From assembly GCF_000470655.1 (NCBI RefSeq), contig NC_021921.1:2046001-2110000 (forward strand): DNA of 64,000 bases, given 5' to 3'. A program made the translations under genes and the position numbers. Below are positions 1 to 64,000 of the stretch, in pieces. Origin of the DNA: Halorhabdus tiamatea SARL4B (GTDB lineage Archaea; Halobacteriota; Halobacteria; Halobacteriales; Haloarculaceae). How positions within the stretch are numbered: position 1 is the first letter of the stretch; every line of letters starts with the position of its first letter. The notes under the pieces were generated by a model. It was not told where the DNA came from and ran no database searches. It saw only the letters and a program-made list of their open reading frames with translations.

Positions 1-2
1 TC

Positions 3-731
3 TTCGCGCTGGGTGGCACCGTCCACAAGCACGTCGACATGTACGAGTTCCGTGGCGTCGGTAACCGCCGGCAGATGCCGATAACCAACGTCGCCTTCCT
101 CGTTGGCATCCTCGGGCTGATCGGCGTGCCCGGGTTCAACGGCTTCTGGAGCAAGGAGTACATCTTCAGCACGGCGATGGACGGCGGGCCGGTCGAGGTC
201 GCGGCCTTCGTCGTATTGGCGATCACGGCCGTGCTCACGGTCGTCTACTCGCTGCGGATCTACTACCTGATGTTCCTGGGCGAACCCAGTGAGTCCGTCA
301 TTGAGTCGCCGCCGGCGATGACCGGCCCGCTGGCGATCCTGGCTGGCCTCACGGCCACGTCGTGGCTGGCGATCGGGCCGCTATCGGGCGCTCTCGAGAC
401 CTACTTCCCCAGCGCTGACGTTCACGGCTATACGATCGTCGGCTTCGTCGAGCACACGCTCACCGTCCAGACACTGGCGCTGACCGCCGCGATCCTCGGT
501 GTGGGCTATCTCGGATTCCGCTTCCGGAAGCCGATCAACGACGCCGCGCCGAAGGGGCTGCTGTCGGCACTGGCGATGGGCTACGGCTTCGACGCCGTCT
601 ACGAGCGCGTCGTGGCAGTCTACCGGTGGTGGTGTGCCCGGGCGCGAGTCATTCAGACCGGTGACGTCAACTACAACGTCGTCGGCATCGTGGTGGCGCT
701 CGTGATCGGGGCAGTCGTGCTGGCCCTCTGA
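3..731 (+). CDS. Complex I subunit 5 / Mrp antiporter-type membrane protein, C-terminal part
   Basis: Only the last 242 codons are in the window; the frame is open to the left edge. The product is a polytopic membrane protein of the NuoL/NuoM/MrpA/MrpD proton-translocating family. The visible part starts with the conserved loop ending in RQMPITNVAF, followed by GVPGFNGFWSKE, a hallmark of these subunits (its Lys lies in the proton channel of complex I homologues). At least five hydrophobic segments follow. The tail YGFDAVYERVV and then QTGDVNY is typical of NuoL-like C termini. No other Nuo subunit follows, so the partner genes must lie upstream. Whether it belongs to complex I, an Mrp antiporter or a hydrogenase-like complex cannot be decided here. 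Confidence 0.75.
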   Translation, partial: FALGGTVHKHVDMYEFRGVGNRRQMPITNVAFLVGILGLIGVPGFNGFWSKEYIFSTAMDGGPVEVAAFVVLAITAVLTVVYSLRIYYLMFLGEPSESVIESPPAMTGPLAILAGLTATSWLAIGPLSGALETYFPSADVHGYTIVGFVEHTLTVQTLALTAAILGVGYLGFRFRKPINDAAPKGLLSALAMGYGFDAVYERVVAVYRWWCARARVIQTGDVNYNVVGIVVALVIGAVVLAL

Positions 732-916
732 GCCGTCTTCTGTCAGGGAAACCGCATCGGAGTATCAAGACTGGAAAGAACGTAGCGTTTGCCAGTATTG
801 ACAGACACCTCGATTGTATCCCCGTACTGAACTACTAGAAAGTATATCCGGAACGTTGATTAGTTGGGCGAAAAATAGCCTTTGATGAGGGTTCTAGCCC
901 TCCAGGAGAGAATCCC

Positions 917-2200
917 ATGAAGCACCGCAATGTACTGATTATTGCGCTGGTAGCCGCGTTGATAACGCCGGCTGCCGCCGCCCACGTCCCGCTGGAGAAC
1001 AGTGCACCCGTCCAGGGTGAACCAGTCGCCGCTGACGAGCCCGTCACGACCGTGAGTGCCGGATCGTCACAGGCAAGTGCCGGATCGTCACAGACGAACG
1101 CGACCAATTACACGCATCTCTACCTCGACGATCAATACCAGTACGGCGAAGTCAAACCAGGCAATTCGACGACGTTCAACATCACCGTCGCCAATGGCGA
1201 AGACCACGCCGTTGAACTGTCGCCACACGTCGTCCTGCCACAGCTAGAGGCACACCCGATCCAGGACGCCTGGATAACGATCGAAGACGCGAACACCACC
1301 CTCGGAGCCAATGCCGAACGGACGTTCACCGTGACCGTCTCGGTCCCCGAGGACACGGAACTCGGTGACTACCAGGCCGCGATCGCGTTAACCGAGGAGA
1401 CGATTTCCTATCCGGCACGGCCACCCCAACCGATTCACGCGGCCACCATCAGCGTGGAGGTCTATCAGGAGCCGACTGTGACCATCCAGAGCCCGTCGTA
1501 TTACTCGACAAGCATCCAGGCAGGGAGTGACTACACCTATGAGGTCGTCGTCGAGAACACTGGCGAGAACGCGGTGCCGCTGAACCCGTCGATCGAGACG
1601 GAAGAGTCGCGCTATCGCGACCAGGCAACGGCACAGCGCTCGTGGTTCGACATCGAAGCGCCGAGCGAGGTCGCCGCTGGGGAGAACGCGACGGTCGAGA
1701 TCACCGTCAACGCGCCCTCGGACGCCAGCGTCGGCGACTACGACGCGATGGTCGACCTCGGACTGAAAGATCCCGGCCGTCAGGACCAAAGCGACTACTG
1801 GCAACAGGTAGACCTGGGCTTCCAGATCTGGGAGCAGCCCGAAGACCCCTTCGTGACGGACTTCCAGGTCGGCGATGAGGTCGAAAACGTCACGCTCACG
1901 CTGTCGGCGAGCCAGTATCGTGAGATGGCCAACGATCGCCCGGCGAGTTTCGACGTGACCTTCGTCGCACCCAACGGCACGGTCGCCGACCACCAGCGTG
2001 CGCAAGTCACGAACCGGGGTAGCGTCAGTCTCACGAGCGCAGCGAGTCGAGGCGAAACCCAGGGTCCGTATACGAGCGGTAACGAGGCCAAACAGTTCGT
2101 CTACGGCGTCGACGATCCAAGCGCCGGTGAGTGGACCGTCCAGATCATGCCACACAACACGACGGACTTCAGTTACGAGATCGTCCGCAACGAATCATAA
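917..2200 (+). CDS. Secreted beta-sandwich cell-surface protein
   Basis: 427 aa with a Sec-type signal peptide (short basic start, then a hydrophobic stretch to about residue 22, AAA before His). The mature protein is acidic and rich in Thr, Val and Asn, with several NxS/T sequons as expected for a haloarchaeal surface glycoprotein. Around residues 75-155 and 180-285 there are two repeats of the type 'NTTFNITVANGEDHAVEL... AGENATVEITV... VGDYDAMV', like CARDB/NEW3 immunoglobulin-like domains that bind surfaces or stack as stalks. No C-terminal anchor is visible, so it is either released or held by a partner. A Shine-Dalgarno-like AGGAG at 904-908 lies 8 nt before the ATG. A 21-bp tandem repeat sits in the linker after the signal peptide. 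Specific function unknown. Confidence 0.75.
   Translation: MKHRNVLIIALVAALITPAAAAHVPLENSAPVQGEPVAADEPVTTVSAGSSQASAGSSQTNATNYTHLYLDDQYQYGEVKPGNSTTFNITVANGEDHAVELSPHVVLPQLEAHPIQDAWITIEDANTTLGANAERTFTVTVSVPEDTELGDYQAAIALTEETISYPARPPQPIHAATISVEVYQEPTVTIQSPSYYSTSIQAGSDYTYEVVVENTGENAVPLNPSIETEESRYRDQATAQRSWFDIEAPSEVAAGENATVEITVNAPSDASVGDYDAMVDLGLKDPGRQDQSDYWQQVDLGFQIWEQPEDPFVTDFQVGDEVENVTLTLSASQYREMANDRPASFDVTFVAPNGTVADHQRAQVTNRGSVSLTSAASRGETQGPYTSGNEAKQFVYGVDDPSAGEWTVQIMPHNTTDFSYEIVRNES
1055..1093 (+). repeat. In-frame 21-bp tandem repeat in the secreted protein
   Basis: The unit at 1055-1075 is followed directly by an 18-nt identical copy at 1076-1093. It encodes SAGSSQA then SAGSSQ in the Ser-rich linker just after the signal peptide. 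The length (multiple of 3) keeps the frame, so copy number could vary without breaking the gene. Confidence 0.85.
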
Positions 2201-2354
2201 CGGTTCGGTCCAGATCTCGTCTCGCGTTCGTCCGATCACTCGTACGCGGAGATTTCCGACGACCGCGGCGGACGCAGAAAACGCACCCTTTTTGCTCGCG
2301 TGGCTGCCATAGCTTCCCAATGAGCGCCAGCACGCGACTCCCGAGGTGGTGGCC

Positions 2355-3320
2355 GTGACTCGTGAGTTCACAGAGATCACCGTCGTCGGCGACGACTCCA
2401 CGGGACTGATCGCCGAAGTCACCTCGCTACTGTTCGAACGCGGTGTCAACATCGAGGACCTGGATCAGGCGGTCCGGGAGGGACTCTTCCGGATGACCAC
2501 GATGGTCGACACCAGCGAGATGATCGTCACGGAGGAGACACTCAGAGCGGATCTCCAGGCCCTCGCCGACGATCTCGACGTCGACATCACGGTCCGGTTC
2601 CCGAAGGACCGAGAGACCCAGTCCATCGCGGTCCTCGTCACGAAGGAGAGTCACTGTCTCGAGGCGATCTTCGAGGCCTGGGCGAGTGGTGACCTGGGGG
2701 CAGACGTCGAGGTCGTCATCGGCAATCATCCCGACCTCCAGCCCCTCGCCGAGAAATACGACGTGCCCTTCCACGACATCGGCGACGAGAAGGGCACGCC
2801 CGACGAAGGAGAACTGCTGGATTTGCTCGCGGAGTACGACGCCGATCTGATCGTCCTCGCACGATACATGCGCATTCTCAGCCCGGACGTCGTCTTCCGG
2901 TACGAGAACCGAATCATCAACGTCCATCCCTCGCTTTTGCCCTCCTTCCCCGGCGCGTCGGCGTACATGCAGGCCATCGAGGAGGGTGTCCGGATCGCGG
3001 GCGTCACCGCCCACTACGTGACGACCGACCTCGATCAGGGGCCGATCATCACCCAGCGCGTGTTCAACGTCCCGCCGGAGGCGACCGAAGAAGAACTCCA
3101 GAAGATCGGCCAGCCCCTGGAGGCCGAAGCACTGCTGGAAGCGATCGACCTCCACCTCGACGACGAGATCTACGCCCATCGCGGGCGGACTCGGCTACGT
3201 GATCCCGAAGAGACCGACGCCCAGCTCGGCGCACCCGAGCAACTCGACGAACTCAACCCCGACCGGCCCATCGACGGGCTGGGCGAGGTTGTGACCGACG
3301 GCGGCGATTCCGAGGAGTGA
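2355..3320 (+). CDS. purU: Formyltetrahydrofolate deformylase
   Basis: Hydrolyses 10-formyl-THF to THF and formate, feeding formate to purine synthesis and balancing one-carbon pools. An N-terminal ACT domain (VVGDDSTGLIAEVTSLL, residues about 7-80) precedes a formyltransferase fold with GNHPDL (catalytic Asn), HPSLLPSFPGA (catalytic His) and DLDQGPI (Asp). These are the three catalytic residues of the family. The reading frame can start at GTG 2346, 2349 or 2355; the last gives MTREFTEI, which looks most family-like, and was chosen. An ATG at 2320 is out of frame. The C-terminal 40 residues are acidic and variable. purC lies 600 bp downstream on the other strand, which fits a purine role. 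Confidence 0.85.
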   Translation: MTREFTEITVVGDDSTGLIAEVTSLLFERGVNIEDLDQAVREGLFRMTTMVDTSEMIVTEETLRADLQALADDLDVDITVRFPKDRETQSIAVLVTKESHCLEAIFEAWASGDLGADVEVVIGNHPDLQPLAEKYDVPFHDIGDEKGTPDEGELLDLLAEYDADLIVLARYMRILSPDVVFRYENRIINVHPSLLPSFPGASAYMQAIEEGVRIAGVTAHYVTTDLDQGPIITQRVFNVPPEATEEELQKIGQPLEAEALLEAIDLHLDDEIYAHRGRTRLRDPEETDAQLGAPEQLDELNPDRPIDGLGEVVTDGGDSEE

Positions 3321-3355
3321 GCGAAAAAGGGGAGCAGGCGGAGCAGACGAGGGCG

Positions 3356-3589
3356 TTATTCGAGGCCGAGGTCCGCGAGCGAGTGCGTGTGTTGCCACGC
3401 GCCCGAGACCTCGTCGACGTCGAACGTGAGCACGCCGTCAGTGAGTTCGAGTCGGACCGACTCGTCGTCGATTTCGGCGTCGTGGAGGTGGAGTTCCAGC
3501 GGCTGGTCGAATTCCGCGACCGCGACCATCAGTTCACCGTTCGCTTCGAGCATCTCCTGGAGTTCATCAGCGTCCATGATTCGATTCAT
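3356..3589 (-). CDS. Small acidic conserved protein
   Basis: About 77 aa if it starts at ATG 3589 (MNRIMDADELQEM); a second ATG at 3577 is equally plausible. The frame extends upstream to 3622, but that part is less acidic. The protein has an N-terminal helix (DADELQEMLEANGEL) followed by beta-strand-like alternation (LELHLHDAEIDDESVRLEL). It converges with purU, with 35 bp between stop codons. It was preferred over the overlapping + strand frame because its composition (Asp/Glu-rich, third-position GC) is typical of this genome. No family recognised. Confidence 0.6.
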   Translation of the reverse strand: MNRIMDADELQEMLEANGELMVAVAEFDQPLELHLHDAEIDDESVRLELTDGVLTFDVDEVSGAWQHTHSLADLGLE

Positions 3590-3759
3590 ACATACGGGAA
3601 ACGGACCCAAAAAGATTGCCATCCGTCAGATTGCAGGGCCCGACGCTGGGAAGATCCGTAGAAAATTTCGTGAGGTTTGTTTTTGGGCAGCCTAAAAAGA
3701 GGCAGAAACGGCTCCTTCTGGAAGGGCTAAACCCCGCTGGTTCTCTTGGTGAAATAGTC

Positions 3760-3867
3760 ATGCAGGTCACCCACTACGACACGTGCCAGGAATGCGGGAG
3801 CGACCTCGACTCCCCCACGAGCTACCAGCGCCACGCGTACTGTCCGTCGTGTCGGGAATCGCTGTAA
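3760..3867 (+). CDS. 35-aa zinc-ribbon microprotein
   Basis: A short frame starting at ATG 3760 encodes a 35-residue protein with CQEC near residue 9 and CPSC near residue 29. The two CxxC pairs, 20 residues apart, are the spacing of a treble-clef or zinc-ribbon knuckle. The open frame extends upstream to 3616, but that segment is AT-richer and basic, so the internal ATG is the likely start. Small single-ribbon proteins of this kind are common in haloarchaea and may bind nucleic acid or a protein partner. Function unknown. Confidence 0.6.
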   Translation: MQVTHYDTCQECGSDLDSPTSYQRHAYCPSCRESL

Positions 3868-3916
3868 CACGTCTGGACCGGCTGGGAGGTCACGAAGCCG
3901 TCGTTCGAGCGCCGAG

Positions 3917-4945
3917 CTACAGGTTCCGGGCCGCCTCGATCGCGTCTTCGATCGACGGCGCGTCGAAGACCTCGCGGTCGAGATACGCGTTCGTCCCCGC
4001 GGCGTAGAGGTCGGCGGCGACGTCAATCACGTGCTGGTCGAGCGATTCGGGCCGGCGGTCACACAGTGACTTCCAGTCGGCGACTCCCTCGTCGCTGGCC
4101 GCCACTTTCGCCTCGCCGACGGCCTCGACCCACTCGGGCTGGGTGCGCTTGTGGTACTGCCGGATGACTTCTTTGCTGACCTCCTGACCGTCGTAGGAAA
4201 AGCGGTTCTCGTCGAAGGTCCCCACGACGTCGGCGACGCGGATCTCACCCTGGTAGTAGAGACACTCGATCTTGCCGTCCTCGTGGACGAACCCCGCCTC
4301 GGCGGCCCGGCGGTTGAGCAGGTCGTTCACCGCGCGGGCGACCGACTCGAGGTCGTCGACGTCCGCACGGCCGGCGATCCGGTCGGCCTCCGCCCGCGAT
4401 AGATAGCGGTCCTGTTCCTCGTACTTCGTCGAGAACTCGACGACCGGTTCGGGCAGGTCGACAACCTCGTCGGGCCAGGTCTCCCAGTCGAGGCCGTAAT
4501 CTTCGGGCGCGGAGCGCTTTCGCAGGCTCGACCCGACGGGGACGGTGTTCCGGAAGACGATCTCCAGAGGGATGAGATAGTTCTCGCCCGCTGCGTCGTG
4601 GTAGGCGTCGTAGTCGTAGCCGTCAACATTGTGAGGCAGATCCGGAACCTGGGTCAACTCGATGGCCATCTCGCGGGGCTGTTCGCCCACGTCGATCGCC
4701 GCATCGACAGCTGTCGTCTCACCGTCGACGACGACCCCCTCGTAGTGGGTGGGGATTCCCTCGTCCTCCAGGCTCTCGAAGTTGGCTGCGCCCATCGTAC
4801 ACAGCGCGGCTCCCTTCCCCGGGATCTCGTCGGGCATCGTCCCCCAGTCGAACACCGAGTAGTCGTCGGTGAAGACGAACGCGCCCCGACCGAGCGCGGT
4901 CGCGGTCGGCTCGTCGTCGATCCGAAATTCCTTGACGCTGGTCAT
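3917..4945 (-). CDS. purC: Phosphoribosylaminoimidazole-succinocarboxamide synthase (SAICAR synthetase)
   Basis: Joins CAIR and aspartate with ATP, step 8 of IMP synthesis. The 342-aa protein has the haloarchaeal PurC features: the N-terminal [35 protein letters not shown] region, GKG, and [13 protein letters not shown] with the substrate-binding arginines near residues 130-145. It is longer than the 240-aa bacterial enzyme, as usual in this group. Its start at 4945 is 129 bp from the divergent AAA ATPase start. Confidence 0.88.
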
Positions 4946-5074
4946 CGAGTCGGCGTTTCTGGCGGGTCACCTTAGAGGTTGTACATTGGGAGCAACGCGA
5001 TCACGAGACTGATCGACGACACGTCTGGCCGTCTTCGAGTGGCTTATGTCGCTTGCGCTACAAAGCTCCCGGAG

Positions 5075-6427
5075 ATGAGCGAACCGGAACGCGACGTCGT
5101 GGAGTTTGTCCTCACGACGGATGTCTACTCCGAGCGAGAGGACCTCGAACCGGACGATCTGCCGTCGATCTATCGGACCGTCTTCTGGGAAAACGGCACG
5201 ATCGAACGACCGCTGGTCCCGACTGTCGAGGCCACCCGCGAAGCAACGGGTGTCGATGACCCCTGGGACACAGTTTCGGGGCTGATGTTCACCAGCCACG
5301 ACGACTTCTCGGAGGAGATCAAACTCACCGACCGCGAGATGGCCGAAGAGTGGCTCGGCAAGCGGATCGAGCTCGAGGAAATTCTCGAGAACCCGACGCT
5401 GGCCTCGATCTTCGAGGACGACTTCGACGAGGTCAGCTACAAGCGAGCGCGCGAACAGGTCCGTCCCGCCCGCGCCGACCGGGCCTGGATCGACAGCTTA
5501 CTCGAGGAGTACTTCGCGGAGGAAGAGGAAGAGGAGATGCTCGACCTCGTGGACATCCGCGCGCCCGAGGAAGTCGACATGCGTCTCGACGATCTCGTGC
5601 TCACGGAAGACCAGGAGGGCGAGATCAACAAACTCGTCAAGGCCATCGAACACCGCGATTATCTGGCGCGGATCGGCCTCCGGGAGATCGGCAAACTCCT
5701 GTTCGTCGGGCCGCCGGGGACCGGCAAGACCAGCGTCGCCCGGGCGCTCGCCCACGAACTCGACCTGCCCTTCGTCGAGGTGAAGCTGTCGATGATCACC
5801 TCCCAGTATCTGGGCGAGACGGCCAAGAACGTCGAGAAGACTTTCGAGGTGGCCCGGCGACTCTCGCCGTGTATCCTCTTCATGGACGAGTTCGACTTCG
5901 TCGCCAAGACGCGCGCCAGCGACGAACACGCCGCGATCAAGCGCGCGGTCAACACCCTACTGAAGTCGATCGACGAGATCAGCCTCATCCAGGACGACGT
6001 CCTGTTGATCGGCGCGACCAATCACCCCGACCAGCTCGACGCGGCGGCCTGGCGGCGCTTCGACGAGATCGTCAACTTCCCCAAGCCCGACGTGGGGATG
6101 CGCGCCGACATCCTCCGGGTCGTCACCCGGGACATGGAGATCGAGGACTACGATCCCGAGGAGCTCGCCGAGATGACCGAGGGATTGACCGGCAGCGATC
6201 TCCGACTCGTCCTCCGGGAGGCCGTCCTGAATGCCCTGACCGAGGAACGCACCACGCTCACCCAGGACGACCTCGTCGACGCCGTCGCCAACTTCGAGGA
6301 ACGGGACAACCTGAAGAACCTCGACATGATCGAGGGCGATCACGACGCGCTGGTCGCCGGCGGGACGCCGAGTGCGGACGGCGGCCACGATCACGAAGGG
6401 CACGACCACAGCCACTCCGAGGACTGA
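5075..6427 (+). CDS. AAA-family ATPase with His-rich tail
   Basis: 450 aa from ATG 5075; the frame is open back to 4979, but the stretch before MSEPERDVVEF is not acidic and includes the promoter region. The N-terminal 200 residues are acidic and contain a run of glutamates (AEEEEEEM). One AAA module follows: Walker A GPPGTGKTS (about residue 210), Walker B CILFMDEFD, sensor 1 IGATNHPD and an arginine finger in AAWRRFDE. This is the FtsH/Cdc48-like clade, with no protease domain. The last 20 residues hold six His (HDHEGHDHSHSED), a possible metal-binding tail. It may be a proteasome-linked or remodelling ATPase; the substrate is unknown. Confidence 0.75.
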   Translation: MSEPERDVVEFVLTTDVYSEREDLEPDDLPSIYRTVFWENGTIERPLVPTVEATREATGVDDPWDTVSGLMFTSHDDFSEEIKLTDREMAEEWLGKRIELEEILENPTLASIFEDDFDEVSYKRAREQVRPARADRAWIDSLLEEYFAEEEEEEMLDLVDIRAPEEVDMRLDDLVLTEDQEGEINKLVKAIEHRDYLARIGLREIGKLLFVGPPGTGKTSVARALAHELDLPFVEVKLSMITSQYLGETAKNVEKTFEVARRLSPCILFMDEFDFVAKTRASDEHAAIKRAVNTLLKSIDEISLIQDDVLLIGATNHPDQLDAAAWRRFDEIVNFPKPDVGMRADILRVVTRDMEIEDYDPEELAEMTEGLTGSDLRLVLREAVLNALTEERTTLTQDDLVDAVANFEERDNLKNLDMIEGDHDALVAGGTPSADGGHDHEGHDHSHSED

Positions 6428-6466
6428 GTGGGCGGTCGGCCCGCCGGCTAGTGAGATATTTTCGCG

Positions 6467-7273
6467 CTACTGATTCCAGGGGGCGAAATCCGGGTCGATG
6501 ACCCGGTGTTCCCGACCGATGGCGTCGATCGCCGCGACGTCTTCGGGATCGAGAGATACTTTCAACGCCGCCAGGTTGGCTTCCAGGTGCTCGCGGCTGC
6601 TGGCTTTCGGGATCGGGACGACGTTCTCCTTCGTGTCGAGCCACGCGAGGCTGACTGCCGCCGGGGAAACGCCGTGCTTGTCTGCGATCTCTTGAATCTT
6701 CGGCTCCTCGAAGACCTCGCCCTGGGCGAGTGGCGAGTACGCGACCAGCCAGTGGTCGTGCTCGCGGGCGTCCTCCCGGAGTCGATCCTGCTGGAGGAGC
6801 GGGTGACACTCGACCTGGTGGGCGGTGATCGGGACGTCCAGAACCTCACGGGCTTCATCGAGCAGTGCGGGTGTGAAATTCGAGAGCCCGATATTTCTGA
6901 TCGCGCCATCGTCGTGAAGTTGCTCGAGCGCGGCCAGCGTCTCACTGGCCTCGTAGGTGTGGGTCGGCCAGTGGACGTACAGCAGGTCGAGATACTCGGT
7001 GCCGAGCCGATCGAGACTCGCCGTCGTCGACGTGCGGACGTCCTTGCGGGCGAGGTTATCGGGATCGACCTTGGTCGCGAGGAAGACGTCCTCTCGATCG
7101 ACCGACGAGGTGGCGATTCCCTCGCCGACGTACTGTTCGTTGTCGTACCCCTGGGCCGTGTCGACGTGGCGATACCCAACGTCGAGGGCGGTCCGGACCG
7201 TCTCGACCCATTGCTCGCGGTTCGCGTCCGAGTAGGTGCCGAGACCGGGGACTGGCAGTGTCGCAGGTGGCAT
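6467..7273 (-). CDS. Aldo/keto reductase
   Basis: A 268-aa NAD(P)H-dependent oxidoreductase with a TIM-barrel fold. The catalytic tetrad is visible: Asp and Tyr in VDTAQGYDNE (about residues 38-47), Lys in FLATKVD and His in YVHWPTH. Cofactor-loop motifs near the C terminus (IPKASSREHLEAN) fit the NADPH-binding RxxH-type signature of the family. It resembles 2,5-diketo-D-gluconate reductase-like enzymes. Substrate cannot be told from sequence. It is a single gene, convergent with the AAA ATPase. Confidence 0.85.
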   Translation of the reverse strand: MPPATLPVPGLGTYSDANREQWVETVRTALDVGYRHVDTAQGYDNEQYVGEGIATSSVDREDVFLATKVDPDNLARKDVRTSTTASLDRLGTEYLDLLYVHWPTHTYEASETLAALEQLHDDGAIRNIGLSNFTPALLDEAREVLDVPITAHQVECHPLLQQDRLREDAREHDHWLVAYSPLAQGEVFEEPKIQEIADKHGVSPAAVSLAWLDTKENVVPIPKASSREHLEANLAALKVSLDPEDVAAIDAIGREHRVIDPDFAPWNQ

Positions 7274-7396
7274 CGGCCTGCCTTGGCGGCGTGTCGTCTT
7301 CGGTCTGGCGGTCGCCTCCGTCAGTGAGTCCGTCGCCGCACTGCCCGGCCACCGGTATCGTCAGGCCCTTGCCTGACCGCCGCCACGCTCCCGTCG

Positions 7397-8272
7397 ATGG
7401 AAGTCACGTTGCTCGGGACCGGCGACACGACCGGGACGCCGACGGTCGGGTGTACGTGTGAGGTCTGCGAACGTGCTCGCGATCCCGACGACGCGCTCCG
7501 CACACAGCTACGCGACCGCGGCGTCGCGGTCGGCGATCGCGGCGTCGAGCGAACCCGTTTCTCGGTCCACGTTCGCAACGAACGCACCGACGAGACGCTC
7601 CTCATCGACGCCAGCCCGGACTTCCGGACGCAGTTTCTCCGGGAGGACCTCGACGTTCCCGACGCCGCGGTGATCTCCCACGTCCACTTCGATCACCTCG
7701 ACGGATTGGGTAACCTCTATCGCCTGACACGGGACATGCCGGTCTACGCCGCGAGCGAGGTCGACCCTGCGACGGGCCGGAGCGTCGCCGAAAGCGTCCG
7801 GCAGCGCTACGACTACCTCGACGTCATCGACGTCCGGGCTCGCGATCCCTTCGCGTCGTTTCGGGTCGCCGGCTTCGACGTCACGCTCGTCCCCGTCGAT
7901 CACCCGCCGCTGTCGTGTTACGGCCTCGTCGTCGAGGACCCCGAGACGGGTGCGAAACTCTCGCTGTCGGGCGATACGAGTTACGATGTTCCCGAGGAGA
8001 GCCGGGACGCCCTCGCCGGGGCCGACCTGTTGCTCGTCGACGGCATCCTCCCGGCTGACCGGTGTGACACCCACCCGGCCGGCGGGGCGGACTACGTCGA
8101 CGGCGTGCCGATGACCTACGGGAGCAAGCACATGACCATCGAGGGGGCGAGGCGGTTCGGCGAGGAACTCGACGCCGGCGAGTTACGGATCGTCCACCTC
8201 TCGCACTACCTGCCGGTCGAGACGGCCTTCGATCGGCCGCTGGCGGTCGACGGAGAGACGTTCGTGCTGTGA
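7397..8272 (+). CDS. Metallo-beta-lactamase-fold hydrolase, PhnP-like
   Basis: 291 aa. It opens with MEVTLLGTGDTTGTPTVGCTCEVC, the PhnP-type start in which a CxCxxC segment forms an extra zinc site in some members. The metal motif SHVHFDHLDG (HxHxDH) lies near residue 95, with further ligands in VDHPP, LSGDTSYD and VHLSHY. PhnP itself cleaves cyclic phosphodiesters, and relatives act on lipoyl or nucleotide phosphodiesters. There are no phn genes here, so only the fold and hydrolase chemistry are supported. Confidence 0.8.
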   Translation: MEVTLLGTGDTTGTPTVGCTCEVCERARDPDDALRTQLRDRGVAVGDRGVERTRFSVHVRNERTDETLLIDASPDFRTQFLREDLDVPDAAVISHVHFDHLDGLGNLYRLTRDMPVYAASEVDPATGRSVAESVRQRYDYLDVIDVRARDPFASFRVAGFDVTLVPVDHPPLSCYGLVVEDPETGAKLSLSGDTSYDVPEESRDALAGADLLLVDGILPADRCDTHPAGGADYVDGVPMTYGSKHMTIEGARRFGEELDAGELRIVHLSHYLPVETAFDRPLAVDGETFVL

Positions 8273-8295
8273 GACGGTGTTTTGCGACTGTGGCC

Positions 8296-8649
8296 TCACT
8301 GCGAAAGTTTCCCGTTGACGAATCCGTTCACCTGGTGGAGGAGGTCGAGCAGTTCGCTGTCGGCAGCGACACGATATCGCTGCGGTGATGAATTCGCGAC
8401 GGGTTCGAGGACTTCGAGTGCGAGAAGCAACTCCAGGTGGGTGTATACCGACTGGCGGCTGACACCGGCTTCAGTGGCGAGTTCCGACTTCGTGAATTCA
8501 CGACTTGGAAGCGCATCCATCAGTGCATCGAGGATGTAGCCGACGCTCTCGTTCTGGACGATGATCCGCCACCCGCTGGGATACTCGTCGCGCAGTTCGT
8601 CCATCGAGGGTAATTCTGTCGTCTTATCCGGGGGTTTCTGGCTCGACAT
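8296..8649 (-). CDS. Winged-helix transcriptional regulator
   Basis: 117 aa. The central region (residues about 35-85) reads as a winged HTH: ILDALMDALPSREFTKSELATEAGVSRQSVYTHLELLLALEVL, with the recognition helix in SRQSVYTHLE, followed by a wing and a C-terminal helix. It belongs to the large set of small haloarchaeal ArsR/MarR-like regulators. Its start is 110 bp from the divergent 103-aa gene, and a small inverted repeat lies in between. Probably controls that neighbour and itself (inference). Confidence 0.7.
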   Translation of the reverse strand: MSSQKPPDKTTELPSMDELRDEYPSGWRIIVQNESVGYILDALMDALPSREFTKSELATEAGVSRQSVYTHLELLLALEVLEPVANSSPQRYRVAADSELLDLLHQVNGFVNGKLSQ

Positions 8650-8657
8650 GGTGTGCG

Positions 8658-8670
8658 TGTTGTCTCAACA
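8658..8670. promoter_or_regulatory. Candidate operator, inverted repeat TGTTG-TCT-CAACA
   Basis: A 5-bp inverted repeat with a 3-nt spacer lies 9 bp upstream of the HTH gene start and within the shared divergent promoter region. Short, so possibly fortuitous. Confidence 0.3.
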
Positions 8671-8726
8671 ATCATGTCGCCGCGTGTTAAATCTGTTGGA
8701 CACTTGTGCCCATCAGAACTGGGCGA

Positions 8727-8735
8727 ATATAAATA
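8727..8735 (+). promoter_or_regulatory. TATA box for the 103-aa gene
   Basis: ATATAAATA is centred 28 nt before the ATG at 8759, the spacing of a leaderless archaeal transcript. Confidence 0.6.
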
Positions 8736-8758
8736 GGAAAGCGAGACAGTGTAGGCAA

Positions 8759-9070
8759 ATGACAGACTCACGGGCGATATTCGTCTGGAAATTAGCTCGC
8801 CGGCATTCGTGGGGGTCGCCGATACCGGCCCGGCAATTGATCCGGCTTGTAGCGGGATCAGCGGACCACGATGAACTGGCAACCGTACTCGAAAGGGACG
8901 TGCTCGAACTCCCGTTCGTCGTCCGATCCCCCGATGGAATCCACATCCCGAACGGACAGGATGCCCACGTCGCCGCGGCGAACTGGTTACGGGAGAATAC
9001 GGAACTTGACGATTTCAAGATCAGTGCGACGCTATCGCGCCTGCCGGCGGACTGGCCGGCCAAGGAATGA
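8759..9070 (+). CDS. 103-aa haloarchaeal protein, HTH regulator neighbour
   Basis: Starts at ATG 8759 (MTDSRAIFVWKLARRHSWG), placed by the TATA box 28 nt upstream; the frame continues to 8561 but overlaps the divergent HTH gene. The protein has an N-terminal basic helix, then an acidic segment with the repeated pattern IPARQLIRLV / VVRSPDGIHIPNGQDAHVAAANWL. It looks like a small helical protein with a possible winged tip. No family recognised. It is followed by the IS200/IS605-like remnant. Confidence 0.6.
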   Translation: MTDSRAIFVWKLARRHSWGSPIPARQLIRLVAGSADHDELATVLERDVLELPFVVRSPDGIHIPNGQDAHVAAANWLRENTELDDFKISATLSRLPADWPAKE

Positions 9071-9111
9071 CCGTCCCCGGACACTACCGCTAATCGGCCA
9101 ATTGACCTCCT

Positions 9112-9131
9112 CCATGCCCTGAAGGACGTGG
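9112..9131 (-). repeat. Right-end hairpin of IS200/IS605-like element
   Basis: Stem of 9 bp with one mismatch and one G-U, 2-nt loop; flanked by TTGAC at 9102-9106 (GTCAA on the - strand), the presumed cleavage site. The adjacent perfect hairpin at 9132-9148 could be part of a TnpB-type guide RNA scaffold. Confidence 0.5.
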
Positions 9132-9440
9132 AATCCGACCATCGGATTTCCGCCGAGTGTGGCGTTCGAGGTTCCAACCCGCACTCAGAGGGAACCGGCG
9201 GCACACCGGGGGAACTCTCGTTTCCTCCCTCGTATAGGGCTGTGGCCCGGTCAAACAAGCCCCATCGGAATCCGTGTCATCGCCGTGCGAACCACCGCTG
9301 GTTCGCCGCCCCTTGTGGTTCGGGGCCGGCGTCTCACCGATTCCGTAGCAGACCATGGTACGCGGAGCCACACCAAAACGGTTGCGGTCGAAATCCGGCC
9401 CGGCCACCGTCGGCGGCTGTCGTGCCGGGCCTACCGCTTG

Positions 9441-9462
9441 ACCTCCGCCTGAAGTCGGAGGT
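9441..9462. repeat. Second IS200/IS605-like end hairpin
   Basis: Perfect 7-bp stem ACCTCCG (9441-9447) / CGGAGGT (9456-9462) around an 8-nt loop. It lies 9 bp past the stop of the leftward gene 9471-10304, so it may also act as a transcription terminator for that gene. Confidence 0.5.
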
Positions 9463-9470
9463 ATGCGCTA

Positions 9471-10304
9471 TCAGTCTGCATCAACGTCTACCGCCCACTG
9501 ACCCGGTGCAGCAAGCGCGACGCTCGTGACGGCCTCCCGGAGGTCCTCCCTGGAGTGCCACGTTCGGCATCGATTCGCCACCTCGAACTGTCGGAAGAGA
9601 GCGAGATGGACCCAGCTGTAGGACGGTTCGGTTTCGTCTCTGTTTTCGAGCGCGTCATCGAGAAACACCGTGAGTTCGTGTTCGGTGAGCTCGATGCCGT
9701 CATCACGGGCAGTCGCGAGCAGGCCTCGGAGTTCCGCTTTCTTCTGACTCTCGTCCAGATCGTCGGCGAACGCGATGCGTCTGGCCACTGCCAGAACCTC
9801 GTCTTTCCCGCCGAAGTCAGTGTGTCCGATCCCGTAGTAGTCACGTGGAAGAACCACCGTTTGGTCGAAACAGTGATCCCCCCGGAGCAGTCCAAGTTCG
9901 ACGGCCTCGCCGCCGGAGTCCTTTTCGTAGATGGCGACGTTTCGATCGGCGAACTCGGTCAGCAGATGGAACTTGAGTTCGAACTCCAGCGGATCAGTTC
10001 TGTCTCGACCGAGAGTGAGTCCGAGCGGTGGGGTATCGCCGAGGACGACGGCGGTCGCAGTCGTGGGCTTGGCGAGTTCGTACTGTGCGATCCGGAGCGA
10101 GCGGTGGTACTCCCGGCGATAACTCCCGAAGACGACGTAGGTGGTGTAGCCAGCGGCTTGCAACTGTGGTAACTCCTCGTTGACCCATGTCCGGATCGCC
10201 GTGTAATCCTCGCTCGACAGCGTTACCCCTGAAAGTGCTCGCTGTAGCGCCGCGTGTACCCGGCGACGCCGTGCAGCATTCCCATTCCCATTCCCGTTCC
10301 CCAT
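9471..10304 (-). CDS. Unknown Rossmann-like protein, deoxyribosyltransferase/TIR-like N half
   Basis: 277 aa. After a Gly-Asn repeat and a basic helix (residues 1-35), residues about 50-150 show alternating strands and helices: TTYVVFGSYRREYHRS, ATAVVLGDTP, then NVAIYEKDSGGEAVELGLL. The last motif resembles the dSGtxxElGyA signature of nucleoside 2-deoxyribosyltransferase-like and TIR/SLOG-related folds, whose Glu is catalytic. The similarity is a judgement by eye. The C-terminal 110 residues are helical and acidic and unrecognised. It is divergent from a winged-helix gene 122 bp away, which may be its regulator. Function unknown; nucleotide metabolism or signalling is the best guess. Confidence 0.5.
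   Translation of the reverse strand: MGNGNGNGNAARRRRVHAALQRALSGVTLSSEDYTAIRTWVNEELPQLQAAGYTTYVVFGSYRREYHRSLRIAQYELAKPTTATAVVLGDTPPLGLTLGRDRTDPLEFELKFHLLTEFADRNVAIYEKDSGGEAVELGLLRGDHCFDQTVVLPRDYYGIGHTDFGGKDEVLAVARRIAFADDLDESQKKAELRGLLATARDDGIELTEHELTVFLDDALENRDETEPSYSWVHLALFRQFEVANRCRTWHSREDLREAVTSVALAAPGQWAVDVDAD
10278..10301 (-). repeat. Hexanucleotide repeat GGGAAY x4 encoding (Gly-Asn)4
   Basis: Four tandem 6-mers directly after the ATG of the leftward gene encode GNGNGNGN. Changes in copy number would not shift the frame but would lengthen the N terminus and could alter translation initiation. Confidence 0.8.
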
Positions 10305-10426
10305 CGGTACCGGCCCGGTACACAGTCTCGGCTAATGAACGTTTCGACCATGTCGGAGATAATCAAAAATACCGTCATGGTTTGCCCGAAACGTTTACCA
10401 CACGTCCGCCAGTAGTGTGTCTCACG

Positions 10427-11074
10427 ATGAGCCATCCCCACGTACCGCCGGACGGGGCCACCGGTCGCGGAAGTCCCGCTATCGAGGAGGTGTTCGGGGT
10501 GGACGATGGTGCGCCGTACGAAACACAGCGGACCGTCCAGCGGTATCTCTCCCAGGAGACGCGACACAACGTGCTCCAGGTCGTTCTCGGCCATCCCGCC
10601 CACCTGGTTTCGATCACCGAGTTCGACTACTACGTCCCGAAGAGTCGCTCGACGATCCGCGAGCAACTGGGTGATCTGGCCGAGCACGATATCCTCGCGC
10701 AGTACCACCACGAACCGAACGCCGACGTCAGGGACATCCCGGCCGACTTCTGGGAACTCACCCCGTTCGGCGTCGATCTGCTCGCGGAGTACAACTACCT
10801 TCGCGGCCTCCCGATCATGCGTGCTGCCCACGACGCGACCCACAAGACGGAGACGGTCCGGCGTCACGAAGACGCGCCTCGGCCAGCGCTTCCGGAACCA
10901 GTTCGCGAAGCCCTCGCATACGACGAGCCGACGGAATCCGACGAGACCGTGGATGCATCCTCGGTGGCCGAGCTTCGAGCGGAGACGTTCTACGCCGATG
11001 CAGCACCTGCTGATCCAGCCGTGCTCAACGAGGGAGCGGACGGCGATCGGACGCTCGACGAATTGTTCGAGTGA
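10427..11074 (+). CDS. Winged-helix DNA-binding protein
   Basis: 215 aa from ATG 10427 (MSHPHVPP); upstream in-frame sequence overlaps the divergent gene's promoter. Residues about 38-110 form a winged HTH: TQRTVQRYLSQETRHNVLQVVLGHP...ITEFDYYVPKSRSTIREQLGDLAEHDIL, then a wing ending in WELTPFGVDLL. The C-terminal 80 residues are acidic and low in structure. Such proteins are abundant haloarchaeal regulators. An A-rich patch (AATCAAAAATA) about 60 nt upstream may hold the promoter. Confidence 0.65.
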   Translation: MSHPHVPPDGATGRGSPAIEEVFGVDDGAPYETQRTVQRYLSQETRHNVLQVVLGHPAHLVSITEFDYYVPKSRSTIREQLGDLAEHDILAQYHHEPNADVRDIPADFWELTPFGVDLLAEYNYLRGLPIMRAAHDATHKTETVRRHEDAPRPALPEPVREALAYDEPTESDETVDASSVAELRAETFYADAAPADPAVLNEGADGDRTLDELFE

Positions 11075-11146
11075 GTAGCGCACGTCTCACAGTCACGATA
11101 GGCTGCCGACGCCCAACATCTATGTGCTGGCGGGCGAAGGGCCGGC

Positions 11147-11359
11147 ATGGATCTCGATCCTGCGTCGTTGAGCGATGTTCCGGCGGAGAACCCAGCCGTT
11201 GCCGTCGCGATCAGTGCCGTCGTCGCCACGGTCGTCTATCTCGCGATCCAGTTGGTGATGGACGGAGCGGTCAACCTCGTCGAAACGGCGGCGTTCGTCA
11301 TCGTCTTTACCGGCGTCTACACTGCTTTCCTATACCTGCGACGGGAGATACAGGAGTAG
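11147..11359 (+). CDS. 70-aa membrane protein, two TM segments
   Basis: Short acidic N terminus, then two hydrophobic helices (about residues 17-38 and 44-63) with a short loop, and a charged tail LRREIQE. No enzymatic motif. The next gene is convergent with its stop only 16 bp away. Function unknown. Confidence 0.65.
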   Translation: MDLDPASLSDVPAENPAVAVAISAVVATVVYLAIQLVMDGAVNLVETAAFVIVFTGVYTAFLYLRREIQE

Positions 11360-11375
11360 CGCCAGGAGCGACCCC

Positions 11376-12344
11376 CTACCCGAAGCGATCGAGGCCGACC
11401 TGTCGGCGCTGTCGGCCGGCCGGGTCGTGTACCCAGATCGACCGCGAATCGCGGACGGCCTCGACGTCGACCGCGGACGGATCCGCCGGCTCGTGACCCG
11501 GGCAGGCCTCTCCGCAGTCCTCGACGGGGTTGACGATCCGGTCGTGATAGGCGCAGTATGGCACCGCAGGAGCGGCCTCGGCACCGTCGGGGTCACACCG
11601 GGTACACGCCGGCCAGGCGAAGGTCCGCCAGCCCTTGCCGTGGGCCCGCTCGGCGAGCCGCCGGCGGGCGCGACTTTTCGCCGCGGGATCGACTGGCTGG
11701 ACGGCGGCCTGGCCCGGTTCGCGTTCGATCACCTCGAGACCCCACTCGTCGGTCGAGAGTGACGTCGGTTCCTTGAGCACCTCGCGCTCGCCGGTGTCGG
11801 GGTCGAACCGCCAGATTCCGACTTCCTCGGGGAGCCGGTTGCGGTGTGCGCCGGTGACGTGAGAGGCCGTCGCCAGGATCACTTCGTCGAAGAGGCCGAG
11901 CGAGACGTCGGTCCGGAGTTGGGTCTGGAGGTCGCCCGGTCGGTCGAGATCGGGCTTGTTTTCGATGCCGACCAGGCGGTCGAACCACGCGTCGGGGTAG
12001 CGAGTGACCTGCCGGACGTACCGATCCCCGTGCCGGCGCTCGGACTCGAAGAAGCCGGCCTCGACCGCCCGGTCGGCGATCCGGTGGCGCTCGTCGGGGC
12101 GGCGGTCGGGGAAGACGTCCCGGAGCGGCCTGGCCTGGCCGGGGCCGACCGGCGATTCGATGGCCGCCGGCGGAATCGTCCCGTCGGTGATGGCGGCTCG
12201 CTGCTCGAATTCGGGACCCGGGTCGAGGGCCACGACGTCGGCGATCCGGCGGCCGTGGACGTGCGCACCGAGTTGGCGGGCGAGCAGGCGCTCGCCATCC
12301 TCGAGTGTCCCACACAGCGCGAGTTCGAAGCGATACTCCCGCAC
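11376..12344 (-). CDS. DUF5787-like protein with nuclease-like core
   Basis: About 322 aa if started at GTG 12344 (MREYRFELALCGTLE); the frame reaches an ATG at 12371 but the first nine residues are atypical. The core segment WFDRLVGIENKPDLDRPGDLQTQLRTDVSLGLFDEVILATAS has the ExK spacing and strand-helix order of a PD-(D/E)XK nuclease fold (inference). A Cys-rich part near residues 255-295 (CTRC, YCAYH, CGEAC) could bind zinc. It is probably the haloarchaeal family annotated DUF5787. No partner genes suggest a pathway. Confidence 0.6.
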   Translation of the reverse strand: MREYRFELALCGTLEDGERLLARQLGAHVHGRRIADVVALDPGPEFEQRAAITDGTIPPAAIESPVGPGQARPLRDVFPDRRPDERHRIADRAVEAGFFESERRHGDRYVRQVTRYPDAWFDRLVGIENKPDLDRPGDLQTQLRTDVSLGLFDEVILATASHVTGAHRNRLPEEVGIWRFDPDTGEREVLKEPTSLSTDEWGLEVIEREPGQAAVQPVDPAAKSRARRRLAERAHGKGWRTFAWPACTRCDPDGAEAAPAVPYCAYHDRIVNPVEDCGEACPGHEPADPSAVDVEAVRDSRSIWVHDPAGRQRRQVGLDRFG

Positions 12345-12473
12345 GGACGGCTCTCGGGTGGCGAGGCACAAGAGCGTCTCGGCCGGGGAGACTCGGCGAT
12401 GCTGTCTCCAGTGTCGTCGGGCGGCCCACCGGCGGGCAGTAGCGTTTTACCGCGTGAATCCGAGCCACGTCAC

Positions 12474-13025
12474 ATGGTCACGGTACTCGCTGTCGGCGTG
12501 ATCGAGACGGTGATCGAATCGTTCCAGGCGGACGTCCTGGCCGCGATCCCGCGCGCGCTCTCCGGGCTGGTGTTTCTCACCGTCGCGTACGTGGGGATCA
12601 AACTCGTCACGACAGTCGTCCGGTCGGTCCTCGAACGGGTGTATCCCGCCGATCAGCGCCTCATCGTCGACTTCCTCCTGCTCGTCGTGGGGACGTTCCT
12701 GTGGTTCGGGGCCGGGCTCGCGCTGTTGAACGTCCTCGGATTGGGCAACGTCGCGGCGAGCCTCGGAACCGCCGCCGGGTTCATCGGGTTGGGGGTCTCG
12801 TATGCCCTCTCGAACATGATCGCCGACACGGTCGCCGGCGTCTACCTGCTCCGGGACCCGGACTTCAACAAGGGCGACACCGTGACGACCGAGTCGACGA
12901 CAGGCACCGTCGCGGACATCGGGCTCCGGAAGAGTCGGTTGCGGACCGACGACGGGCTGGTCGTTCTGGCCAACCGCAACGTCGAGTCGCGCTGGACGTA
13001 CCGATCCGGTCCCGGCGAGGAGTGA
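12474..13025 (+). CDS. Small mechanosensitive channel, MscS family
   Basis: 183 aa from ATG 12474. Three hydrophobic helices (about residues 15-40, 55-80, 85-110) lead into the pore-lining pattern NVAASLGTAAGFIGLGVSYALSNMIAD, the Ala/Gly helix TM3 of MscS. The short beta domain follows (FNKGDTVTTESTTGTVADIGLRKSRLRT), with NRNVESR near the end. The C-terminal vestibule of full MscS is missing, as in many archaeal short versions. It would release osmolytes on hypo-osmotic shock. Confidence 0.8.
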   Translation: MVTVLAVGVIETVIESFQADVLAAIPRALSGLVFLTVAYVGIKLVTTVVRSVLERVYPADQRLIVDFLLLVVGTFLWFGAGLALLNVLGLGNVAASLGTAAGFIGLGVSYALSNMIADTVAGVYLLRDPDFNKGDTVTTESTTGTVADIGLRKSRLRTDDGLVVLANRNVESRWTYRSGPGEE

Positions 13026-13157
13026 TCGGGCAGCTGTCGGGCGCTTCGTGGCGTCGATTTCGAAGTTGAGGATTTCCCGTTGCGCACGGACCAGTGGGCC
13101 GAGAACAGTACCTTTATGACTGCCAGGCGGGAATATTCGGTCACGATTACTCTGGAG

Positions 13158-14393
13158 ATGACAGGAAACAACGGACACCCGGAGGTGAACATCGGACTCG
13201 TCGGGCACGTCGACCACGGGAAGACAACGCTCGTCGAAGCTCTCAGCGGGGAGTGGACGGATCAGCACTCTGAGGAGATGAAACGCGGGATCTCGATCCG
13301 ACTGGGGTACGCCGACGCGACCTTCCGGAAGTGTCCGGAGGGTGCGGACGCGGCGGGGTACACCGTCGCCGAAGCGTGCCCCGAGCACGACGTCGAGACC
13401 GACGTTCTGCGGACGGTTTCCTTCGTCGACGCGCCCGGCCACGAGACGCTGATGGCGACGATGCTCGCCGGCGCGGCCATCATGGACGGGGCCGTCCTAG
13501 TCATCTCGGCGACCGAGGACGTTCCGCAGGCACAGACCGAGGAACACCTGATGGCCTTAGACATCATCGGGATCGACAACATCGTCGTCGCCCAGAACAA
13601 GATCGACCTGGTCGACGCCGAGCAGGCACGGCGCAACTACGAGCAGATCCAGGAGTTCATCGAGGGGACCGTCGCCGAGGACGCGCCGATCGTCCCGATT
13701 AGCGCGGGCCAGAACGTCAACATGGATCTGCTCATCCAGGCCGTCGAGGAGGAGATCCCGACGCCCGAGCGCGATCGCGACGCCGACGCCGAGATGCTGG
13801 TCGCCCGGAGCTTCGACGTAAATCGCCCAGGATCGACCTGGGACTCGCTTGCCGGGGGCGTGCTGGGCGGCAGTCTCGCCCAGGGCAGCCTCGAAGCCGA
13901 CGACGAGATCGAGCTCCGACCCGGCCGCGAGGTCGCGGAGGGCGGCCAGACCGAGTGGCGGCCCGTCACGACGAACGTCCGGTCGCTGCAGGCCGGCGGG
14001 GGGGCCGTCGACGAAGTCACGCCCGGTGGATTGCTGGGTGTTGGGACCGGACTCGATCCCTCGCTCACGAAAGGCGACGCGCTGGCGGGCCAGATCGCCG
14101 GGCCGCCCGGGACGCTCCCGCCGGTCCAGGAGTCGTTCACGATGGACATTCAGTTGCTCGACCGCGTCGTCGGCGAGGATACCGACGAGGTCGAGGAAAT
14201 CTCGACGGGCGAACCGCTCATGCTGACGATCGGGACGGCGACGACCGTCGGCTCGGTCACGAGTGCTCGCGACGGCGAGGCCGAGGTCGCGCTCAAACGG
14301 CCGGTGTGTGCCCGCGAGGGGGCGAAGATCGCGATCAACCGTCGGATCGGCGCGCGCTGGCGGCTGATCGGCGTCGGGACGCTCCGCGAATGA
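13158..14393 (+). CDS. eif2g: Translation initiation factor aIF2 subunit gamma
   Basis: The 411-aa GTPase subunit of aIF2 that carries Met-tRNAi to the small ribosomal subunit. It has [14 protein letters not shown] (G1), switch 1 with [16 protein letters not shown], a Cys-containing knuckle (KCPEG...EACPEHD), DAPGHE (G3), AQNKIDLV (G4) and two beta-barrel domains. The start at ATG 13158 matches family length; the frame upstream to 13080 includes an AT-rich promoter-like stretch (CCTTTATGA near 13110). Its stop overlaps the next ATG (ATGA), heading a five-gene operon of information and CoA genes. Confidence 0.93.
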
Positions 14394-14764
14394 CTGCGGT
14401 CCTGGATACCAACGCACTGATGATGCCGGTCGAATGTAACGTCCGCGTCTTCGAGGAACTCGATCGGGTGATCGGTGAGACGAACCTGGTCGTCCCCGAG
14501 GCGGTCGTCGCGGAACTCGATCGGCTCTCGGACGGCGGCGGCGAGGAAGCCACGGCGGCGAGCGTCGGTCGCGACCTCGTCGAGCGGTGCACGATCCGGG
14601 AACACGATGCGACGAACGCCGACGACGCGGTGCTGGAACTCGCCCGCGAACTGGACGCCTACGCCGTCACCAACGACGGGCCGCTGCGAGAGGCCCTGCT
14701 GGCCGCGGACCGTCCAGTAATTGGTTTAAGGGGCCGGAACAAACTCGCGATCACTCAGCCATAA
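14390..14764 (+). CDS. PIN-domain RNase, FCF1/Utp24-like
   Basis: 124 aa, overlapping the aIF2-gamma stop by 4 nt. The PIN active-site acids are visible: [13 protein letters not shown] (first Asp), [11 protein letters not shown] (Glu), DAVLELA and [12 protein letters not shown] (Asp pair). The archaeal gene next to aIF2-gamma is usually annotated as an FCF1-like nuclease, related to the eukaryotic nuclease of early 18S rRNA processing. Its place in an operon with translation and transcription factors, and no antitoxin beside it, argues for a housekeeping RNA role rather than VapC. Confidence 0.85.
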
Positions 14765-14765
14765 C

Positions 14766-15335
14766 ATGTACAAACGGGTTCGATTGCGCGACACGGTCGA
14801 GGTACCGCCCGAGCACCTGGCAGACGTCACGCCGGGACTCGTGAAACGACTGCTACAGGACAAACTCGAGGGGCAAATGGACGAGGACGTCGGGAGTATC
14901 GTCTCCGTGACGGAGGTCCACGACATCGGCGAGGGGGCGGTTGTCCCCAACGAACCGGGCGTCTACTACGTCGCCGAGTTCGACGCGCTAACCTACGACC
15001 CCCAGATGCAGGAGGTCGTCGACGGCGAGGTCGTCGAGGTCGTCAACTTCGGCGCGTTCGTCGGGATCGGCCCGGTCGACGGTCTGTTGCACGTCTCCCA
15101 GATCTCCGACGAGTATCTGGCCTACGACGGCGAGAATCAGCAACTCGCCTCCCGGGACTCCAATCGGACGCTCACGGTCGGGGACTCGGTGCGAGCCCGG
15201 ATCGTCACCAAGTCCATCGACGAGCGCAACCCCCGGGATTCGAAGATCGGCCTGACGGCAAAACAGGTCGGCCTGGGCAAGCACGGCTGGCTCGAGGAGG
15301 AGCGCAAAGCGCGCGCCGAAGCGGGTGAGAACTGA
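14766..15335 (+). CDS. rpoE1: RNA polymerase subunit Rpo7/E' (RpoE1)
   Basis: 189 aa. An N-terminal RNP-like domain (MYKRVRLRDTVEVPPEHL) precedes an S1/OB domain (GEVVEVVNFGAFVGIGPVDGLLHVSQISDE). With Rpo4/F it forms the polymerase stalk that aids open-complex formation and binds nascent RNA. It starts 1 nt after the PIN gene stop and shares its last base with the start of spt4. Confidence 0.93.
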   Translation: MYKRVRLRDTVEVPPEHLADVTPGLVKRLLQDKLEGQMDEDVGSIVSVTEVHDIGEGAVVPNEPGVYYVAEFDALTYDPQMQEVVDGEVVEVVNFGAFVGIGPVDGLLHVSQISDEYLAYDGENQQLASRDSNRTLTVGDSVRARIVTKSIDERNPRDSKIGLTAKQVGLGKHGWLEEERKARAEAGEN

Positions 15336-15532
15336 TGGCCGATCGGTACGTCTGTCGTGAGTGCCACCGGGTGCAGGACAACCCGGAAGCCGACGTCTGT
15401 CAGGCCTGCGGGTCGAGTTCGCTCACCGAGGACTGGGCGGGCTACGTCATCATTACCCACCCCGAAGAGAGTGAGATCGCCACCGAGATGGAAGTCACCG
15501 AACCCGGCAAGTACGCGCTGAAGGTTCGATAG
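15335..15532 (+). CDS. spt4: Transcription elongation factor Spt4 (RpoE2/E'')
   Basis: A 65-aa zinc-ribbon protein with CRECHRV and CQACGS as the four metal ligands, and the typical EDWAGYVIITHPEESEIA core that pairs with Spt5/NusG. It acts in processive elongation. The start overlaps the rpoE1 stop by 1 nt (TGATG). Confidence 0.92.
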   Translation: MADRYVCRECHRVQDNPEADVCQACGSSSLTEDWAGYVIITHPEESEIATEMEVTEPGKYALKVR

Positions 15533-15535
15533 ACC

Positions 15536-16150
15536 GTGTCGGAAGAGCCATCGACGCCACTCGACCGTGACGGCAGCGGTGCCGGAGGCGACGTCGTCCT
15601 CTCCTTGCCAGAGTCGCTTCGGAGTGCGCTAAAAGAGCCGTTCGGCCCCGTCTTTACCGACGCCGACTCGCTACTGGCCGAAGCGGGCGATCCCCTGATC
15701 GCCGTCGGCGACATCGTCACCTATCACCTGCTCGAGGCGGGACGACCGCCAGATGTCTCGCTGATCGACGAGCGAACCGAGCGGTGTGCGGTCGAGGCGG
15801 GAGTCAGAGACCGTATCGTCGGGACCGACGCGGACGAGGAGTGGTTCGAGTACCGCGTTCAGGTCGACAATCCGGCCGGGACGGTGACTGCCGACCTGCT
15901 TGCCGCCCTGGCCGAGGCGCTCGACCGTGAGGACCCCTCGACGATAGTGGTCGTCGACGGCGAGGAGGATCTCGCGACGTTGCCCGCGATTATCGTCGCG
16001 CCGCCCGGGGCCAGCGTCGTCTACGGCCAGCCCGGCGAAGGGATGGTCCACGTCGCTGCCGATACAGCAGCCAGCGAGCGTGCGCGGTCGATTCTCTCAC
16101 GGATGGACGGTGACCAGGATCGGGCCTTCGAGTTGTTAGGCATCTCGTGA
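15536..16150 (+). CDS. GTP-dependent dephospho-CoA kinase (DUF359)
   Basis: The 204-aa archaeal enzyme phosphorylates dephospho-CoA with GTP, the last step of CoA synthesis. It has the family pattern: KEPFGPVFTDADSLL, VGDIVTYHLLEAGRPPDVSLIDERTER, VDNPAGTVT and VDGEEDLATLPAIIVAPPGASVVYGQPGEGMVHV. It starts with GTG 3 nt after the spt4 stop. Residues 1-25 are extra and unstructured. The 3' end overlaps the convergent histidine kinase by 15 nt. Confidence 0.88.
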   Translation: MSEEPSTPLDRDGSGAGGDVVLSLPESLRSALKEPFGPVFTDADSLLAEAGDPLIAVGDIVTYHLLEAGRPPDVSLIDERTERCAVEAGVRDRIVGTDADEEWFEYRVQVDNPAGTVTADLLAALAEALDREDPSTIVVVDGEEDLATLPAIIVAPPGASVVYGQPGEGMVHVAADTAASERARSILSRMDGDQDRAFELLGIS

Positions 16151-17596
16151 TCGCCGTCCCGACGACGAGGCGTCGAAGTTCCTGACGCCGTGGAACTCGA
16201 AGCGTGCGCCCCCTTCCTCGCTTTCCGTGAGATTGATCGACCAGTTGTGAGCGTCGGCGATGGTTGCGACAAGCGCGAGTCCGAGCGTCGAGGTGTTCGA
16301 CCCCGAAAGCCCCGGTTTGAGAAGTTTTTCCTGATGGTCAGCTGACAATCCGACCCCGTCGTCGGCCACGAAAAAGCCGGTTCCGTCGGGGAGGTCGCCG
16401 ACGGTGATCGTCATGACGCCGTCCGCGTCGCGGCCGTGCTCGATCGCGTTCTCGAACAGCTCTTCGAACAGTTGCCGAACACGACCGGAATCGACATAGA
16501 TCGTCGCGTCAGTCGAGACAGTCAGTCGGACTCCCGCTGTGGCGTGCTCCTCGAAAACATCGCGTACGAGATCGGCGAGTGGGACGGCGTCCAGATCCGT
16601 CGCAGGTTCACCCTGTCGCATGACAGTGATGATGTCGGAGACGAGCGCGTCGATGCGATCGTGCGCGCGCTCGACGGCCGCGAAGTGCTCGGGATCGCCG
16701 GTCTCCCGGGCGATCGCCAGGCGGCCCACCGCGACCGACAGCGGGTTCCTGATGTCGTGGCTCACCATCGTGGCGAGGCGTCTGAGGCGCTCGTTCTGGC
16801 GCTTGAGTTGATGTTCGTACTGCTTGCGCTCGCTGATGTCACGGGTAACGCCGATCGTCCCGCGGACGCTCCCGTCCGGGCCGTACCAGGGGACTTTCGA
16901 CGTCACGACGCTCGAACCCATGCCGCGCTCGCCGTAGGACTCCTCGACGCGATCCTCGACGGGCTCGCCGGTCTCGATGACGGACTGTTCGGCGTCGGTA
17001 CTCTCGACGGCGAGTTCCGGACCGTAGAGGTCGAAGTCGGTCTTCCCGAGGACGTCCGCCGGATGATGATGGCGTTTGCTCTCTTGATTTTCGATGTACG
17101 GCGGACCGATCATGTCGATCATTTCGTCGCTGACAGCGACATGTCGCCCGTCGCGGTCCTTTGCGTACAGCGACAGCGGGACATTCGCGAGTAGCGACTC
17201 GAGTATCGACCGCTCGCTGCGAGCAGAAACGTGTTCCTCGACGACTGACGCGAGTTTCGAAAGCAACGCGACGCGGTCGACCTCCGGAGCGACCGTAAAC
17301 TGACTCGTCACCCCGTCGGGAATGGCCGACTCGAGGTCAGTTATCTGTCCGACCCTGACGACGATGATCGGGACTGCCCCGAGGCGCTCGCCCACTGCCT
17401 CGACCCACGCGCTCACGTCGCGGTCGGCTCTGGCTTCGAGGACGACACAGTCAACTGGCCGCTGGTCGTCGGTCTCGGCCGAACTGTCAGTCTCCCAGGG
17501 TCGAAGGACAAACGGACGGTCGGGCCCGTTCCAGCGCTCGGCCAGGGACGCGGCGTCCGGCCCACGATAGGCCACGACCGGGACGCCGACCGTCAC
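16136..17596 (-). CDS. PAS-domain sensor histidine kinase, soluble
   Basis: 486 aa. Residues 1-120 look like a degenerate receiver (VVAYRGPDAAS..., VDCVVLEARADRDVSAWVE). A PAS domain follows (LLANVPLSLYAKDRDGRHVAVSDEM ... GTIGVTRDISERKQYE). The dimerisation helix carries the phospho-acceptor His in LATMVSHDIRNPLSV (about residue 285), and the HATPase has ELFENAIEHG (N box), DDGVGLS (G1) and STLGLALVATIADAH. No membrane helices, so it senses a cytoplasmic signal. No response regulator is adjacent. The 3' end overlaps the CoA kinase. Confidence 0.85.
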   Translation of the reverse strand: MTVGVPVVAYRGPDAASLAERWNGPDRPFVLRPWETDSSAETDDQRPVDCVVLEARADRDVSAWVEAVGERLGAVPIIVVRVGQITDLESAIPDGVTSQFTVAPEVDRVALLSKLASVVEEHVSARSERSILESLLANVPLSLYAKDRDGRHVAVSDEMIDMIGPPYIENQESKRHHHPADVLGKTDFDLYGPELAVESTDAEQSVIETGEPVEDRVEESYGERGMGSSVVTSKVPWYGPDGSVRGTIGVTRDISERKQYEHQLKRQNERLRRLATMVSHDIRNPLSVAVGRLAIARETGDPEHFAAVERAHDRIDALVSDIITVMRQGEPATDLDAVPLADLVRDVFEEHATAGVRLTVSTDATIYVDSGRVRQLFEELFENAIEHGRDADGVMTITVGDLPDGTGFFVADDGVGLSADHQEKLLKPGLSGSNTSTLGLALVATIADAHNWSINLTESEEGGARFEFHGVRNFDASSSGRRSRDA

Positions 17597-17958
17597 TGCC
17601 GGAAGGGATGACAGGGATACACCACCTGATTAGGTATCGTTGTGTGGGCTCCGGTTTAACTCTTGTAGGCTACGTCCCCGCTCGCTGCCGAGCGATACCT
17701 GCTCACAGGCCAGCAGTCAGGCGTGACTACCGTCCCCCAATATACGGGCGTACAGAACAATGATGCATCACGATATCGTGGTCAAAAAAGACCGTGATGC
17801 GTCCCGGATGTGAGAATGAGAGCGACGTGATGCATCTCGAATTCGGGCTGGAGGCGTTTTCACGCGCTGGGAATCTCGCTGTCATTTACTATCGTGAGGA
17901 ACCGTTCTCCCGATGTGAACCGAATCGCAATCCCACTATATAGGGGGACTACGTATCG
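17597..17958. promoter_or_regulatory. 362-bp fix operon leader between divergent genes
   Basis: This non-coding stretch separates the leftward histidine kinase from the fixABCX operon. It holds three TGATGC repeats, a 12-bp palindrome CACGATATCGTG at 17769-17780, a short GGTC-A6-GACC hairpin at 17780-17793 and an AT-rich CTATATAG at 17936-17943 close to the fixA start. No convincing ORF or structured RNA gene was seen. Confidence 0.5.
17761..17836. repeat. Three spaced TGATGC(A/G)TC repeats, candidate operator
   Basis: Copies start at 17761 (TGATGCATCA, itself a perfect 10-bp palindrome), 17795 (TGATGCGTC) and 17828 (TGATGCATC), spaced 34 and 33 bp, about three helical turns. Regular spacing on one face of DNA suggests a multimeric regulator site for the fix operon or the kinase. 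Confidence 0.5.
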
Positions 17959-18738
17959 ATGAGTGACGGTTGGAACATCGTGGTCTGTGTCAAGCAGGTC
18001 CCGGACGCCGCGGAGGTGTCGATCGATCCCGACACGGGGACGCTCAACCGGGCTGACGCCGACGCAGTCATGAACGCACCGGACTACAACGCCGTCGAGG
18101 CGGCCCTGGAGGTACGGGACGCGGTCGGCGGCACGGTCACGGCCCTCACGATGGGGCCACCGAGCGCCCACGAGGTGCTCCGGGCGGCCGTCGGGATGGG
18201 TGCCGACGACGCCGTCCTCCTGACCGATCGCGCGTTCGGCGGCAGCGACACCTGGCCGACGAGTCTCGCACTGGCCCGCGCGGCCGACGAACTCGACGCC
18301 GACGTCGTCTTCGGCGGCGAGGAGACGACCGACTCCTCGACCGGGCAGGTCCCGCCGGGGATCGCGGCCCACAACGACTGGGCCCAGCTCACCTACGTCG
18401 AGGATCTCGAACCCCGGCCCGAGGAAGATCGCCTCGTCGCGAAACGCGACGTCGAAGGCGGCTACGAGCGGGTCGCCGCCGAGTTGCCCGTCGTCGTCGC
18501 CATGGAGTTCGGCGAGAACGAGCCCCGGACAGCGGGACTCCACCGGAAGATCTTCGCCGAGACCGACTTCGAGCCGGTCGAGTGGGCAGCGTCGGATCTG
18601 GGCATCGAAGACGAGGTCGGCCTGGCCGTCTCGCCGACGCAGGTCGGCGGGATGGCGACCGCCGAGCCGGTCCCGCGCGAGCAGGAGACTGTCGACGACG
18701 TCGAGAAGCTCGCCGACCGGATCGCGGAGGTGCTCTGA
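17959..18738 (+). CDS. fixA: Electron transfer flavoprotein beta subunit FixA
   Basis: 259 aa. VVCVKQVPDAAEVSIDPDTGTLNR starts the EtfB fold; TALTMGPPSAHEVLRAAVGMGADDAVLLTDRAFGGSDTW contains the conserved AVGMG segment, and DVVFGGEETTDSSTGQVPPGIA matches the FixA-type nucleotide-binding loop. With FixB it binds FAD and, in bifurcating ETFs, NADH. First gene of a tight fixABCX operon (next ATG 2 nt after the stop). Confidence 0.92.
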   Translation: MSDGWNIVVCVKQVPDAAEVSIDPDTGTLNRADADAVMNAPDYNAVEAALEVRDAVGGTVTALTMGPPSAHEVLRAAVGMGADDAVLLTDRAFGGSDTWPTSLALARAADELDADVVFGGEETTDSSTGQVPPGIAAHNDWAQLTYVEDLEPRPEEDRLVAKRDVEGGYERVAAELPVVVAMEFGENEPRTAGLHRKIFAETDFEPVEWAASDLGIEDEVGLAVSPTQVGGMATAEPVPREQETVDDVEKLADRIAEVL

Positions 18739-18739
18739 G

Positions 18740-19783
18740 ATGGCCGCCGGTGCCCAAGCGGACACCGCCGCCGACGTCGCGGCCCACAGCGACGTCTGGG
18801 TGTTCGTCGAACAGCACGACGGCGAGGTCGCGAAGGTCGCCTGGGAACTGCTCGGCAAAGGTCGTGATCTGGCCGACCAGAAGGACGAGGATCTCGTGGC
18901 GCTGGTGATGGGCGAGGGCGTCCGCGAGTCGGGCATCCCCGACGAAGCCATCGCCCGCGGCGCGGACCGTGTGCTCGTGGCGGACGATCCGATCTTCGAG
19001 CCCTATCGCGCGGATCCCTACGGCGAACAGTTCCGTCACCTCGTCGAGGAACGCAAGCCCGACATCGCGATGATCGGCGGGACTCACACCGGCCGGGACT
19101 TCGCCGGTCGCGTCGCCGTCCCGACCCACGCCGGGTTGACGGCCGACACGACGGAACTCGAGATCACCGACGAGCGGTACGAGATGCGCCGGCCGGCCTT
19201 CGGCGGGGACGCGCTGGCGACGATTATCTGCCCGAATCACCGCCCGCAGATGTCAACGGTTCGGCCGGGCGTCTTCGACACGCCAGATCCAGACGAGAGC
19301 CGTGAGGGCGAGATCGAGGGCGTCGATGTCGTCGTCAGCGAGGACGACACACGCAGCGAGGTGCTCGAACGCGAGGTCGGCGACGTCGCCGACATCACGG
19401 ATGCCGAGGTCGTCGTCGCCGGCGGCATGGGCCTGGAGGGCGACTTCGATCCCCTCTGGGAACTCGCAGACCTGCTTGGTGGCGAAGTCGCCGCCACGCG
19501 GGAGGCCGTCGAGGAGGGCTGGATCGAGCCGGCCCGTCAGGTCGGCCAGACGGGCAAGACCGTCCGCCCGAAGCTCTACATCGCCGTCGGGATCTCCGGG
19601 GCGATCCAGCACGTCGAAGGGATGGACGACTCCGAGACCGTGATCGCGATCAACAACGATCCCAACGCTCCGATCTTCGAGAACGCCGATTACGGCATCG
19701 TCGAAGATTATGCCGAGGTCATGCCCGAACTGCTCGAACTCCTTCGCGAGGAACTCGGTGAGGGCCAGGAGGTGACAGCATGA
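18740..19783 (+). CDS. fixB: Electron transfer flavoprotein alpha subunit FixB
   Basis: 347 aa. The N-terminal domain begins DVWVFVEQHDGEVAKVAWELLGKGRDLAD. The C-terminal FAD-binding domain has DAEVVVAGGMGLEGDF, GGEVAATREAVEEGWIEPARQVGQTGKTVRPKLYIAVGISGAIQHVEGM and AINNDPNAPIFENADYGIVED, the canonical EtfA signature. The insertion near residues 165-215 (acidic, DPDESREGEIEGVDVV) is solvent-type and haloarchaeal. Its stop overlaps the fixC start by 4 nt. Confidence 0.92.
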   Translation: MAAGAQADTAADVAAHSDVWVFVEQHDGEVAKVAWELLGKGRDLADQKDEDLVALVMGEGVRESGIPDEAIARGADRVLVADDPIFEPYRADPYGEQFRHLVEERKPDIAMIGGTHTGRDFAGRVAVPTHAGLTADTTELEITDERYEMRRPAFGGDALATIICPNHRPQMSTVRPGVFDTPDPDESREGEIEGVDVVVSEDDTRSEVLEREVGDVADITDAEVVVAGGMGLEGDFDPLWELADLLGGEVAATREAVEEGWIEPARQVGQTGKTVRPKLYIAVGISGAIQHVEGMDDSETVIAINNDPNAPIFENADYGIVEDYAEVMPELLELLREELGEGQEVTA

Positions 19784-21207
19784 GTACGGACGCACAATCC
19801 GGCGAGGGCGCCGGACCAGACGCCGAACCGGAAGAAACGGACGACCTCGAGAGCGAGGGGCCGCCGATGCCCCAGCCCACGAGCGAGACACCGAGCTACG
19901 ACGGCGAGTTCGACGCCATCGTCGTCGGCGCGGGACTGGCGGGTAGCGCCGCCGCGCTGACGATGGCCGAGGAAGGACTCGACGTCATCGTGCTCGAACG
20001 CGGGACGACGCCGGGGACGAAGAACGTCTTCGGCGGGATCATGTTCACCCCGCGTATCCGGGAGCTGACGGACTTCGACGACGCGCCCACGCAGCGATTC
20101 GTCGCCGAGAAGACCTTCTCGATGCTGAGCGAGGAGGGTGACGCCACCGAGATCTCGATGCAGCCGGCGGCCTGGAAGGACGACCCCCACAACGACTCCT
20201 GGATGGTCCTTCGGGGTGACTTCGACGAGTGGTTCGCCGAGCAGGCCGTCGAGGCCGGCGCGACGCTGATTACGGAGACGACAGTGACCGACCTCGTTCG
20301 CGAGGACGGGGCCATCGCCGGCGTCGAGACCGACCGCCCGGACGGACGGCTGCACGCGCCGACGGTCGTCCTCGCGGAGGGAGCCAACTCCCTCGTGAGC
20401 GAGGGGGCCGGCCTGGCCGAACCCCAGCACCGCGACGACGTCGCGGTCTCCGCGAAGGAGGTTCGCAAATACGACCGCGAGACCATCGAGGATCGCTTCC
20501 ACCTCACCGACGACGAGGGGGCGGCGATCCACTACTTCGGCGACGGCGCGGTCGGCGACGCCGTCGGCGGCGGGTTCATCTACACGAACAAACGCACGCT
20601 CGCCATCGGTGTCGTCTACTCCATCGAGGACGCCGTCCACGACGAGCGTACACCCGACGACGTGCTCGACGACTTCAAGTCCCACCCGGCGGTCGCGCCG
20701 CTGGTCAAGGGCGGCCGGATGGTGGAATACTCCGCCCACGCGATTCCCGAGGGCGGCCCCGACGCGATGCCCGACCTCGTCCACGACGGGGCCGTCATCA
20801 CTGGTGACGCCGCGGGCCTGGTGCTCAACAACGGTCTGCACCTCGAGGGAACGAACATGGCCGTCGAGAGTGGCTATCACGCCGGGAAGGCGGTCGCCGG
20901 AGCGATCGAAACTGGGCGGACCGACGCCGCCGCACTCTCGGCTTACGAGGACGACCTCAGCGAGTCGTGGGTGATGGACAACCTGAACCATTACGGGTGG
21001 TTCCTCGATGCGGCCGCAGAGGACAAGGAGTTCCTCTTCGACGACCTGCCGCGGGCAATCGCGGACGCCGAGACCGACTACTTCCGGATGAACGACGAAC
21101 CGAAGACCCGCCACACCAAATCCGCCCGCAAGCGCCTCGTCGGCGCGATGGGTGGCTATCTCGGTGCGGCGAAGAAAGCCTGGAAATACCGCAAGATGTT
21201 TCGCTAA
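19780..21207 (+). CDS. fixC: FAD-dependent ETF:quinone oxidoreductase-like protein FixC
   Basis: 475 aa. After an acidic 43-residue N-terminal extension comes the FAD-binding Rossmann motif DAIVVGAGLAGSAAALTMAEEGLDVIVLERG, then GTKNVFGG and, near the C terminus, AVITGDAAGLVLNNGLHLEGTNMAVESGYHAG, the second FAD motif of the geranylgeranyl-reductase/FixC family. It passes electrons from FixAB to quinone together with FixX. It lies between fixB (4-nt overlap) and fixX (2-nt gap). Confidence 0.92.
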   Translation: MSTDAQSGEGAGPDAEPEETDDLESEGPPMPQPTSETPSYDGEFDAIVVGAGLAGSAAALTMAEEGLDVIVLERGTTPGTKNVFGGIMFTPRIRELTDFDDAPTQRFVAEKTFSMLSEEGDATEISMQPAAWKDDPHNDSWMVLRGDFDEWFAEQAVEAGATLITETTVTDLVREDGAIAGVETDRPDGRLHAPTVVLAEGANSLVSEGAGLAEPQHRDDVAVSAKEVRKYDRETIEDRFHLTDDEGAAIHYFGDGAVGDAVGGGFIYTNKRTLAIGVVYSIEDAVHDERTPDDVLDDFKSHPAVAPLVKGGRMVEYSAHAIPEGGPDAMPDLVHDGAVITGDAAGLVLNNGLHLEGTNMAVESGYHAGKAVAGAIETGRTDAAALSAYEDDLSESWVMDNLNHYGWFLDAAAEDKEFLFDDLPRAIADAETDYFRMNDEPKTRHTKSARKRLVGAMGGYLGAAKKAWKYRKMFR

Positions 21208-21209
21208 CA

Positions 21210-21527
21210 ATGAGTGTCAAACCCGGAACCCCCGACGTCGAACAGCCATCGATCGAAGACCGCCTCTACACCGTCAAGTACGAGGACCCCGGCGACTCCC
21301 ACCTCGACGTGGAACTCGCCGGCATCTGCGAGGAGAAGTGTGTCACCCAGGACTGCGTCTCCGTGTGTCCCGCCAACGTCTGGCGCGACGAAGGTGACGA
21401 CGGCGTCCCGACGATCGCCTACGAGAACTGCCTGGAGTGTGGCAGTTGCCGGTGGGCCTGCCCGCACGGCAACGTCGTCTGGGAGTACCCCGAGAACGGC
21501 AGCGGCGTCTCCTACAAGTTCGGATAA
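21210..21527 (+). CDS. fixX: Ferredoxin-like protein FixX
   Basis: 105 aa from ATG 21210. Cys ligands occur as EEKCVTQDC, VCPANV and CLECGSCRWACPHGNV; the second group is a full CxxCxxCxxxCP cluster motif. The N-terminal 35 residues resemble the FixX lead (IEDRLYTVKYEDPGDSHLDV). FixX docks on FixC and relays electrons to quinone. Closes the fixABCX operon. Confidence 0.92.
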   Translation: MSVKPGTPDVEQPSIEDRLYTVKYEDPGDSHLDVELAGICEEKCVTQDCVSVCPANVWRDEGDDGVPTIAYENCLECGSCRWACPHGNVVWEYPENGSGVSYKFG

Positions 21528-21573
21528 CGCGTCCCCAACTGGGCACTGCTGACGACCCGAGAAACCAGCCGAT

Positions 21574-22050
21574 TCAAGCGTTTTCCGGCAGCACGTCCGC
21601 GTTCGTGTTCACGATGATCAGTCGGTAGTCACCGCTGTCCAGCGAGACTGTCGCCGTCCCCGAGTACGTTTCCTCGACGATACTCCCCTCGATAGCCTCG
21701 AAACCCGACTCCTCCTCGGCCAGGATCTCGTACTCCTCGGGCGTCACGAGGTAGCTGTGGATGGGATCGCCGCGGACGACGTCGACCTGGTAGCTCACCT
21801 CGGTCGGCCCGTCGAGGGAGAACTCGAAGTAGTAGTATTCGAGGCGACCGAGGGAGACTTCCTCGTTTTTGACCGGCGTCCGCGTCTCGCCGGTGGCCGT
21901 ATCGGTCAGTGACAGGGTCGTCTCGGTTTCGGCCGGGTTCCCCTCAGCCAGACACCCGCTGAGTCCCGCAAGCGCCCCACTCCCAGCGACCGCGAGGAGG
22001 GTTCGCCGGGAGATCGCTGCGTCCACAGAACCGGAACTCCGATCGGTCAT
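21574..22050 (-). CDS. Tat-exported lipoprotein, unknown
   Basis: 158 aa. Twin-arginine signal SRRTLLAVAGSGALAG ends in a lipobox LSGC, so the protein is exported folded and anchored by lipid at Cys about residue 33. The mature part is acidic and predicted beta-rich (YYYFEFSLDGPTEVSYQVDVVRGDPIHSYLV; TATVSLDSGDYRLIIVNTN), of the type that binds ligands or polymers at the surface. Single gene, convergent with fixX. Confidence 0.75.
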   Translation of the reverse strand: MTDRSSGSVDAAISRRTLLAVAGSGALAGLSGCLAEGNPAETETTLSLTDTATGETRTPVKNEEVSLGRLEYYYFEFSLDGPTEVSYQVDVVRGDPIHSYLVTPEEYEILAEEESGFEAIEGSIVEETYSGTATVSLDSGDYRLIIVNTNADVLPENA

Positions 22051-22148
22051 TACGCCAAATTACGACGAGTGGTTACTTTACTTCCCGGGAAACGACGGGG
22101 TTGACACCGTGTGAACCCGCATCGCGTGTCCAGAAATCGATCAGCCGC

Positions 22149-23006
22149 TCACCCCAGCGCGACGTCGAGATACAGCATCACGACGACGCCGGCCATCGTG
22201 CCCAGCGTCGCGACGCGTTCGTTGCCGCGTGTGTGGGTCTCGGGGACGATCTCGTCGCTGATGACGAACAACATCGCGCCCGCCGCAAACCCCATCGCGT
22301 AGGGGAGCAGCGGCTCGACGACGGTCACCGCGATCGCACCGGTCACGGCCAGTGGAATCTCGACGACGCCCGCTCGGATCCCGGCGACGGCGGCGTAGAG
22401 TCGCCGATCGAGGCCAGCGTTGATCGCCGCGATCGAGACCGCAAGCCCCTCCGGGACGTTCTGGATCCCGATCGCCACCATGAGCGCCAGGGCAGCGCCG
22501 ACGTCACCCGAACCGAACCCGACGCCGACGGCGAGCCCCTCGGGAATGTTGTGGAGCGTGATCGCGAGGATGAACAGCACGACACTCGCGATCCGCGGCT
22601 CGTCGATCGGGAGCTGCTCGGACTGGCCGGCCGCGTCCTCGCGCTTGCGGCCAGTCAGCAAGATGTGGGCGTGCGGGACGAGTGCGTCACCACGATCGAG
22701 GACGAGGACGCCGAGTGCGATCCCGATCAGAACGGGCAGCGGCCGCAGAAATCCGTCCGCGGCGACGCCCGGGACGAGGATCTCGGTCGCGTCGATCCCG
22801 GGAACGATGAGGCTGGTGAACGCCGCGGCCATCATCACGCCGGCGGCGAGTCCCAGCGCGCCGTCCAGCGCGCGTTCGCTCGGATCCCGCCAGACGAGGA
22901 CGAGCGACGCGCCCAGCAGGTTGAGCGCCGCGATCACGATCCCGCCCACCAGCGCCTGAACGACGCTGTTCTCACCGACGAGGTCGACGAACGTCTCGGC
23001 GATCAT
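22149..23006 (-). CDS. ZIP-family metal transporter
   Basis: 285 aa from ATG 23006 (MIAETFVDLV); the frame extends to 23093, but that segment has no helix. It contains about eight hydrophobic helices. The metal site of the ZIP family is seen in ITLHNIPEGLAVGVGFGSGDV (HNxPEG, TM4) and IQNVPEGLAVSIAAINAG (TM5). A loop with acidic and Arg residues (LTGRKREDAAG) separates TM3 and TM4. Predicted to import Zn2+ or similar divalent ions. Confidence 0.85.
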   Translation of the reverse strand: MIAETFVDLVGENSVVQALVGGIVIAALNLLGASLVLVWRDPSERALDGALGLAAGVMMAAAFTSLIVPGIDATEILVPGVAADGFLRPLPVLIGIALGVLVLDRGDALVPHAHILLTGRKREDAAGQSEQLPIDEPRIASVVLFILAITLHNIPEGLAVGVGFGSGDVGAALALMVAIGIQNVPEGLAVSIAAINAGLDRRLYAAVAGIRAGVVEIPLAVTGAIAVTVVEPLLPYAMGFAAGAMLFVISDEIVPETHTRGNERVATLGTMAGVVVMLYLDVALG

Positions 23007-23158
23007 CCCGTCGTCCCTCCGTGGATTCGCCCCATCGTCTGTGGCGTTCGATCGGCACTGAAATGTATCTATGCCCGCCGCGAGTCTCGCCACTGACAGC
23101 GTTGCCGTCGGGGACGGCCAGTCCTCGAAGTTCCCGGAAGACGAAAACGGAGCCGACC

Positions 23159-23166
23159 TTTATAAG
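23159..23166 (+). promoter_or_regulatory. TATA box of the alcohol dehydrogenase gene
   Basis: TTTATAAG sits 36 nt before ATG 23199 and 24 nt before the in-frame ATG 23187. Confidence 0.5.
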
Positions 23167-23198
23167 CAAGGCAGCCGTTGGGATATATGTTAGCAACC

Positions 23199-24248
23199 AT
23201 GAAAGCATTTGTAATGAGCGAAGTCGGCGAAACGGCCACTATCGAGAAAGAACGGCCCGAACCGGGGCCGATGGACGCGATTCTCAAGCCCACCGAAGGG
23301 TTGATCTGCACCTCTGATTGTCATACGGTCCACGGTGCGATCGGCGAGCGCGAGGACCTCACGCTGGGCCACGAGGTCGTCGGCGTCGTCGACGAGGTCG
23401 GCAGCGAGGTCGAATACTTTGAGGAAGGCGACCGGGTCGCCGTCGGTGCGATCACACCCGACTGGAACTCCGTCGCGGCTCAGGACGGCCACCCCTCCCA
23501 GTCCAACGAGGCACTTGGCGGCTGGAAGTTCGCCAACGTCAAGGACGGCACGTTCGCGGAGTACGTCCACATCAACGACGCCGACGGGAACCTGGCGAAG
23601 ATCCCCGACGGTGTCACCGACCACGAGGCCGCCTACGTCGCGGACATGCTCTCGACAGGCTTCGCGGGCGCGGAGAACGCCGACATCCCGATGGGTGGGA
23701 CCGTCGCCGTCTTCGCGCAGGGTCCCGTCGGGCTGATGGCGACGAAAGGGGCCGTGTTGCAGGGTGCCGGTCGGATCATCGCCGTCGAGACGGTGCCCGA
23801 ACGGAAGGAACTCGCCCGCGAGTACGGCGCGACGGACGTCGTCGACTTCGGTGAAGTCGACCCTGCCGAAGAGATTATGGAACTCACGGACGGCGAGGGG
23901 GTCGACGCCGCCATCGAGGCCCTCGGCGCAGACGAGACACTCCAGGACTGCATCAAGGTCACCAAACCCGGCGGCACGGTCTCGAACGTCGGCTACCACG
24001 GCGAGGGTGAGTTCCGGAAGATTCCCCGCGCCGAGTGGGGTGTCGGAATGGCCGAGATCGACATCGTCACCGATCTCTGTCCTGGCGGCCGCCTGCGCAT
24101 CCAGCGCCTGCTCCGGCTGCTCGATCAGGGCAAGGTCGACCCGACGAAGATGACCACCCACGAGTTCGAGTTCGACGATATTCAGGAGGCCTTCGAGATG
24201 ATGGAAACGAAGGAAGACGGGATGATCAAGCCGCTGATCCACTTCTAG
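23199..24248 (+). CDS. Zinc-dependent secondary alcohol dehydrogenase (isopropanol dehydrogenase type)
   Basis: 349 aa from ATG 23199; an in-frame ATG at 23187 would add MLAT. Medium-chain dehydrogenase. GLICTSDCHTVHGA gives the catalytic zinc Cys, GHEVVG the His-Glu pair, and ADMLSTGF the Asp that replaces a ligand Cys in Thermoanaerobacter secondary ADH. The Rossmann part GTVAVFAQGPVGLMATKGAVLQGAGRIIAVE binds NADP(H). Near-identity of motifs such as ITPDWN, GWKFANVKDG and CPGGRLR with secondary ADHs supports isopropanol or acetone interconversion. The last 115 bp are duplicated at 26361-26475. Confidence 0.85.
   Translation: MKAFVMSEVGETATIEKERPEPGPMDAILKPTEGLICTSDCHTVHGAIGEREDLTLGHEVVGVVDEVGSEVEYFEEGDRVAVGAITPDWNSVAAQDGHPSQSNEALGGWKFANVKDGTFAEYVHINDADGNLAKIPDGVTDHEAAYVADMLSTGFAGAENADIPMGGTVAVFAQGPVGLMATKGAVLQGAGRIIAVETVPERKELAREYGATDVVDFGEVDPAEEIMELTDGEGVDAAIEALGADETLQDCIKVTKPGGTVSNVGYHGEGEFRKIPRAEWGVGMAEIDIVTDLCPGGRLRIQRLLRLLDQGKVDPTKMTTHEFEFDDIQEAFEMMETKEDGMIKPLIHF
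24134..24248 (+). repeat. Long direct repeat, copy 1 (end of the ADH gene)
   Basis: These 115 bp match 26361-26475 with four differences, all synonymous third-codon changes (about 96.5% identity). Copy 1 ends the intact ADH gene. Confidence 0.9.
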
Positions 24249-24313
24249 AGAAAATATCGTTCATTGTCATTTGAAACAGCAAAGACTATCAATCCATCTT
24301 CTGAGAAACAGTA

Positions 24314-24730
24314 TTAGAAGGAGATTTGAGTGCCATTGACGAACAAAAATATGTCGTACCAGGTTTCGTTACGCGAAACGTAGACGTGGGGTGCACCGCC
24401 CATCGGTGCACCACCATGGTCGGCCTCCCGGAGGTTCTCTTGAACGCGATCGGTGAACGATCGGGCCGCCGCGGAATCGGTGGTGCAGACGACGTGGAGT
24501 TCGTTCTCCGCCAGCGGTCCGTCGACGAACGATTCGTCAAGAAACGCTCGTTCATCTGCCGGCAATTCCTCGTAGACGATCGGTTCGTATGCATCTCGAT
24601 ACGTCGGCGGTGGGGGATCGCGAACGAGCCTGATCCGAGTCTCGTTTTCGCAGGACGACAATGACGCACAGCCGGCCGTCACCGCGACGGCTGCGGTCGA
24701 AAGCCCCGCAAGGAGGGTCCGTCTTCTCAT
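24314..24730 (-). CDS. Tat-exported lipoprotein
   Basis: 138 aa. RRRTLLAGLSTAAVAVTAGC is a twin-arginine signal with lipobox TAGC at residues 18-21. The mature part contains a Pro-rich patch (RDPPPPTYRDAYEP) and a C-terminal sandwich-like end (ETWYDIFLFVNGTQISF). It sits at the left edge of the AT-rich island, and its upstream AT run (24735-24775) is a plausible promoter on the - strand. Function unknown. Confidence 0.65.
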   Translation of the reverse strand: MRRRTLLAGLSTAAVAVTAGCASLSSCENETRIRLVRDPPPPTYRDAYEPIVYEELPADERAFLDESFVDGPLAENELHVVCTTDSAAARSFTDRVQENLREADHGGAPMGGAPHVYVSRNETWYDIFLFVNGTQISF

Positions 24731-24907
24731 AGTACTACATATTTATTATAATTATATAAACGTTACTTTTTAAATTGACGTAAGATAGTCATATATGTGG
24801 ATAAACGATACAGAATTGAGTTTTGGTAATACTGGCACTCCATACTCACCAATCTAAATGATATTGAAAAGAGTTAAGTTGGTATGTATTATCAACTAGA
24901 ATTGCAG

Positions 24908-25549
24908 ATGGAGACACAATACAATCCAACAAGACGGCAGTTGTTGTCCACGGTTGGGGTCGGCATGATAAGCCCTGTTGTCGGAAAGGCTGTCGCCAAA
25001 ACTGGTCGAAAATATATTGGTGTGGCTTACGATACGAAATCACGCCGGAAGTATGGGTCCGTTGATGCGAAACTCTCGAGAAAGAAAGGGAATGGATCTC
25101 TACAGGGTAAGCTAAAAATAAACGGAAAACCAATTCCGATTGGCCAACAGGAGGTAACACGCGGTAAGGAAAAAGGCGGGAAACGCAACAAGATCAAATC
25201 ACAATCACCACATCATAGTCGAAAAGGGCCCAAAACCAACCGACAGCAGGACGTTTTCCGCCCAGGATCCAAAGAGATAACTCAGCCCTATCTTGTGAAT
25301 ATTCTCTCAGTATCAGACGGCGAAGCTATAACCGGGTACATTACACATCCGACGCCTCGGTTCGGAAAATTGGGATTCACTCTTCTCCCATCTGAACAAG
25401 TAGATGCTAAAACGAAACAGGCTCTCCAGAAACCACTCAAAGCGAAGAAAACGAGTATCATGAGCCAGGAAACGAAATTCCCCAGAATACCTACGGCCAC
25501 TGGGATCGCTCGTGGTCACCAACGTCAAGGAGGAAAGAACGATGTCTGA
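24908..25549 (+). CDS. Unknown strongly basic Tat-exported protein
   Basis: 213 aa from ATG 24908 (METQYNPTRRQ); a further ATG at 24884 adds eight residues. The N terminus carries a Tat-like motif TRRQLLS and a hydrophobic stretch VGVGMISPVVG, ending near AVA, so export is predicted. The rest has no Cys and is rich in Lys, Arg and Gln with clusters such as GKEKGGKRNKIK and HHSRKGPKTNRQQ. A net positive charge is striking in a haloarchaeon, where secreted proteins are acidic. It overlaps the next gene by 8 nt. No family recognised. A toxin-like or polyanion-binding role is only a guess. Confidence 0.6.
   Translation: METQYNPTRRQLLSTVGVGMISPVVGKAVAKTGRKYIGVAYDTKSRRKYGSVDAKLSRKKGNGSLQGKLKINGKPIPIGQQEVTRGKEKGGKRNKIKSQSPHHSRKGPKTNRQQDVFRPGSKEITQPYLVNILSVSDGEAITGYITHPTPRFGKLGFTLLPSEQVDAKTKQALQKPLKAKKTSIMSQETKFPRIPTATGIARGHQRQGGKNDV
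25527..25534 (+). promoter_or_regulatory. Strong Shine-Dalgarno AAGGAGGA
   Basis: Placed 7 nt before ATG 25542 and inside the preceding gene; this fixes the start of the second gene and implies coupled translation from one mRNA. Confidence 0.7.
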
Positions 25550-26300
25550 TCCGGTCGTTGGTGGACTCGACTCAGATGACATCGATGGAACGCTCACAAT
25601 GGACCGATTGTACGATACTCGAGGGCCATTTGAGACCACATGGAAATATGAATTCCTCACACACGCCCACCATGATGAGTTGCAAGAGCAGGCGTACGAT
25701 GAAGTCCGCGAGAACAAACAAAATCGGTGGAACATGCAGGGATATTTCACCGATGTTCCAGAAAGTCCAGTTCCGGAATCATCCCTCTACCGATGGACAG
25801 ATCCGCAAAGTGTAGAATATCATATAACTACTGCTGGAAACACGGATGGTACCGACAGAGTTGATTTCGCAAATCCCTACCCAAGTGAAGACCATTCGGA
25901 TGCGAATATCTCTGCTGGATTCGATGTCGGAGTGAGTGCTAATGTCCTACCCGGAATTGGATTGTCCGCAAGCCTAGGGACCGATTACTCGGCTGGCTCA
26001 GACCTCACGTACGACCAATCTCACACAGAACCACACCACAGCTATTGGGATATCCCATTGACTAGCGGGTATCCAACCGATCCTGAATCAGCAGAAGACG
26101 CCACTGGAGTTAGTCTCGACGTCAAGTGTTACAGCGATCACGATAATATTGATACTGAAACACTTCGGACATCGTCACAGTTCACCTTCGTGTATTGGCA
26201 GGATGTACGACCAATAGTTCCTGTTCCTCAGTATCAACCATTCACGTTCACGACCGATGAAGTGAGTACAGAAATTGATTTCCGAGTCGGTCCACCGTAG
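25542..26300 (+). CDS. Unknown acidic beta-rich protein paired with basic exported protein
   Basis: 252 aa, start fixed by the Shine-Dalgarno site. No signal peptide. Residues about 120-155 show strict alternation of hydrophobic and small or polar residues (SAGFDVGVSANVLPGIGL; SASLGTDYSAGSDL), as in amphipathic beta-hairpins. The C-terminal third is beta-rich as well (SQFTFVYWQDVRPIVPVP). Low Lys, one Cys. AT-rich codon use like its upstream partner. The hairpin pattern recalls pore-forming toxins, but there is no sequence match I can name. Function unknown. Confidence 0.6.
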   Translation: MSDPVVGGLDSDDIDGTLTMDRLYDTRGPFETTWKYEFLTHAHHDELQEQAYDEVRENKQNRWNMQGYFTDVPESPVPESSLYRWTDPQSVEYHITTAGNTDGTDRVDFANPYPSEDHSDANISAGFDVGVSANVLPGIGLSASLGTDYSAGSDLTYDQSHTEPHHSYWDIPLTSGYPTDPESAEDATGVSLDVKCYSDHDNIDTETLRTSSQFTFVYWQDVRPIVPVPQYQPFTFTTDEVSTEIDFRVGPP

Positions 26301-26331
26301 AAGAGAGATCGGGTGACGCAAGTCAAAAAAC

Positions 26332-26475
26332 GGCGCGACCGATGTCGTCGACTTCGCCGAGGTCGACCCGACGAAGATGACCACCCACGAGTTCGAGTTC
26401 GACGATATTCAGGAGGCCTTCGAGATGATGGAGACCAAAGAAGACGGGATGATCAAGCCGCTGATTCACTTCTAG
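26332..26475 (+). pseudogene. Internally deleted ADH remnant
   Basis: 26332-26369 corresponds to ADH 23826-23863 (GATDVVDFGEVDP, here FAEVDP), and 26361-26475 to 24134-24248 (TKMTTHEFEF to the stop). The two ADH parts are joined at GTCGACCC, which occurs at both source positions, deleting about 270 bp in frame. No start codon context is present, so this is a dead fragment, not a gene. Confidence 0.85.
26361..26475 (+). repeat. Long direct repeat, copy 2
   Basis: Partner of 24134-24248; four synonymous differences. Confidence 0.9.
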
Positions 26476-26560
26476 ATCAGTCCAGGCGGTGGTCCTGCAG
26501 GGCGACGCCGCCCGGGTCGTTCCGAAGGGGGTTTATCCCTCGCCCGGCGACCGGAAGACG

Positions 26561-27484
26561 ATGCGCGTGACGTTTCTCGGGACGAGCGGCGCGGTGCCGA
26601 CGACCGAACGCAACCCCTCTGCGGTCATGGTTCGACGGGAAGGCGAGCGACTGCTCTTCGATTGCGGCGAGGGAACCCAGCGCCAGATGATGCACTTCGG
26701 GACGGGCTTCGACGTCGCTCACATTTTCGTCTCGCACATGCACGGCGATCACGTGCTGGGGATTCCCGGCTTGCTGCAGACGATGGACTTCAACGACCGC
26801 GAGGACCCGCTGGCGATTCACGCGCCACACGGGACCCGGTCACGATTAGAGGACCTCATCTCGGCCACCGGCGATCGGCCGTCCTATCCGCTGCGGATCA
26901 CGCAGAACGGCCCCGGCGATGTGGTGCTCGACGCCGAGGGCTACGAGGTGCGGGCGGTCGAAACCGAACACCGGACGCAGTCGATCGGCTACGCGCTGGT
27001 CGAGGACGACCGGAAGGGTCGCTTCGACCGCGAGAAAGCCGAGCACGAACTCGGCATCTCACCCGGCCCGAAGTACTCGAAACTCCACGCGGGGGAAGCG
27101 GTCGAACACGACGGCCGAACCATCCAGCCCGAGGAGGTGGTCGGACCGCCCCGACCAGGGCGAACGGTCGTCTACACCGGCGACACCCGGCCAGTCGGGG
27201 CCGTCCTCGAGGCCAGCGAAGACGCCGACCTGTTGATCCACGACGCGACCTTCGGCGACGACCGGGCCGAGCGCGCCCAGCGGACCGGTCACTCGACTGC
27301 CCGGGAGGCGGGCTCCCTGGCGGCCGAAGCTGACGTCAAGCGCCTCGCGCTGACGCACATTTCGACGCGATACGCCGGGCAGGGCGACCGCCTCCAGCGG
27401 GAAGCTCGCGAGGCGTTCGGCGACGCCGCCTTCGTCGCAAGCGACGGCCAGGCAGTCGACGTGCCGTATCCGGACGACGGGTGA
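26561..27484 (+). CDS. rnz: Ribonuclease Z (tRNA 3'-endonuclease)
   Basis: 307 aa from ATG 26561 (MRVTFLGTSGAVPTTERNPSA); the frame opens at 26489, but the short version matches RNase Z length. It has the metallo-beta-lactamase zinc motif SHMHGDHVLGIPGL and further ligands in VYTGDTRP, HDATFGDD and LTHIS. It removes 3' trailers from tRNA precursors. Single gene just after the ADH remnant. Confidence 0.92.
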   Translation: MRVTFLGTSGAVPTTERNPSAVMVRREGERLLFDCGEGTQRQMMHFGTGFDVAHIFVSHMHGDHVLGIPGLLQTMDFNDREDPLAIHAPHGTRSRLEDLISATGDRPSYPLRITQNGPGDVVLDAEGYEVRAVETEHRTQSIGYALVEDDRKGRFDREKAEHELGISPGPKYSKLHAGEAVEHDGRTIQPEEVVGPPRPGRTVVYTGDTRPVGAVLEASEDADLLIHDATFGDDRAERAQRTGHSTAREAGSLAAEADVKRLALTHISTRYAGQGDRLQREAREAFGDAAFVASDGQAVDVPYPDDG

Positions 27485-27559
27485 GACGAGCCAGCAGGGC
27501 CGTCACACGGTCTCACGGATCACGGAACAGTTACGCCGACGTATCCATTGCATTCGTCA

Positions 27560-28711
27560 ATGGCAAAACAGCGGGCCGACGCTGCCCTCGCCGGGGCGCT
27601 TTCGACCGTCTCGCCGTGGGGTGTCCGCCTCGTCTGTGCCGGCGTCATAGCAGCGACAGGACTCGCAGCCGGCCTCGTTCCGTTCGCTCGCCTGTTCGCC
27701 ATGCCAGCCGGTGTCTCCGGGCCGGTGGTGGGTGTCTTCGCTCCGGTACTGTTCGGCGGGGCCGTCCTGGCCGGTGGCTACTGGCTCGCACGGAGTGACT
27801 TCGACGGATCGCTGGCTGCCGCGGTCACGATCTGGTGGTTTCTAGGGACGGCCTTCGGTGCGTTCACGGCGCTGGGTCTCGTCGCCTATCAGATCGGGGC
27901 CGGCGTCAGTGTCGCTGACGTGGCGATCGTCCTCAGCGCAATCGCGTCGATCGGTGGCGTCGGTGGCCTTCTCGTCGGTCGTTACGACGTCAGAAGCCAG
28001 CGCCGACGACGCGAACTCGAACGCGAACACGAACGCCTCGCGGACGAACGCCAGAAACTCGTGCTGCTCAACCGGATCGTCCGCCACGACATCGGCAACG
28101 ACCTCCAGATCATCAGCGGGATGAGTGGACACCTCGAGACTCACGTCGACGAGGGCGGTGCGGAGTACCTTGCCCGCGTCCAGCGGACGACCGAAGAGGC
28201 GATCCAGTTGACCGAGCAGGTCCGGGCGTTCGTCACGTCGCTCGGCGAGAGTGAGTATTCGACGAAGCGCCGGATATCCCTCCAGCGCGTGCTGGATACC
28301 CAAGTTCAGAACACGCGCGAAGTCTACCGGGAGGCGTCGGTTTCTGTCGACGGCGAGGTCCCGGACGTCGAAATATACGCCGACGAACTCCTTTCGACGC
28401 TCTTTCACAACCTCCTGTCGAACGCCGTCGAACACAACGACCGGGACTACCCCTCGGTCGAAGTGAGGGTCGAACGCGACAACGAGTCGGTCACGGTCTC
28501 CATCGCAGACGACGGGCCAGGCATCCCACCCGCGGAGCGCGAACGGCTCCGCGGCGTCGATACTGACCCGGATCCGTCCGGCGAGTCGGGCCTCGGGCTG
28601 TATATCGTCGGGATGCTCCTCGAGCGCTACGACGGGTCTGTTTCGATCGACGACCGGAAGCCCCGCGGGACAGTCGTCACCGTCGAGTTGCCGATCGCAG
28701 ACGGCGAGTGA
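27560..28711 (+). CDS. Membrane sensor histidine kinase
   Basis: 383 aa from ATG 27560 (a TTG at 27548 is possible but unlikely). Four or five hydrophobic helices fill residues 15-140 as a 4TM-type sensor. Next a coiled helix RRRRELEREHERLADERQKLVLLNRIVRHDIGNDLQIISG carries the phospho-acceptor His, then HATPase motifs NLLSNAVEHND (N), DDGPGIP (G1) and GESGLGLYIVGMLLERY (G2). No response regulator adjacent. Signal unknown; the N-terminal part is integral to the membrane. Confidence 0.82.
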   Translation: MAKQRADAALAGALSTVSPWGVRLVCAGVIAATGLAAGLVPFARLFAMPAGVSGPVVGVFAPVLFGGAVLAGGYWLARSDFDGSLAAAVTIWWFLGTAFGAFTALGLVAYQIGAGVSVADVAIVLSAIASIGGVGGLLVGRYDVRSQRRRRELEREHERLADERQKLVLLNRIVRHDIGNDLQIISGMSGHLETHVDEGGAEYLARVQRTTEEAIQLTEQVRAFVTSLGESEYSTKRRISLQRVLDTQVQNTREVYREASVSVDGEVPDVEIYADELLSTLFHNLLSNAVEHNDRDYPSVEVRVERDNESVTVSIADDGPGIPPAERERLRGVDTDPDPSGESGLGLYIVGMLLERYDGSVSIDDRKPRGTVVTVELPIADGE

Positions 28712-28768
28712 TTCCGACAGATCGGTCCGACAGTAACTGTCATTTGTCACCGGCTGGAATGGCGAGAC

Positions 28769-29158
28769 ATGGAACTGTCACACGTCGCGATCTGGGTGAC
28801 CGACCTCGACCGATCCCTCGAATTCTACGGGGCGCTGGGCTTCGAGCGGGCGTGGTCGTTCACCGACGAGGGCGTCGAGAACGTCTACGTCCGTGGCGAG
28901 GGCGGCGAACTCCAGTTGCGCCACGACCCCGACCGGACGACGCCGATCGCACCCTCGCGGGCCGATACCGACCACGTCGCACTGAGTGTCGATGATCGGG
29001 ACGCCGTCGACGCTGCGGTCGAAGCCGCCGTCGAAGCCGGGGGCTCCGTCGTCGCCGATCCCCACGCCGTCGAGGCGGCCGACGCCTACGCCGCGTTCGT
29101 CGAGGACCCCGACGGCTACACGCTCGAATTCGTCGCGCCGCTGGAGGGCGAGCAATGA
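28769..29158 (+). CDS. Glyoxalase/bleomycin-resistance (VOC) domain protein
   Basis: 129 aa with two beta-alpha-beta-beta-beta modules: LSHVAIWVTDLDRSLEFYGALGFERA and TDHVALSVDDRDAVDAAVEAAVEAGGSVV, then AFVEDPDGYTLEFV. Metal ligands His5, Glu50-region, His and Glu near the C terminus fit glyoxalase I-like dioxygenase/lyase folds. Substrate unknown. Its stop overlaps the deacetylase start (ATGA), so the two are co-transcribed. Confidence 0.85.
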   Translation: MELSHVAIWVTDLDRSLEFYGALGFERAWSFTDEGVENVYVRGEGGELQLRHDPDRTTPIAPSRADTDHVALSVDDRDAVDAAVEAAVEAGGSVVADPHAVEAADAYAAFVEDPDGYTLEFVAPLEGEQ

Positions 29159-30024
29159 CCGACGCTCGCCTCGCGCTCGTCTTCGACGACGGGTATCGCA
29201 GCGACTTCGACATGCTCCGTCCCGCCCTCGCCGAACTCGACGCTCCGATGACGCTCGCGATCGTCCCCGGGTGGCTCGGCGGCGATGACCACGTCACGCC
29301 CGAGGAACTCCGGACGCTCGCCGAGGACGGTCACGAAATCCTCTCGCACGGCCGTCGCCACCGGTATCTGGGAACCCACCGCGTGACCGCAGACGTTTCG
29401 GCTGGCGACCGGCGAGTTACCCTGGACGATCACGTCTTCCCCGAGGACGATCACGGCGTCTACGTCGGCGACGACTACGAGATCACCGACGGTGAGGAGA
29501 GCGAGACGGTGACACTCGCCGAAAAGGCAGGCACCGACGACGAACCGATCATGGCATTCGAGACCGCGCTGTCGGCGGAGTACGCCGCCGGCGAGGCGGT
29601 CGTCCGCCCGGCGATGGACACGATCGAGGACGAGATCGTCGGCGTCCGCGAGGAATTCGACGAGCTTGGCTTCGATCCGACGGGGTTCGTCTTTCCCTAC
29701 GACGCCACCGATCCCCGAGCCTGGGCGGTCGCGAGCGAGGAATACGATACTATCGCGAACGCGGCCGTCCGGTCGCTGCCGAACCCGCCGGGGACGCTCC
29801 CGACGAACTGGCGGCGGTACTACCTCCAGACGGACCACCTGACCCGCCCGGAGATCGAATCGTACCTCGATACCCTCGCCGAGCAGGGCGGCGTTGGCAT
29901 CCTCGCCGGCCACAGCGACTGGGCGTCGGTCCCCGAGGAGCGCGTGACCTGGACCGTCGAGGCCGCCCGCGAGCGCGGGATCGACGTGACGACGCTCCGT
30001 GAGGCGGCCGAGCGCGTTGAGTAG
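29155..30024 (+). CDS. Polysaccharide deacetylase (NodB) with beta-rich insertion
   Basis: 289 aa. NodB motif 1 is LALVFDDGYRSDFD (Asp-Asp metal site), motif 2 HEILSHGRRHR (His ligands), and later DPTGFVFPYDATDP and GVGILAGHSDW. Between motif 2 and the rest there is an insertion of about 70 residues (VTADVSAGDRRVTLDD ... AGEAVVRPAM) with the pattern VGDDYEITDGEESETVTLAEK...IMAFETALSAEYAAGEAVV, like beta-domains of phage tail and surface proteins. It likely deacetylates cell-surface sugars, though no export signal is visible. Confidence 0.75.
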   Translation: MTDARLALVFDDGYRSDFDMLRPALAELDAPMTLAIVPGWLGGDDHVTPEELRTLAEDGHEILSHGRRHRYLGTHRVTADVSAGDRRVTLDDHVFPEDDHGVYVGDDYEITDGEESETVTLAEKAGTDDEPIMAFETALSAEYAAGEAVVRPAMDTIEDEIVGVREEFDELGFDPTGFVFPYDATDPRAWAVASEEYDTIANAAVRSLPNPPGTLPTNWRRYYLQTDHLTRPEIESYLDTLAEQGGVGILAGHSDWASVPEERVTWTVEAARERGIDVTTLREAAERVE

Positions 30025-30090
30025 GTCCCGACTGCGTCGGCGTGGGTGACTGAAACCATCCCATCCGGCGTCATGGGTTTATACTGCTGA

Positions 30091-30104
30091 GACACCTAGG
30101 TGTC
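30091..30104. promoter_or_regulatory. 14-bp perfect palindrome before DUF460 gene
   Basis: GACACCTAGGTGTC ends 3 nt before the GTG start of the next gene and lies about 8 nt downstream of a TTTATA box at 30078-30083, so it may be an operator. Confidence 0.4.
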
Positions 30105-30107
30105 CAC

Positions 30108-32084
30108 GTGCAACGGACGGCTGCCCTGGACGACGTGATCTTCGGCGTGGACGTCCAGAGCGGGGACGTGCGGGGGGATGCGCCCTCCTACGCGCTGGTC
30201 ATCTTCGACGGCGAGCGCATCGAGCGAGACGTGGTGAGCCGCCGGAAACTCCGGCGACTCATCGACGACGAAGCGCCGGCGATCGTCGCCACGGACAATA
30301 TGTACGAACTCGCCGCGGACAAGGACGCCCTCGTCCACTTCCTCCGGGAGTTACCCGACGGAACCCGACTCGTCCAGGTTACCGGCGACGAACAGCCCGA
30401 ACCGCTCTCGCGGGTCGCTTCCCGTCACGGCGTCCCCTACGGCAAGGACCCGATGAAAGAGGCCGAGGCTGCGGCCCGACTCGCGGCCGGCAACGTCGGC
30501 TACGAGGTGTCGGCGTTCAGCGACACGACCCAGGTGAAGGTCGCCCGCGGGCGCTCGACCGGCGGCGGTGGCGGCTGGAGCGAGGACCGATTCACCCGGC
30601 GGATCCACGGCTCCGTGAAGAAGCGCGCCCGCGAGGTCGAGCGCGAACTCGAGGACGCAAATCTCGACTACGATCGGGAGGTGACCGAGAAGTACGGCGG
30701 CTTCTCGAACGCAGTTTTCGAGGTCGAAGCCCCGCCCGAGGCCATCCCCGTCTCCCGGGAACGGTCGGGCGATACCAGAATCGAGATCGAGCGCGAGCGC
30801 TTAGAGGGGATCGAGTTCGAGCCCCTGGCCCACCGGCGCGATCACGTCGTCGTCGGCGTCGATCCCGGGACGACCACCGCGATCGCCGTCGTGGGCCTCG
30901 ACGGCGAGGTGCTCGACGTCCACTCCACCCGGACCGCCGACACCGCCGCAGTCATCGAATGGATCGTCGAACGCGGGCGACCGATCGTCGTCGCCGCGGA
31001 CGTCACGCCGATGCCCGAGACCGTCGAGAAGCTCCGGCGGAGTTTCGACGCCGCCGGCTGGACTCCCGAAAGCGACCTCCCTGTCGACGAGAAACTCCAC
31101 CGGACGCGCAAGCAGCCATACGACAACGACCACGAGCGCGACGCGCTGGCGGCCGCACTCGAAGCCTTCGACGATCACGCCGATCAGTTCGAACGCGTCG
31201 CCGCGAAAGTCCCGCCGCGCGAGGAAGTCGGCCCCGTGCTGGCTCGCGTCGTCGCCGGCGAGGAAAGCGTCGAGAGCGTCCTGGACGACCTCGCGGACGA
31301 CGAGGGCGAACCCACCGAAACCACCGAACACACGCCACGCGAACTCACCGCCGAGGAGAAACAGATCAAGCGCCTGCAGGACCGCGTCGACCGACTCGAG
31401 TCCCACGTCGAAGACCTCGACGAGACGATCGAGGCGAAAGACGAGACGATTACCGAGTACGAGGAGAAACTCGAGGAAGCACGCAGCGAGCAGCGAGCGG
31501 AGACGCGAAAACGGCGGGAAGTCACCCGCCTTGAGCGGGAGAACGACCGGCTCGAACGCGAACTCCAGAGCGAGCGTGAGCGAGTCGAGGACCTGGAGGG
31601 CAAACTCGAACGCCTGAAAGCGCTCTGGAAACTCGATCACTCGAACTTCGCCGACGTCGAGGAGACAAAGGAGGGACTGGTGCCCGTGAAGGTCGTCGAG
31701 AAGTTCACGACCGCGGCGATCGAGGACGCCGACGACCGCTTCGGCCTCGCCGAGGGTGACATCATCCTCTTTCGGGACGCGACGGGCGCGGGCCGCTCGA
31801 CAGCCGAGCGGTTGGCAGAGCTCGACCCGAAACTCGTCCTCCGGACCGGCGGGCTCTCGGATGTCGCAGACGAGGTGCTCTTCGAGGAGGACGTCCCGGT
31901 CGCGCCGGCCGAGAACGTCACCGTCCAGGAGGTCGACGAACTCGCCGTCGCCCGCGAGCGCGAAGTCGAGGCCGCTATCGAGGAGTGGCGCGAGTACGCA
32001 AGCGAGCGCGAGAAGGCCCGGACCGCGGAGATGGTCGACACGCTGATCAGCGAGCACCGGGCGTCGGGCCACGGCGGGAGCTGA
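30108..32084 (+). CDS. DUF460 (COG2433) RNase H-like nuclease-fold protein with coiled coil
   Basis: 658 aa from GTG 30108. N-terminal domain (1-240) with DDVIFGVDVQSGD, a second RNase-H-like domain (about 245-365) with VVGVDPGTTTAIAVVGLDGEVLD, then IVVAADVTPMPETVEKL and DNDHERDALAAAL, a RuvC/YqgF-like acid pattern. Residues about 415-510 form a long coiled coil (IKRLQDRVDRLESHVEDLDETIEAK...). A C-terminal domain follows. COG2433 proteins are conserved in archaea with unknown function, thought to handle nucleic acid junctions. Monocistronic. Confidence 0.8.
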   Translation: MQRTAALDDVIFGVDVQSGDVRGDAPSYALVIFDGERIERDVVSRRKLRRLIDDEAPAIVATDNMYELAADKDALVHFLRELPDGTRLVQVTGDEQPEPLSRVASRHGVPYGKDPMKEAEAAARLAAGNVGYEVSAFSDTTQVKVARGRSTGGGGGWSEDRFTRRIHGSVKKRAREVERELEDANLDYDREVTEKYGGFSNAVFEVEAPPEAIPVSRERSGDTRIEIERERLEGIEFEPLAHRRDHVVVGVDPGTTTAIAVVGLDGEVLDVHSTRTADTAAVIEWIVERGRPIVVAADVTPMPETVEKLRRSFDAAGWTPESDLPVDEKLHRTRKQPYDNDHERDALAAALEAFDDHADQFERVAAKVPPREEVGPVLARVVAGEESVESVLDDLADDEGEPTETTEHTPRELTAEEKQIKRLQDRVDRLESHVEDLDETIEAKDETITEYEEKLEEARSEQRAETRKRREVTRLERENDRLERELQSERERVEDLEGKLERLKALWKLDHSNFADVEETKEGLVPVKVVEKFTTAAIEDADDRFGLAEGDIILFRDATGAGRSTAERLAELDPKLVLRTGGLSDVADEVLFEEDVPVAPAENVTVQEVDELAVAREREVEAAIEEWREYASEREKARTAEMVDTLISEHRASGHGGS

Positions 32085-32162
32085 CGCGCCGGCAGTCGTT
32101 CCGGCGTGGCCAGCCGCGATCGAAACCAGTCTCGATTTTACCCTCGCCGTTCACGGCCCCGT

Positions 32163-32687
32163 ATGGACCAATTTGTCGCCGAGAACCTCGACCGGTACGG
32201 AGACACCCAGGGGGTCCTGCCCGAGCGGCTGGACGAATTCGGCGAGCGGTACCGCCGGCAGGGCCACTTGACGCGCGACCAGCTGTACGAACTGGCCTAC
32301 GAGACCGCGACCCGGAGCGCATATCACGTCGAGTCCAACTCCGAAGGGCGGTGTATCGAAGTGACCCGGAACGTCCGCCGCGTCGACGGGGACTTCTCGC
32401 AGGTGCAATTGCTCTCCGGCCTCTCGGGATTCAAAGCCCCCGTCGCCTCGGCGGTTTTGACGGCGCTGGATCCCGAGCGCCACGCCGTAGTGGACACCCG
32501 CGTTTGGGCCGCCCTGGAGCGACTGGACTATCTCGACGGGCGCAAGGAGGACTTCGACGCCGCTGAGTACGTCGCGATGATCGCTCCCATTCGGGAGATC
32601 GCCGGGGAGACGGGCCATTCACCCGCGGAGGTCGGGTACGCGCTGTTCGCTTACGACGACCACGTCCGGGAGGGCACGCTTCACTGA
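32163..32687 (+). CDS. HhH-GPD-like DNA glycosylase-fold protein
   Basis: 174 aa from ATG 32163 (MDQFVAENLDRYG); the frame extends to 32106. The segment QLLSGLSGFKAPVASAVLTALDPERHAVVDTRVWAAL has the HhH-GPD order (hairpin-like GLSGFKAPVA, then a VVDTRVW with the catalytic-type Asp). Flanking helices agree with an all-alpha repair glycosylase or a relative such as AGOG. It is shorter than known glycosylases, so activity is not sure. Confidence 0.6.
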   Translation: MDQFVAENLDRYGDTQGVLPERLDEFGERYRRQGHLTRDQLYELAYETATRSAYHVESNSEGRCIEVTRNVRRVDGDFSQVQLLSGLSGFKAPVASAVLTALDPERHAVVDTRVWAALERLDYLDGRKEDFDAAEYVAMIAPIREIAGETGHSPAEVGYALFAYDDHVREGTLH

Positions 32688-32738
32688 CGCTCGGGGATCG
32701 GGCCAGGCACGGACCGGGGGGCGAACGCTCTCTTGCCC

Positions 32739-32852
32739 TTACTCCGGGCCGGGTTCCTCGGGAGTCGAGTCGCCGCCGCGCAGTTTGACGGCGGCGAAGG
32801 CAACGGTTGCGAGCGCGGCGACACCGGCGATGAGTTTCATTTTCGAACGCAT
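32739..32852 (-). CDS. 37-aa single-TM microprotein
   Basis: Starts at ATG 32852 with MRSKMKLIAGVAALATVAFAAV, one membrane helix, then a basic-to-acidic tail KLRGGDSTPEEPGPE. TATA-like TTTATATC (32875-32882) centred 26 nt upstream gives a leaderless promoter, strong support for a real gene despite its length. Function unknown; similar tiny TM proteins are common in haloarchaea. Confidence 0.55.
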   Translation of the reverse strand: MRSKMKLIAGVAALATVAFAAVKLRGGDSTPEEPGPE

Positions 32853-32874
32853 ATCCCGTAGTTGGGCGGTCTAG

Positions 32875-32882
32875 GATATAAA
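32875..32882 (-). promoter_or_regulatory. TATA box of the 37-aa microprotein
   Basis: TTTATATC on the - strand, 26 nt before the ATG. Confidence 0.5.
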
Positions 32883-32999
32883 CCGGCGACCAGAGCTTCC
32901 GAGCCAGCAGTGCACCAGTGAGCCGCCGTTAGAGCGCACTCGGCGGCCTGGGCCGGCCGCAAGCGGAATTCTTAGGCCCGCCGATCACCCAGGACGGCT

Positions 33000-34469
33000 A
33001 TGCGCGATCACTTCGAACTCCAGGCCTACGACGCCGGGGGACGACTCGGGGAGTTGACCGTCCCGCGGGCGGACGTCACCGTCGAGACGCCGGCCCTCTT
33101 GCCGGTCGTCAACCCCCACCACGAGACGATCGAACCCGGACGCCTCGAGGAGTTCGGAGCCGAGATGCTGATCACGAACAGCTACGTCATCTACGGGAGT
33201 GACGAGGTTCGAGAGCCCGCTCTCGAAGACGGCCTGCACGAACTGCTGGACTTTTCTGGCGCGATCATGACCGACTCGGGATCCTTCCAGCTCGCCGAGT
33301 ACGGCGAAATCGACGTCACGAACACGGAGATCCTGGAGTTCCAGCGCGAGATCGGCTCGGATGTCGGGACGCCAGTAGACATCCCGACGCCGCCCGATGC
33401 CGACCGCGAGCAGGTCGAACGCGAGATGGAGACGACCCAGCATCGCCTCGACGCGGCCGCCGACTTCGACGCTGGCGAGATGCTCGTCAACGCACCGATC
33501 CAGGGAGCGACCTACCCCGACCTCCGCGAGCAGGCCGCCCGCGACGCCTACGCGACCGGACTCGACGTCTTCCCGATCGGCGCGATGGTGCCACTCATGA
33601 ACGACTACCGCTACGGGGAGATGATCGACGCCGTCGCCGGGGCGAAACGTGGCCTGGGCGAGGACGCCCCGGTCCACCTCTTCGGCGCGGGCCACCCCAT
33701 GATGTTCGCCCTCGCGGTCGCGGCCGGGTGTGATCTCTTCGATTCGGCGGCCTACGCGCTGTACGCCCGCGACGGCCGGTATCTCACGGTTCGCGGGACC
33801 GAGCACCTCGACGAGATGGAATACTTCCCGTGTGAGTGTCCCGTCTGTTCGGCACACACGCCCGCGGAACTTCGGGAGATGGACGACGACGAGCGCACCA
33901 AGCTACTGGCCGAGCACAACCTCCACGTCTCCTTCGGCGAGATGCGACGCATCAAGGGGGCGATCCGACAGGGGAATCTCCTCGAACTCGTCGAGACGCG
34001 TGCCCGCGCGCACCCGACGATGCTCGACGGCTATCGAGCCCTGCTCGAACACGTCGACCAGCTCGAAGCGACGGATCCCGCCTCGAAGGACGCCTTCTTT
34101 TATCTCTCGGGGGAGAGCGCCGACCGACCGGAGGTTCGGCGCCACCACGAACGATTGGCCCGGGTGTCGCCACCCGCGGAACTCCTGCTCGCGAGCGATC
34201 CAGACGCCCACGCGGGGGCCGACGCGGCGGTCTGGGCGGTCGAGCCCCCGTTCGGTCCGGTCCCGCGCGGGCTCGATCAGACCTATCCACTCACGGCCGA
34301 ACTCCCCGAGCGCCTCGACGACCGGGCCTACCGGGCGGCGGCTCGCGGAATTACCCGGCTGGCCGAGACCAGCGACGCCGACATCACGCTGGTTGACGAC
34401 GGCTGGCCCGCGAGCGCGCTCGATATCCTCGCCGACAGCGTCGACAGATCTCCGGCGTCGGGGGAGTGA
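33000..34469 (+). CDS. tgtA: tRNA-guanine(15) transglycosylase (archaeosine)
   Basis: 489 aa. Exchanges G15 of tRNA for preQ0. The TIM barrel shows the nucleophile/base region [21 protein letters not shown] (catalytic Asp) and [16 protein letters not shown]; the zinc site [10 protein letters not shown]...LAEHNLHVS (three Cys and a His) lies near residue 280. The C-terminal 140 residues are a domain of the archaeal enzyme, but no PUA is obvious. arcS and RaSEA, which finish archaeosine, follow within 6 kb. Confidence 0.93.
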
Positions 34470-34639
34470 CTGGCGATCCCGGGGGTGTCTGACACTTGGA
34501 AACGGCGTCCCTACCAGCAACTGTCTCCGGGGACAGCAAGGGGACATACCGGTCGAACCATACGATGGGGCATGAGACAGCTACTGATTGGACGGAGCAC
34601 GTCGACGACCTGGGCCCGAGCACGGAGTGATCGGTGACG

Positions 34640-35137
34640 ATGGTCGACGCCGAGCAGTTTCGGTCCGTCCTCGGCCAGTTCGCGACTGGTGTGACCGTCG
34701 TGACGCTGCCGGGTGACCCGCCACACGGCATCACCGTCAGCGCCTTCGCCAGCCTGTCGATAGACCCGCCGCTCGTGTTGATCTCGCTCGACCACGACAC
34801 CGACGCCCACCGGCGACTCGCCGACGGAGACGACGACGGGTTCGCCGTCAACATCCTCGCCCGTGACCAGCGCGAGGTCGGCGAGTTCTTCGCGGGCATG
34901 ACCGACGACGGCGACCCGCTCGCCGAGGCGACCGACGCGCCGGCCACGGGTGCGCCCGTCTTCGGCGACGACCTCGCGTACGTCGATTGCTCGCTGTACG
35001 ACAGCTTCGAGGCGGGCGATCACACGGTCTACGTCGGGCGCGTCGAGGCGGCCGACGTCCTGAACCCAGAGGCCGAACCGCTCACCTATCACCGCGGCGA
35101 GTGGGGGACGATTCCGGCGGCGGCAAGCGACGCCTGA
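34640..35137 (+). CDS. Flavin reductase-domain protein
   Basis: 165 aa from ATG 34640 (a GTG at 34634 would add two residues). The flavin-reductase (FMN-binding split-barrel) domain reads FRSVLGQFATGVTVVTLPGDPPHGITVSAFASLSIDPPLVLISLDHD, and ends with HHY-like THYHRGEWGTI. It supplies reduced flavin to a monooxygenase or transfers electrons; no partner is nearby. Confidence 0.8.
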   Translation: MVDAEQFRSVLGQFATGVTVVTLPGDPPHGITVSAFASLSIDPPLVLISLDHDTDAHRRLADGDDDGFAVNILARDQREVGEFFAGMTDDGDPLAEATDAPATGAPVFGDDLAYVDCSLYDSFEAGDHTVYVGRVEAADVLNPEAEPLTYHRGEWGTIPAAASDA

Positions 35138-35223
35138 CCGCGAGATCAACCGACGTCGTCCGCGGGCGAACAGCCAGGCCCCCTCGTCCAGGACTGGAAA
35201 GATAGTTGTGAGCGCGTCTCCGA

Positions 35224-36981
35224 ATGAGTTCCATGACCGAGTACTTCGAAGTGATCGACCGGGACGGGGCCGCCAGGATCGGCGACCTCCGACTCGCCGC
35301 GTCGATCACCACGCCGGCGCTGGTCGACGACGTGCTTGCCGACGCCGGCAGCCTCTGGACGACGGATCGCCAGGTTCCCGAGGGCGACGAGGAGACGCTG
35401 ACCGTCCTCCCGTATCGCGGGTTCCCGGCCGGGACGCCCGGGGAGGTCCAGACGGCCTTCGACCCCGCCGTCCCGGACGTCGAGTATCCCAGTGCCGCCG
35501 TCGTCTCCCCCGAGACGGCCGCCGATCACGGCACTGACGCGTACGTCCTCTCCGGCGGGCCGGGACTGGTCGGTCACAGCGAGGCGTTCGTCGAGGCCAT
35601 CGTCGAAACTCGCGAGTCGATCCCGCCGGACGCCGGACTCTATCTCCCGGGGGTTGCCACGCCCGGCAACGTCGCCACCCTCGCGTATGCGGGCGTCGAC
35701 CTCTTCGACACTGATCGGGCCGTCGTCCGCGGGACCCAGGGCTGGTATCTCACCCGCGACGGCGAGTACCGACTCGACGACCTCGAGGAACTCCCGTGTT
35801 CGTGCCCGGCGTGCCAGCAGGACGTCGACGAGTTCGACCGGGAGGACTGCGTCGAGCACAACGAGAACGTCCTGGAAGCCGAGATCAGGACCGTTCGCAA
35901 CCGGATTCGCGATGGACGACTTCGGGACTACATCGAGGGCCAGGCCCGCCACGAGCAGTGGCTGACCGCGACCGTCCGGCGGCTCGACGACGAGTACGCC
36001 TACCTCGAACAGCGCACGCCGCTGCTCCGGAAGGCCGAGATCACGGCGTCGACCGACGACACCCTCCGGCGGGTCGAGATCCAGCGCTTCGCCGAGCGCG
36101 TCACCGACCGCTATCGCAACCGGTTCGACGCGCCCCTCGTTCTGGTCCCGTGCTCGGCGACCAAACCCTACAGCGAGTCCCAGAGCCACGGCCAGTTCCG
36201 CGAGGCGATCAACTACCGCGGCCACGTCGCCTCGATGACCTCGCCGATCGGCGTCGTCCCCCAGGAACTCGAACTCACCTACCCGGCCCAGCACTACGAC
36301 ACCGTCGTGACCGGCCGGTGGTCCGAAACTGAAATCGAATTCGTCGCGGACATCCTCGAAGCCTACCTCGCGGCCAACGACTACCCGCGTGTCATCGCTC
36401 ACGTCCCGGCGGACTATCAGGCGATCACCGAGCGCGTCGAGGATCGCCTCGATGTCGAGTTCGAATACACCGTCGCCGATCACCCCACGACTGACGAATC
36501 ACTGGCGAACCTTTCGGAGGCGCTCGCCGGCGAACCCAAGTACCGCAAGCGCGAGCGCCAGCACAACGTGATCCGCGCCATCGCCGACTACCAGTTCGGC
36601 GCGGGCGCTGGCGACGAACTCTTCGGCGAGTTCACCGTCGAGAGTCGGTATCCCAAGCTCCGGGTTCGAGACGGCGAGGGCGAGCAACTCGCCGCGATGG
36701 TGCCCGAGTACGGCGTCCTCGCGCTGACGCTCGCCGGCGCTCGACAGTGGGTCGACGCTGACCTCCCCACCAAGCGCGTCGAGATCGACGACTTCGTGCC
36801 CCACGGGAGCGTCCTCGCGCCGGGGATCGTCGACGCCGACGAGTCGATCCGCGTCGGCGACGAGGTGATCTTCGAGGGGCCCTCCGCCTTCGCGATCGGC
36901 CGCGCGAACATGAGCGGCCCGGAGATGGTCGCCAGTTCGCGGGGCATCGCCAGCGAGGTTCGCCACGTCGAAGAAAAATGA
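35224..36981 (+). CDS. arcS: Archaeosine synthase subunit ArcS
   Basis: 585 aa. TGT-like domain without the TGT active site (N-terminal 290 residues, zinc ligands CSCPACQQD...CVEHNENVL), then the ArcS core with VPCSATKPYSESQSHGQF, the lysine-transfer motif, and a C-terminal PUA domain (EIDDFVPHGSVLAPGIVDADESIRVGDEVIF). It adds lysine to preQ0-tRNA; RaSEA then converts the adduct to archaeosine. VanZ starts 4 nt inside its 3' end. Confidence 0.93.
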   Translation: MSSMTEYFEVIDRDGAARIGDLRLAASITTPALVDDVLADAGSLWTTDRQVPEGDEETLTVLPYRGFPAGTPGEVQTAFDPAVPDVEYPSAAVVSPETAADHGTDAYVLSGGPGLVGHSEAFVEAIVETRESIPPDAGLYLPGVATPGNVATLAYAGVDLFDTDRAVVRGTQGWYLTRDGEYRLDDLEELPCSCPACQQDVDEFDREDCVEHNENVLEAEIRTVRNRIRDGRLRDYIEGQARHEQWLTATVRRLDDEYAYLEQRTPLLRKAEITASTDDTLRRVEIQRFAERVTDRYRNRFDAPLVLVPCSATKPYSESQSHGQFREAINYRGHVASMTSPIGVVPQELELTYPAQHYDTVVTGRWSETEIEFVADILEAYLAANDYPRVIAHVPADYQAITERVEDRLDVEFEYTVADHPTTDESLANLSEALAGEPKYRKRERQHNVIRAIADYQFGAGAGDELFGEFTVESRYPKLRVRDGEGEQLAAMVPEYGVLALTLAGARQWVDADLPTKRVEIDDFVPHGSVLAPGIVDADESIRVGDEVIFEGPSAFAIGRANMSGPEMVASSRGIASEVRHVEEK

Positions 36982-37394
36982 GCGAGAGGGGCCGGCGAGG
37001 CGACCGGCCGCTGCGGTGGCTAGTCGGCCTCGTCGTCGCGGCGATCCTCTTCGTCGCGGCAGTCGTCGAACCCTCGCCGGGGATCGCCCGATACGGGCCG
37101 TTTGGCATCTTCACCCGGGCGATCTGGCTCCACGCCTTCGGGTACGCCTTCCTCAGTCTGACGCTTTTGTACGCACTGCTGGACACCCCCGACGGTCCGA
37201 CGGTCTCCCCGCTCGTCGTGCCGGTCATCGTCGTGGCCTACGGAACCCTGCTCGAACTCGTTCAGCTGTTGATTCCCTACCGCACCTTTGCCGTCGGGGA
37301 CATCCTTGCGGACGCTGTGGGAGCCGTCGCGGTGGTCGCCGTATGGGCGTACGGTCGAGCCGCGCTGTCGGCGCTCGGGTTTCGGCGGTCGTGA
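36978..37394 (+). CDS. VanZ-family membrane protein
   Basis: 138 aa with four hydrophobic helices (about 14-33, 47-70, 76-95, 105-130). The VanZ signature is in RYGPFGIFTRAIWLHAFGYAFLSL and YGTLLELVQLLIPYRTFAVGDILADAVGA, with the Glu-Gln/Asp pair of the family. VanZ in bacteria affects teicoplanin resistance; in archaea the role is unknown. Overlaps arcS by 4 nt, so co-expressed. Confidence 0.75.
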   Translation: MSERGRRGDRPLRWLVGLVVAAILFVAAVVEPSPGIARYGPFGIFTRAIWLHAFGYAFLSLTLLYALLDTPDGPTVSPLVVPVIVVAYGTLLELVQLLIPYRTFAVGDILADAVGAVAVVAVWAYGRAALSALGFRRS

Positions 37395-37496
37395 GGAGGT
37401 ATCGCCGGTTATCGATCGAACGTCGATCGCTGTCTGATCAGGAACTGTCGGTGACAGGAGCGGTTTTTTGTAGCTACGGGTGGGACTTACTCACCA

Positions 37497-38093
37497 ATGA
37501 GCGGTATCGAACTCCGTGGCGACGTCTTGTCCGTCGATCGGGAGCCGACGACGCTCGATCGACTGGCGATCGACGTCTCCGCTATCCTTGCCGATCTCGA
37601 CATCGATCACGCGCTGGTCGCCGGGTACGTCGCGATCCTCGCCGGTCGGGCCCGGAGTACCGAGGACATCGATCTGATTCTCGAACCGCTCGATCGTGTT
37701 CAGTCACGGAATCTCGTCGCCGCGCTCGAAGACGCGGGGTTCTGGGGATCGACGACGCCGCTGTCGGAACTGTCCACGATGCTCTCGAGCGGCGGGAACG
37801 TTCGCGTCGCTCCCGAGGGCGAAGTCGTCCCGAACATCGAACTCTCGTACGCCACCGACCGGTTCGATCGGGCGTCGATCGAAAACGCCATCACGGCCTC
37901 CATCGGCGGACACGAACTCCCTATCGGGCCGCTCGAACTCCAGATCGCGTACAAACTGTATCTCGGATCACAGAAGGATTTCGAGGACGCGATCCACCTC
38001 CACGGGATGTTCGGAGAAAGTCTTAGTGAGCGCGAACTCGAACGATGGGTAGACGCGCTCGGCGTCGAGGACGCATATGACCGACTCGAGTGA
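37497..38093 (+). CDS. Nucleotidyltransferase-fold protein (AbiEii/DUF6036-like)
   Basis: 198 aa. The nucleotidyltransferase site is HALVAGYVAILAGRARSTEDIDLILEP: the Gly-rich loop, then Asp-x-Asp (DID), with the third acid near NIELSYATD. PLELQIAYKLYLGSQKDFEDAIHL matches the C-terminal helix of AbiEii-type and DUF6036 families. The small downstream gene overlaps by 17 nt. Toxin-antitoxin like arrangement is likely, but activity is untested. Confidence 0.65.
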   Translation: MSGIELRGDVLSVDREPTTLDRLAIDVSAILADLDIDHALVAGYVAILAGRARSTEDIDLILEPLDRVQSRNLVAALEDAGFWGSTTPLSELSTMLSSGGNVRVAPEGEVVPNIELSYATDRFDRASIENAITASIGGHELPIGPLELQIAYKLYLGSQKDFEDAIHLHGMFGESLSERELERWVDALGVEDAYDRLE

Positions 38094-38319
38094 GCCACTG
38101 GCCGAGAAACACGAGCGCAACCGCGAGCAGCGCATCGCTGAGATCGAGCGGTGGGTGGCCTACATCCAGGAGAACCCGCCGGACGTCTGGGGCCCGCAAC
38201 TCAATTCGCTCATCGAATCCCAACTGGAGGCGGCACGCGAGTCGGGCGTCTCCGCGGCGCAGCGCGAGCGGGTCGAACAGGCAGGTCGGGAGTGGGCGAA
38301 AGAAGAGCGCGAAACGTAG
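38077..38319 (+). CDS. 80-aa acidic helical partner of the nucleotidyltransferase
   Basis: Entirely helical and charged (LAEKHERNREQRIAEIERWVAYIQENPPDVWGPQLNSLIESQLEAARES). It overlaps the nucleotidyltransferase 3' end by 17 nt, which implies translational coupling. It could be an antitoxin or an accessory subunit. No DNA-binding domain is visible. Function unknown. Confidence 0.55.
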   Translation: MTDSSEPLAEKHERNREQRIAEIERWVAYIQENPPDVWGPQLNSLIESQLEAARESGVSAAQRERVEQAGREWAKEERET

Positions 38320-38370
38320 GTTCCGGTCGTCCCGCAGGGGCTTTAGGGGTTGACCGGCTATCCGTTTCCA

Positions 38371-39447
38371 ATGAGCCAGCCGAGTCCGGACGTCTACGAG
38401 CAGGGACGGGGCATGGACGCCCACAACCAGGTGATGCGGGAGATCCGAGCCCGCAACGACGCCTCCTACGAACCCGACGAGCCCACCCGGGTCTGGATCG
38501 ACCGGGACAACACGCCCGACGGCGTACTCGATTCGCTGACGATCGTCCTCAACACCGGCGGGTGTCGGTGGGCACGGGCCGGCGGCTGCACGATGTGTGG
38601 CTACGTCGCCGAGAGCGTCGACGGCGGCACGGTCGCCCACGCGGACCTCCTCGCCCAGATCGACGCCGCGCTCGAACAGGAACGCGAGACCCACGACGGC
38701 ACCTGTCGGCAGGTCAAGATCTACACGTCGGGGAGCTTCCTCGACGAGCGCGAGGTCCCCGCCGAGACGCGGGGGGCCATCGCCGAGCGCTTCGGCGACC
38801 GCGATCGGATCGTCGTCGAGTCCCTGCCCGATTTCGTCGACCGCGAGAAGATCGCTGACTTTCGCGAGCAAGGGCTCGAAACCGATGTCGCAATCGGTTT
38901 AGAGACGGCGACAGATCGGGTCCGTCACGACTGCGTCAACAAGTACTTCGACTTCGCCGACTTCGAGGACGCCTGCGCGGAGGCCGTCGCCGCCGACGCC
39001 GGCGTGAAGGCCTATCTCCTCATGAAGCCGCCCTTCCTCAGCGAGAGCGAGGCCATCGACGACATGATCTCTTCTGTCAAGCGGTGTGGGGCCGTCGAGG
39101 GCTGCCACACCGTCTCGATGAACCCGACGAACGTCCAGCGCTACACCATGGTCGAACAGCTCTATTTCGACGGCGGCTACCGCCCGCCGTGGCTCTGGAG
39201 TGTCGTCGAAGTCCTCCGGGAGACGGTCGAGGAAGACGTCACCGTCGTCTCGGATCCCGTCGGCCACGGCAGCGACCGCGGGCCGCACAACTGCGGGGAG
39301 TGTGACGACCACGTCCAGACGGCGATCAAGGATTTCAACCTCCGGCAGGACCCGAGCGTCTTCTCGCAGGTCGAGTGTGAGTGTGAACGAACCTGGGAGG
39401 CAGTCCGGGAGCGCGAGAAAAACTACTCGCTGCCGCTGGCGCAGTGA
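38371..39447 (+). CDS. Radical SAM archaeosine synthase subunit RaSEA
   Basis: 358 aa from ATG 38371 (MSQPSPDVYEQGRG). The cluster motif appears as GGCRWARAGGCTMCGYVAES (three Cys in a wide-spaced CxnCxxC), followed by radical SAM TIM-barrel features VKIYTSGSFLDERE, IVVESLPDFV, AIGLETATD and GVKAYLLMKPPFLSE. The C-terminal half has the Cys set CGECDDH...CECE, maybe a metal site. With ArcS it cleaves the lysine adduct to archaeosine. It lies 3 genes after arcS. Confidence 0.85.
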   Translation: MSQPSPDVYEQGRGMDAHNQVMREIRARNDASYEPDEPTRVWIDRDNTPDGVLDSLTIVLNTGGCRWARAGGCTMCGYVAESVDGGTVAHADLLAQIDAALEQERETHDGTCRQVKIYTSGSFLDEREVPAETRGAIAERFGDRDRIVVESLPDFVDREKIADFREQGLETDVAIGLETATDRVRHDCVNKYFDFADFEDACAEAVAADAGVKAYLLMKPPFLSESEAIDDMISSVKRCGAVEGCHTVSMNPTNVQRYTMVEQLYFDGGYRPPWLWSVVEVLRETVEEDVTVVSDPVGHGSDRGPHNCGECDDHVQTAIKDFNLRQDPSVFSQVECECERTWEAVREREKNYSLPLAQ

Positions 39448-39474
39448 GCGGGAGACGGGGGTCGTCGAAACGTG

Positions 39475-39705
39475 CTACCCGTCGGTGATGGCCATGAGCC
39501 GCGGGACGGCTTCGTCCCGGACCAGTTTCGCGCCCGCGACCAGCAGGAGTGTGCCGACGACAATTTCCCAGACACCGATGACTTGCTGGCCGGCCGCGAG
39601 GTTCTCGAAGGCAGCGGATTCGGCGACGAACCCGACGAGGGTCAGGACGCCAGCCAACAGCCCCATCGCGAGGCCGGTCAGTTGCTCGGTCAAGACGTTT
39701 AGCAT
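39475..39705 (-). CDS. 76-aa membrane protein
   Basis: Two hydrophobic segments (about residues 8-28 and 43-60) and little else; conserved type in haloarchaea. It converges with RaSEA, with 27 bp between stops. Function unknown. Confidence 0.6.
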   Translation of the reverse strand: MLNVLTEQLTGLAMGLLAGVLTLVGFVAESAAFENLAAGQQVIGVWEIVVGTLLLVAGAKLVRDEAVPRLMAITDG

Positions 39706-39837
39706 AGCTGTCTTTAGGAGAACTGGTGATTATGACTCTTTTCGTTCGGTCGCCAGCGTCGACGAGGCGGACGCCAGTGTCGCCCTGGCCAATCGCACCG
39801 CGGATATCTGCGCTCGGGGAGACGCATGACGAAATCG

Positions 39838-39846
39838 TTATATTTT
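39838..39846 (+). promoter_or_regulatory. TATA box for 75-aa membrane protein
   Basis: TTATATTTT is centred 27 nt before ATG 39868, so the transcript is leaderless and the upstream in-frame ATG at 39826 is not used. Confidence 0.55.
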
Positions 39847-39867
39847 CGCCCGGAAAACGACACGACG

Positions 39868-40095
39868 ATGGCACCGACTCGGGACATGGATTACGCAACG
39901 TGGACGAAAAACAGCTTTCTCCTCGGCGTTGCCCTCCTCGCGATCGGCGCAGTAGGGCACGTTCTCGGCCCCACACTGATCGGCCAACTACCGGAGTGGG
40001 AGGCAACGCTACTGCTCGATCTGGAGATCAGCGGCGTGTTGATCGGGCTCATCGCGCCCTTTACCTTCGGCATCGTCCTCCCGCTGACGGAGTAG
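39868..40095 (+). CDS. 75-aa membrane protein
   Basis: From ATG 39868 (MAPTRDMDYATWTKNSF) two hydrophobic helices follow (FLLGVALLAIGAVGHVLG; LLLDLEISGVLIGLIAPFTFGIVLPL). The start was chosen from the TATA box. No family recognised. Confidence 0.6.
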   Translation: MAPTRDMDYATWTKNSFLLGVALLAIGAVGHVLGPTLIGQLPEWEATLLLDLEISGVLIGLIAPFTFGIVLPLTE

Positions 40096-40138
40096 GGGGC
40101 CGATCAGCCAGCGGCGCTGTGGACGCCTTCGCGTCGTC

Positions 40139-41146
40139 TCAGAAGAACGCGGCCGCCTCAGTAGCGTAGTCTTCGGGCGGGACGTCGACGACGCTCTCGT
40201 CGTGGAGCGTGGCGAAAAAGGGCGAGTCCGACCAGTAGTACTGCTCGAAGACCGCCCGGGAGACCAGGTCGATCACCGGCGGGTTCGCCGGGTCGCCGTC
40301 CTGGAGCGTGAGCGCGAGGTTGAAGCTGTTGTGACCGGCCGACCCGTAGTAGTCGAGGACGTTGACGATGCCGGCCGCCAGGTCCTCGACGACCGGGTCC
40401 GTCGGGTCGGGGACGTCCACGCCCGGCGCGACACCGCGGACGTGGCGGTGGTGTTTGGGCGCGTACGGCGCGACCCACTCGACGGCCCCGGTCGAGCCGA
40501 TATATCGGTCGGACTCGGTCGTCTCCGAGATCGCGTCGTCCCAGTAGGAGGCGTCGTGTTCCTCGCGGTAGGCGCGGGCCGCCTCGGCGCGGTCGGCCTG
40601 GCGGTTCGTCCCACATTCGTCGATCAGCGTCTGCATGTGCGGGTGGATGATGCTGCTGCCGGCCGGCCGGAGGAAGTTCATGTTGATCGAGGCGTACTCG
40701 TCAGCGGCGTCGGACTCGAAGGCCACGTCGACGAACTCCAGGGCGGCCGCCAGCCCGTCGGTGAACTGCTCGACGGTGAACTCGTCGATCGGGACGTAGT
40801 GGTCCTCGGTGAGGACGACGACGTTGGAGTGATCGCCGTAGGGGTTGAGATTCGGGAAGGAGGTCGCCTCGCCCCACTCTCCACGATCGAACCCGACCCA
40901 GTCGGGGTAGGTCGGTGTCGCGTCGGTGACCATGTCGGGACAGAAGAAACAGCCCTCCCTGTCCCCGACGACGGCCGCGATGTCGGGGTCGCCCTCCGGT
41001 CGAACGAAGTTCTCCGAGACGATCCGGGACTGGCGTCCGGTGAGGGGATCCTCCCGGACCTCTGTCTCGACTGATACCTCCTCGAAGTCCTCGAGGGGAC
41101 TGTGAAACCACGTCGTCTGGGTCGCAGGATCGAAGTCGAACGTCAT
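40139..41146 (-). CDS. Galactose-1-phosphate uridylyltransferase-like protein
   Basis: 335 aa from ATG 41146 (MTFDFDPATQTTWFHSP); the frame reaches 41200 in the palindromic repeat region. It belongs to the HIT/GalT superfamily: CFFCPDMVT near residue 70, RPAGSSIIHPHMQTL with the His-x-His motif near residue 175, and a further EWVAPYAPKHHRHV. GalT transfers UMP between sugar phosphates; some archaeal members act on ADP-glucose or unknown sugar nucleotides. Shares a divergent promoter region with the HIT gene. Confidence 0.7.
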   Translation of the reverse strand: MTFDFDPATQTTWFHSPLEDFEEVSVETEVREDPLTGRQSRIVSENFVRPEGDPDIAAVVGDREGCFFCPDMVTDATPTYPDWVGFDRGEWGEATSFPNLNPYGDHSNVVVLTEDHYVPIDEFTVEQFTDGLAAALEFVDVAFESDAADEYASINMNFLRPAGSSIIHPHMQTLIDECGTNRQADRAEAARAYREEHDASYWDDAISETTESDRYIGSTGAVEWVAPYAPKHHRHVRGVAPGVDVPDPTDPVVEDLAAGIVNVLDYYGSAGHNSFNLALTLQDGDPANPPVIDLVSRAVFEQYYWSDSPFFATLHDESVVDVPPEDYATEAAAFF

Positions 41147-41198
41147 CGTGGGCGCGTACGGCCAGCGCGCTAAAAAAGGTACCCGCGGGACAGTCCTC

Positions 41199-41278
41199 AT
41201 ACTGCCGGCTGTGAGTTCGTAAAGATATTCGCCACACCGGGGTGGCGAATTCCTTCAGTCTGTTACAGCCGGCAGTAT
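41199..41278. repeat. Nested 80-bp palindromic element
   Basis: Outer arms ATACTGCCGGCTGT (41199-41212) and ACAGCCGGCAGTAT (41265-41278) are perfect 14-bp inverted repeats; inside, ATTCGCCAC (41227-41235) and GTGGCGAAT (41242-41250) form a 9-bp stem with a 6-nt loop. The two stems are nested into a double hairpin. It lies between the divergent GalT-like and HIT genes, so it may regulate either or be a small mobile palindrome (MITE-like). Confidence 0.8.
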
Positions 41279-41325
41279 CAGTCCGGACCCGGCGGTTTTT
41301 GACCCGTGCAGTCATCACTCCGGGT

Positions 41326-41748
41326 ATGTCCGACTGCGTGTTCTGTTCGATCGTCGAGGGCGAACTACCGAGCCACACCGTCCACGAGACGGCGGACGCA
41401 CTGGCGTTTCTCGACGCCAACCCGCTCGCGAGGGGGCACACGCTCGTGGTTCCGAAGGATCACCACGAGCGCCTCGCCGACGTCCCATCCGAGACGGCAA
41501 CGGGATTCTACGAAGCGCTACACGACGTCGTGCCTGCCGTCGAGGCGGCCGTCGACGCCCCGGCAACCACTGTCGCGGTCAACAACGGTGAACCCGCCGG
41601 TCAAGAGGTTCCGCACGTCCACGCTCACGTTATCCCTCGCTTTCCAGACGACGACGCCGGGCCGGTTCACGCGCTCTTTGCCAGACGCCCCCGGTTTTCG
41701 GACGCTGAACAGGACGCCATCGCGGAAGAAATCACGATCAATATCTGA
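41326..41748 (+). CDS. HIT-family nucleotide hydrolase
   Basis: 140 aa from ATG 41326 (MSDCVFCSIVEGELPSHTVHE); the frame before it overlaps the repeat. The histidine triad is VPHVHAHVIPRF (HxHxHxx) and the N terminus shows CVFCSIV, typical of HIT/Hint nucleoside phosphoramidase or dinucleotide hydrolase. Divergent from the GalT-like gene. Confidence 0.85.
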   Translation: MSDCVFCSIVEGELPSHTVHETADALAFLDANPLARGHTLVVPKDHHERLADVPSETATGFYEALHDVVPAVEAAVDAPATTVAVNNGEPAGQEVPHVHAHVIPRFPDDDAGPVHALFARRPRFSDAEQDAIAEEITINI

Positions 41749-41817
41749 TATTGGGTAGTGTTGTATGAGAGTGAAATCAGTAGATTAATTACGACAAGTT
41801 GTCTTCTTTCGATCGCT

Positions 41818-42690
41818 GTGCACGCGCCAGGGACATCGGGGGACTGCCCGGAATGTTCGGGGGAACTGATGCGTGACGGCCAGGAAGCAATCTGCAGCGA
41901 GTGTGGACTGGTCGTCTCGGAAGCACGAATCGACCACGGTCCGGAGTGGCGATCGTTCGACGACGATCAGACCGATCGCCGCCGGACCGGACCGCCGGTT
42001 TCGCGGTCGCGACACGATCACGGGCTGTCAACCCGGATCGGCCGCGACCGTGGCGCGCCGCCGCGACGCCGACGTCGGATCGCGCGGTTGCGCCGTCAAC
42101 ACCGGCGGTCCCAGACGTCCTCGAAGGCCGAGCGGAACCTGATGTACGGCATCATGGAGATCCGCCGGCTCGTGGGTCGGCTGTCGCTATCCCGGAGTTT
42201 CCGTGAGGACGCCTGCGTCCTGTTCGAAACGTCCCAGGGAGAGGGACTGTTACACGGGCGCTCCATCGAGGGGATGGCCGCCGCCGCGGTGTACGCCGTG
42301 TGTCGGATCGCCGGCGTCTCGCGGACGGTCGAGGAAGTCTCGACGGTCGCTCACGCCAGCGAGGACGAACTGACGGTCGCCTACACTGCACTCAACCGCG
42401 AGTTGGGACTCGAAACCGGGCCGATCGATCCCCGGGAGTACCTGCCGCGGTTCGCCAGCCGGCTGGATCTCCGCGTCGACGTCGAGCGCCGCGCACGCGA
42501 ACTCGCGTCGTTCGTCACCGAGGAGAACCTGGCCGGCGGTCGTGCGCCCAGCGGGGTGGCCGCGGCGTGTCTGTACACGGCCGCCCGAGAGGGGGACGCC
42601 GACGTCACGCAACGCGAGGTTGCCGACGTCGCAGGGGTGGCACCCGCAACGCTCCGCTCGACGTATCAGGACGTGCACAGCAAAGCGTAG
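41818..42690 (+). CDS. Transcription initiation factor TFB
   Basis: 290 aa from GTG 41818 (MHAPGTSGDCPECSG), 31 nt after an AT-rich TATA-like ATTAATTA; the frame starts at 41758 but the segment is not coding-like. Zinc ribbon CPEC...CSECG at the N terminus, B-reader region WRSFDDD, and two cyclin-like repeats from about residue 105. It also has an arginine-rich block RRRRRIARLRRQHRRS before the first cyclin repeat, unusual compared with canonical TFB where this linker is less basic. One of several TFBs expected in haloarchaea. Confidence 0.8.
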   Translation: MHAPGTSGDCPECSGELMRDGQEAICSECGLVVSEARIDHGPEWRSFDDDQTDRRRTGPPVSRSRHDHGLSTRIGRDRGAPPRRRRRIARLRRQHRRSQTSSKAERNLMYGIMEIRRLVGRLSLSRSFREDACVLFETSQGEGLLHGRSIEGMAAAAVYAVCRIAGVSRTVEEVSTVAHASEDELTVAYTALNRELGLETGPIDPREYLPRFASRLDLRVDVERRARELASFVTEENLAGGRAPSGVAAACLYTAAREGDADVTQREVADVAGVAPATLRSTYQDVHSKA

Positions 42691-42741
42691 GCGACGACGG
42701 CGGGGGGAGAGCACACCGGCAGTTCGGTAGCGGACAGCAGT

Positions 42742-45700
42742 TCACGTCGTCCGGAGATGATCCGTGCGGGGTTCGTACACCTCGCCCTGCTGTTTGAGTT
42801 TCTCGATCTCGTGTTCGGCCTTGCTTGCGTCCATGCCGACCTCCTCGGCGCGCTCGATCACGACGTCGACGGGCGCGCCCTCGTCGTACTCTTCTTCGAT
42901 GTCGGCGATGATCCCGCGGATGTTTTTGATCCGGTCGCGCTGTGATTTGGAAGTCCCCGTCTCGACGACGTCGGCGTCGAGTTCGCCCGTCTCCGGGTCG
43001 ATGCCGATGTCCTCGAGTGACGACCGGACGATCCCGATGACCCGCTCGGCGTCCGCCGCTTCGACGGTGTCGGAGAGCCGGACGCGGGCGCTCGCCTCCG
43101 CGAGCCGCACCAGCGCCTCGAGTTTCCGGGCCGTCACGGGGACCGGCGCGTCCTCGCCCGAGCCCTTCGTCCGCAACTCGACGTAGAAGTCCCGGATGGC
43201 TGCCTTGGCCTCCTCGGTCATCGTCGGGAAGCAACTCCGCTTGGCGTAGGCGACGTACTTCCGGAGGAGTTCGGGGTCGATCTCCGGGGCGACCGTATCG
43301 GTAACCGACTCGACCTCTTCGGCGCTGTAGTCGGGCGTGCTGTTTTGCTCCCGATGAGTGTTGAGTTCGCCCGCGTAGTTCGTCCGGAGGATGTGTTCGG
43401 CGAGTTCGGCGTCCGCCTCCTCGTCGGGCTCGTCGGTGACGGTGAAAATGAGGTCGAACCGGGAGATCAGCGCCGGCTCGAGGTCGATCTGCTCGCCGAT
43501 CGGCTCGTATTGATCGAACCGGCCGTACTTGGGGTTTGCCGCGCCGAGGAGTGAGCAACGGGATTTGAGGGTGGCGTTGATTCCGGCCTTGGAGATGCTG
43601 ATCGAGTTATGCAGAACGACACCCTGACTCACGAAGGTGTTAGTCGGCTCGACCGTCACGTCGTAGACCCACTCCGTCGCGTGCTCGCCCTCGTTGGGGA
43701 GCGTTTCTACGTCGGTAACGCGGTAATATCGGAAGTCCGTTCGTGATTCCAGCGTCTCCGCCCGCTGCTCGAATTCCGTGAGAGCTGACTTGGCAGCTTC
43801 CAGGGCCTGTCTCCTGAGCAAAGCGCGTCGTTCAGCGTCGTAACCGCCCGACTCAGCGTAATGAACTGCACTCGTCGTTTCGTTCTCCAGACGCTCAGCG
43901 AGTTGCCGACCGGACCAGCCGATAGCGTTCCGAACAGCCGCGAGATCGTCCGCTGCTTCGAGTGCGGACCGGATCTCCTCGGCACGCTCCCGGAGCGTGT
44001 CGAGTTCCGCTTCGACGGTGCCGATGTGAACGCCGAAATCGTTTTCGAGATTAGGCTTGAATTGCCCAGTCTTCCGTAGCCCGAGTAAATTTCGCAGTTC
44101 GCGGAGTTCTCGGGCTGCATCCGTCGGTAAAACGTCGTGGTGTCTCGGCGTCTCATTGCTTCGCTCCACGAACGTCTGGGCGTCTTCGTATCGGTCGTCA
44201 CGTGGTTGGACGATCTTCGTGACGAATCGCTCCGTCGAATCACCCATGACATACGTTTTCCACGAATCCTCCGCGTCGTCGTGATGGATTCGAGTCGCGA
44301 CGCCGATTTTGGACAGCGCGTCGGCGTAATCTTCGGCGAGGCCCGGGGACGCCGTACAAAATGCCATTGCTTCGCTCTCAACGCCACCATCACCTTGGAA
44401 CGCACCGACCAGGAAGCGCCTGATCTCCTCTTCGGAGGCACCGAGCACTTTCGACGGAATGCGCTTGTCCCGTGCGGTGTGCATGAATTCGGGGAAGTTT
44501 TCCTGGAACCAGCGATAAAGTTGTGTCGAGATCCATCGTTTCGTCACGGTCCCCGCAGCGTTGGTCGTATCCGTACTCCCCATCCCGAAAACGCGCCCCA
44601 TCAGTTCGTCCATTCGATCGAGGAGGCGCTCATCCTGATTGGAGAAGCCGATCTCGTGGGCGGAGCCAGCATAGGAATGCCCTTCAGCGATGAGGAAGCC
44701 GAGAATCTCTGCGAGATCGGGCGACATGGCCGCAGGGAGTGCTATATCCTTCTCTTTGCCGTTCTGGGACTCGTCTTCGAGTGGTACCGTCGCGGCAGAG
44801 TTCGGGAGTTTTCGAGGTGCCGGGACGAAATATCCTTCATCGACATGACGCGCTTCGAGCGTGTCAATATCGCCATCAGCCGCGACAAACATCGGGTGTT
44901 CCGGCGTGACGACGACCTCTCGTCCGTTCGAGAACGAAACACGGACGAACTCCTCGGGGGCCTCGTGGCGACTGACCCGATCGACTGGGAGTTTCTGTAC
45001 CTCGTTGTCGTCCAGATCAGCAGAATGAACGCTCACGTCGTCGACAGGCAAGATTTCACAATCGACCCCGTCGATCACATCATCGGAGCGTTCACCCATT
45101 CGCTGGTCGACAAAGTTTCCGATCTCGACGCGTCGGCCGTCTGCGAGGAGGAGTTCAGAATCGGGATGGTAGGACTGCTGTTCGAGGGCTTCGTGCATGG
45201 CCGAGCGGTCCTCGGATCTCATCTTATCCAGCTCGTCCACTGCCGCGATCCCGCGATCGGCCAGCACCAGCGCGCCGGCTTCGAGCGTCCACTGCTGGCC
45301 GTCACCGAAGTCATCTCTAACAGCCGCAGCGGTGTTGTGCGTCACCAGTCCGTTGCCGAGGAAGTTGTGCGTCTCCGGGACGGTCAGGTCGAAGACTTCC
45401 TTCTCGCCCGTGTCGACGGCAGCGACGACCTCCTCCCACCGGAGATCGGCCTCGACGGCCTCCTCGACGAGCGGTTCGACCGGCCCGAGATCGATGTCCG
45501 CGAGCATCGATCTGGCGCGGGCGCGGCCCGGGTTGTCGCCGCGGTTGACGTTCTGATAGTAGTCGCCGGCAACACCGTCGACGGCGGCGAGCGCCGACCC
45601 AACCGGAATCTTCTCGCGCTGGCGTCGCTCCTCACGGACGATCTCTTCGAGAGCGGTCTGCTTCTCGATGCTCTCGAAGCCGATCGCCTCGGCGTAGCGG

Positions 45701-48700
45701 TCGATCTCGGCCCCGTACAGCTCCAGGAAGTACTGGACGTGGCCGGATTCGATCTCGTGGCCGTCGGCCAACTCGGATGTCCCGCGTCGATCGCGTTCCC
45801 GAAGTCGAGCCTTCACACCGTAGGACTCCAGCATGAGCTGGACCTGCTCGCCCAGCGTCTCGCTGATCGTCGACAGCTGGACGCTCGAGCCGCCCTTCTC
45901 CCCGCGCACTGAGACCGACCCGTCGGCGTCCATCAGCCCGCGGAGGAAGGCATCCCCGTGTTCCGTGACGGTGAGTTCAGGAGCGAGCGCGAGGTGCTTC
46001 TTCGGACTCTCCATGCCGGCGTTTTCGAACAGTCGAGCAATGGTGACGCTGTTGACCCGAATACAGGGGACGCGATCGTTCTGGCGTTCGATCTCCGGGC
46101 GCTTGTCGAACTTCGCTTCGAAGATGTCGGCCGCTCGTTCGAGTAGCGCCTCGTCTCCGTTGGAGATCCGGACCATCCCGCGATTCCCGTCGCGGCGGTC
46201 CAGCGAGATGTCGCCGTCGCCGAAGACGAGTCCGAGCAGGTACATGAGGTCCGCGTCGAAGCTCTCCGGGATCGTGATGCTCTCGCCATGGCGGACCATC
46301 AGGCGCTCGAAGTCGACGGCCGACCGTGTCGCGTCGATGGCCTTGAGCATTCGATCGAGCTTCGACAGCGGAACGTGGCGGTTCTTCAGGTGTAGATAAA
46401 TGAAGTCCTCCGAGAGATCCAGGGCAGCGGCCGCATCCCGGAGCGTGCCGAATTCCTCGGTGAGTTCCGTCCGGAGGAACTCAATAGACTCCTCTGTAAG
46501 CCTCACTTTCTCCGTCGAAAGGGTCAGCAAGTCCCGGACGTCGACTTCGGATCGGTCGAGGTCCTCGAAGCGGGGTGCGGCGATGAAATCGCCGGCCTCG
46601 ATGTCCGAGATCTCGGCCCACTCGATGCCGTCGCTCCCGCAGGTCAACACCGGCGTGTTCACCGAGGCTTCGAGTTCCTTGCCGTACTCGGTCTCGATCC
46701 GGCGCGTCGGCTTCTCGGGCATCCGCCAGACGTGACTCGACGTCCGGGCATCCATCTCGCCGCCCTCGCGGTCGAAGCTCTGGACGTCGATCGCTCGCTC
46801 GGCAGCCGTTTCGGTGGCGACTGACTCCGGGAGGTCCTCCGTCACGACGTCCCGAATCTGTCTGAACCCGTCTTCGGTCTGGATCCGCGTGTCTCCAGTG
46901 ACGCACAACCCTGCCGAACTGGATCCCTTCCCCGACGTGAAAACTGATCGCGGTGCGATGTGGCGAATGTACTGGAGGATCTGGGAGTTGTGCGAGACGA
47001 CACCGTTGGAAACGTAGCTGTGGGTGCCCTCGACTTCGAGGTCGTACACCCACTCGTCGTCTGGGTCGACCGCTTCGATCGACGCAATCCGATCCCAACG
47101 AACGTCGTTCCTGGCGAGATCGCCCAACCGGTCGACAGTGGATTCGACGGCAAGCGCCTCTTGGAGTCGGTCGCGGACGACCCCGCTGGCGGCGACCGTC
47201 TCACCGCCGTCGGGTGCAACCTCGTTGCGCTCGTAGTAGCTGATCGCTGTCTGGGTGACGTCCATCCCGTCGGCGAGCGATTGCTGTGAGATGGAGAGTT
47301 CGTCCCGAAGTTCGACGATCGTCTCCCAGTCCTCGCCAGCCAGCCCGTCACGTTGGTCTTTCAGCCATGCCAATCGCTCCTCGAACGCATCGACGACGGC
47401 ACGGAGGGACTCGCGACTCGGGTTTCGATCGCCGCGCTCGTAGTGCTGATACGTTGCACGGGATAGACCACAGTCAGACTGCGAAAGTGAGAGTGATTCG
47501 CGAATTTCGCGAAGGGTTTCGCCGGACACAGGAAGGACATCGCGATAGTCCGCCTCGATTCGATCGTCTCCAGGTGCCGGAACTGATCGCGGTGTCGCGA
47601 CGAACTGTCCTTCCTCGAGCTTTTCAGCCTCCACCGCTGTCGGCCTCCCGTCTTGCTGGACGAACAGCGGATGCGATGGCGTCACATCGAGTTCTCTTCC
47701 ACTGTCGGTCCGGATCCGGTACAGGTGCGCAGGAGCCTCCCGCTTCCAGACTTTGGTCGCTTCGGCCGTCGTGAGCGACCCATCGGGGGCGAGTGTTGGA
47801 AGCGGTATCGACGCGTGATCCCAGACGCCGTCGTCGACGGGCTTGGGATCGTTTAGGTTCGCCTCTACGAGTTCGCCGATCGCTCTCGTCGTTCCGTCGG
47901 CGAGTTGTACGTTCGTGTCGGCGTCGAGGCACTTACCCGTACCAGGGTCCCCGATCAGGAGCACGTGGAGGTCGCCTCGGATCCGTGACTCATCAGGCAG
48001 ATGTTTTGTCACGCCGGAGAACAGTTGGAGCGCGATCGCGAGTTTCTCCTGGTCGTAGCCGTAGATCGAGGGGGCGATGGAGTCGGTCATCTGCTCGTAG
48101 ATGTCCCGTTCCTCGGAGAGAGCGACGATCTCCTTTTTATCGGCCTCGTCGATGTCCATCTCCTCGAACTCCTCGTCCTCGATCTCGACGCTGACGCCGT
48201 TCATGTAGACGTCGAACATGGCCGACTTCTCGCGGTCGTTGCCCCGCTGATCGAGCTTGAGCACGCCCGTCACCCGGACGTGATCGCCCGCGGTGACGTC
48301 GCCGGTGATGTCGTCCTCGATGTTGACGTCGATGTTCTGTGGCGTCTCCCCGCCGCGCAGTCCCTCGGGGGACTCCTGCACCCGGAGCTTCTGGGCGTCG
48401 ATGAACTCCGACTGGTCGAAGTTGATCCGGAAGGGCCCCTGGCGTTCACAGCCCTGGCACTCGTGGGGTTCCTGGAAGTCGCCGGTCGACTGGGGGATGC
48501 GGGTGAGCGTCCCGCAGCGCTGGCACTCGAAGGCCGCGTCGGTGATTTTGGGTCGGACTTCCGTGGCTTTCCGGATGATGCCCTGGACGCTGACGAGCTG
48601 GCCGCGGTGATCGGCCCGGATCTCCCGGATGTCGGTCGATTCCGGAAGGTTGGTCATCCGGACGTGGGCCTGTCCGAGCTTCACGTCGATCGGCAGGTCG

Positions 48701-48924
48701 AACAGCCGGAGGGCTTCCTCGGCGTACTCCTGGAGCTGGTCGGGTTTGTTGCGGTAGTCCTCCGCCAGGTCGGGGTCGAAGCGGTAGAGGTCCTGGTAGT
48801 CGACGAACAGCGACTTCTGGTCGTTGGGGTACTTCTGGGCGAGTTCGCCGATCTCGTTGCGGTAGTAATCCCGGTAGAACTCCTCGAAGAGATCGATGAA
48901 CTCCGTGTTCTCCGCGCGAGCCAT
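42742..48924 (-). CDS. mcm: Replicative DNA helicase MCM with three inteins
   Basis: 2060 aa from ATG 48924 (MARAENTEFIDLF); an in-frame ATG at 48948 is less likely. Exteins sum to 698 aa, typical of MCM. They hold an N-terminal OB domain with zinc CQRC...CQGC, Walker A GDPGTGK, Walker B AAVDELDKM, the SRFD arginine finger and a C-terminal winged helix. Inteins interrupt at Walker A (after K339), at residue 681/682 and after 1258, all in the ATPase core, so an active helicase requires splicing. It hexamerises on origins; regulation not visible. Residue numbers in this entry count from the upstream ATG. Confidence 0.93.
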   Translation of the reverse strand: MARAENTEFIDLFEEFYRDYYRNEIGELAQKYPNDQKSLFVDYQDLYRFDPDLAEDYRNKPDQLQEYAEEALRLFDLPIDVKLGQAHVRMTNLPESTDIREIRADHRGQLVSVQGIIRKATEVRPKITDAAFECQRCGTLTRIPQSTGDFQEPHECQGCERQGPFRINFDQSEFIDAQKLRVQESPEGLRGGETPQNIDVNIEDDITGDVTAGDHVRVTGVLKLDQRGNDREKSAMFDVYMNGVSVEIEDEEFEEMDIDEADKKEIVALSEERDIYEQMTDSIAPSIYGYDQEKLAIALQLFSGVTKHLPDESRIRGDLHVLLIGDPGTGKCLDADTNVQLADGTTRAIGELVEANLNDPKPVDDGVWDHASIPLPTLAPDGSLTTAEATKVWKREAPAHLYRIRTDSGRELDVTPSHPLFVQQDGRPTAVEAEKLEEGQFVATPRSVPAPGDDRIEADYRDVLPVSGETLREIRESLSLSQSDCGLSRATYQHYERGDRNPSRESLRAVVDAFEERLAWLKDQRDGLAGEDWETIVELRDELSISQQSLADGMDVTQTAISYYERNEVAPDGGETVAASGVVRDRLQEALAVESTVDRLGDLARNDVRWDRIASIEAVDPDDEWVYDLEVEGTHSYVSNGVVSHNSQILQYIRHIAPRSVFTSGKGSSSAGLCVTGDTRIQTEDGFRQIRDVVTEDLPESVATETAAERAIDVQSFDREGGEMDARTSSHVWRMPEKPTRRIETEYGKELEASVNTPVLTCGSDGIEWAEISDIEAGDFIAAPRFEDLDRSEVDVRDLLTLSTEKVRLTEESIEFLRTELTEEFGTLRDAAAALDLSEDFIYLHLKNRHVPLSKLDRMLKAIDATRSAVDFERLMVRHGESITIPESFDADLMYLLGLVFGDGDISLDRRDGNRGMVRISNGDEALLERAADIFEAKFDKRPEIERQNDRVPCIRVNSVTIARLFENAGMESPKKHLALAPELTVTEHGDAFLRGLMDADGSVSVRGEKGGSSVQLSTISETLGEQVQLMLESYGVKARLRERDRRGTSELADGHEIESGHVQYFLELYGAEIDRYAEAIGFESIEKQTALEEIVREERRQREKIPVGSALAAVDGVAGDYYQNVNRGDNPGRARARSMLADIDLGPVEPLVEEAVEADLRWEEVVAAVDTGEKEVFDLTVPETHNFLGNGLVTHNTAAAVRDDFGDGQQWTLEAGALVLADRGIAAVDELDKMRSEDRSAMHEALEQQSYHPDSELLLADGRRVEIGNFVDQRMGERSDDVIDGVDCEILPVDDVSVHSADLDDNEVQKLPVDRVSRHEAPEEFVRVSFSNGREVVVTPEHPMFVAADGDIDTLEARHVDEGYFVPAPRKLPNSAATVPLEDESQNGKEKDIALPAAMSPDLAEILGFLIAEGHSYAGSAHEIGFSNQDERLLDRMDELMGRVFGMGSTDTTNAAGTVTKRWISTQLYRWFQENFPEFMHTARDKRIPSKVLGASEEEIRRFLVGAFQGDGGVESEAMAFCTASPGLAEDYADALSKIGVATRIHHDDAEDSWKTYVMGDSTERFVTKIVQPRDDRYEDAQTFVERSNETPRHHDVLPTDAARELRELRNLLGLRKTGQFKPNLENDFGVHIGTVEAELDTLRERAEEIRSALEAADDLAAVRNAIGWSGRQLAERLENETTSAVHYAESGGYDAERRALLRRQALEAAKSALTEFEQRAETLESRTDFRYYRVTDVETLPNEGEHATEWVYDVTVEPTNTFVSQGVVLHNSISISKAGINATLKSRCSLLGAANPKYGRFDQYEPIGEQIDLEPALISRFDLIFTVTDEPDEEADAELAEHILRTNYAGELNTHREQNSTPDYSAEEVESVTDTVAPEIDPELLRKYVAYAKRSCFPTMTEEAKAAIRDFYVELRTKGSGEDAPVPVTARKLEALVRLAEASARVRLSDTVEAADAERVIGIVRSSLEDIGIDPETGELDADVVETGTSKSQRDRIKNIRGIIADIEEEYDEGAPVDVVIERAEEVGMDASKAEHEIEKLKQQGEVYEPRTDHLRTT
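43606..45174 (-). other. MCM intein 3, degenerate LAGLIDADG plus HTH
   Basis: 523 aa after HEALEQQ, starting with Ser (SYHPDSELLLADG) and ending VVLHN before Ser (SISISKAG). Block B is REVVVTPEHPMF. Two degenerate motifs remain, LAEILGFLIAEGHSYAG and FLVGAFQGDGGVESE; the first has Glu in place of Asp, so cleavage is uncertain. C-terminal to it are HTH-like segments (LRELRNLLGLRKTGQFK and AVRNAIGWSGRQLAERLENETTS). Confidence 0.88.
45334..46905 (-). other. MCM intein 2, LAGLIDADG endonuclease
   Basis: 524 aa inserted after SSSAGL, starting CVTGDTRIQ and ending NGLVTHN before Thr. Block B is ELEASVNTPVL. The endonuclease has two LAGLIDADG-like motifs, LMYLLGLVFGDGDISL and FLRGLMDADGSVSV, with both Asp intact, so homing may be active. 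A helix-turn-helix-like helix set (FGTLRDAAAALDLSEDFIYLHLKNRHVP) precedes it. Spliced product joins L681 to T1206. Confidence 0.9.
46987..47931 (-). other. MCM intein 1, HTH-bearing, no homing endonuclease
   Basis: 315 aa at Walker A (after GDPGTGK), starting Cys (CLDADTNVQ) and ending HN before Ser (SQILQ). The splicing blocks are block A CLDADTNVQLADGT, block B SGRELDVTPSHPLF (TxxH), block F/G EWVYDLEVEGTHSYVSNGVVSHN. Instead of a LAGLIDADG endonuclease the middle holds two Xre-type helix-turn-helix modules (TLREIRESLSLSQSDCGLSRATYQHYERG and IVELRDELSISQQSLADGMDVTQTAISYYERN). It should splice, but the second function would be DNA binding. Confidence 0.85.
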
Positions 48925-49026
48925 TATGGTAGCATCTATTGTGCGCACTCCCTCAAGAAGGTTCTCAAACCGGGGTGGAAGTGGACGGACGGCACAAACG
49001 AAACGCCGGCGGCGACCGACGCGTCC

Positions 49027-50304
49027 TCATTCGATGGCTTCGAACCAGTCCTCGACGCGGCCGAGCGGGGCCTCGGCGGCCTCGGCGACGGTCTCGGGAT
49101 CGGACGCCGCGAGGTCCTCGACGGTCTCGATGCCGGCCGCCCGGAGGCGCTCGGCGTAGGTCGGGCCGATGCCGTCGACCGTCTCGACGTCGGGCGAGCC
49201 GCGGGACCGCTCGCTGAACCACTCGGCGACCTGGGGCCAGACGTCCTCGTGGGTGCTCGAGGAGACAGCCATGCCGACGTGGCCCGTCGAGTACTCGATG
49301 ATCTCGGTGTCCGCACTCGGGATGACGTCGTTGAACGGCTTGCTCGCCGCGGGCGGGACGAGGTGGTCGTACTCGCCGACGATCTGCAGGACCGGCATGT
49401 CGATGTTGTCGATGTCGACGTGTTGATCGCCGAGGTAGAGTTCGTTCTCGTAGAGCTTGTTGCCCTGGTAGATGTCCTCTAAGAACTGGGCGTAGGTCGC
49501 GCCGGCGACGTCGACGCCCTCATCGAGCCAGCGTTCCATCCGCGCGAAGTTCTTCACGAAGTCCTCGTTGTCGAGGTTCTCGACGAAGCGGACGTACTTG
49601 GTGACGTAGTTGTCGATCGGGTCCATCAGGGCGAAGCCCTCGTCTAAGAACTCCGAAGGGACGTTCCCGAACGTCTCGATCACCTGCTGGGGATCGTAGT
49701 ACGCCTCGTCGCCCCACCGTTCGAGGACACCGCCCGACTCCTCGAAGTACAGCCCGGTCGCCATCAGACCGAGCGTATTGATTTTCTCGGGGTGGAGAGC
49801 GCTGTACATCACACTCATCGTCCCGCCCATACAGTACCCGAGGACGTTGATCGCGTCCTGGCCCGAGCGCCCCCGGACAGTGTCGACGCAGTTGTCGATG
49901 TAGCGGTCGACGTAGTCCTCCAGGGCGAGGTGCTGGTCGAGCCGGGAGGGCTCGTTCCAGTCGACCAGGTAGACGTCGTGACCGGCCTCGAGGAGTCGGC
50001 GCACGACCGACCGGTCGGGCTGGAGATCCAGGATGTAGGGCTTGTTTATCAGCGCGTAGACGATCAAGATTGGGACGTCCTCGCGTTCGTCCTCGGGAAT
50101 GTCGATGCCCGCTGCCGCGGGATCGTAGTGCAGCAGTTCGAGTTTGTTCTCCTCGTAAACGACGTCGGCAGGGGTCTGCCCGACTTCGACGTCGGCCATC
50201 GTTTCGAGACGGTCGTCGAGCACGTCAGCGGTTTCGCCGGCCGACTGCATCTCTTCGAACGCGCGGCGCTGGACGTCCAGCGCGGCGCTGAGTGGGTCTG
50301 CCAT
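49027..50304 (-). CDS. phaC: Class III PHA synthase subunit PhaC with C-terminal HhH
   Basis: 425 aa from ATG 50304 ([15 protein letters not shown]); the frame also begins at 50313. Polymerises (R)-3-hydroxyacyl-CoA to polyhydroxyalkanoate. The lipase-like box is [15 protein letters not shown] with nucleophile Cys, Asp in [10 protein letters not shown] and His in STGHVGM. The C-terminal 50 residues ([35 protein letters not shown]) are a helix-hairpin-helix-like module, beyond the standard PhaC. Its start overlaps phaE, end of the PHA operon. Confidence 0.9.
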
Positions 50305-50309
50305 GGGAA

Positions 50310-50858
50310 TCACTCCTCGACTGCCTCGAGGATCCGGTCGAGTTTCTCCTCGAGTGCGTGCTGGCGGCGTTCGAGTTCGATCAGGCGCTCGCCGACCTCG
50401 TCGATGTCGTCTCGAGTGGGGAAACCGAGTTCGGCGATGGTCTCCTGGCTGACGTCGTCGGCTTGCTGTTGCATATCGAGCATGGACTGGATAAGCTGGC
50501 CGTTGGCGGCCGCGAAGGCGCTCGTGCCCATGATCTCTTTTGCTGCCTCGTTGGCCGACTGCAGCCAGATGTCACGGAACTCGGTGGGATCGACTTCCTC
50601 ACCCTGGGCGGCGTCGGCCGAGCGTTCGAACATCCGTTCGGCGGCGTCCATCCAGACTTCGGTCGCCTGGTTGTAGCCGTCGACGCCCTCGGCGAGTTCG
50701 TCGTCTTCCATCACCGACTCCGAGAGTGCCTCGGACCACGACTCGACGAACGCCGCCTGTGCCTGGACATTCTGCTCGATCGACTCCGCGACGGCCTCGT
50801 TCATGTCTTCGAGCATCGCACTGTACTCCGCCCCGACGTCCGCGTTCTTATCGCTCAT
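50310..50858 (-). CDS. phaE: Class III PHA synthase subunit PhaE
   Basis: 182 aa, acidic and helical. It contains the haloarchaeal PhaE pattern [45 protein letters not shown] and a C-terminal coiled coil ([31 protein letters not shown]). It activates PhaC and is required for polymerisation in haloarchaea. It begins 42 bp after phaP. Confidence 0.88.
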
Positions 50859-50900
50859 GGTTGTTCATATGTTCGCTGGGAGAAAAAACTACGTACTCTC

Positions 50901-51452
50901 TCAGGCGTCGACGGCCTCGGCGGCCTGCTCCTGGACGTCCTGGATCTGTTCGCTGACTTCTTCGACCTGGGTCTGGAGATCCTCGACCTGATCGGCCATA
51001 CCCTCGACGGCGTCGACCGACTGGGACTCGAGGTCCTCGTGGGCCTCGATGAGCATCGATACCTGTTCGTCGAGCGCTTCGAGGGAGTCGGCGCTCATCT
51101 CGTCGTAGGTGTCGACACCCTCGCCGAGTTCCGCCTCGGCGGCGTCGAAGGCTTCGGCGTGGTTCTCCAGGAGGAACTCGAACTGCTCGTCGACGGTGCT
51201 CCGGAGCTCCTCGACGGCCGGCTCGACGCCGGGAACGCTCGATTCGAGCGCGTCGAGGGTCGTGTGAATCGCCGTCTGGCTCAACTCGACGCCCCGGCGC
51301 TGGACGGACTCCTGGCTCTCGAGGCTGCCGAGGACGACGTCGTTCATCCGCTGTTGGAACTCGACGCCCTGTTCGACGGCCTGCTGGCTCTGTTCGATGG
51401 TCGCGCGCTGTGCTTCGAAGACGGTCGTGACGGGGGTGGTGTAGTCTACCAT
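50901..51452 (-). CDS. phaP: PHA granule phasin PhaP
   Basis: 183 aa, helical and acidic with heptad-like repeats (TIEQSQQAVEQGVEFQQRMNDVVLG; DQVEDLQTQVEEVSEQIQDVQEQ). It coats PHA granules. It follows phaR by 3 bp and precedes phaE, in the order known from Haloferax and Haloarcula. Function is inferred from synteny and composition. Confidence 0.82.
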   Translation of the reverse strand: MVDYTTPVTTVFEAQRATIEQSQQAVEQGVEFQQRMNDVVLGSLESQESVQRRGVELSQTAIHTTLDALESSVPGVEPAVEELRSTVDEQFEFLLENHAEAFDAAEAELGEGVDTYDEMSADSLEALDEQVSMLIEAHEDLESQSVDAVEGMADQVEDLQTQVEEVSEQIQDVQEQAAEAVDA

Positions 51453-51455
51453 AGG

Positions 51456-51749
51456 TTACTCACTCCGGTTGCGTTTGACCGGCAGGACGACGGCCTGGAC
51501 GATGTCGCCTTCCTCGATGTCCAGCGCTTCACGCTCGGCGTCCGGAATCGACAGCCGACCGCCGCTCTGGACACGGGTCTTGAACGTCGCCAACTGACTC
51601 ATCGTCCCGAGCTGGTTCATGTCCAGCCCAGCGGCTCCACCGCCACTCATCAGCTGGCGGACGAACTCCTGTTGTTGCTCGAGTGCCTTCTCGCTCGCTT
51701 CCGTGAACATCGCGGGCGGCCATTGGAAGCCGTCGTCCTCGTCTGTCAT
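51456..51749 (-). CDS. phaR: AbrB/SpoVT-domain PHA regulator PhaR
   Basis: 97 aa. The C-terminal half (ATFKTRVQSGGRLSIPDAEREALDIEEGDIVQAVVLPVKRN) is a swapped-hairpin AbrB domain, following a helical N-terminal part that could bind the granule. First gene of the phaRPEC operon. In Haloferax mediterranei the homologue represses and binds granules. A TACATAAG box at 51777-51784 lies about 30 nt upstream of the start. Confidence 0.85.
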   Translation of the reverse strand: MTDEDDGFQWPPAMFTEASEKALEQQQEFVRQLMSGGGAAGLDMNQLGTMSQLATFKTRVQSGGRLSIPDAEREALDIEEGDIVQAVVLPVKRNRSE

Positions 51750-51796
51750 CGGTCAACTATACATACAGCCTATAGGTACATAAGAGTTCCTCTCAA

Positions 51797-51821
51797 TACC
51801 ATCGAACGCCATCAGATGGTA
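51797..51821. promoter_or_regulatory. Candidate PhaR operator, TACCATC-N11-GATGGTA
   Basis: Seven-base inverted repeat between the divergent phaR and phaJ genes, just upstream of the phaR TATA-like box. A position where an AbrB-type autorepressor could act on both genes. Confidence 0.4.
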
Positions 51822-51971
51822 GCAAAAGAGATACGAGGGCGAAAAGAAGGGGACCGGGCGGCCGGGCCACCCCGACGATACGGATCGGCCGGCCGGGACT
51901 CGTGTCGATTTCAGTCGGGTTCCTCCCGCCACCCCACAGTTTAGTAGCGGGCCGTCGAACCGGCAGACGCA

Positions 51972-52445
51972 ATGACCGAAAATACGGACGCGACAGTCGC
52001 GGGCGGCGAGGATCTCCCCGGCTGGGAGTGGGAACGCACAGTCGAGGACAGCGACGCGGTGGATGTCGGCGACAGCGTCACCTTCAGCAAGGAGATCAGC
52101 GACGACGACGTCACCAGCTTCGCCGCAGCCAGCGGCGACACCAATCCGCTCCACCTCGAAGACGACTACGCGGCCGAGACGCGATTCGGCGGCCGGATCG
52201 CCCACGGCATGCTCGTCGGGGGCCTCATCAGCGCCGCGCTGGCCCGCTTTCCGGGCACCGTGGTCTACCTCTCGCAGGACTTCGAATTCAAAGGCCCCGT
52301 GCGAATCGGCGACCGGGCGACCGCCGAGGTCGAAGTGGTCGAGACGCTCGACGGCGGGCGGTATCGCCTCTCGACGCAGGTCCTCGTCGACGGCGAGGCG
52401 GTCATCGACGGCGAGGCCGTCGTCCTGATCGACGAAGAGCCATAG
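51972..52445 (+). CDS. phaJ: (R)-specific enoyl-CoA hydratase, MaoC family
   Basis: 157 aa. The hydratase motif is FAAASGDTNPLHLEDDYAAETRFGGRIAHGMLVGGLIS, which carries the catalytic Asp and His of PhaJ/MaoC. It converts trans-2-enoyl-CoA to (R)-3-hydroxyacyl-CoA, supplying PhaC from beta-oxidation. Divergent from phaRPEC, 222 bp from phaR. Confidence 0.85.
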   Translation: MTENTDATVAGGEDLPGWEWERTVEDSDAVDVGDSVTFSKEISDDDVTSFAAASGDTNPLHLEDDYAAETRFGGRIAHGMLVGGLISAALARFPGTVVYLSQDFEFKGPVRIGDRATAEVEVVETLDGGRYRLSTQVLVDGEAVIDGEAVVLIDEEP

Positions 52446-52461
52446 ACGGAATCGGCCCTCG

Positions 52462-53004
52462 CTACCGATCGACGACCAGCATCGCGACGCGTTCGAGGAC
52501 GAGCGGGGCCAGCGTCGCGTCGGTCGCGCCCCGCTCAGCGTCGGTAATGTCGAAGAACTCACCGATCAGTTCGGGATCGGACGCCCCGAGCGTCTCCGCA
52601 GGTTCGAGGCACTCCATCGCCGCGACGACCTCGCAGGCTGCGCGTTCACGGTCGGTAGCGGTGTCGTGAGCGTCCGCGCCCTGGCCCTCACGATCGCCCA
52701 CCGCGTGACAGACGACGATTGCAGGTTGCTCACCCCGGGAGACGCCCATCTCCAGGGCGTCCTGAATCTGGCGGCGACCCGCCGCGTAGAGCATGATCTC
52801 GACGCCGGGATCACGAGCGATCGTCTCTTCTCGCGCGTGTGCGCGATCGGCCAGTTCACAGGCCCGCCGGAGATGCTCGCGACCGGCGACGTAGCGCGCG
52901 TCGAACGCCTGGACCGCTACGCCGTGCTCGTCCCCGATGGCGTCGAGTCGGTCCAGAACGGCGTCCAGATCGTCGATCCGGAGGTTCCCCTCGACGACCT
53001 GCAT
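52462..53004 (-). CDS. cgi121: KEOPS complex subunit Cgi121
   Basis: 180 aa. FDARYVAGREHLRRACELADRAHAREETIARDPGVEIMLYAAGRRQIQDALEMGVSRGEQPAIVVC is the conserved Cgi121 core, which binds tRNA and activates Bud32 in the t6A37 machinery. It follows hel308 with a TGATG overlap, as in other haloarchaea. The 52580-52680 loop is variable. Confidence 0.88.
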   Translation of the reverse strand: MQVVEGNLRIDDLDAVLDRLDAIGDEHGVAVQAFDARYVAGREHLRRACELADRAHAREETIARDPGVEIMLYAAGRRQIQDALEMGVSRGEQPAIVVCHAVGDREGQGADAHDTATDRERAACEVVAAMECLEPAETLGASDPELIGEFFDITDAERGATDATLAPLVLERVAMLVVDR

Positions 53005-55472
53005 CAGAAATCACCCAGGCTGGACTGGTCGGCAGCGTCGTCCTCGTCGCCGTCGCGCACGCCGGCCCCGTTGGCGACGGCATCGTCCGTGCCGGTCGGG
53101 TCTCCGTCGGGAGTGGTCGGCGTCACTCCCTCCATCGAGGGATCGCGGTGGCCGGCGTTCGTCAGGATGTTCTCGGCAGTCTTCTCTCGCCCACGAAGCG
53201 CCCCAAGCACGACACTTTTCTCGGCCTCCCGGAGGTCCTCACGGGACTCGATCCCCGTCGCGAACAGTCGTCTGGCGCGCTTGCGACCCACGCCACGGAC
53301 GCCCGCGAGATCGACCAGTTCCGCCCGGACGCCGTGTTCGACGCGCACGCGGGCCTCCCGGATCGCGGGCGTCACGTCCAGGCCGACCTCGCCGGCCAGG
53401 CGCTCGGCAGCGTTGAGCAGCCAGCTTGCCGTCTCGACCTTCCCGCGGATGTCGCCCGGCCCGACGCCGTAGCGCTCGGTGATCGTCCCCTCCTCGATCT
53501 CGTCGGCCCAGTCTTCGAGAAGTCGAGCGGTCTTCAGCGCCGACAGCCAGTCCTCGAAACGGCCCTCCTCGAACTCGCTTGGCATCGCCCCGAGGAACTC
53601 GTCCTCGCGCTCGTAGGCCTCCATGGAGTACTCCTCCTCGTCACCCGACCGGAGGTAGAGTTCGTACATGTCCGGCGTCCGGGAGACGAGGTGATACAGC
53701 CCCATCGCCGTCGGCTGGGGAGTGTCGTCGGACTCTCCGATGTCGTCGCCCGCGTCCGACACCAGTTCACTGGCAGGCTCGAAGCCGGGCGGCTCACCGT
53801 CCTGCTCCCCGTCGGGGGCCGATCGAGATGCTCGCTGCCCGGCCGTCCGCTCGAACTCACGGAGTCCGTCGAGCATCTCCGCCGCGCTCATCGGGTCGAG
53901 ATAGAGCCGCGAGACGGTCTGGCCGATCGAGGTCGCCCGCAAGGTGCCCTCTTCGTCGTCCGCCCGCGTGAGGAAGTCGTTGGCGGCCAGGTAGGCGATC
54001 ACCTCGTCGACGACGGTCTCCAGGCGGCCCCCCTCAGTCGTCTGGCTGGCATAGAGCGTGGCCTCCAGAAAGTCGAGGAGTCCCTCACGGGAGTTCGCAA
54101 AGCCGGAGGCGACCGTCGAGAGGATGTGGGTGCGAAGGGCTGGCTCGGCCGCGAGTTTCGACTGGACGGGTTCGGGGTCGGCCCAGACGTAGCGTTCGAA
54201 CAGTTCGTCGAGTTCGTCGTGGTTGCTCGCCAGCAGTAGTGCCTCGCCGTAGGGGTCCAGCCCAGGGCGGCCGGCCCGCCCCATCATTTGGTGGACCTCC
54301 AGCACCGAGAGGGGTTGCATCCCACCCGCAGTCCCGTCGTAGCGCCGCCAGTCACGGACGACGACGCGACGGGACGGCGTGTTGACCCCCGCCGCCAGCG
54401 TCGGGGTCGCCGAAATCACCTTCACCAGGCGCTCCTGAAAGGCGTCCTCCACCAAGGATCGGTGTTCCCGGGAGAGCCCGGCGTGGTGAAACGCGGCCCC
54501 CTGCTCGACGGCCTCGGCCAGGTCGTCGCTGGTCTCGGTGTCGCTGACGTCCCGGATCTCCGCCGCGATCTCGGCGAGGCGGTCGCGTTCCTCGCCGTCG
54601 AGATGGGGGTCGGTCGTCGACGCGAGCCGGCGGGCGGCGGCCTCGGCGTTCCGGCGGGAGTTGACGAACACCAGCGTCGACCCGTCGTCCTCGAGCGTGT
54701 CCCGCACGATGGCCGCGGTCTGTTTCTCGCTGTCCCGGACGGGCAGGCGCTTCTGGTTCCCGTCTTCGAGATGGAGTGCCTGCCCGTAGTGGACCCCCTT
54801 CTTCAGGTCGATCGGCCGCCACGTCGAGTCGACGAGTTCGGCGTCCAGCCACTCGGCGAGCGCCTCGGCGTTGCCGATGGTCGCCGACAGCGCCACCGTC
54901 TGGAGGTCCGGGTTGCGCTTGCGAAGCTTGGCGAGTGTGACCTCCAGCGTGGGGCCGCGCTCGCCGTCGTCGACGAGGTGGACCTCGTCGGCCACGACGC
55001 AGTCGAGGTCGTCGATCCAGGGCGCGTCGTTTCGCACGAGGGAATCGACCTTCTCGCTGGTGGCGACCACGACGTCTTTATCGGCGAGCCACCCGCCGTC
55101 GCTCTCGTAGTTGCCCGTCGAAACGCCCACCTCCAGGCCGTAGGCCTCGAACTGTTCGAACTCCTCGCGTTTCTCGCTGGCGAGGGCGCGCAACGGGACG
55201 ATGTAGAGGGCGGTGCCGTCAGTCACGGTCTCGTCGGCTGTCCCTTCGTGGTCGTCCGCTCCGTCGGTCCCGCTCGTGATCGCCGAGAACATCGCGAGTT
55301 CGGCGATGAGGGTCTTGCCACTGGCCGTGGGCACGCTCGCGACGAGGTTCGCGCCGCCGGTGACGCCCCGCTCGACGGCCTCGGCCTGTGGTGGATACAA
55401 CGCCTCGATGCCGTCCTCCTGAAGGTGCTCGGGCAACCACGCGGGTACCCCCGGAATGTCCGCAACGTCCAT
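53004..55472 (-). CDS. hel308: ATP-dependent DNA helicase Hel308
   Basis: 822 aa Ski2-like helicase. Q motif region [11 protein letters not shown], Walker [27 protein letters not shown] (DEVH), [16 protein letters not shown], motif [16 protein letters not shown], motif [21 protein letters not shown], motif [18 protein letters not shown], then winged-helix, ratchet and a C-terminal HhH ([27 protein letters not shown]). Acts on stalled forks. The Gly-Asp-rich loop between the helicase and domain 4 is a haloarchaeal insertion. Last gene before the divergent ferredoxin. Confidence 0.93.
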
Positions 55473-55556
55473 TGGGCATACCTTGGGTCGGCCCCCGGTT
55501 TAAGGGTTCGTTCGTCGGCGGAGAGTCTTATGTATCGCCGGCCCCGAAGGAGGCCC

Positions 55557-55802
55557 ATGCGCATTGAATTCGATCGGGAGACTTGCATCGGGATGTTCCA
55601 GTGCGTCGTCGAGTACGATGCCTTCGAACGGGACGAGGACGCCGGGAAAGCCGTGCTCGTCGATGGCGAGGAAACCGGCGACGGCATGGTGACACTCGAC
55701 GTGGCGGCGGACGAGGAACTCGACGCGAAATTCGCCGCCCGGACGTGTCCGGTCGACGCCATCACGGTCTACGACGACGAGGGCGAGCAGTTGGTTCCGT
55801 GA
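55557..55802 (+). CDS. Ferredoxin-like protein, three-Cys cluster
   Basis: 81 aa from ATG 55557. Cluster ligands ETCIGMFQC and RTCPVDAI: Cys10, Cys15-region and Cys of the CP motif, with Met in the second canonical position, so a [3Fe-4S] type cluster is likelier than [4Fe-4S]. Acidic loops are typical of haloarchaea. 85 bp from hel308, divergent. Partner unknown. Confidence 0.75.
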   Translation: MRIEFDRETCIGMFQCVVEYDAFERDEDAGKAVLVDGEETGDGMVTLDVAADEELDAKFAARTCPVDAITVYDDEGEQLVP

Positions 55803-55814
55803 GTTTGTAGAAAG

Positions 55815-55838
55815 CTATATTTTGTAGCAGACGCTACA
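55815..55838 (+). promoter_or_regulatory. Promoter with TATA box and inverted repeat (VapBC-like)
   Basis: CTATATTTT (55815-55823) lies 27 nt before ATG 55846, and TGTAGC-agac-GCTACA (55823-55838) overlaps the transcription start region, as expected for autoregulation by the antitoxin. Confidence 0.55.
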
Positions 55839-55845
55839 GGGAAGT

Positions 55846-56154
55846 ATGGCAACCTCGGTTCGGATCAGCACAGACACGAAAGACAAACTAGAGCAGTTGC
55901 AGGCCGAGATCAAACTCGAAACCGGACGGAAAGTAACCCAACAGGAGGTACTCGACCGGGCCGTCAATCGGGAGTTTGATTCACGAAAATCATTGATCGA
56001 CTCGTTCCGCGATGATTACGATGGACTCTCCGAAGCGGAGATTGACCAGTTCCTATCGGGGACGAGTGATTGGGGTATTGAAACGAGTGAAGAAGACGTC
56101 GACCGGATACTCTACGGTGAGGCCCCCCAGACTAATGAGCGTGTTTCTCGATAG
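55846..56154 (+). CDS. VapB-like antitoxin
   Basis: 102 aa. The N-terminal ATSVRISTDTKDKLEQLQAEIKLETGRKVTQQEVLDRAVN is a ribbon-helix-helix DNA-binding segment; the acidic C-terminal half (LSEAEIDQFLSGTSDWGIETSEEDVDRILYG) would wrap the toxin. It overlaps the PIN gene by 20 nt. Confidence 0.75.
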   Translation: MATSVRISTDTKDKLEQLQAEIKLETGRKVTQQEVLDRAVNREFDSRKSLIDSFRDDYDGLSEAEIDQFLSGTSDWGIETSEEDVDRILYGEAPQTNERVSR

Positions 56155-56569
56155 CGGGCTGTTCTACGCGCTCCAGAACGAACGGGCAACCCGCCACAAG
56201 GCAGCAAAAGCCGCGTTCGAGAGTGTTCTCAGCTCGGAGTACGGCCGGGTTTTCACAAGCGACTACGTGTTCGATGAGACAGTAACGCTCGTCAGGACTC
56301 GAACCGGTTCCTACGACGAAGCAAAGCAAGTCGCGGACAGAATTCTCGGTCGTGGACCGTTTCCGTCGGCCATCGACTTCCTCGTAACCGATCGAGCGGA
56401 CTTCGAACGTGCCGTCGAAGCGTTCAACCGATACCACGACCACGACCTGAGTTTCACCGACGCGACAACAATTGCGCTCGTCGAGGCCCGTGATATCGAT
56501 CACGTGCTGGCGTTCGACGATGACTTCGACGGGATCGTCGACCGGCTTGATCCAGTCGAACTCGCCTAG
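56135..56569 (+). CDS. PIN-domain VapC-like toxin
   Basis: 144 aa from ATG 56135 (MSVFLDSGLFYALQN). PIN acids: VFLDSG (Asp5), DYVFDETVTL (Glu), LSFTDATTIAL (Asp) and AFDDDFDGI (Asp). An RNase whose activity the VapB partner would block. The overlap with the antitoxin and the operator upstream support a TA unit. The next gene pgi is convergent. Confidence 0.8.
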   Translation: MSVFLDSGLFYALQNERATRHKAAKAAFESVLSSEYGRVFTSDYVFDETVTLVRTRTGSYDEAKQVADRILGRGPFPSAIDFLVTDRADFERAVEAFNRYHDHDLSFTDATTIALVEARDIDHVLAFDDDFDGIVDRLDPVELA

Positions 56570-57862
56570 TCACTCGATCGTGAGTTCGGTCTTCTCGGCG
56601 ACTTCGTCGGCTTCCTCGAAGTCCCCGCCGCCGAGCAGGCCGCGCGTGGCCTTCTTGCCCCACTCGACGGCCGGCTGGACGAACGCGTCGACGTTGTAGA
56701 GCTCGCCGGCGAGGATCGTCGCCGCCTCCATGCTGTAGAGCAACTCGCCGATCGCTCGCTCGTCGACGCGGTCGATCTCGATCCGGACGTTCGGGAGTCC
56801 GGCGTTGGCGAGGCTGGCCTCGGTGGCCTCGAACTCGGCGTCGATCAACTCGCCCAGCGTCAACCCGCCGAGATACGACAGCCCCTCAAGGTCGGTCTCG
56901 GGGATCGTCGTGTCCTCACGCTCCTGGGGTCGGATGAACGTGACCATCTTGTCGTGGGGGCCAGCGCGGTAGAGCTGGAGCTGGGAGTGCTGGTCGGTCG
57001 CACCCAGCGCCCGGACGGGCGTCTGGCCGACGCCGTCCTTGCCGACGCTTTCGGCCCAGAGCTGTGAGTACCACTCGGCGTATGTCTCTAAAGATTCGGC
57101 GTAGGGCAACTGGACGTTGATGCCAGCCCCGCGCTGATCGAGGGCGTAGTTGACCGCGCCGTAGGCGTATGCCGGCGAGTCGAACAGCGAGGGGGCCAGC
57201 GCGTCGTCGGCGTCGCGAGCGCCATCCAGAATCGCCTCGATGTCGTGGCCCTGCAAGGCCGCAGCGGCAAGTCCGACCGTCGAGAGCACCGAGAAGCGGC
57301 CGGGAACGCCGTCGGGGACGGGAAGCGACGGCAGATCGTGTTTCTCCGCGAGGTCACGGAGGTTGCCCTCGGGACCGGTCGTGACCCACGTGCGCTCGGT
57401 CCAGTCGACCCCGGCCGCCTCCATCGCCTCGCGCACGACGAGGAAGTTCGAGAGGGTTTCGGCGGTCATCCCGGACTTCGAGACGACGTTGAGCGCCGTC
57501 TTCGAGAGGTCGATCGTCTCGAGATGGTCCGCGACCCACTTCGGGTCGACGTTGTCGAGGTAGTAGGCGTCGACGTCGCTGTCTAAGGCGGCCGAAATTG
57601 TGGCCGCCCCGAGCGCGCTGCCGCCGATCCCGACGTTGACGAGGTTCTCACAGTCGTCGAAGGGCTCGACGGCCGCCTGGATGGCGTCGACGTCGACGTT
57701 TGCGGGCTGGTTGAGCGTCGCGTAGCCGTGTTCGTCGCTGGCGCGGCCTGCTTCGATTCGCTCGTGAGCGGCCGCGACGCGGTCGTCGAGTCGATCGAGC
57801 GCTTCGCGGGGGATCCCCGGCGTGGCGACCTCGGCGAGTGCGTTTCCGATGTCTACCTGCAT
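56570..57862 (-). CDS. pgi: Glucose-6-phosphate isomerase
   Basis: 430 aa. PGI SIS-domain motifs VGIGGSALGAATI, LNVVSKSGMTAETLSNF and GQTPVRALGATDQHSQLQLY, with PHDKMVTFI. Interconverts glucose-6-P and fructose-6-P. Its stop abuts the vapC stop (convergent, 0 bp). Confidence 0.9.
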   Translation of the reverse strand: MQVDIGNALAEVATPGIPREALDRLDDRVAAAHERIEAGRASDEHGYATLNQPANVDVDAIQAAVEPFDDCENLVNVGIGGSALGAATISAALDSDVDAYYLDNVDPKWVADHLETIDLSKTALNVVSKSGMTAETLSNFLVVREAMEAAGVDWTERTWVTTGPEGNLRDLAEKHDLPSLPVPDGVPGRFSVLSTVGLAAAALQGHDIEAILDGARDADDALAPSLFDSPAYAYGAVNYALDQRGAGINVQLPYAESLETYAEWYSQLWAESVGKDGVGQTPVRALGATDQHSQLQLYRAGPHDKMVTFIRPQEREDTTIPETDLEGLSYLGGLTLGELIDAEFEATEASLANAGLPNVRIEIDRVDERAIGELLYSMEAATILAGELYNVDAFVQPAVEWGKKATRGLLGGGDFEEADEVAEKTELTIE

Positions 57863-58110
57863 GTGCTGACCCTCCAGCGGCTCACACCTACGTTTATCGG
57901 TCGTGATTGAGTGAGACGGTCCATATCAACGATCCACAGCGGATCCAGTGTTGTCAGGGGATAGCCCCCGGCTGTCCACGTGCGGCCGTGCAAGGACTGT
58001 CCCTCGAGTCCGTCAAATCGGACAGTCGATGCTATGCGACCGATCGGTGGCGGTTTTCTCCCTACCGAAAGAACGGTCAATCACGACTATTGGCCGTCAT
58101 TTTGGGCGGG

Positions 58111-58118
58111 TATTTTTA
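58111..58118 (+). promoter_or_regulatory. TATA box for the substrate-binding protein
   Basis: TATTTTTA is centred 30 nt before ATG 58144; the in-frame ATG at 58129 is only 15 nt away, so the 58144 start is favoured. Confidence 0.5.
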
Positions 58119-58143
58119 CCCAAGGGTCATGAGATACGTGTAC

Positions 58144-59328
58144 ATGGGTGTCGCCAAGTCAACAAGCATCAAAGGGGTTGCCGGCGTGGAAATTGCACAC
58201 GCTTGGGCGGAAGGGGACGGCAAACGTCCACTCGAATCACTACTCGAAGGGTTCGAATCCCGACACCCCGACGTGACCGTCACTGACCAGTACTATCCGG
58301 ATCTAAGCTTGACTGTCAAAAGCCGGATTTTGAGCGAGAACCCGCCATCGACGTGGGTCGAGTGGCCGGGCGAGAGCCTCACGCCATATATGGAAGCGAG
58401 TGTACTCGCCGATATTTCGGAGCTGTGGACCGAGACAGACATGAGTGAGGCCTATCTCGAAGGACCGCAGAATCTGGCACGCATTGACGGAGAATACGTC
58501 GCCGTCCCGATCAACATCCACCGGCTCAACAGCCTCTTTTACAACACCGAACTCGTCGAGGAGCACGGTCTCGACCCTGGGCGAATCGAGAGCCCACGGG
58601 CGTTTCTGGACGTACTCGAAGAGATCGACACGGACTCGGTCATCGGCCTCCAGCAGCCGATGAAAAACCCCTGGACTGTCCTGCAGTTGTTCTCGATGCT
58701 CCTCATCGGTCAGTTCGGCCCGGAGACCTATCGGAACGTCACCGGAGGCGACGGGCCGGCCTACGAAAACGAGATTCGCGAGACCGTCACGTTACTCGAC
58801 AGATATGCCGATTTGGCGTCCGAGGACGCGACGTTCTTGGGGATGGTCGAGGCGAACGAACAGTTCATCGACGGCGAGTCGATTTTCTTCACACAGGGGG
58901 ACTGGGTCGCCGGGACGTACCGGGACATCGAGGGGTTTGACTATGGCTCCGAGTGGGATCACGTCCCATTCCCCGGAACTGACGGCGTCTACGCGATGGG
59001 GATGGACGCTATCGTGGCCAGTGCCGACCAGCAGGGCGAGAAGGACACCCGAACCTTCCTGGAATTCGTCGGCTCGCCAACCGCCCTGCAGGCCTACAAC
59101 AAGGAGAAGGGGGCGATTCCGCCCCGACGAGACGTGGCGATCGACGGGTATCCGCCGTTCTTGCAGGACCAATACCGGGACTTCAAGCAGTCAGGCGAAC
59201 AAGTCGGCAGCGACGCGCTCGAAACCCATCCGGAACGGTTCGTCGATGCCAAGGCAGCACTGGCGCGGTTCGTCGCCGAACGAGACGTCGAATCGACGAC
59301 CCAGGATTTCCTCGAAGCCTACAGCTGA
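58144..59328 (+). CDS. ABC-type sugar substrate-binding fold protein without signal peptide
   Basis: 394 aa from ATG 58144. Periplasmic binding protein fold, cluster 1-like: VEIAHAWAEGDGKRPLESLLEGFESRHPDVTV, then STWVEWPGESLTPYM, VPINIHRLNSLFYNTELVEEHGLDP and TRTFLEFVGSPTALQAYNKEKGAIPPRRDV. Normally these begin with a Tat lipoprotein signal; here the mature domain starts almost at once and no permease or ATPase genes are near. It may be a cytoplasmic sensor or a truncated gene. Confidence 0.65.
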   Translation: MGVAKSTSIKGVAGVEIAHAWAEGDGKRPLESLLEGFESRHPDVTVTDQYYPDLSLTVKSRILSENPPSTWVEWPGESLTPYMEASVLADISELWTETDMSEAYLEGPQNLARIDGEYVAVPINIHRLNSLFYNTELVEEHGLDPGRIESPRAFLDVLEEIDTDSVIGLQQPMKNPWTVLQLFSMLLIGQFGPETYRNVTGGDGPAYENEIRETVTLLDRYADLASEDATFLGMVEANEQFIDGESIFFTQGDWVAGTYRDIEGFDYGSEWDHVPFPGTDGVYAMGMDAIVASADQQGEKDTRTFLEFVGSPTALQAYNKEKGAIPPRRDVAIDGYPPFLQDQYRDFKQSGEQVGSDALETHPERFVDAKAALARFVAERDVESTTQDFLEAYS

Positions 59329-59363
59329 TTGCCTGCCGTCGGACGGAACCAGGCACGTTCGCG

Positions 59364-59900
59364 TTACTGCAACTCGATACTGTGAACGAACGCGAGATCG
59401 CGAATTTCGGTGATAGCCACTCCCGGGACGACGTCGTCAGTGATGACGTACAGTCGTGGCTGGTCGGTGAACTCCGGATCGTCGGTCATGACCTGCCGGA
59501 TGGAGATGTCGTGATCGGCGAGGACGTCCGTGACCGTCGCCACGATCCCGGATTCCCCGGCTGCCCGGACGGCGATCGTCATCGCCGAGAGGTCGAGCAC
59601 CGGTGCGAGGTCGAGCAGACTCGGGATCGCCGAGATGTTCCCGAAGATCCGCCGGAGCTGTGGGTCCTCGAGGATCGCGTCCGTAGTCGCGTCGACGACT
59701 CGTCGGTCGACGTCGATCTCGCGGGCGATGCCCGTGTTCGGGATCTCGATGCCACCTGAGACGACTCGCCCGCCGTCGTTGACCGAGAACCCGCGTTCGA
59801 GCAACAGTCGGATGACCCGCTGCTGGCTCGGGCTGTCCTCGAACTTCTCCATGATCGCCTCGAATGAGGCCGACTCCTCGGGGGCGGACTCCTCGCTCAT
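59364..59900 (-). CDS. ACT-domain regulator of amino acid metabolism (COG2150-like)
   Basis: 178 aa. N-terminal HTH ([59 protein letters not shown]) and C-terminal ACT ([37 protein letters not shown]). It likely senses an amino acid. Its ATG overlaps the hisB stop, so it is co-expressed with histidine synthesis. Confidence 0.82.
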
Positions 59901-60484
59901 AGTTGCCCCTTCGTCGAGGGGGCGTCCGCACGCCGGTCGTCGATCCGGGTCGCGTCGTCGAGCGCCCGGGCCAGCCCCTTGAACAGCGCCTCGACCTCGT
60001 GGTGGGCGTTCTCGCCGTCGACGCCCGCGTGCAGTGTGAGGCCGGCGTTCATCGCGAGCGAGCGCAGGAAGTGCTTCGCCATGACACTCGTGAATTCCCC
60101 GACGGTCGCCTGGGAGAATTCCCCCTCGAACTCGAAGTAGGGACGACCGCTGACGTCGAGGACGACGCTCGCGACGGCCTCGTCTAAGGGGACCCGTCGG
60201 TCGGCGAAGCGAGTGATCCCGCGTTTCTCGCCCAGCGCTTCGGTGAACGCCTCGCCCAGCGCGATGGCGACGTCCTCGACGGTGTGGTGGTCGTCGACAG
60301 CGAGGTCGCCGTCACATCGAACGGTGAGATCGAACAGGCCGTGCGTGGCGAAGGCATCGAGCATGTGGTCGAGAAAGCCGATCCCCGTCTCGACGGTCGA
60401 CTCGCCGTCGCCGTCGATGTCGAGGGTCACCTCGATGTCCGTCTCACCCGTCTCGCGGGTGACTGCGGCGGTCCGGTCGGTCAT
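59897..60484 (-). CDS. hisB: Imidazoleglycerol-phosphate dehydratase
   Basis: 195 aa from ATG 60484 ([12 protein letters not shown]); the frame also begins at 60496. It dehydrates IGP to imidazole acetol-P. Manganese ligands: [31 protein letters not shown] and [15 protein letters not shown]. Overlaps the ACT regulator by 4 nt. Confidence 0.93.
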
Positions 60485-60556
60485 GACTCGATACACTCCC
60501 CCCTCGTATTTGGTGATTGTGCCTCGACGGTCGAGGCGAGCGATTTTCTTCCGCAG

Positions 60557-61744
60557 TCACTCCCCGAGCCCGTCTCTGATCGAGATCGACCGACGAGCGG
60601 CCAGGATCGTCGGCAAGACGCCGACTGTCAGCGCAAGCGGGAGCCACATCGCCGGTCTGATCCCGCTTGTCTCCGCGAGGAAACCCATCGCCATCGGCAC
60701 CAGCGCGAAACTGACCGACGAGGAGACCGCGGCGATGGCGTTGATCGGCGCGCTGTATTCCGGGGCGGCGTCGGTCCCGAACGCCACGAGCAGCGGGTAG
60801 ACTCCGGAGACGAGCACTCCCAGGGCGAACACCACCGGGAACGTCGCCAGCCCGCTCACGACGAAAAACGAGACGAAGAACGTGGGGACCAACAGCAACT
60901 CGATCCCGACCAGCAACAGGCTGTAATCGTAGTGCTCGACGATGGCTGTCGCGGCGAAGCGGCCGGGAACGTACGCGATCGTAAAGGCCGACAGCAGCAG
61001 GTTCGCGTTCGCCTGGGAGAGCCCGGCGGCCTCGATGCCGAAGGTCGGCAGCCAGAGGAACAGGCCACCCTCCAGCCCGGTGTGAAAGAACATCGCCAGC
61101 GCCATCGCGACGATCTCTTTCGTCCGCAGAAGCGTCGCGAGCGCCTCGCGGTCGAGAATCGCCTCCTGGCCCGCCTCGAACGGGAGGTCCAGCCGCCAGA
61201 CGAACGCCACCACCGGGACGAGCGCCGCGGCCAGCCCGAGGTAGGCCAGCCGCCAGTCACCCAGCGCGATGGCGGCGGTCATCACCAGCGGGCCGGCAGC
61301 CGACCCGACCGCCCACGCCAGGTCGTACATGCCGAACACCCGCCCCCTGGCGTCGGGGTAGAGATGACTGAGCATCGGGCGGTCGAGCCCGCGGATGATC
61401 CCGTCGCCCAGGCCGCGAACGACGAGGACTGAGAGAAAGACCAGAAACGTCGGGGCGAGTCCCAGTCCCGCGATCGAGAGGGCGGTCACGGCGAGGCCGA
61501 TCGTGTACCAGCGGACGAGATGGAGCCGGCCGGCGATCGCGCCGACGATCGCGATCGAGACGATGTACCCCAGGGTCCCCGCTGGGCCGACGAGGCCGAG
61601 GAGTCCTTTGCCGACGACGAACTCGATTTTGAGCTCCGGAACGACGGCACCCCGCATCTGGAGGCCGAGCCCCGAGAGGACGACCGCCAGCAGGATCGCT
61701 GCGGTCCAGTGTCGCCGGTTCTGGACGGTCCCGTGATCAGTCAC
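60557..61744 (-). CDS. MFS transporter
   Basis: 395 aa with 12 hydrophobic helices. The MFS loop 2-3 pattern is weak (IAGRLHLVRWYT), while the 4-5 loop has GIIRGLDRPMLSHLYPDARGRVFGMYDLAWAVGSAAGPLV, characteristic of MFS drug/metabolite carriers. Substrate unknown. Lies between hisB and hisA, both leftward, with 72 and 97 bp gaps. Confidence 0.8.
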   Translation of the reverse strand: MTDHGTVQNRRHWTAAILLAVVLSGLGLQMRGAVVPELKIEFVVGKGLLGLVGPAGTLGYIVSIAIVGAIAGRLHLVRWYTIGLAVTALSIAGLGLAPTFLVFLSVLVVRGLGDGIIRGLDRPMLSHLYPDARGRVFGMYDLAWAVGSAAGPLVMTAAIALGDWRLAYLGLAAALVPVVAFVWRLDLPFEAGQEAILDREALATLLRTKEIVAMALAMFFHTGLEGGLFLWLPTFGIEAAGLSQANANLLLSAFTIAYVPGRFAATAIVEHYDYSLLLVGIELLLVPTFFVSFFVVSGLATFPVVFALGVLVSGVYPLLVAFGTDAAPEYSAPINAIAAVSSSVSFALVPMAMGFLAETSGIRPAMWLPLALTVGVLPTILAARRSISIRDGLGE

Positions 61745-61841
61745 GTCCGTTGACTACGCCGGGACGTGAGTTTACTCCACCGGCTCGCGTCGGGACGGCC
61801 GCGGTCGACGCGGGCCGACACAGTCGCGGGTATTCGTCCGC

Positions 61842-62564
61842 TCACTCGACCGCCTCGATCGCCTCACCGAGCGTGAACTGCCCCTCGTAGAGCGCGCTGC
61901 CGACGACGACGGCCGCCGCACCGGCGTCTCGCAGGGCGCGAACGTCCTCGATCGAGGCGACGCCGCCGCTTGCGATCACTGGAATGTCGACAGCTTCGAC
62001 GACGCGTTCGACGGGGCCAGTCCGGACGCCCTCCAACCGTCCTTCGACGTCGACGTCGGTGAAGAGAATGCCAGCCGCCCCAAGGTCGGCGTACCGCCCG
62101 GCAGCCGCCGCGGGGTCGAGACCGGTGGCCTCTGTCCATCCCGAGACGACCACCTCGCCGTCGCTGGCATCCAGGCTGACGAGCACGCTGTTCGGGTGGG
62201 TCTCGCTGATTTCGGCGACGATGTCGGGCTCTTCGACGGCAGCGGTCCCGAGGATGACCCGGTCGACGCCGGCGTCCAGCAGGGTTCGGGCGTCCTCGGC
62301 CGTGCGAATTCCCCCGCCGAGCTGGAGGTCGACGTCGACGGCCGCCCGAATCGCCTCGATAGCGTCGGCGTTCGCGCGCTCACCCTCGAAGGCCCCGTCC
62401 AGGTCGATCAGATGGAGCGTCTCGGCCCCCGCCTCGACCCACCGCTTTGCCGCGCTAACGGGGTCGCCGTAGGTCTTGCCCGTGCCGCGCTCGCCACCGA
62501 CCAACTGGACGACCTGGCCCGCCTGCATGTCGACCGCCGGGATGACTGCGAAGTCGGGAAACAT
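61842..62564 (-). CDS. hisA: HisA phosphoribosyl-formimino-AICAR-P isomerase
   Basis: 240 aa from ATG 62564 (MFPDFAVIPAVDMQ); the upstream frame to 62660 is not family-like. TIM barrel with AVIPAVDMQAGQVVQL (catalytic Asp), DLQLGGGIRT and FTDVDVEGRLEG, followed by ASGGVASIEDVRAL. Isomerises ProFAR in histidine synthesis. Confidence 0.92.
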   Translation of the reverse strand: MFPDFAVIPAVDMQAGQVVQLVGGERGTGKTYGDPVSAAKRWVEAGAETLHLIDLDGAFEGERANADAIEAIRAAVDVDLQLGGGIRTAEDARTLLDAGVDRVILGTAAVEEPDIVAEISETHPNSVLVSLDASDGEVVVSGWTEATGLDPAAAAGRYADLGAAGILFTDVDVEGRLEGVRTGPVERVVEAVDIPVIASGGVASIEDVRALRDAGAAAVVVGSALYEGQFTLGEAIEAVE

Positions 62565-62807
62565 ACCAGCGAATCGACCGTCGCCGGCGTAAAGCGTGTC
62601 GGTCCAACGGTTGAACCGCGAATTGTAGCCGTGAGCACTCGCGACGCTTCCGCTCCCCATATAAGGATGTATACTAGGGGTCGGGGTACCTGTCTCTCAG
62701 TACTGTGCGATCTCCCGTAGAGACCGGTTCTACACGGCCATAGATCGGTTTCGCTGGGCCCGTGGACGTGTTGGTCAACGCTGTGGGGATGGATCGAAAC
62801 CCGCACA

Positions 62808-62815
62808 TTTATATA
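62808..62815 (+). promoter_or_regulatory. TATA box of the thermosome gene
   Basis: TTTATATA is preceded by CGAAACCC, a BRE-like sequence seen in heat-inducible haloarchaeal cct promoters; it is centred 31 nt before ATG 62843. Confidence 0.65.
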
Positions 62816-62842
62816 GAACCACAGACAAACATGCTACCGATT

Positions 62843-64000
62843 ATGAGTCAGCGCATGCAGGGACAGCCGATGATCGTTCTCGGCGACGACGCGGATCGTC
62901 TGAAGAACGAAGACGCCCAGAGTCACAACATCTCGGCGGCGCGCGCGGTCGCCGAGTCGGTCCGCTCGACGCTCGGACCCAAGGGCATGGACAAGATGCT
63001 GGTGTCCTCGATCGGGGACGTGACCGTCACCAACGACGGCGTCACGATCCTCGAGGAGATGGACATCGAGAACCCGACGGCGAAGATGATCGTCGAGGTC
63101 GCCCAGACGCAGGAGGACGAGGCGGGCGACGGCACGACGACCGCCGTCTCGCTGGCGGGCGAACTCTTAAAGAACGCCGAGGAACTCCTAGAGCAGGACA
63201 TCCACCCGACGTCGATCATCCGCGGGTACGACATGGCCGCAAAACAGGCTCGCGAGGAGATCGACGACATCGCGGTCCCCGTCGACCCCAGCGACGAGGA
63301 GATTCTGAAGAGCGTTGCGGCGACGAGCATGACTGGCAAAGGGGCAGAACTCAACCTCGACCTCCTCTCGGATCTGGTCGTCGAGACAGCACAGGCCGTC
63401 TCCGTCGACGCCGAGGACGGCTCGACCGTCGTCGACCTGGAGTACGTCGACATCATGGCCGAACCCGGCCGTCCGGTCGACGACTCGAAACTCATCAATG
63501 GCGGGACGATCGACACCGACCCCGATCACGAGGACATGCCGACCGAGGTCGAGGACGCCGACATCCTCCTGCTTGACGCACCCTTTACCGTCAACGAGAT
63601 GGAGAACGACGCCCAGCTCAGCGTCGACGACCCCGACCAACTCCAGGAGTTCATCGAGCAGGAGGAACAGGCCCTCCGGGAGAAGGTACAGGGCGTCGTC
63701 GACGCCGGCGTCGACGTCGTTCTCTCGAAGAAGTCCATCGACGAGATGGCCCAGCACCTTCTCGCGCGCGAGGGGATCCTCTCGATCAGCCAGATCAAGC
63801 GCAGCGACCTCGAGTTCCTGACCGAAGTTCTGGGGACGCAGCTTCACTCGGATCTGGACTTCGAGTCGATCACCGACTCGGACCTCGGGACGGGCGACAT
63901 CTCGCGTGACCCCGAAGACGGCTGGTACGTCGTCGAGAGTGACGGCAACCACGGTGTGACGCTGGTGGTCCGTGGCTCGACCGAGCACGTCAGCGACGAA
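62843..64000 (+). CDS. Thermosome subunit (group II chaperonin), 5' part
   Basis: The frame runs off the right edge (386 codons visible). ATG 62843 ([13 protein letters not shown]) is preferred over ATG 62831 by TATA spacing. The equatorial domain shows [65 protein letters not shown], with the ATPase GDGTTT motif; the intermediate and apical domains follow with [22 protein letters not shown]. Folds proteins; heat inducible in haloarchaea. Confidence 0.93.

Follow-up and report, generated by a model that had tools for sequence, protein, structure and literature searches.

A transposase-less IS200/IS605-type element with a putative omega-RNA-like right end in Halorhabdus tiamatea

Layout and boundaries of the element

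The window analyzed here is a stretch of 64,000 nt from the genome of Halorhabdus tiamatea SARL4B (contig NC_021921.1, positions 2,046,001 to 2,110,000), a genome of 3.15 Mb on two contigs. By its sequence, the segment at 9102-9479 on the minus strand is a 378-bp non-autonomous palindrome-associated transposable element (PATE) of the IS200/IS605 superfamily. It sits at the 3' end of a gene on the same strand, and the locus has the following features:

9471-10304, minus strand: host gene (277 aa), whose last codons have been replaced by the element; its stop codon now lies inside the left end
9480-9483, minus strand: TGAT target and presumed target-adjacent motif, directly 5' of the element
9102-9479, minus strand: whole element, with its left end at 9479 and its right end at 9102; sharp homology borders in copies at unrelated sites
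9429-9470, minus strand: conserved left-end block TAGCGCATACCTCCG..., with 88-98% identity in autonomous elements
9441-9462, minus strand: left-end hairpin, a near-perfect DNA hairpin with 10-nt arms that are 90% complementary
9241-9282, minus strand: vestige of a tnpB 3' end, reading ..DGACLTGPQ.. like the TnpB C terminus of relatives
9170-9196, minus strand: helix 1 of the putative right-end RNA, GGTTCC..GGAACC around CTCTGAGTGCGGG; most positions do not vary across the 56 sequences compared, and 99.1% of cells are paired
9132-9148, minus strand: right-end hairpin 2 (AATCCGATGGTCGGATT), with compensatory changes and 96.4-97.4% paired
9112-9131, minus strand: right-end hairpin 3 (CCACGTCCTTCAGGGCATGG), with five pairs changed on both sides
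9102-9111, minus strand: right tip, ..AGGAGGTCAA, where 3' cleavage is presumed to occur and the RNA scaffold to end
9086-9101, minus strand: would-be guide sequence (TTGGCCGATTAGCGGT), placed by analogy with TnpB guide RNAs

The sequence-only reading of this region had started from two end-like modules 336 bp apart, each with TTGACCTCC and CCTGAAG. Both modules are real. TTGACCTCC occurs in the 64-kb window only at 9102-9110 and 9438-9446 on the plus strand (0.54 occurrences expected), and TTGACCTCC followed within 12 nt by CCTGAAG was found twice in the window, compared with no occurrence in any of 100 dinucleotide shuffles. No close form of this pair was found elsewhere in the 3.15-Mb genome. 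The two-hairpin layout that had been described for 9102-9150 on the minus strand is also present, at 9148-9132 and 9131-9112. What changes is the assignment: the modules are the left end (9438-9462) and the right end (9102-9150) of one element, which runs from 9102 to 9479 rather than stopping at 9462. The left-end hairpin at 9441-9462 has a single-strand DNA fold z-score of −2.42. Hairpin 3 of this copy has one C-A mismatch (9128/9115) that is absent in most relatives.

The segment has the properties by which PATEs are recognized. At 378 bp it is too short for a transposase; palindromes lie close to both ends (9441-9462 and 9112-9131); there are no terminal inverted repeats, as the right tip AGGAGGTCAA and the left tip GCAGACTGAT are not inverted copies; there is no target duplication, TGAT being on the left side only; the ends are related to those of IS605-type elements; and the same unit is found at different sites. 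Autonomous IS605/IS1341 elements encode a Y1 TnpA and/or TnpB, and neither is encoded here. Since only the tnpB 3' vestige is present, the element is a derivative rather than an autonomous member of IS200/IS605. The earlier claim of IS200/IS605 ends lacking a transposase is thus supported, and the statement that no tnpA or tnpB is readable holds insofar as there is no intact tnpB, but it overlooks the vestige at 9282-9241. A 4-nt deletion interrupts this tnpB-like stretch in one full-length copy, so that the vestige is not kept as protein. We rejected the idea that the internal frame 9407-9090 is coding, given this deletion and the lack of a Pfam match to the frame.

Target choice was examined over 60 left ends. 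A target motif at a fixed offset of 12-13 nt from the conserved left-end block is present in 58 of them (TGAT in 57, TGAC in one), and the six positions 5' of the motif are without strong base preference. At the present site, the element supplied two codons and a stop codon in place of the last three codons of the host gene: the joined flanks read VDVDLAD*, compared with VDVDAD* at present. The host gene has no Pfam family; its relatives in two other genomes are 80% (G092) and 73% (G109) identical. In G092, the nearest gene relative (locus L104) is closely followed by what appears to be a reverse-oriented end of another IS605-type element; the 3' end of this gene may be a repeated target. An orthologous empty site was not found, and the two closest host-gene relatives differ at their 3' ends, so that the empty site is a reconstruction, in which GTTGAT would be expected to be joined to TTGGCCGATTAG.

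Relation to complete tnpA-tnpB elements

Thirteen loci with a matching right end were fetched from other genomes (L077-L089). The left-end block lies 1.4-2.0 kb away in 10 of them, a full-length TnpB (63-100% identity to the TnpB of L086) is encoded in 12, and a TnpA (76-100% identity to that of L086) in eight; the TnpB match at L089 is partial only, at 37%. The sequence-only reading had expected IS1341-type relatives. The closest complete relatives are instead tnpA-plus-tnpB elements of the IS605 type at eight of the 13 loci, not elements with tnpB alone. Locus L086 (G071), which comes from the window's own genus, encodes tnpA and tnpB, with the Pfam families Y1_Tnp and Cas12f1-like_TNB. It resembles the present element in its left-end block (98% identity over 42 nt), in its homologous right-end hairpins and in its TGAT target. 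Unlike the element, it encodes both genes, and its helix 1 is of another type, GACGC..GCGTC followed by TTGAAACC. As aligned, the left end of the element is common to tnpA-tnpB elements, and its right end is homologous with theirs. The sequence-only reading was to stand or fall on a further copy of the end motif in the genome and on similarity of the ends to haloarchaeal elements. No other copy of the motif is present in this genome, but the ends clearly match haloarchaeal tnpB elements, and the reading is therefore not refuted.

Two loci, L090 and L091, were considered as a source of the element. They have the left end in common with it and about 45 more bases (80% identity), but were rejected, as the score of their right ends is only 26 bits. 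Outside haloarchaea, 35 nt of the right end are 91% identical to a stretch starting 8 bases after tnpB in Morganella phage IME1369_01. This match lies at 2501-2535 of locus L234, which corresponds to KY653118.1 36172-36206, and the phage tnpB is annotated as a "putative virulence protein".

Structure of the right end

Taken alone, the right end of the window folds no better than its shuffles (z −0.86), and the structural case thus rests on covariation. Across 28 right ends (15 of the window type and 13 of the tnpB type), 95.4% of the cells in hairpins 2 and 3 are paired, compared with 31-46% in slid controls, and the covariation score is 0.449, compared with 0.166 in shuffles. Among 56 window-type sequences, all of which except the window itself were gathered by exact match to part of helix 1, the three helices are 96.9% paired, compared with 26-51% in slid controls; helix 1 is nearly invariant, so that it gives little information by itself. 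On these alignments, the right-end helices are conserved by compensatory change. Conservation of the hairpins may reflect their use as DNA by TnpA, their use as RNA by TnpB, or both.

A covariance model was built from the 56 window-type sequences only. It scores the window, itself in the training set, at 114 bits, and it recovered the right end of all 13 loci L077-L089 at 35.8-59.2 bits, while the 3' ends of the resident tnpB genes score at most 34.5 bits. An omega-RNA combines a structured right-end scaffold with flanking DNA as its guide, and the right end resembles one in structure and position only. We interpret it as the DNA of an omega-RNA-like scaffold, of which transcription and TnpB binding are putative. 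The sequence-only reading had likewise described the right end as built like the guide-RNA end of a TnpB element, and this is supported.

Comparison with Rfam gave weak matches at the same place to sot0042, an omega-RNA family, and to HgcC, both below the gathering score. RF02656 scores 16.9 bits at the right end against a gathering cut-off of 88, and RF00062 (HgcC) scores 26.5 bits against a cut-off of 50. Resident tnpB genes likewise show HgcC and sot0042 matches at their 3' ends. Sub-threshold HgcC matches of 26-31 bits lie at 9089-9231 (minus strand) in the window, at 1771-1932 in L034 and at 1846-1944 in L022, the latter two being the 3' ends of two such genes. HgcC is listed as a non-coding RNA gene family and may itself be an IS200/IS605 guide-RNA family. 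Rfam matches to mir-1307 and SpF59 had chance-level E-values and were discarded.

Distribution and mobility of the family

A search with positions 9071-9470 against 146 genomes of the same taxonomic family found matches in 83 genomes, across 20 of the 22 genera. The whole unit, with the same two ends, is contained in one alignment at 83-89% identity in five other genomes (G109, G110, G025, G024 and G114), and the full-length relatives with names are all haloarchaea. The element family was collected by exact match to GAGTGCGGGTTGGAACC, which gave 75 occurrences on 74 GTDB stretches, and the right tip follows in 59 of these. Eleven of the stretches are bacterial by record title, with one occurrence each; none has the tip, which means that the tip is present in 59 of the 64 haloarchaeal occurrences. 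Both ends are found in 33 members and the window, 34 in all, with a median length of 377, under a both-ends pattern that itself required TGAY.

Evidence for movement came from Natrinema hispanicum CDM_6, where five 377-bp copies with 94.4-98.7% identity lie at different sites. These near-identical copies indicate that the family moved recently, and that it did so despite lacking a transposase, as the sequence-only reading had supposed such elements can. One family copy is present in Haloquadratum walsbyi J07HQW2 (L156), and haloarchaeal plasmids also carry the family. The plasmid search returned 68 records with some match, including enterobacterial ones (20 from Escherichia), and six with at least 80% of the query. 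In the phage collection, no DNA match to the element was found in any haloarchaeal virus.

Two scaffold types

Across 142 genomes, the scores of the covariance model form two classes: an upper one of more than 62 bits, with 35 matches distributed over 25 genomes, and a lower one. None of the 25 upper-class loci examined has tnpB directly upstream, within flanks of up to 3.5 kb of which several are much shorter; at one of them, L208, a tnpB of another lineage lies beyond the right end. Five lower-class loci were examined at 58.7-60.4 bits. Four have a cognate tnpB, and the one that does not, L230, is a short derivative beside a complete element. The GGTTCC..GGAACC type of helix 1 is typical of the transposase-less family, and it was unexpected that none of the tnpB-bearing elements examined has a window-type scaffold. 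Given two score classes, the upper of which is without upstream tnpB, the transposase-less family looks like an old lineage that has a scaffold of its own, and not like a fresh deletion of known complete elements, within the genomes searched and flanks of up to 3.5 kb.

Three of the 75 GAGTGCGGGTTGGAACC occurrences (L164, L176 and L177) have a TnpB match upstream at an E-value of 1e-5, in a set of 74 stretches of which many include little upstream sequence. These three were rejected as tnpB elements with a window-type scaffold, since the TnpB match in each belongs to a different insertion sequence beside or inside the PATE. At L177, from Halorubrum aquaticum, the PATE body is interrupted by a stretch that resembles another small IS605-type end with a hairpin. 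Co-occurrence was scored with classes set by hand, a 60% identity threshold, and partial matches and pseudogenes counted as present; on this scoring, L086-type TnpB is not enriched in genomes with a window-type scaffold (7/25 vs 23/117, Fisher p 0.42), and dependence on an L086-type TnpB is therefore not favored.

The copy in H. tiamatea

TnpB domains are encoded at 26 loci of the host genome, alongside four TnpA genes; the best of these reach 47% (TnpB) and 58% (TnpA) identity to the L086 proteins. A matching left end is absent from every resident tnpB and tnpA locus, there is no second copy of the element in the genome, and the presumed guide has no second genome match with fewer than three mismatches. 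A mobilizing element with the same ends was sought in this genome, as the sequence-only reading had proposed for tnpB elements, and none was found. With no cognate TnpA/TnpB pair, second copy or second target match, this copy is probably dormant. The proposal that its guide RNA could be retargeted by a TnpB encoded elsewhere is not supported for this genome: without other copies of the ends, a cognate TnpB or TnpA, or matching resident left ends, retargeting by a resident TnpB would be possible only by cross-recognition. Two identical 1.6-kb copies of a tnpB element, L039 and L040, lie at different sites in the host genome, which indicates that some resident IS200/IS605 elements moved recently.

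Parallels with known elements

Elements of this kind are already known as PATEs, and the present copy is a further example. They are reportedly mentioned in work on TnpB and the spread of transposons (Nature, 2023). In Haloquadratum walsbyi, six published families have been described (Dyall-Smith et al. 2011, PMC3119063). Like the present element, they have palindromes near their termini, lack terminal inverted repeats and a transposase, and end like IS605-type elements; one of them, HqIRS71, contains part of the C-terminal coding region of a transposase (PMC3119063). Unlike the present analysis, the passages describing them do not consider RNA structure (PMC3119063). A PATE-like element of about 271 nt, reported in 2020 from Halanaerobium hydrogeniformans, has the same layout, with a left-end hairpin, 58 nt from the very end of tnpB and a complete right end; it differs in having a bacterial host and a single copy (PMC7290912). 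The PATE of Halorubrum virus HRTV-DL1 is also a transposase-less IS605-type element, described as strongly transcribed at one end, and differs in being 489 bp long (PMC10544981). In an account that equates sotRNAs with omega-RNAs, the families RF02656 and RF02657 are RNAs derived from haloarchaeal tnpB elements, at their 3' end, and unlike the present right end they belong to tnpB genes (PMC12558985). TnpB has also been treated as a gene drive (PMC11870625). Among the papers listed by the literature searches, none concerned a family of PATEs that has a scaffold type of its own.

Proposed explanation and alternatives

We are highly confident that the element is a haloarchaeal PATE in which a short body, retaining a vestige of the tnpB 3' end, lies between a left-end hairpin and an omega-RNA-like right end. 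Its boundaries, its TGAT target, and the spread and recent movement of its family are read directly from sequence comparison. By analogy with the IS200/IS605 family, a Y1 TnpA from another element would recognize both end hairpins as single-stranded DNA, and this trans-acting TnpA would excise the element and join it 3' of TGAT. Because the host gene (10304-9471) shares the strand of the element and reads into it, the simplest origin of a right-end RNA would be as a 3' tail on the mRNA of this gene. Such an RNA, on the minus strand, would end in GGAGGTCAA followed by the flank. A TnpB in trans could then load this RNA, cut the empty site and help to keep the element.

The sharing of TTGACCTCC and CCTGAAG between the two modules, in the same direction, together with the resemblance of the left hairpin to the right-end hairpins, could suggest that two right-end relics, left by different tnpB elements, lie 336 bp apart by chance. 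We regard this as extremely improbable: the block at 9429-9470 is the left end of tnpA-tnpB elements, and the whole 378-bp unit recurs elsewhere, bounded by the same ends and almost unchanged in length, which refutes two independent relics. A far closer call is whether the copy is a dead relic, once mobile and guide-RNA-making and now decaying without any activity. The genome lacks both a cognate TnpA and a cognate TnpB, it holds a single copy, and one pair in the third hairpin of this copy is broken, all of which are consistent with such a fate. On the other hand, the family as a whole still moves, and intact boundaries with 83-89% identity to full-length copies in other genera mean that decay is slight at most; on balance, we put this reading at slightly short of an even chance.

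It is also conceivable, though we think it rather unlikely, that the right end of this family has turned into a non-coding RNA in its own right, or into a guide RNA for the TnpB of other elements, and that selection on the RNA, and not on the ends alone, keeps the family. Helix 1 and GAGTGCGGGTTGGAACC are nearly invariant across haloarchaeal copies, albeit in a search that required GAGTGCGGGTTGGAACC, and since they lie about 70-100 nt inside the tip they are not obviously needed as an end. Consistent with this reading, no tnpB-bearing element with a window-type scaffold was found, and the Halorubrum virus PATE is described as strongly transcribed at one end (PMC10544981). This reading is weakened by the overlap of the ends with the RNA, as a result of which conservation of hairpins 2 and 3 can reflect transposition, and by the likeness that young copies owe to their youth; moreover, expression of the family's right end is putative. 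A broader proposal is that of a haloarchaea-wide transposase-less family with its own selected scaffold whose RNA acts in trans, either as a guide-RNA parasite that borrows TnpB or in a separate role. We consider this improbable and offer it as speculation.

Implications for the family

For the PATE favored here, the individual copy is ordinary, and the family-wide scaffold is the part worth following. The family has its left end and target in common with complete elements, and its scaffold is distinct from theirs and would be easily told apart in RNA-seq or TnpB pull-downs. The family thereby bears on whether gene-less IS200/IS605 derivatives may persist by means of TnpB and guide RNA acting in trans.
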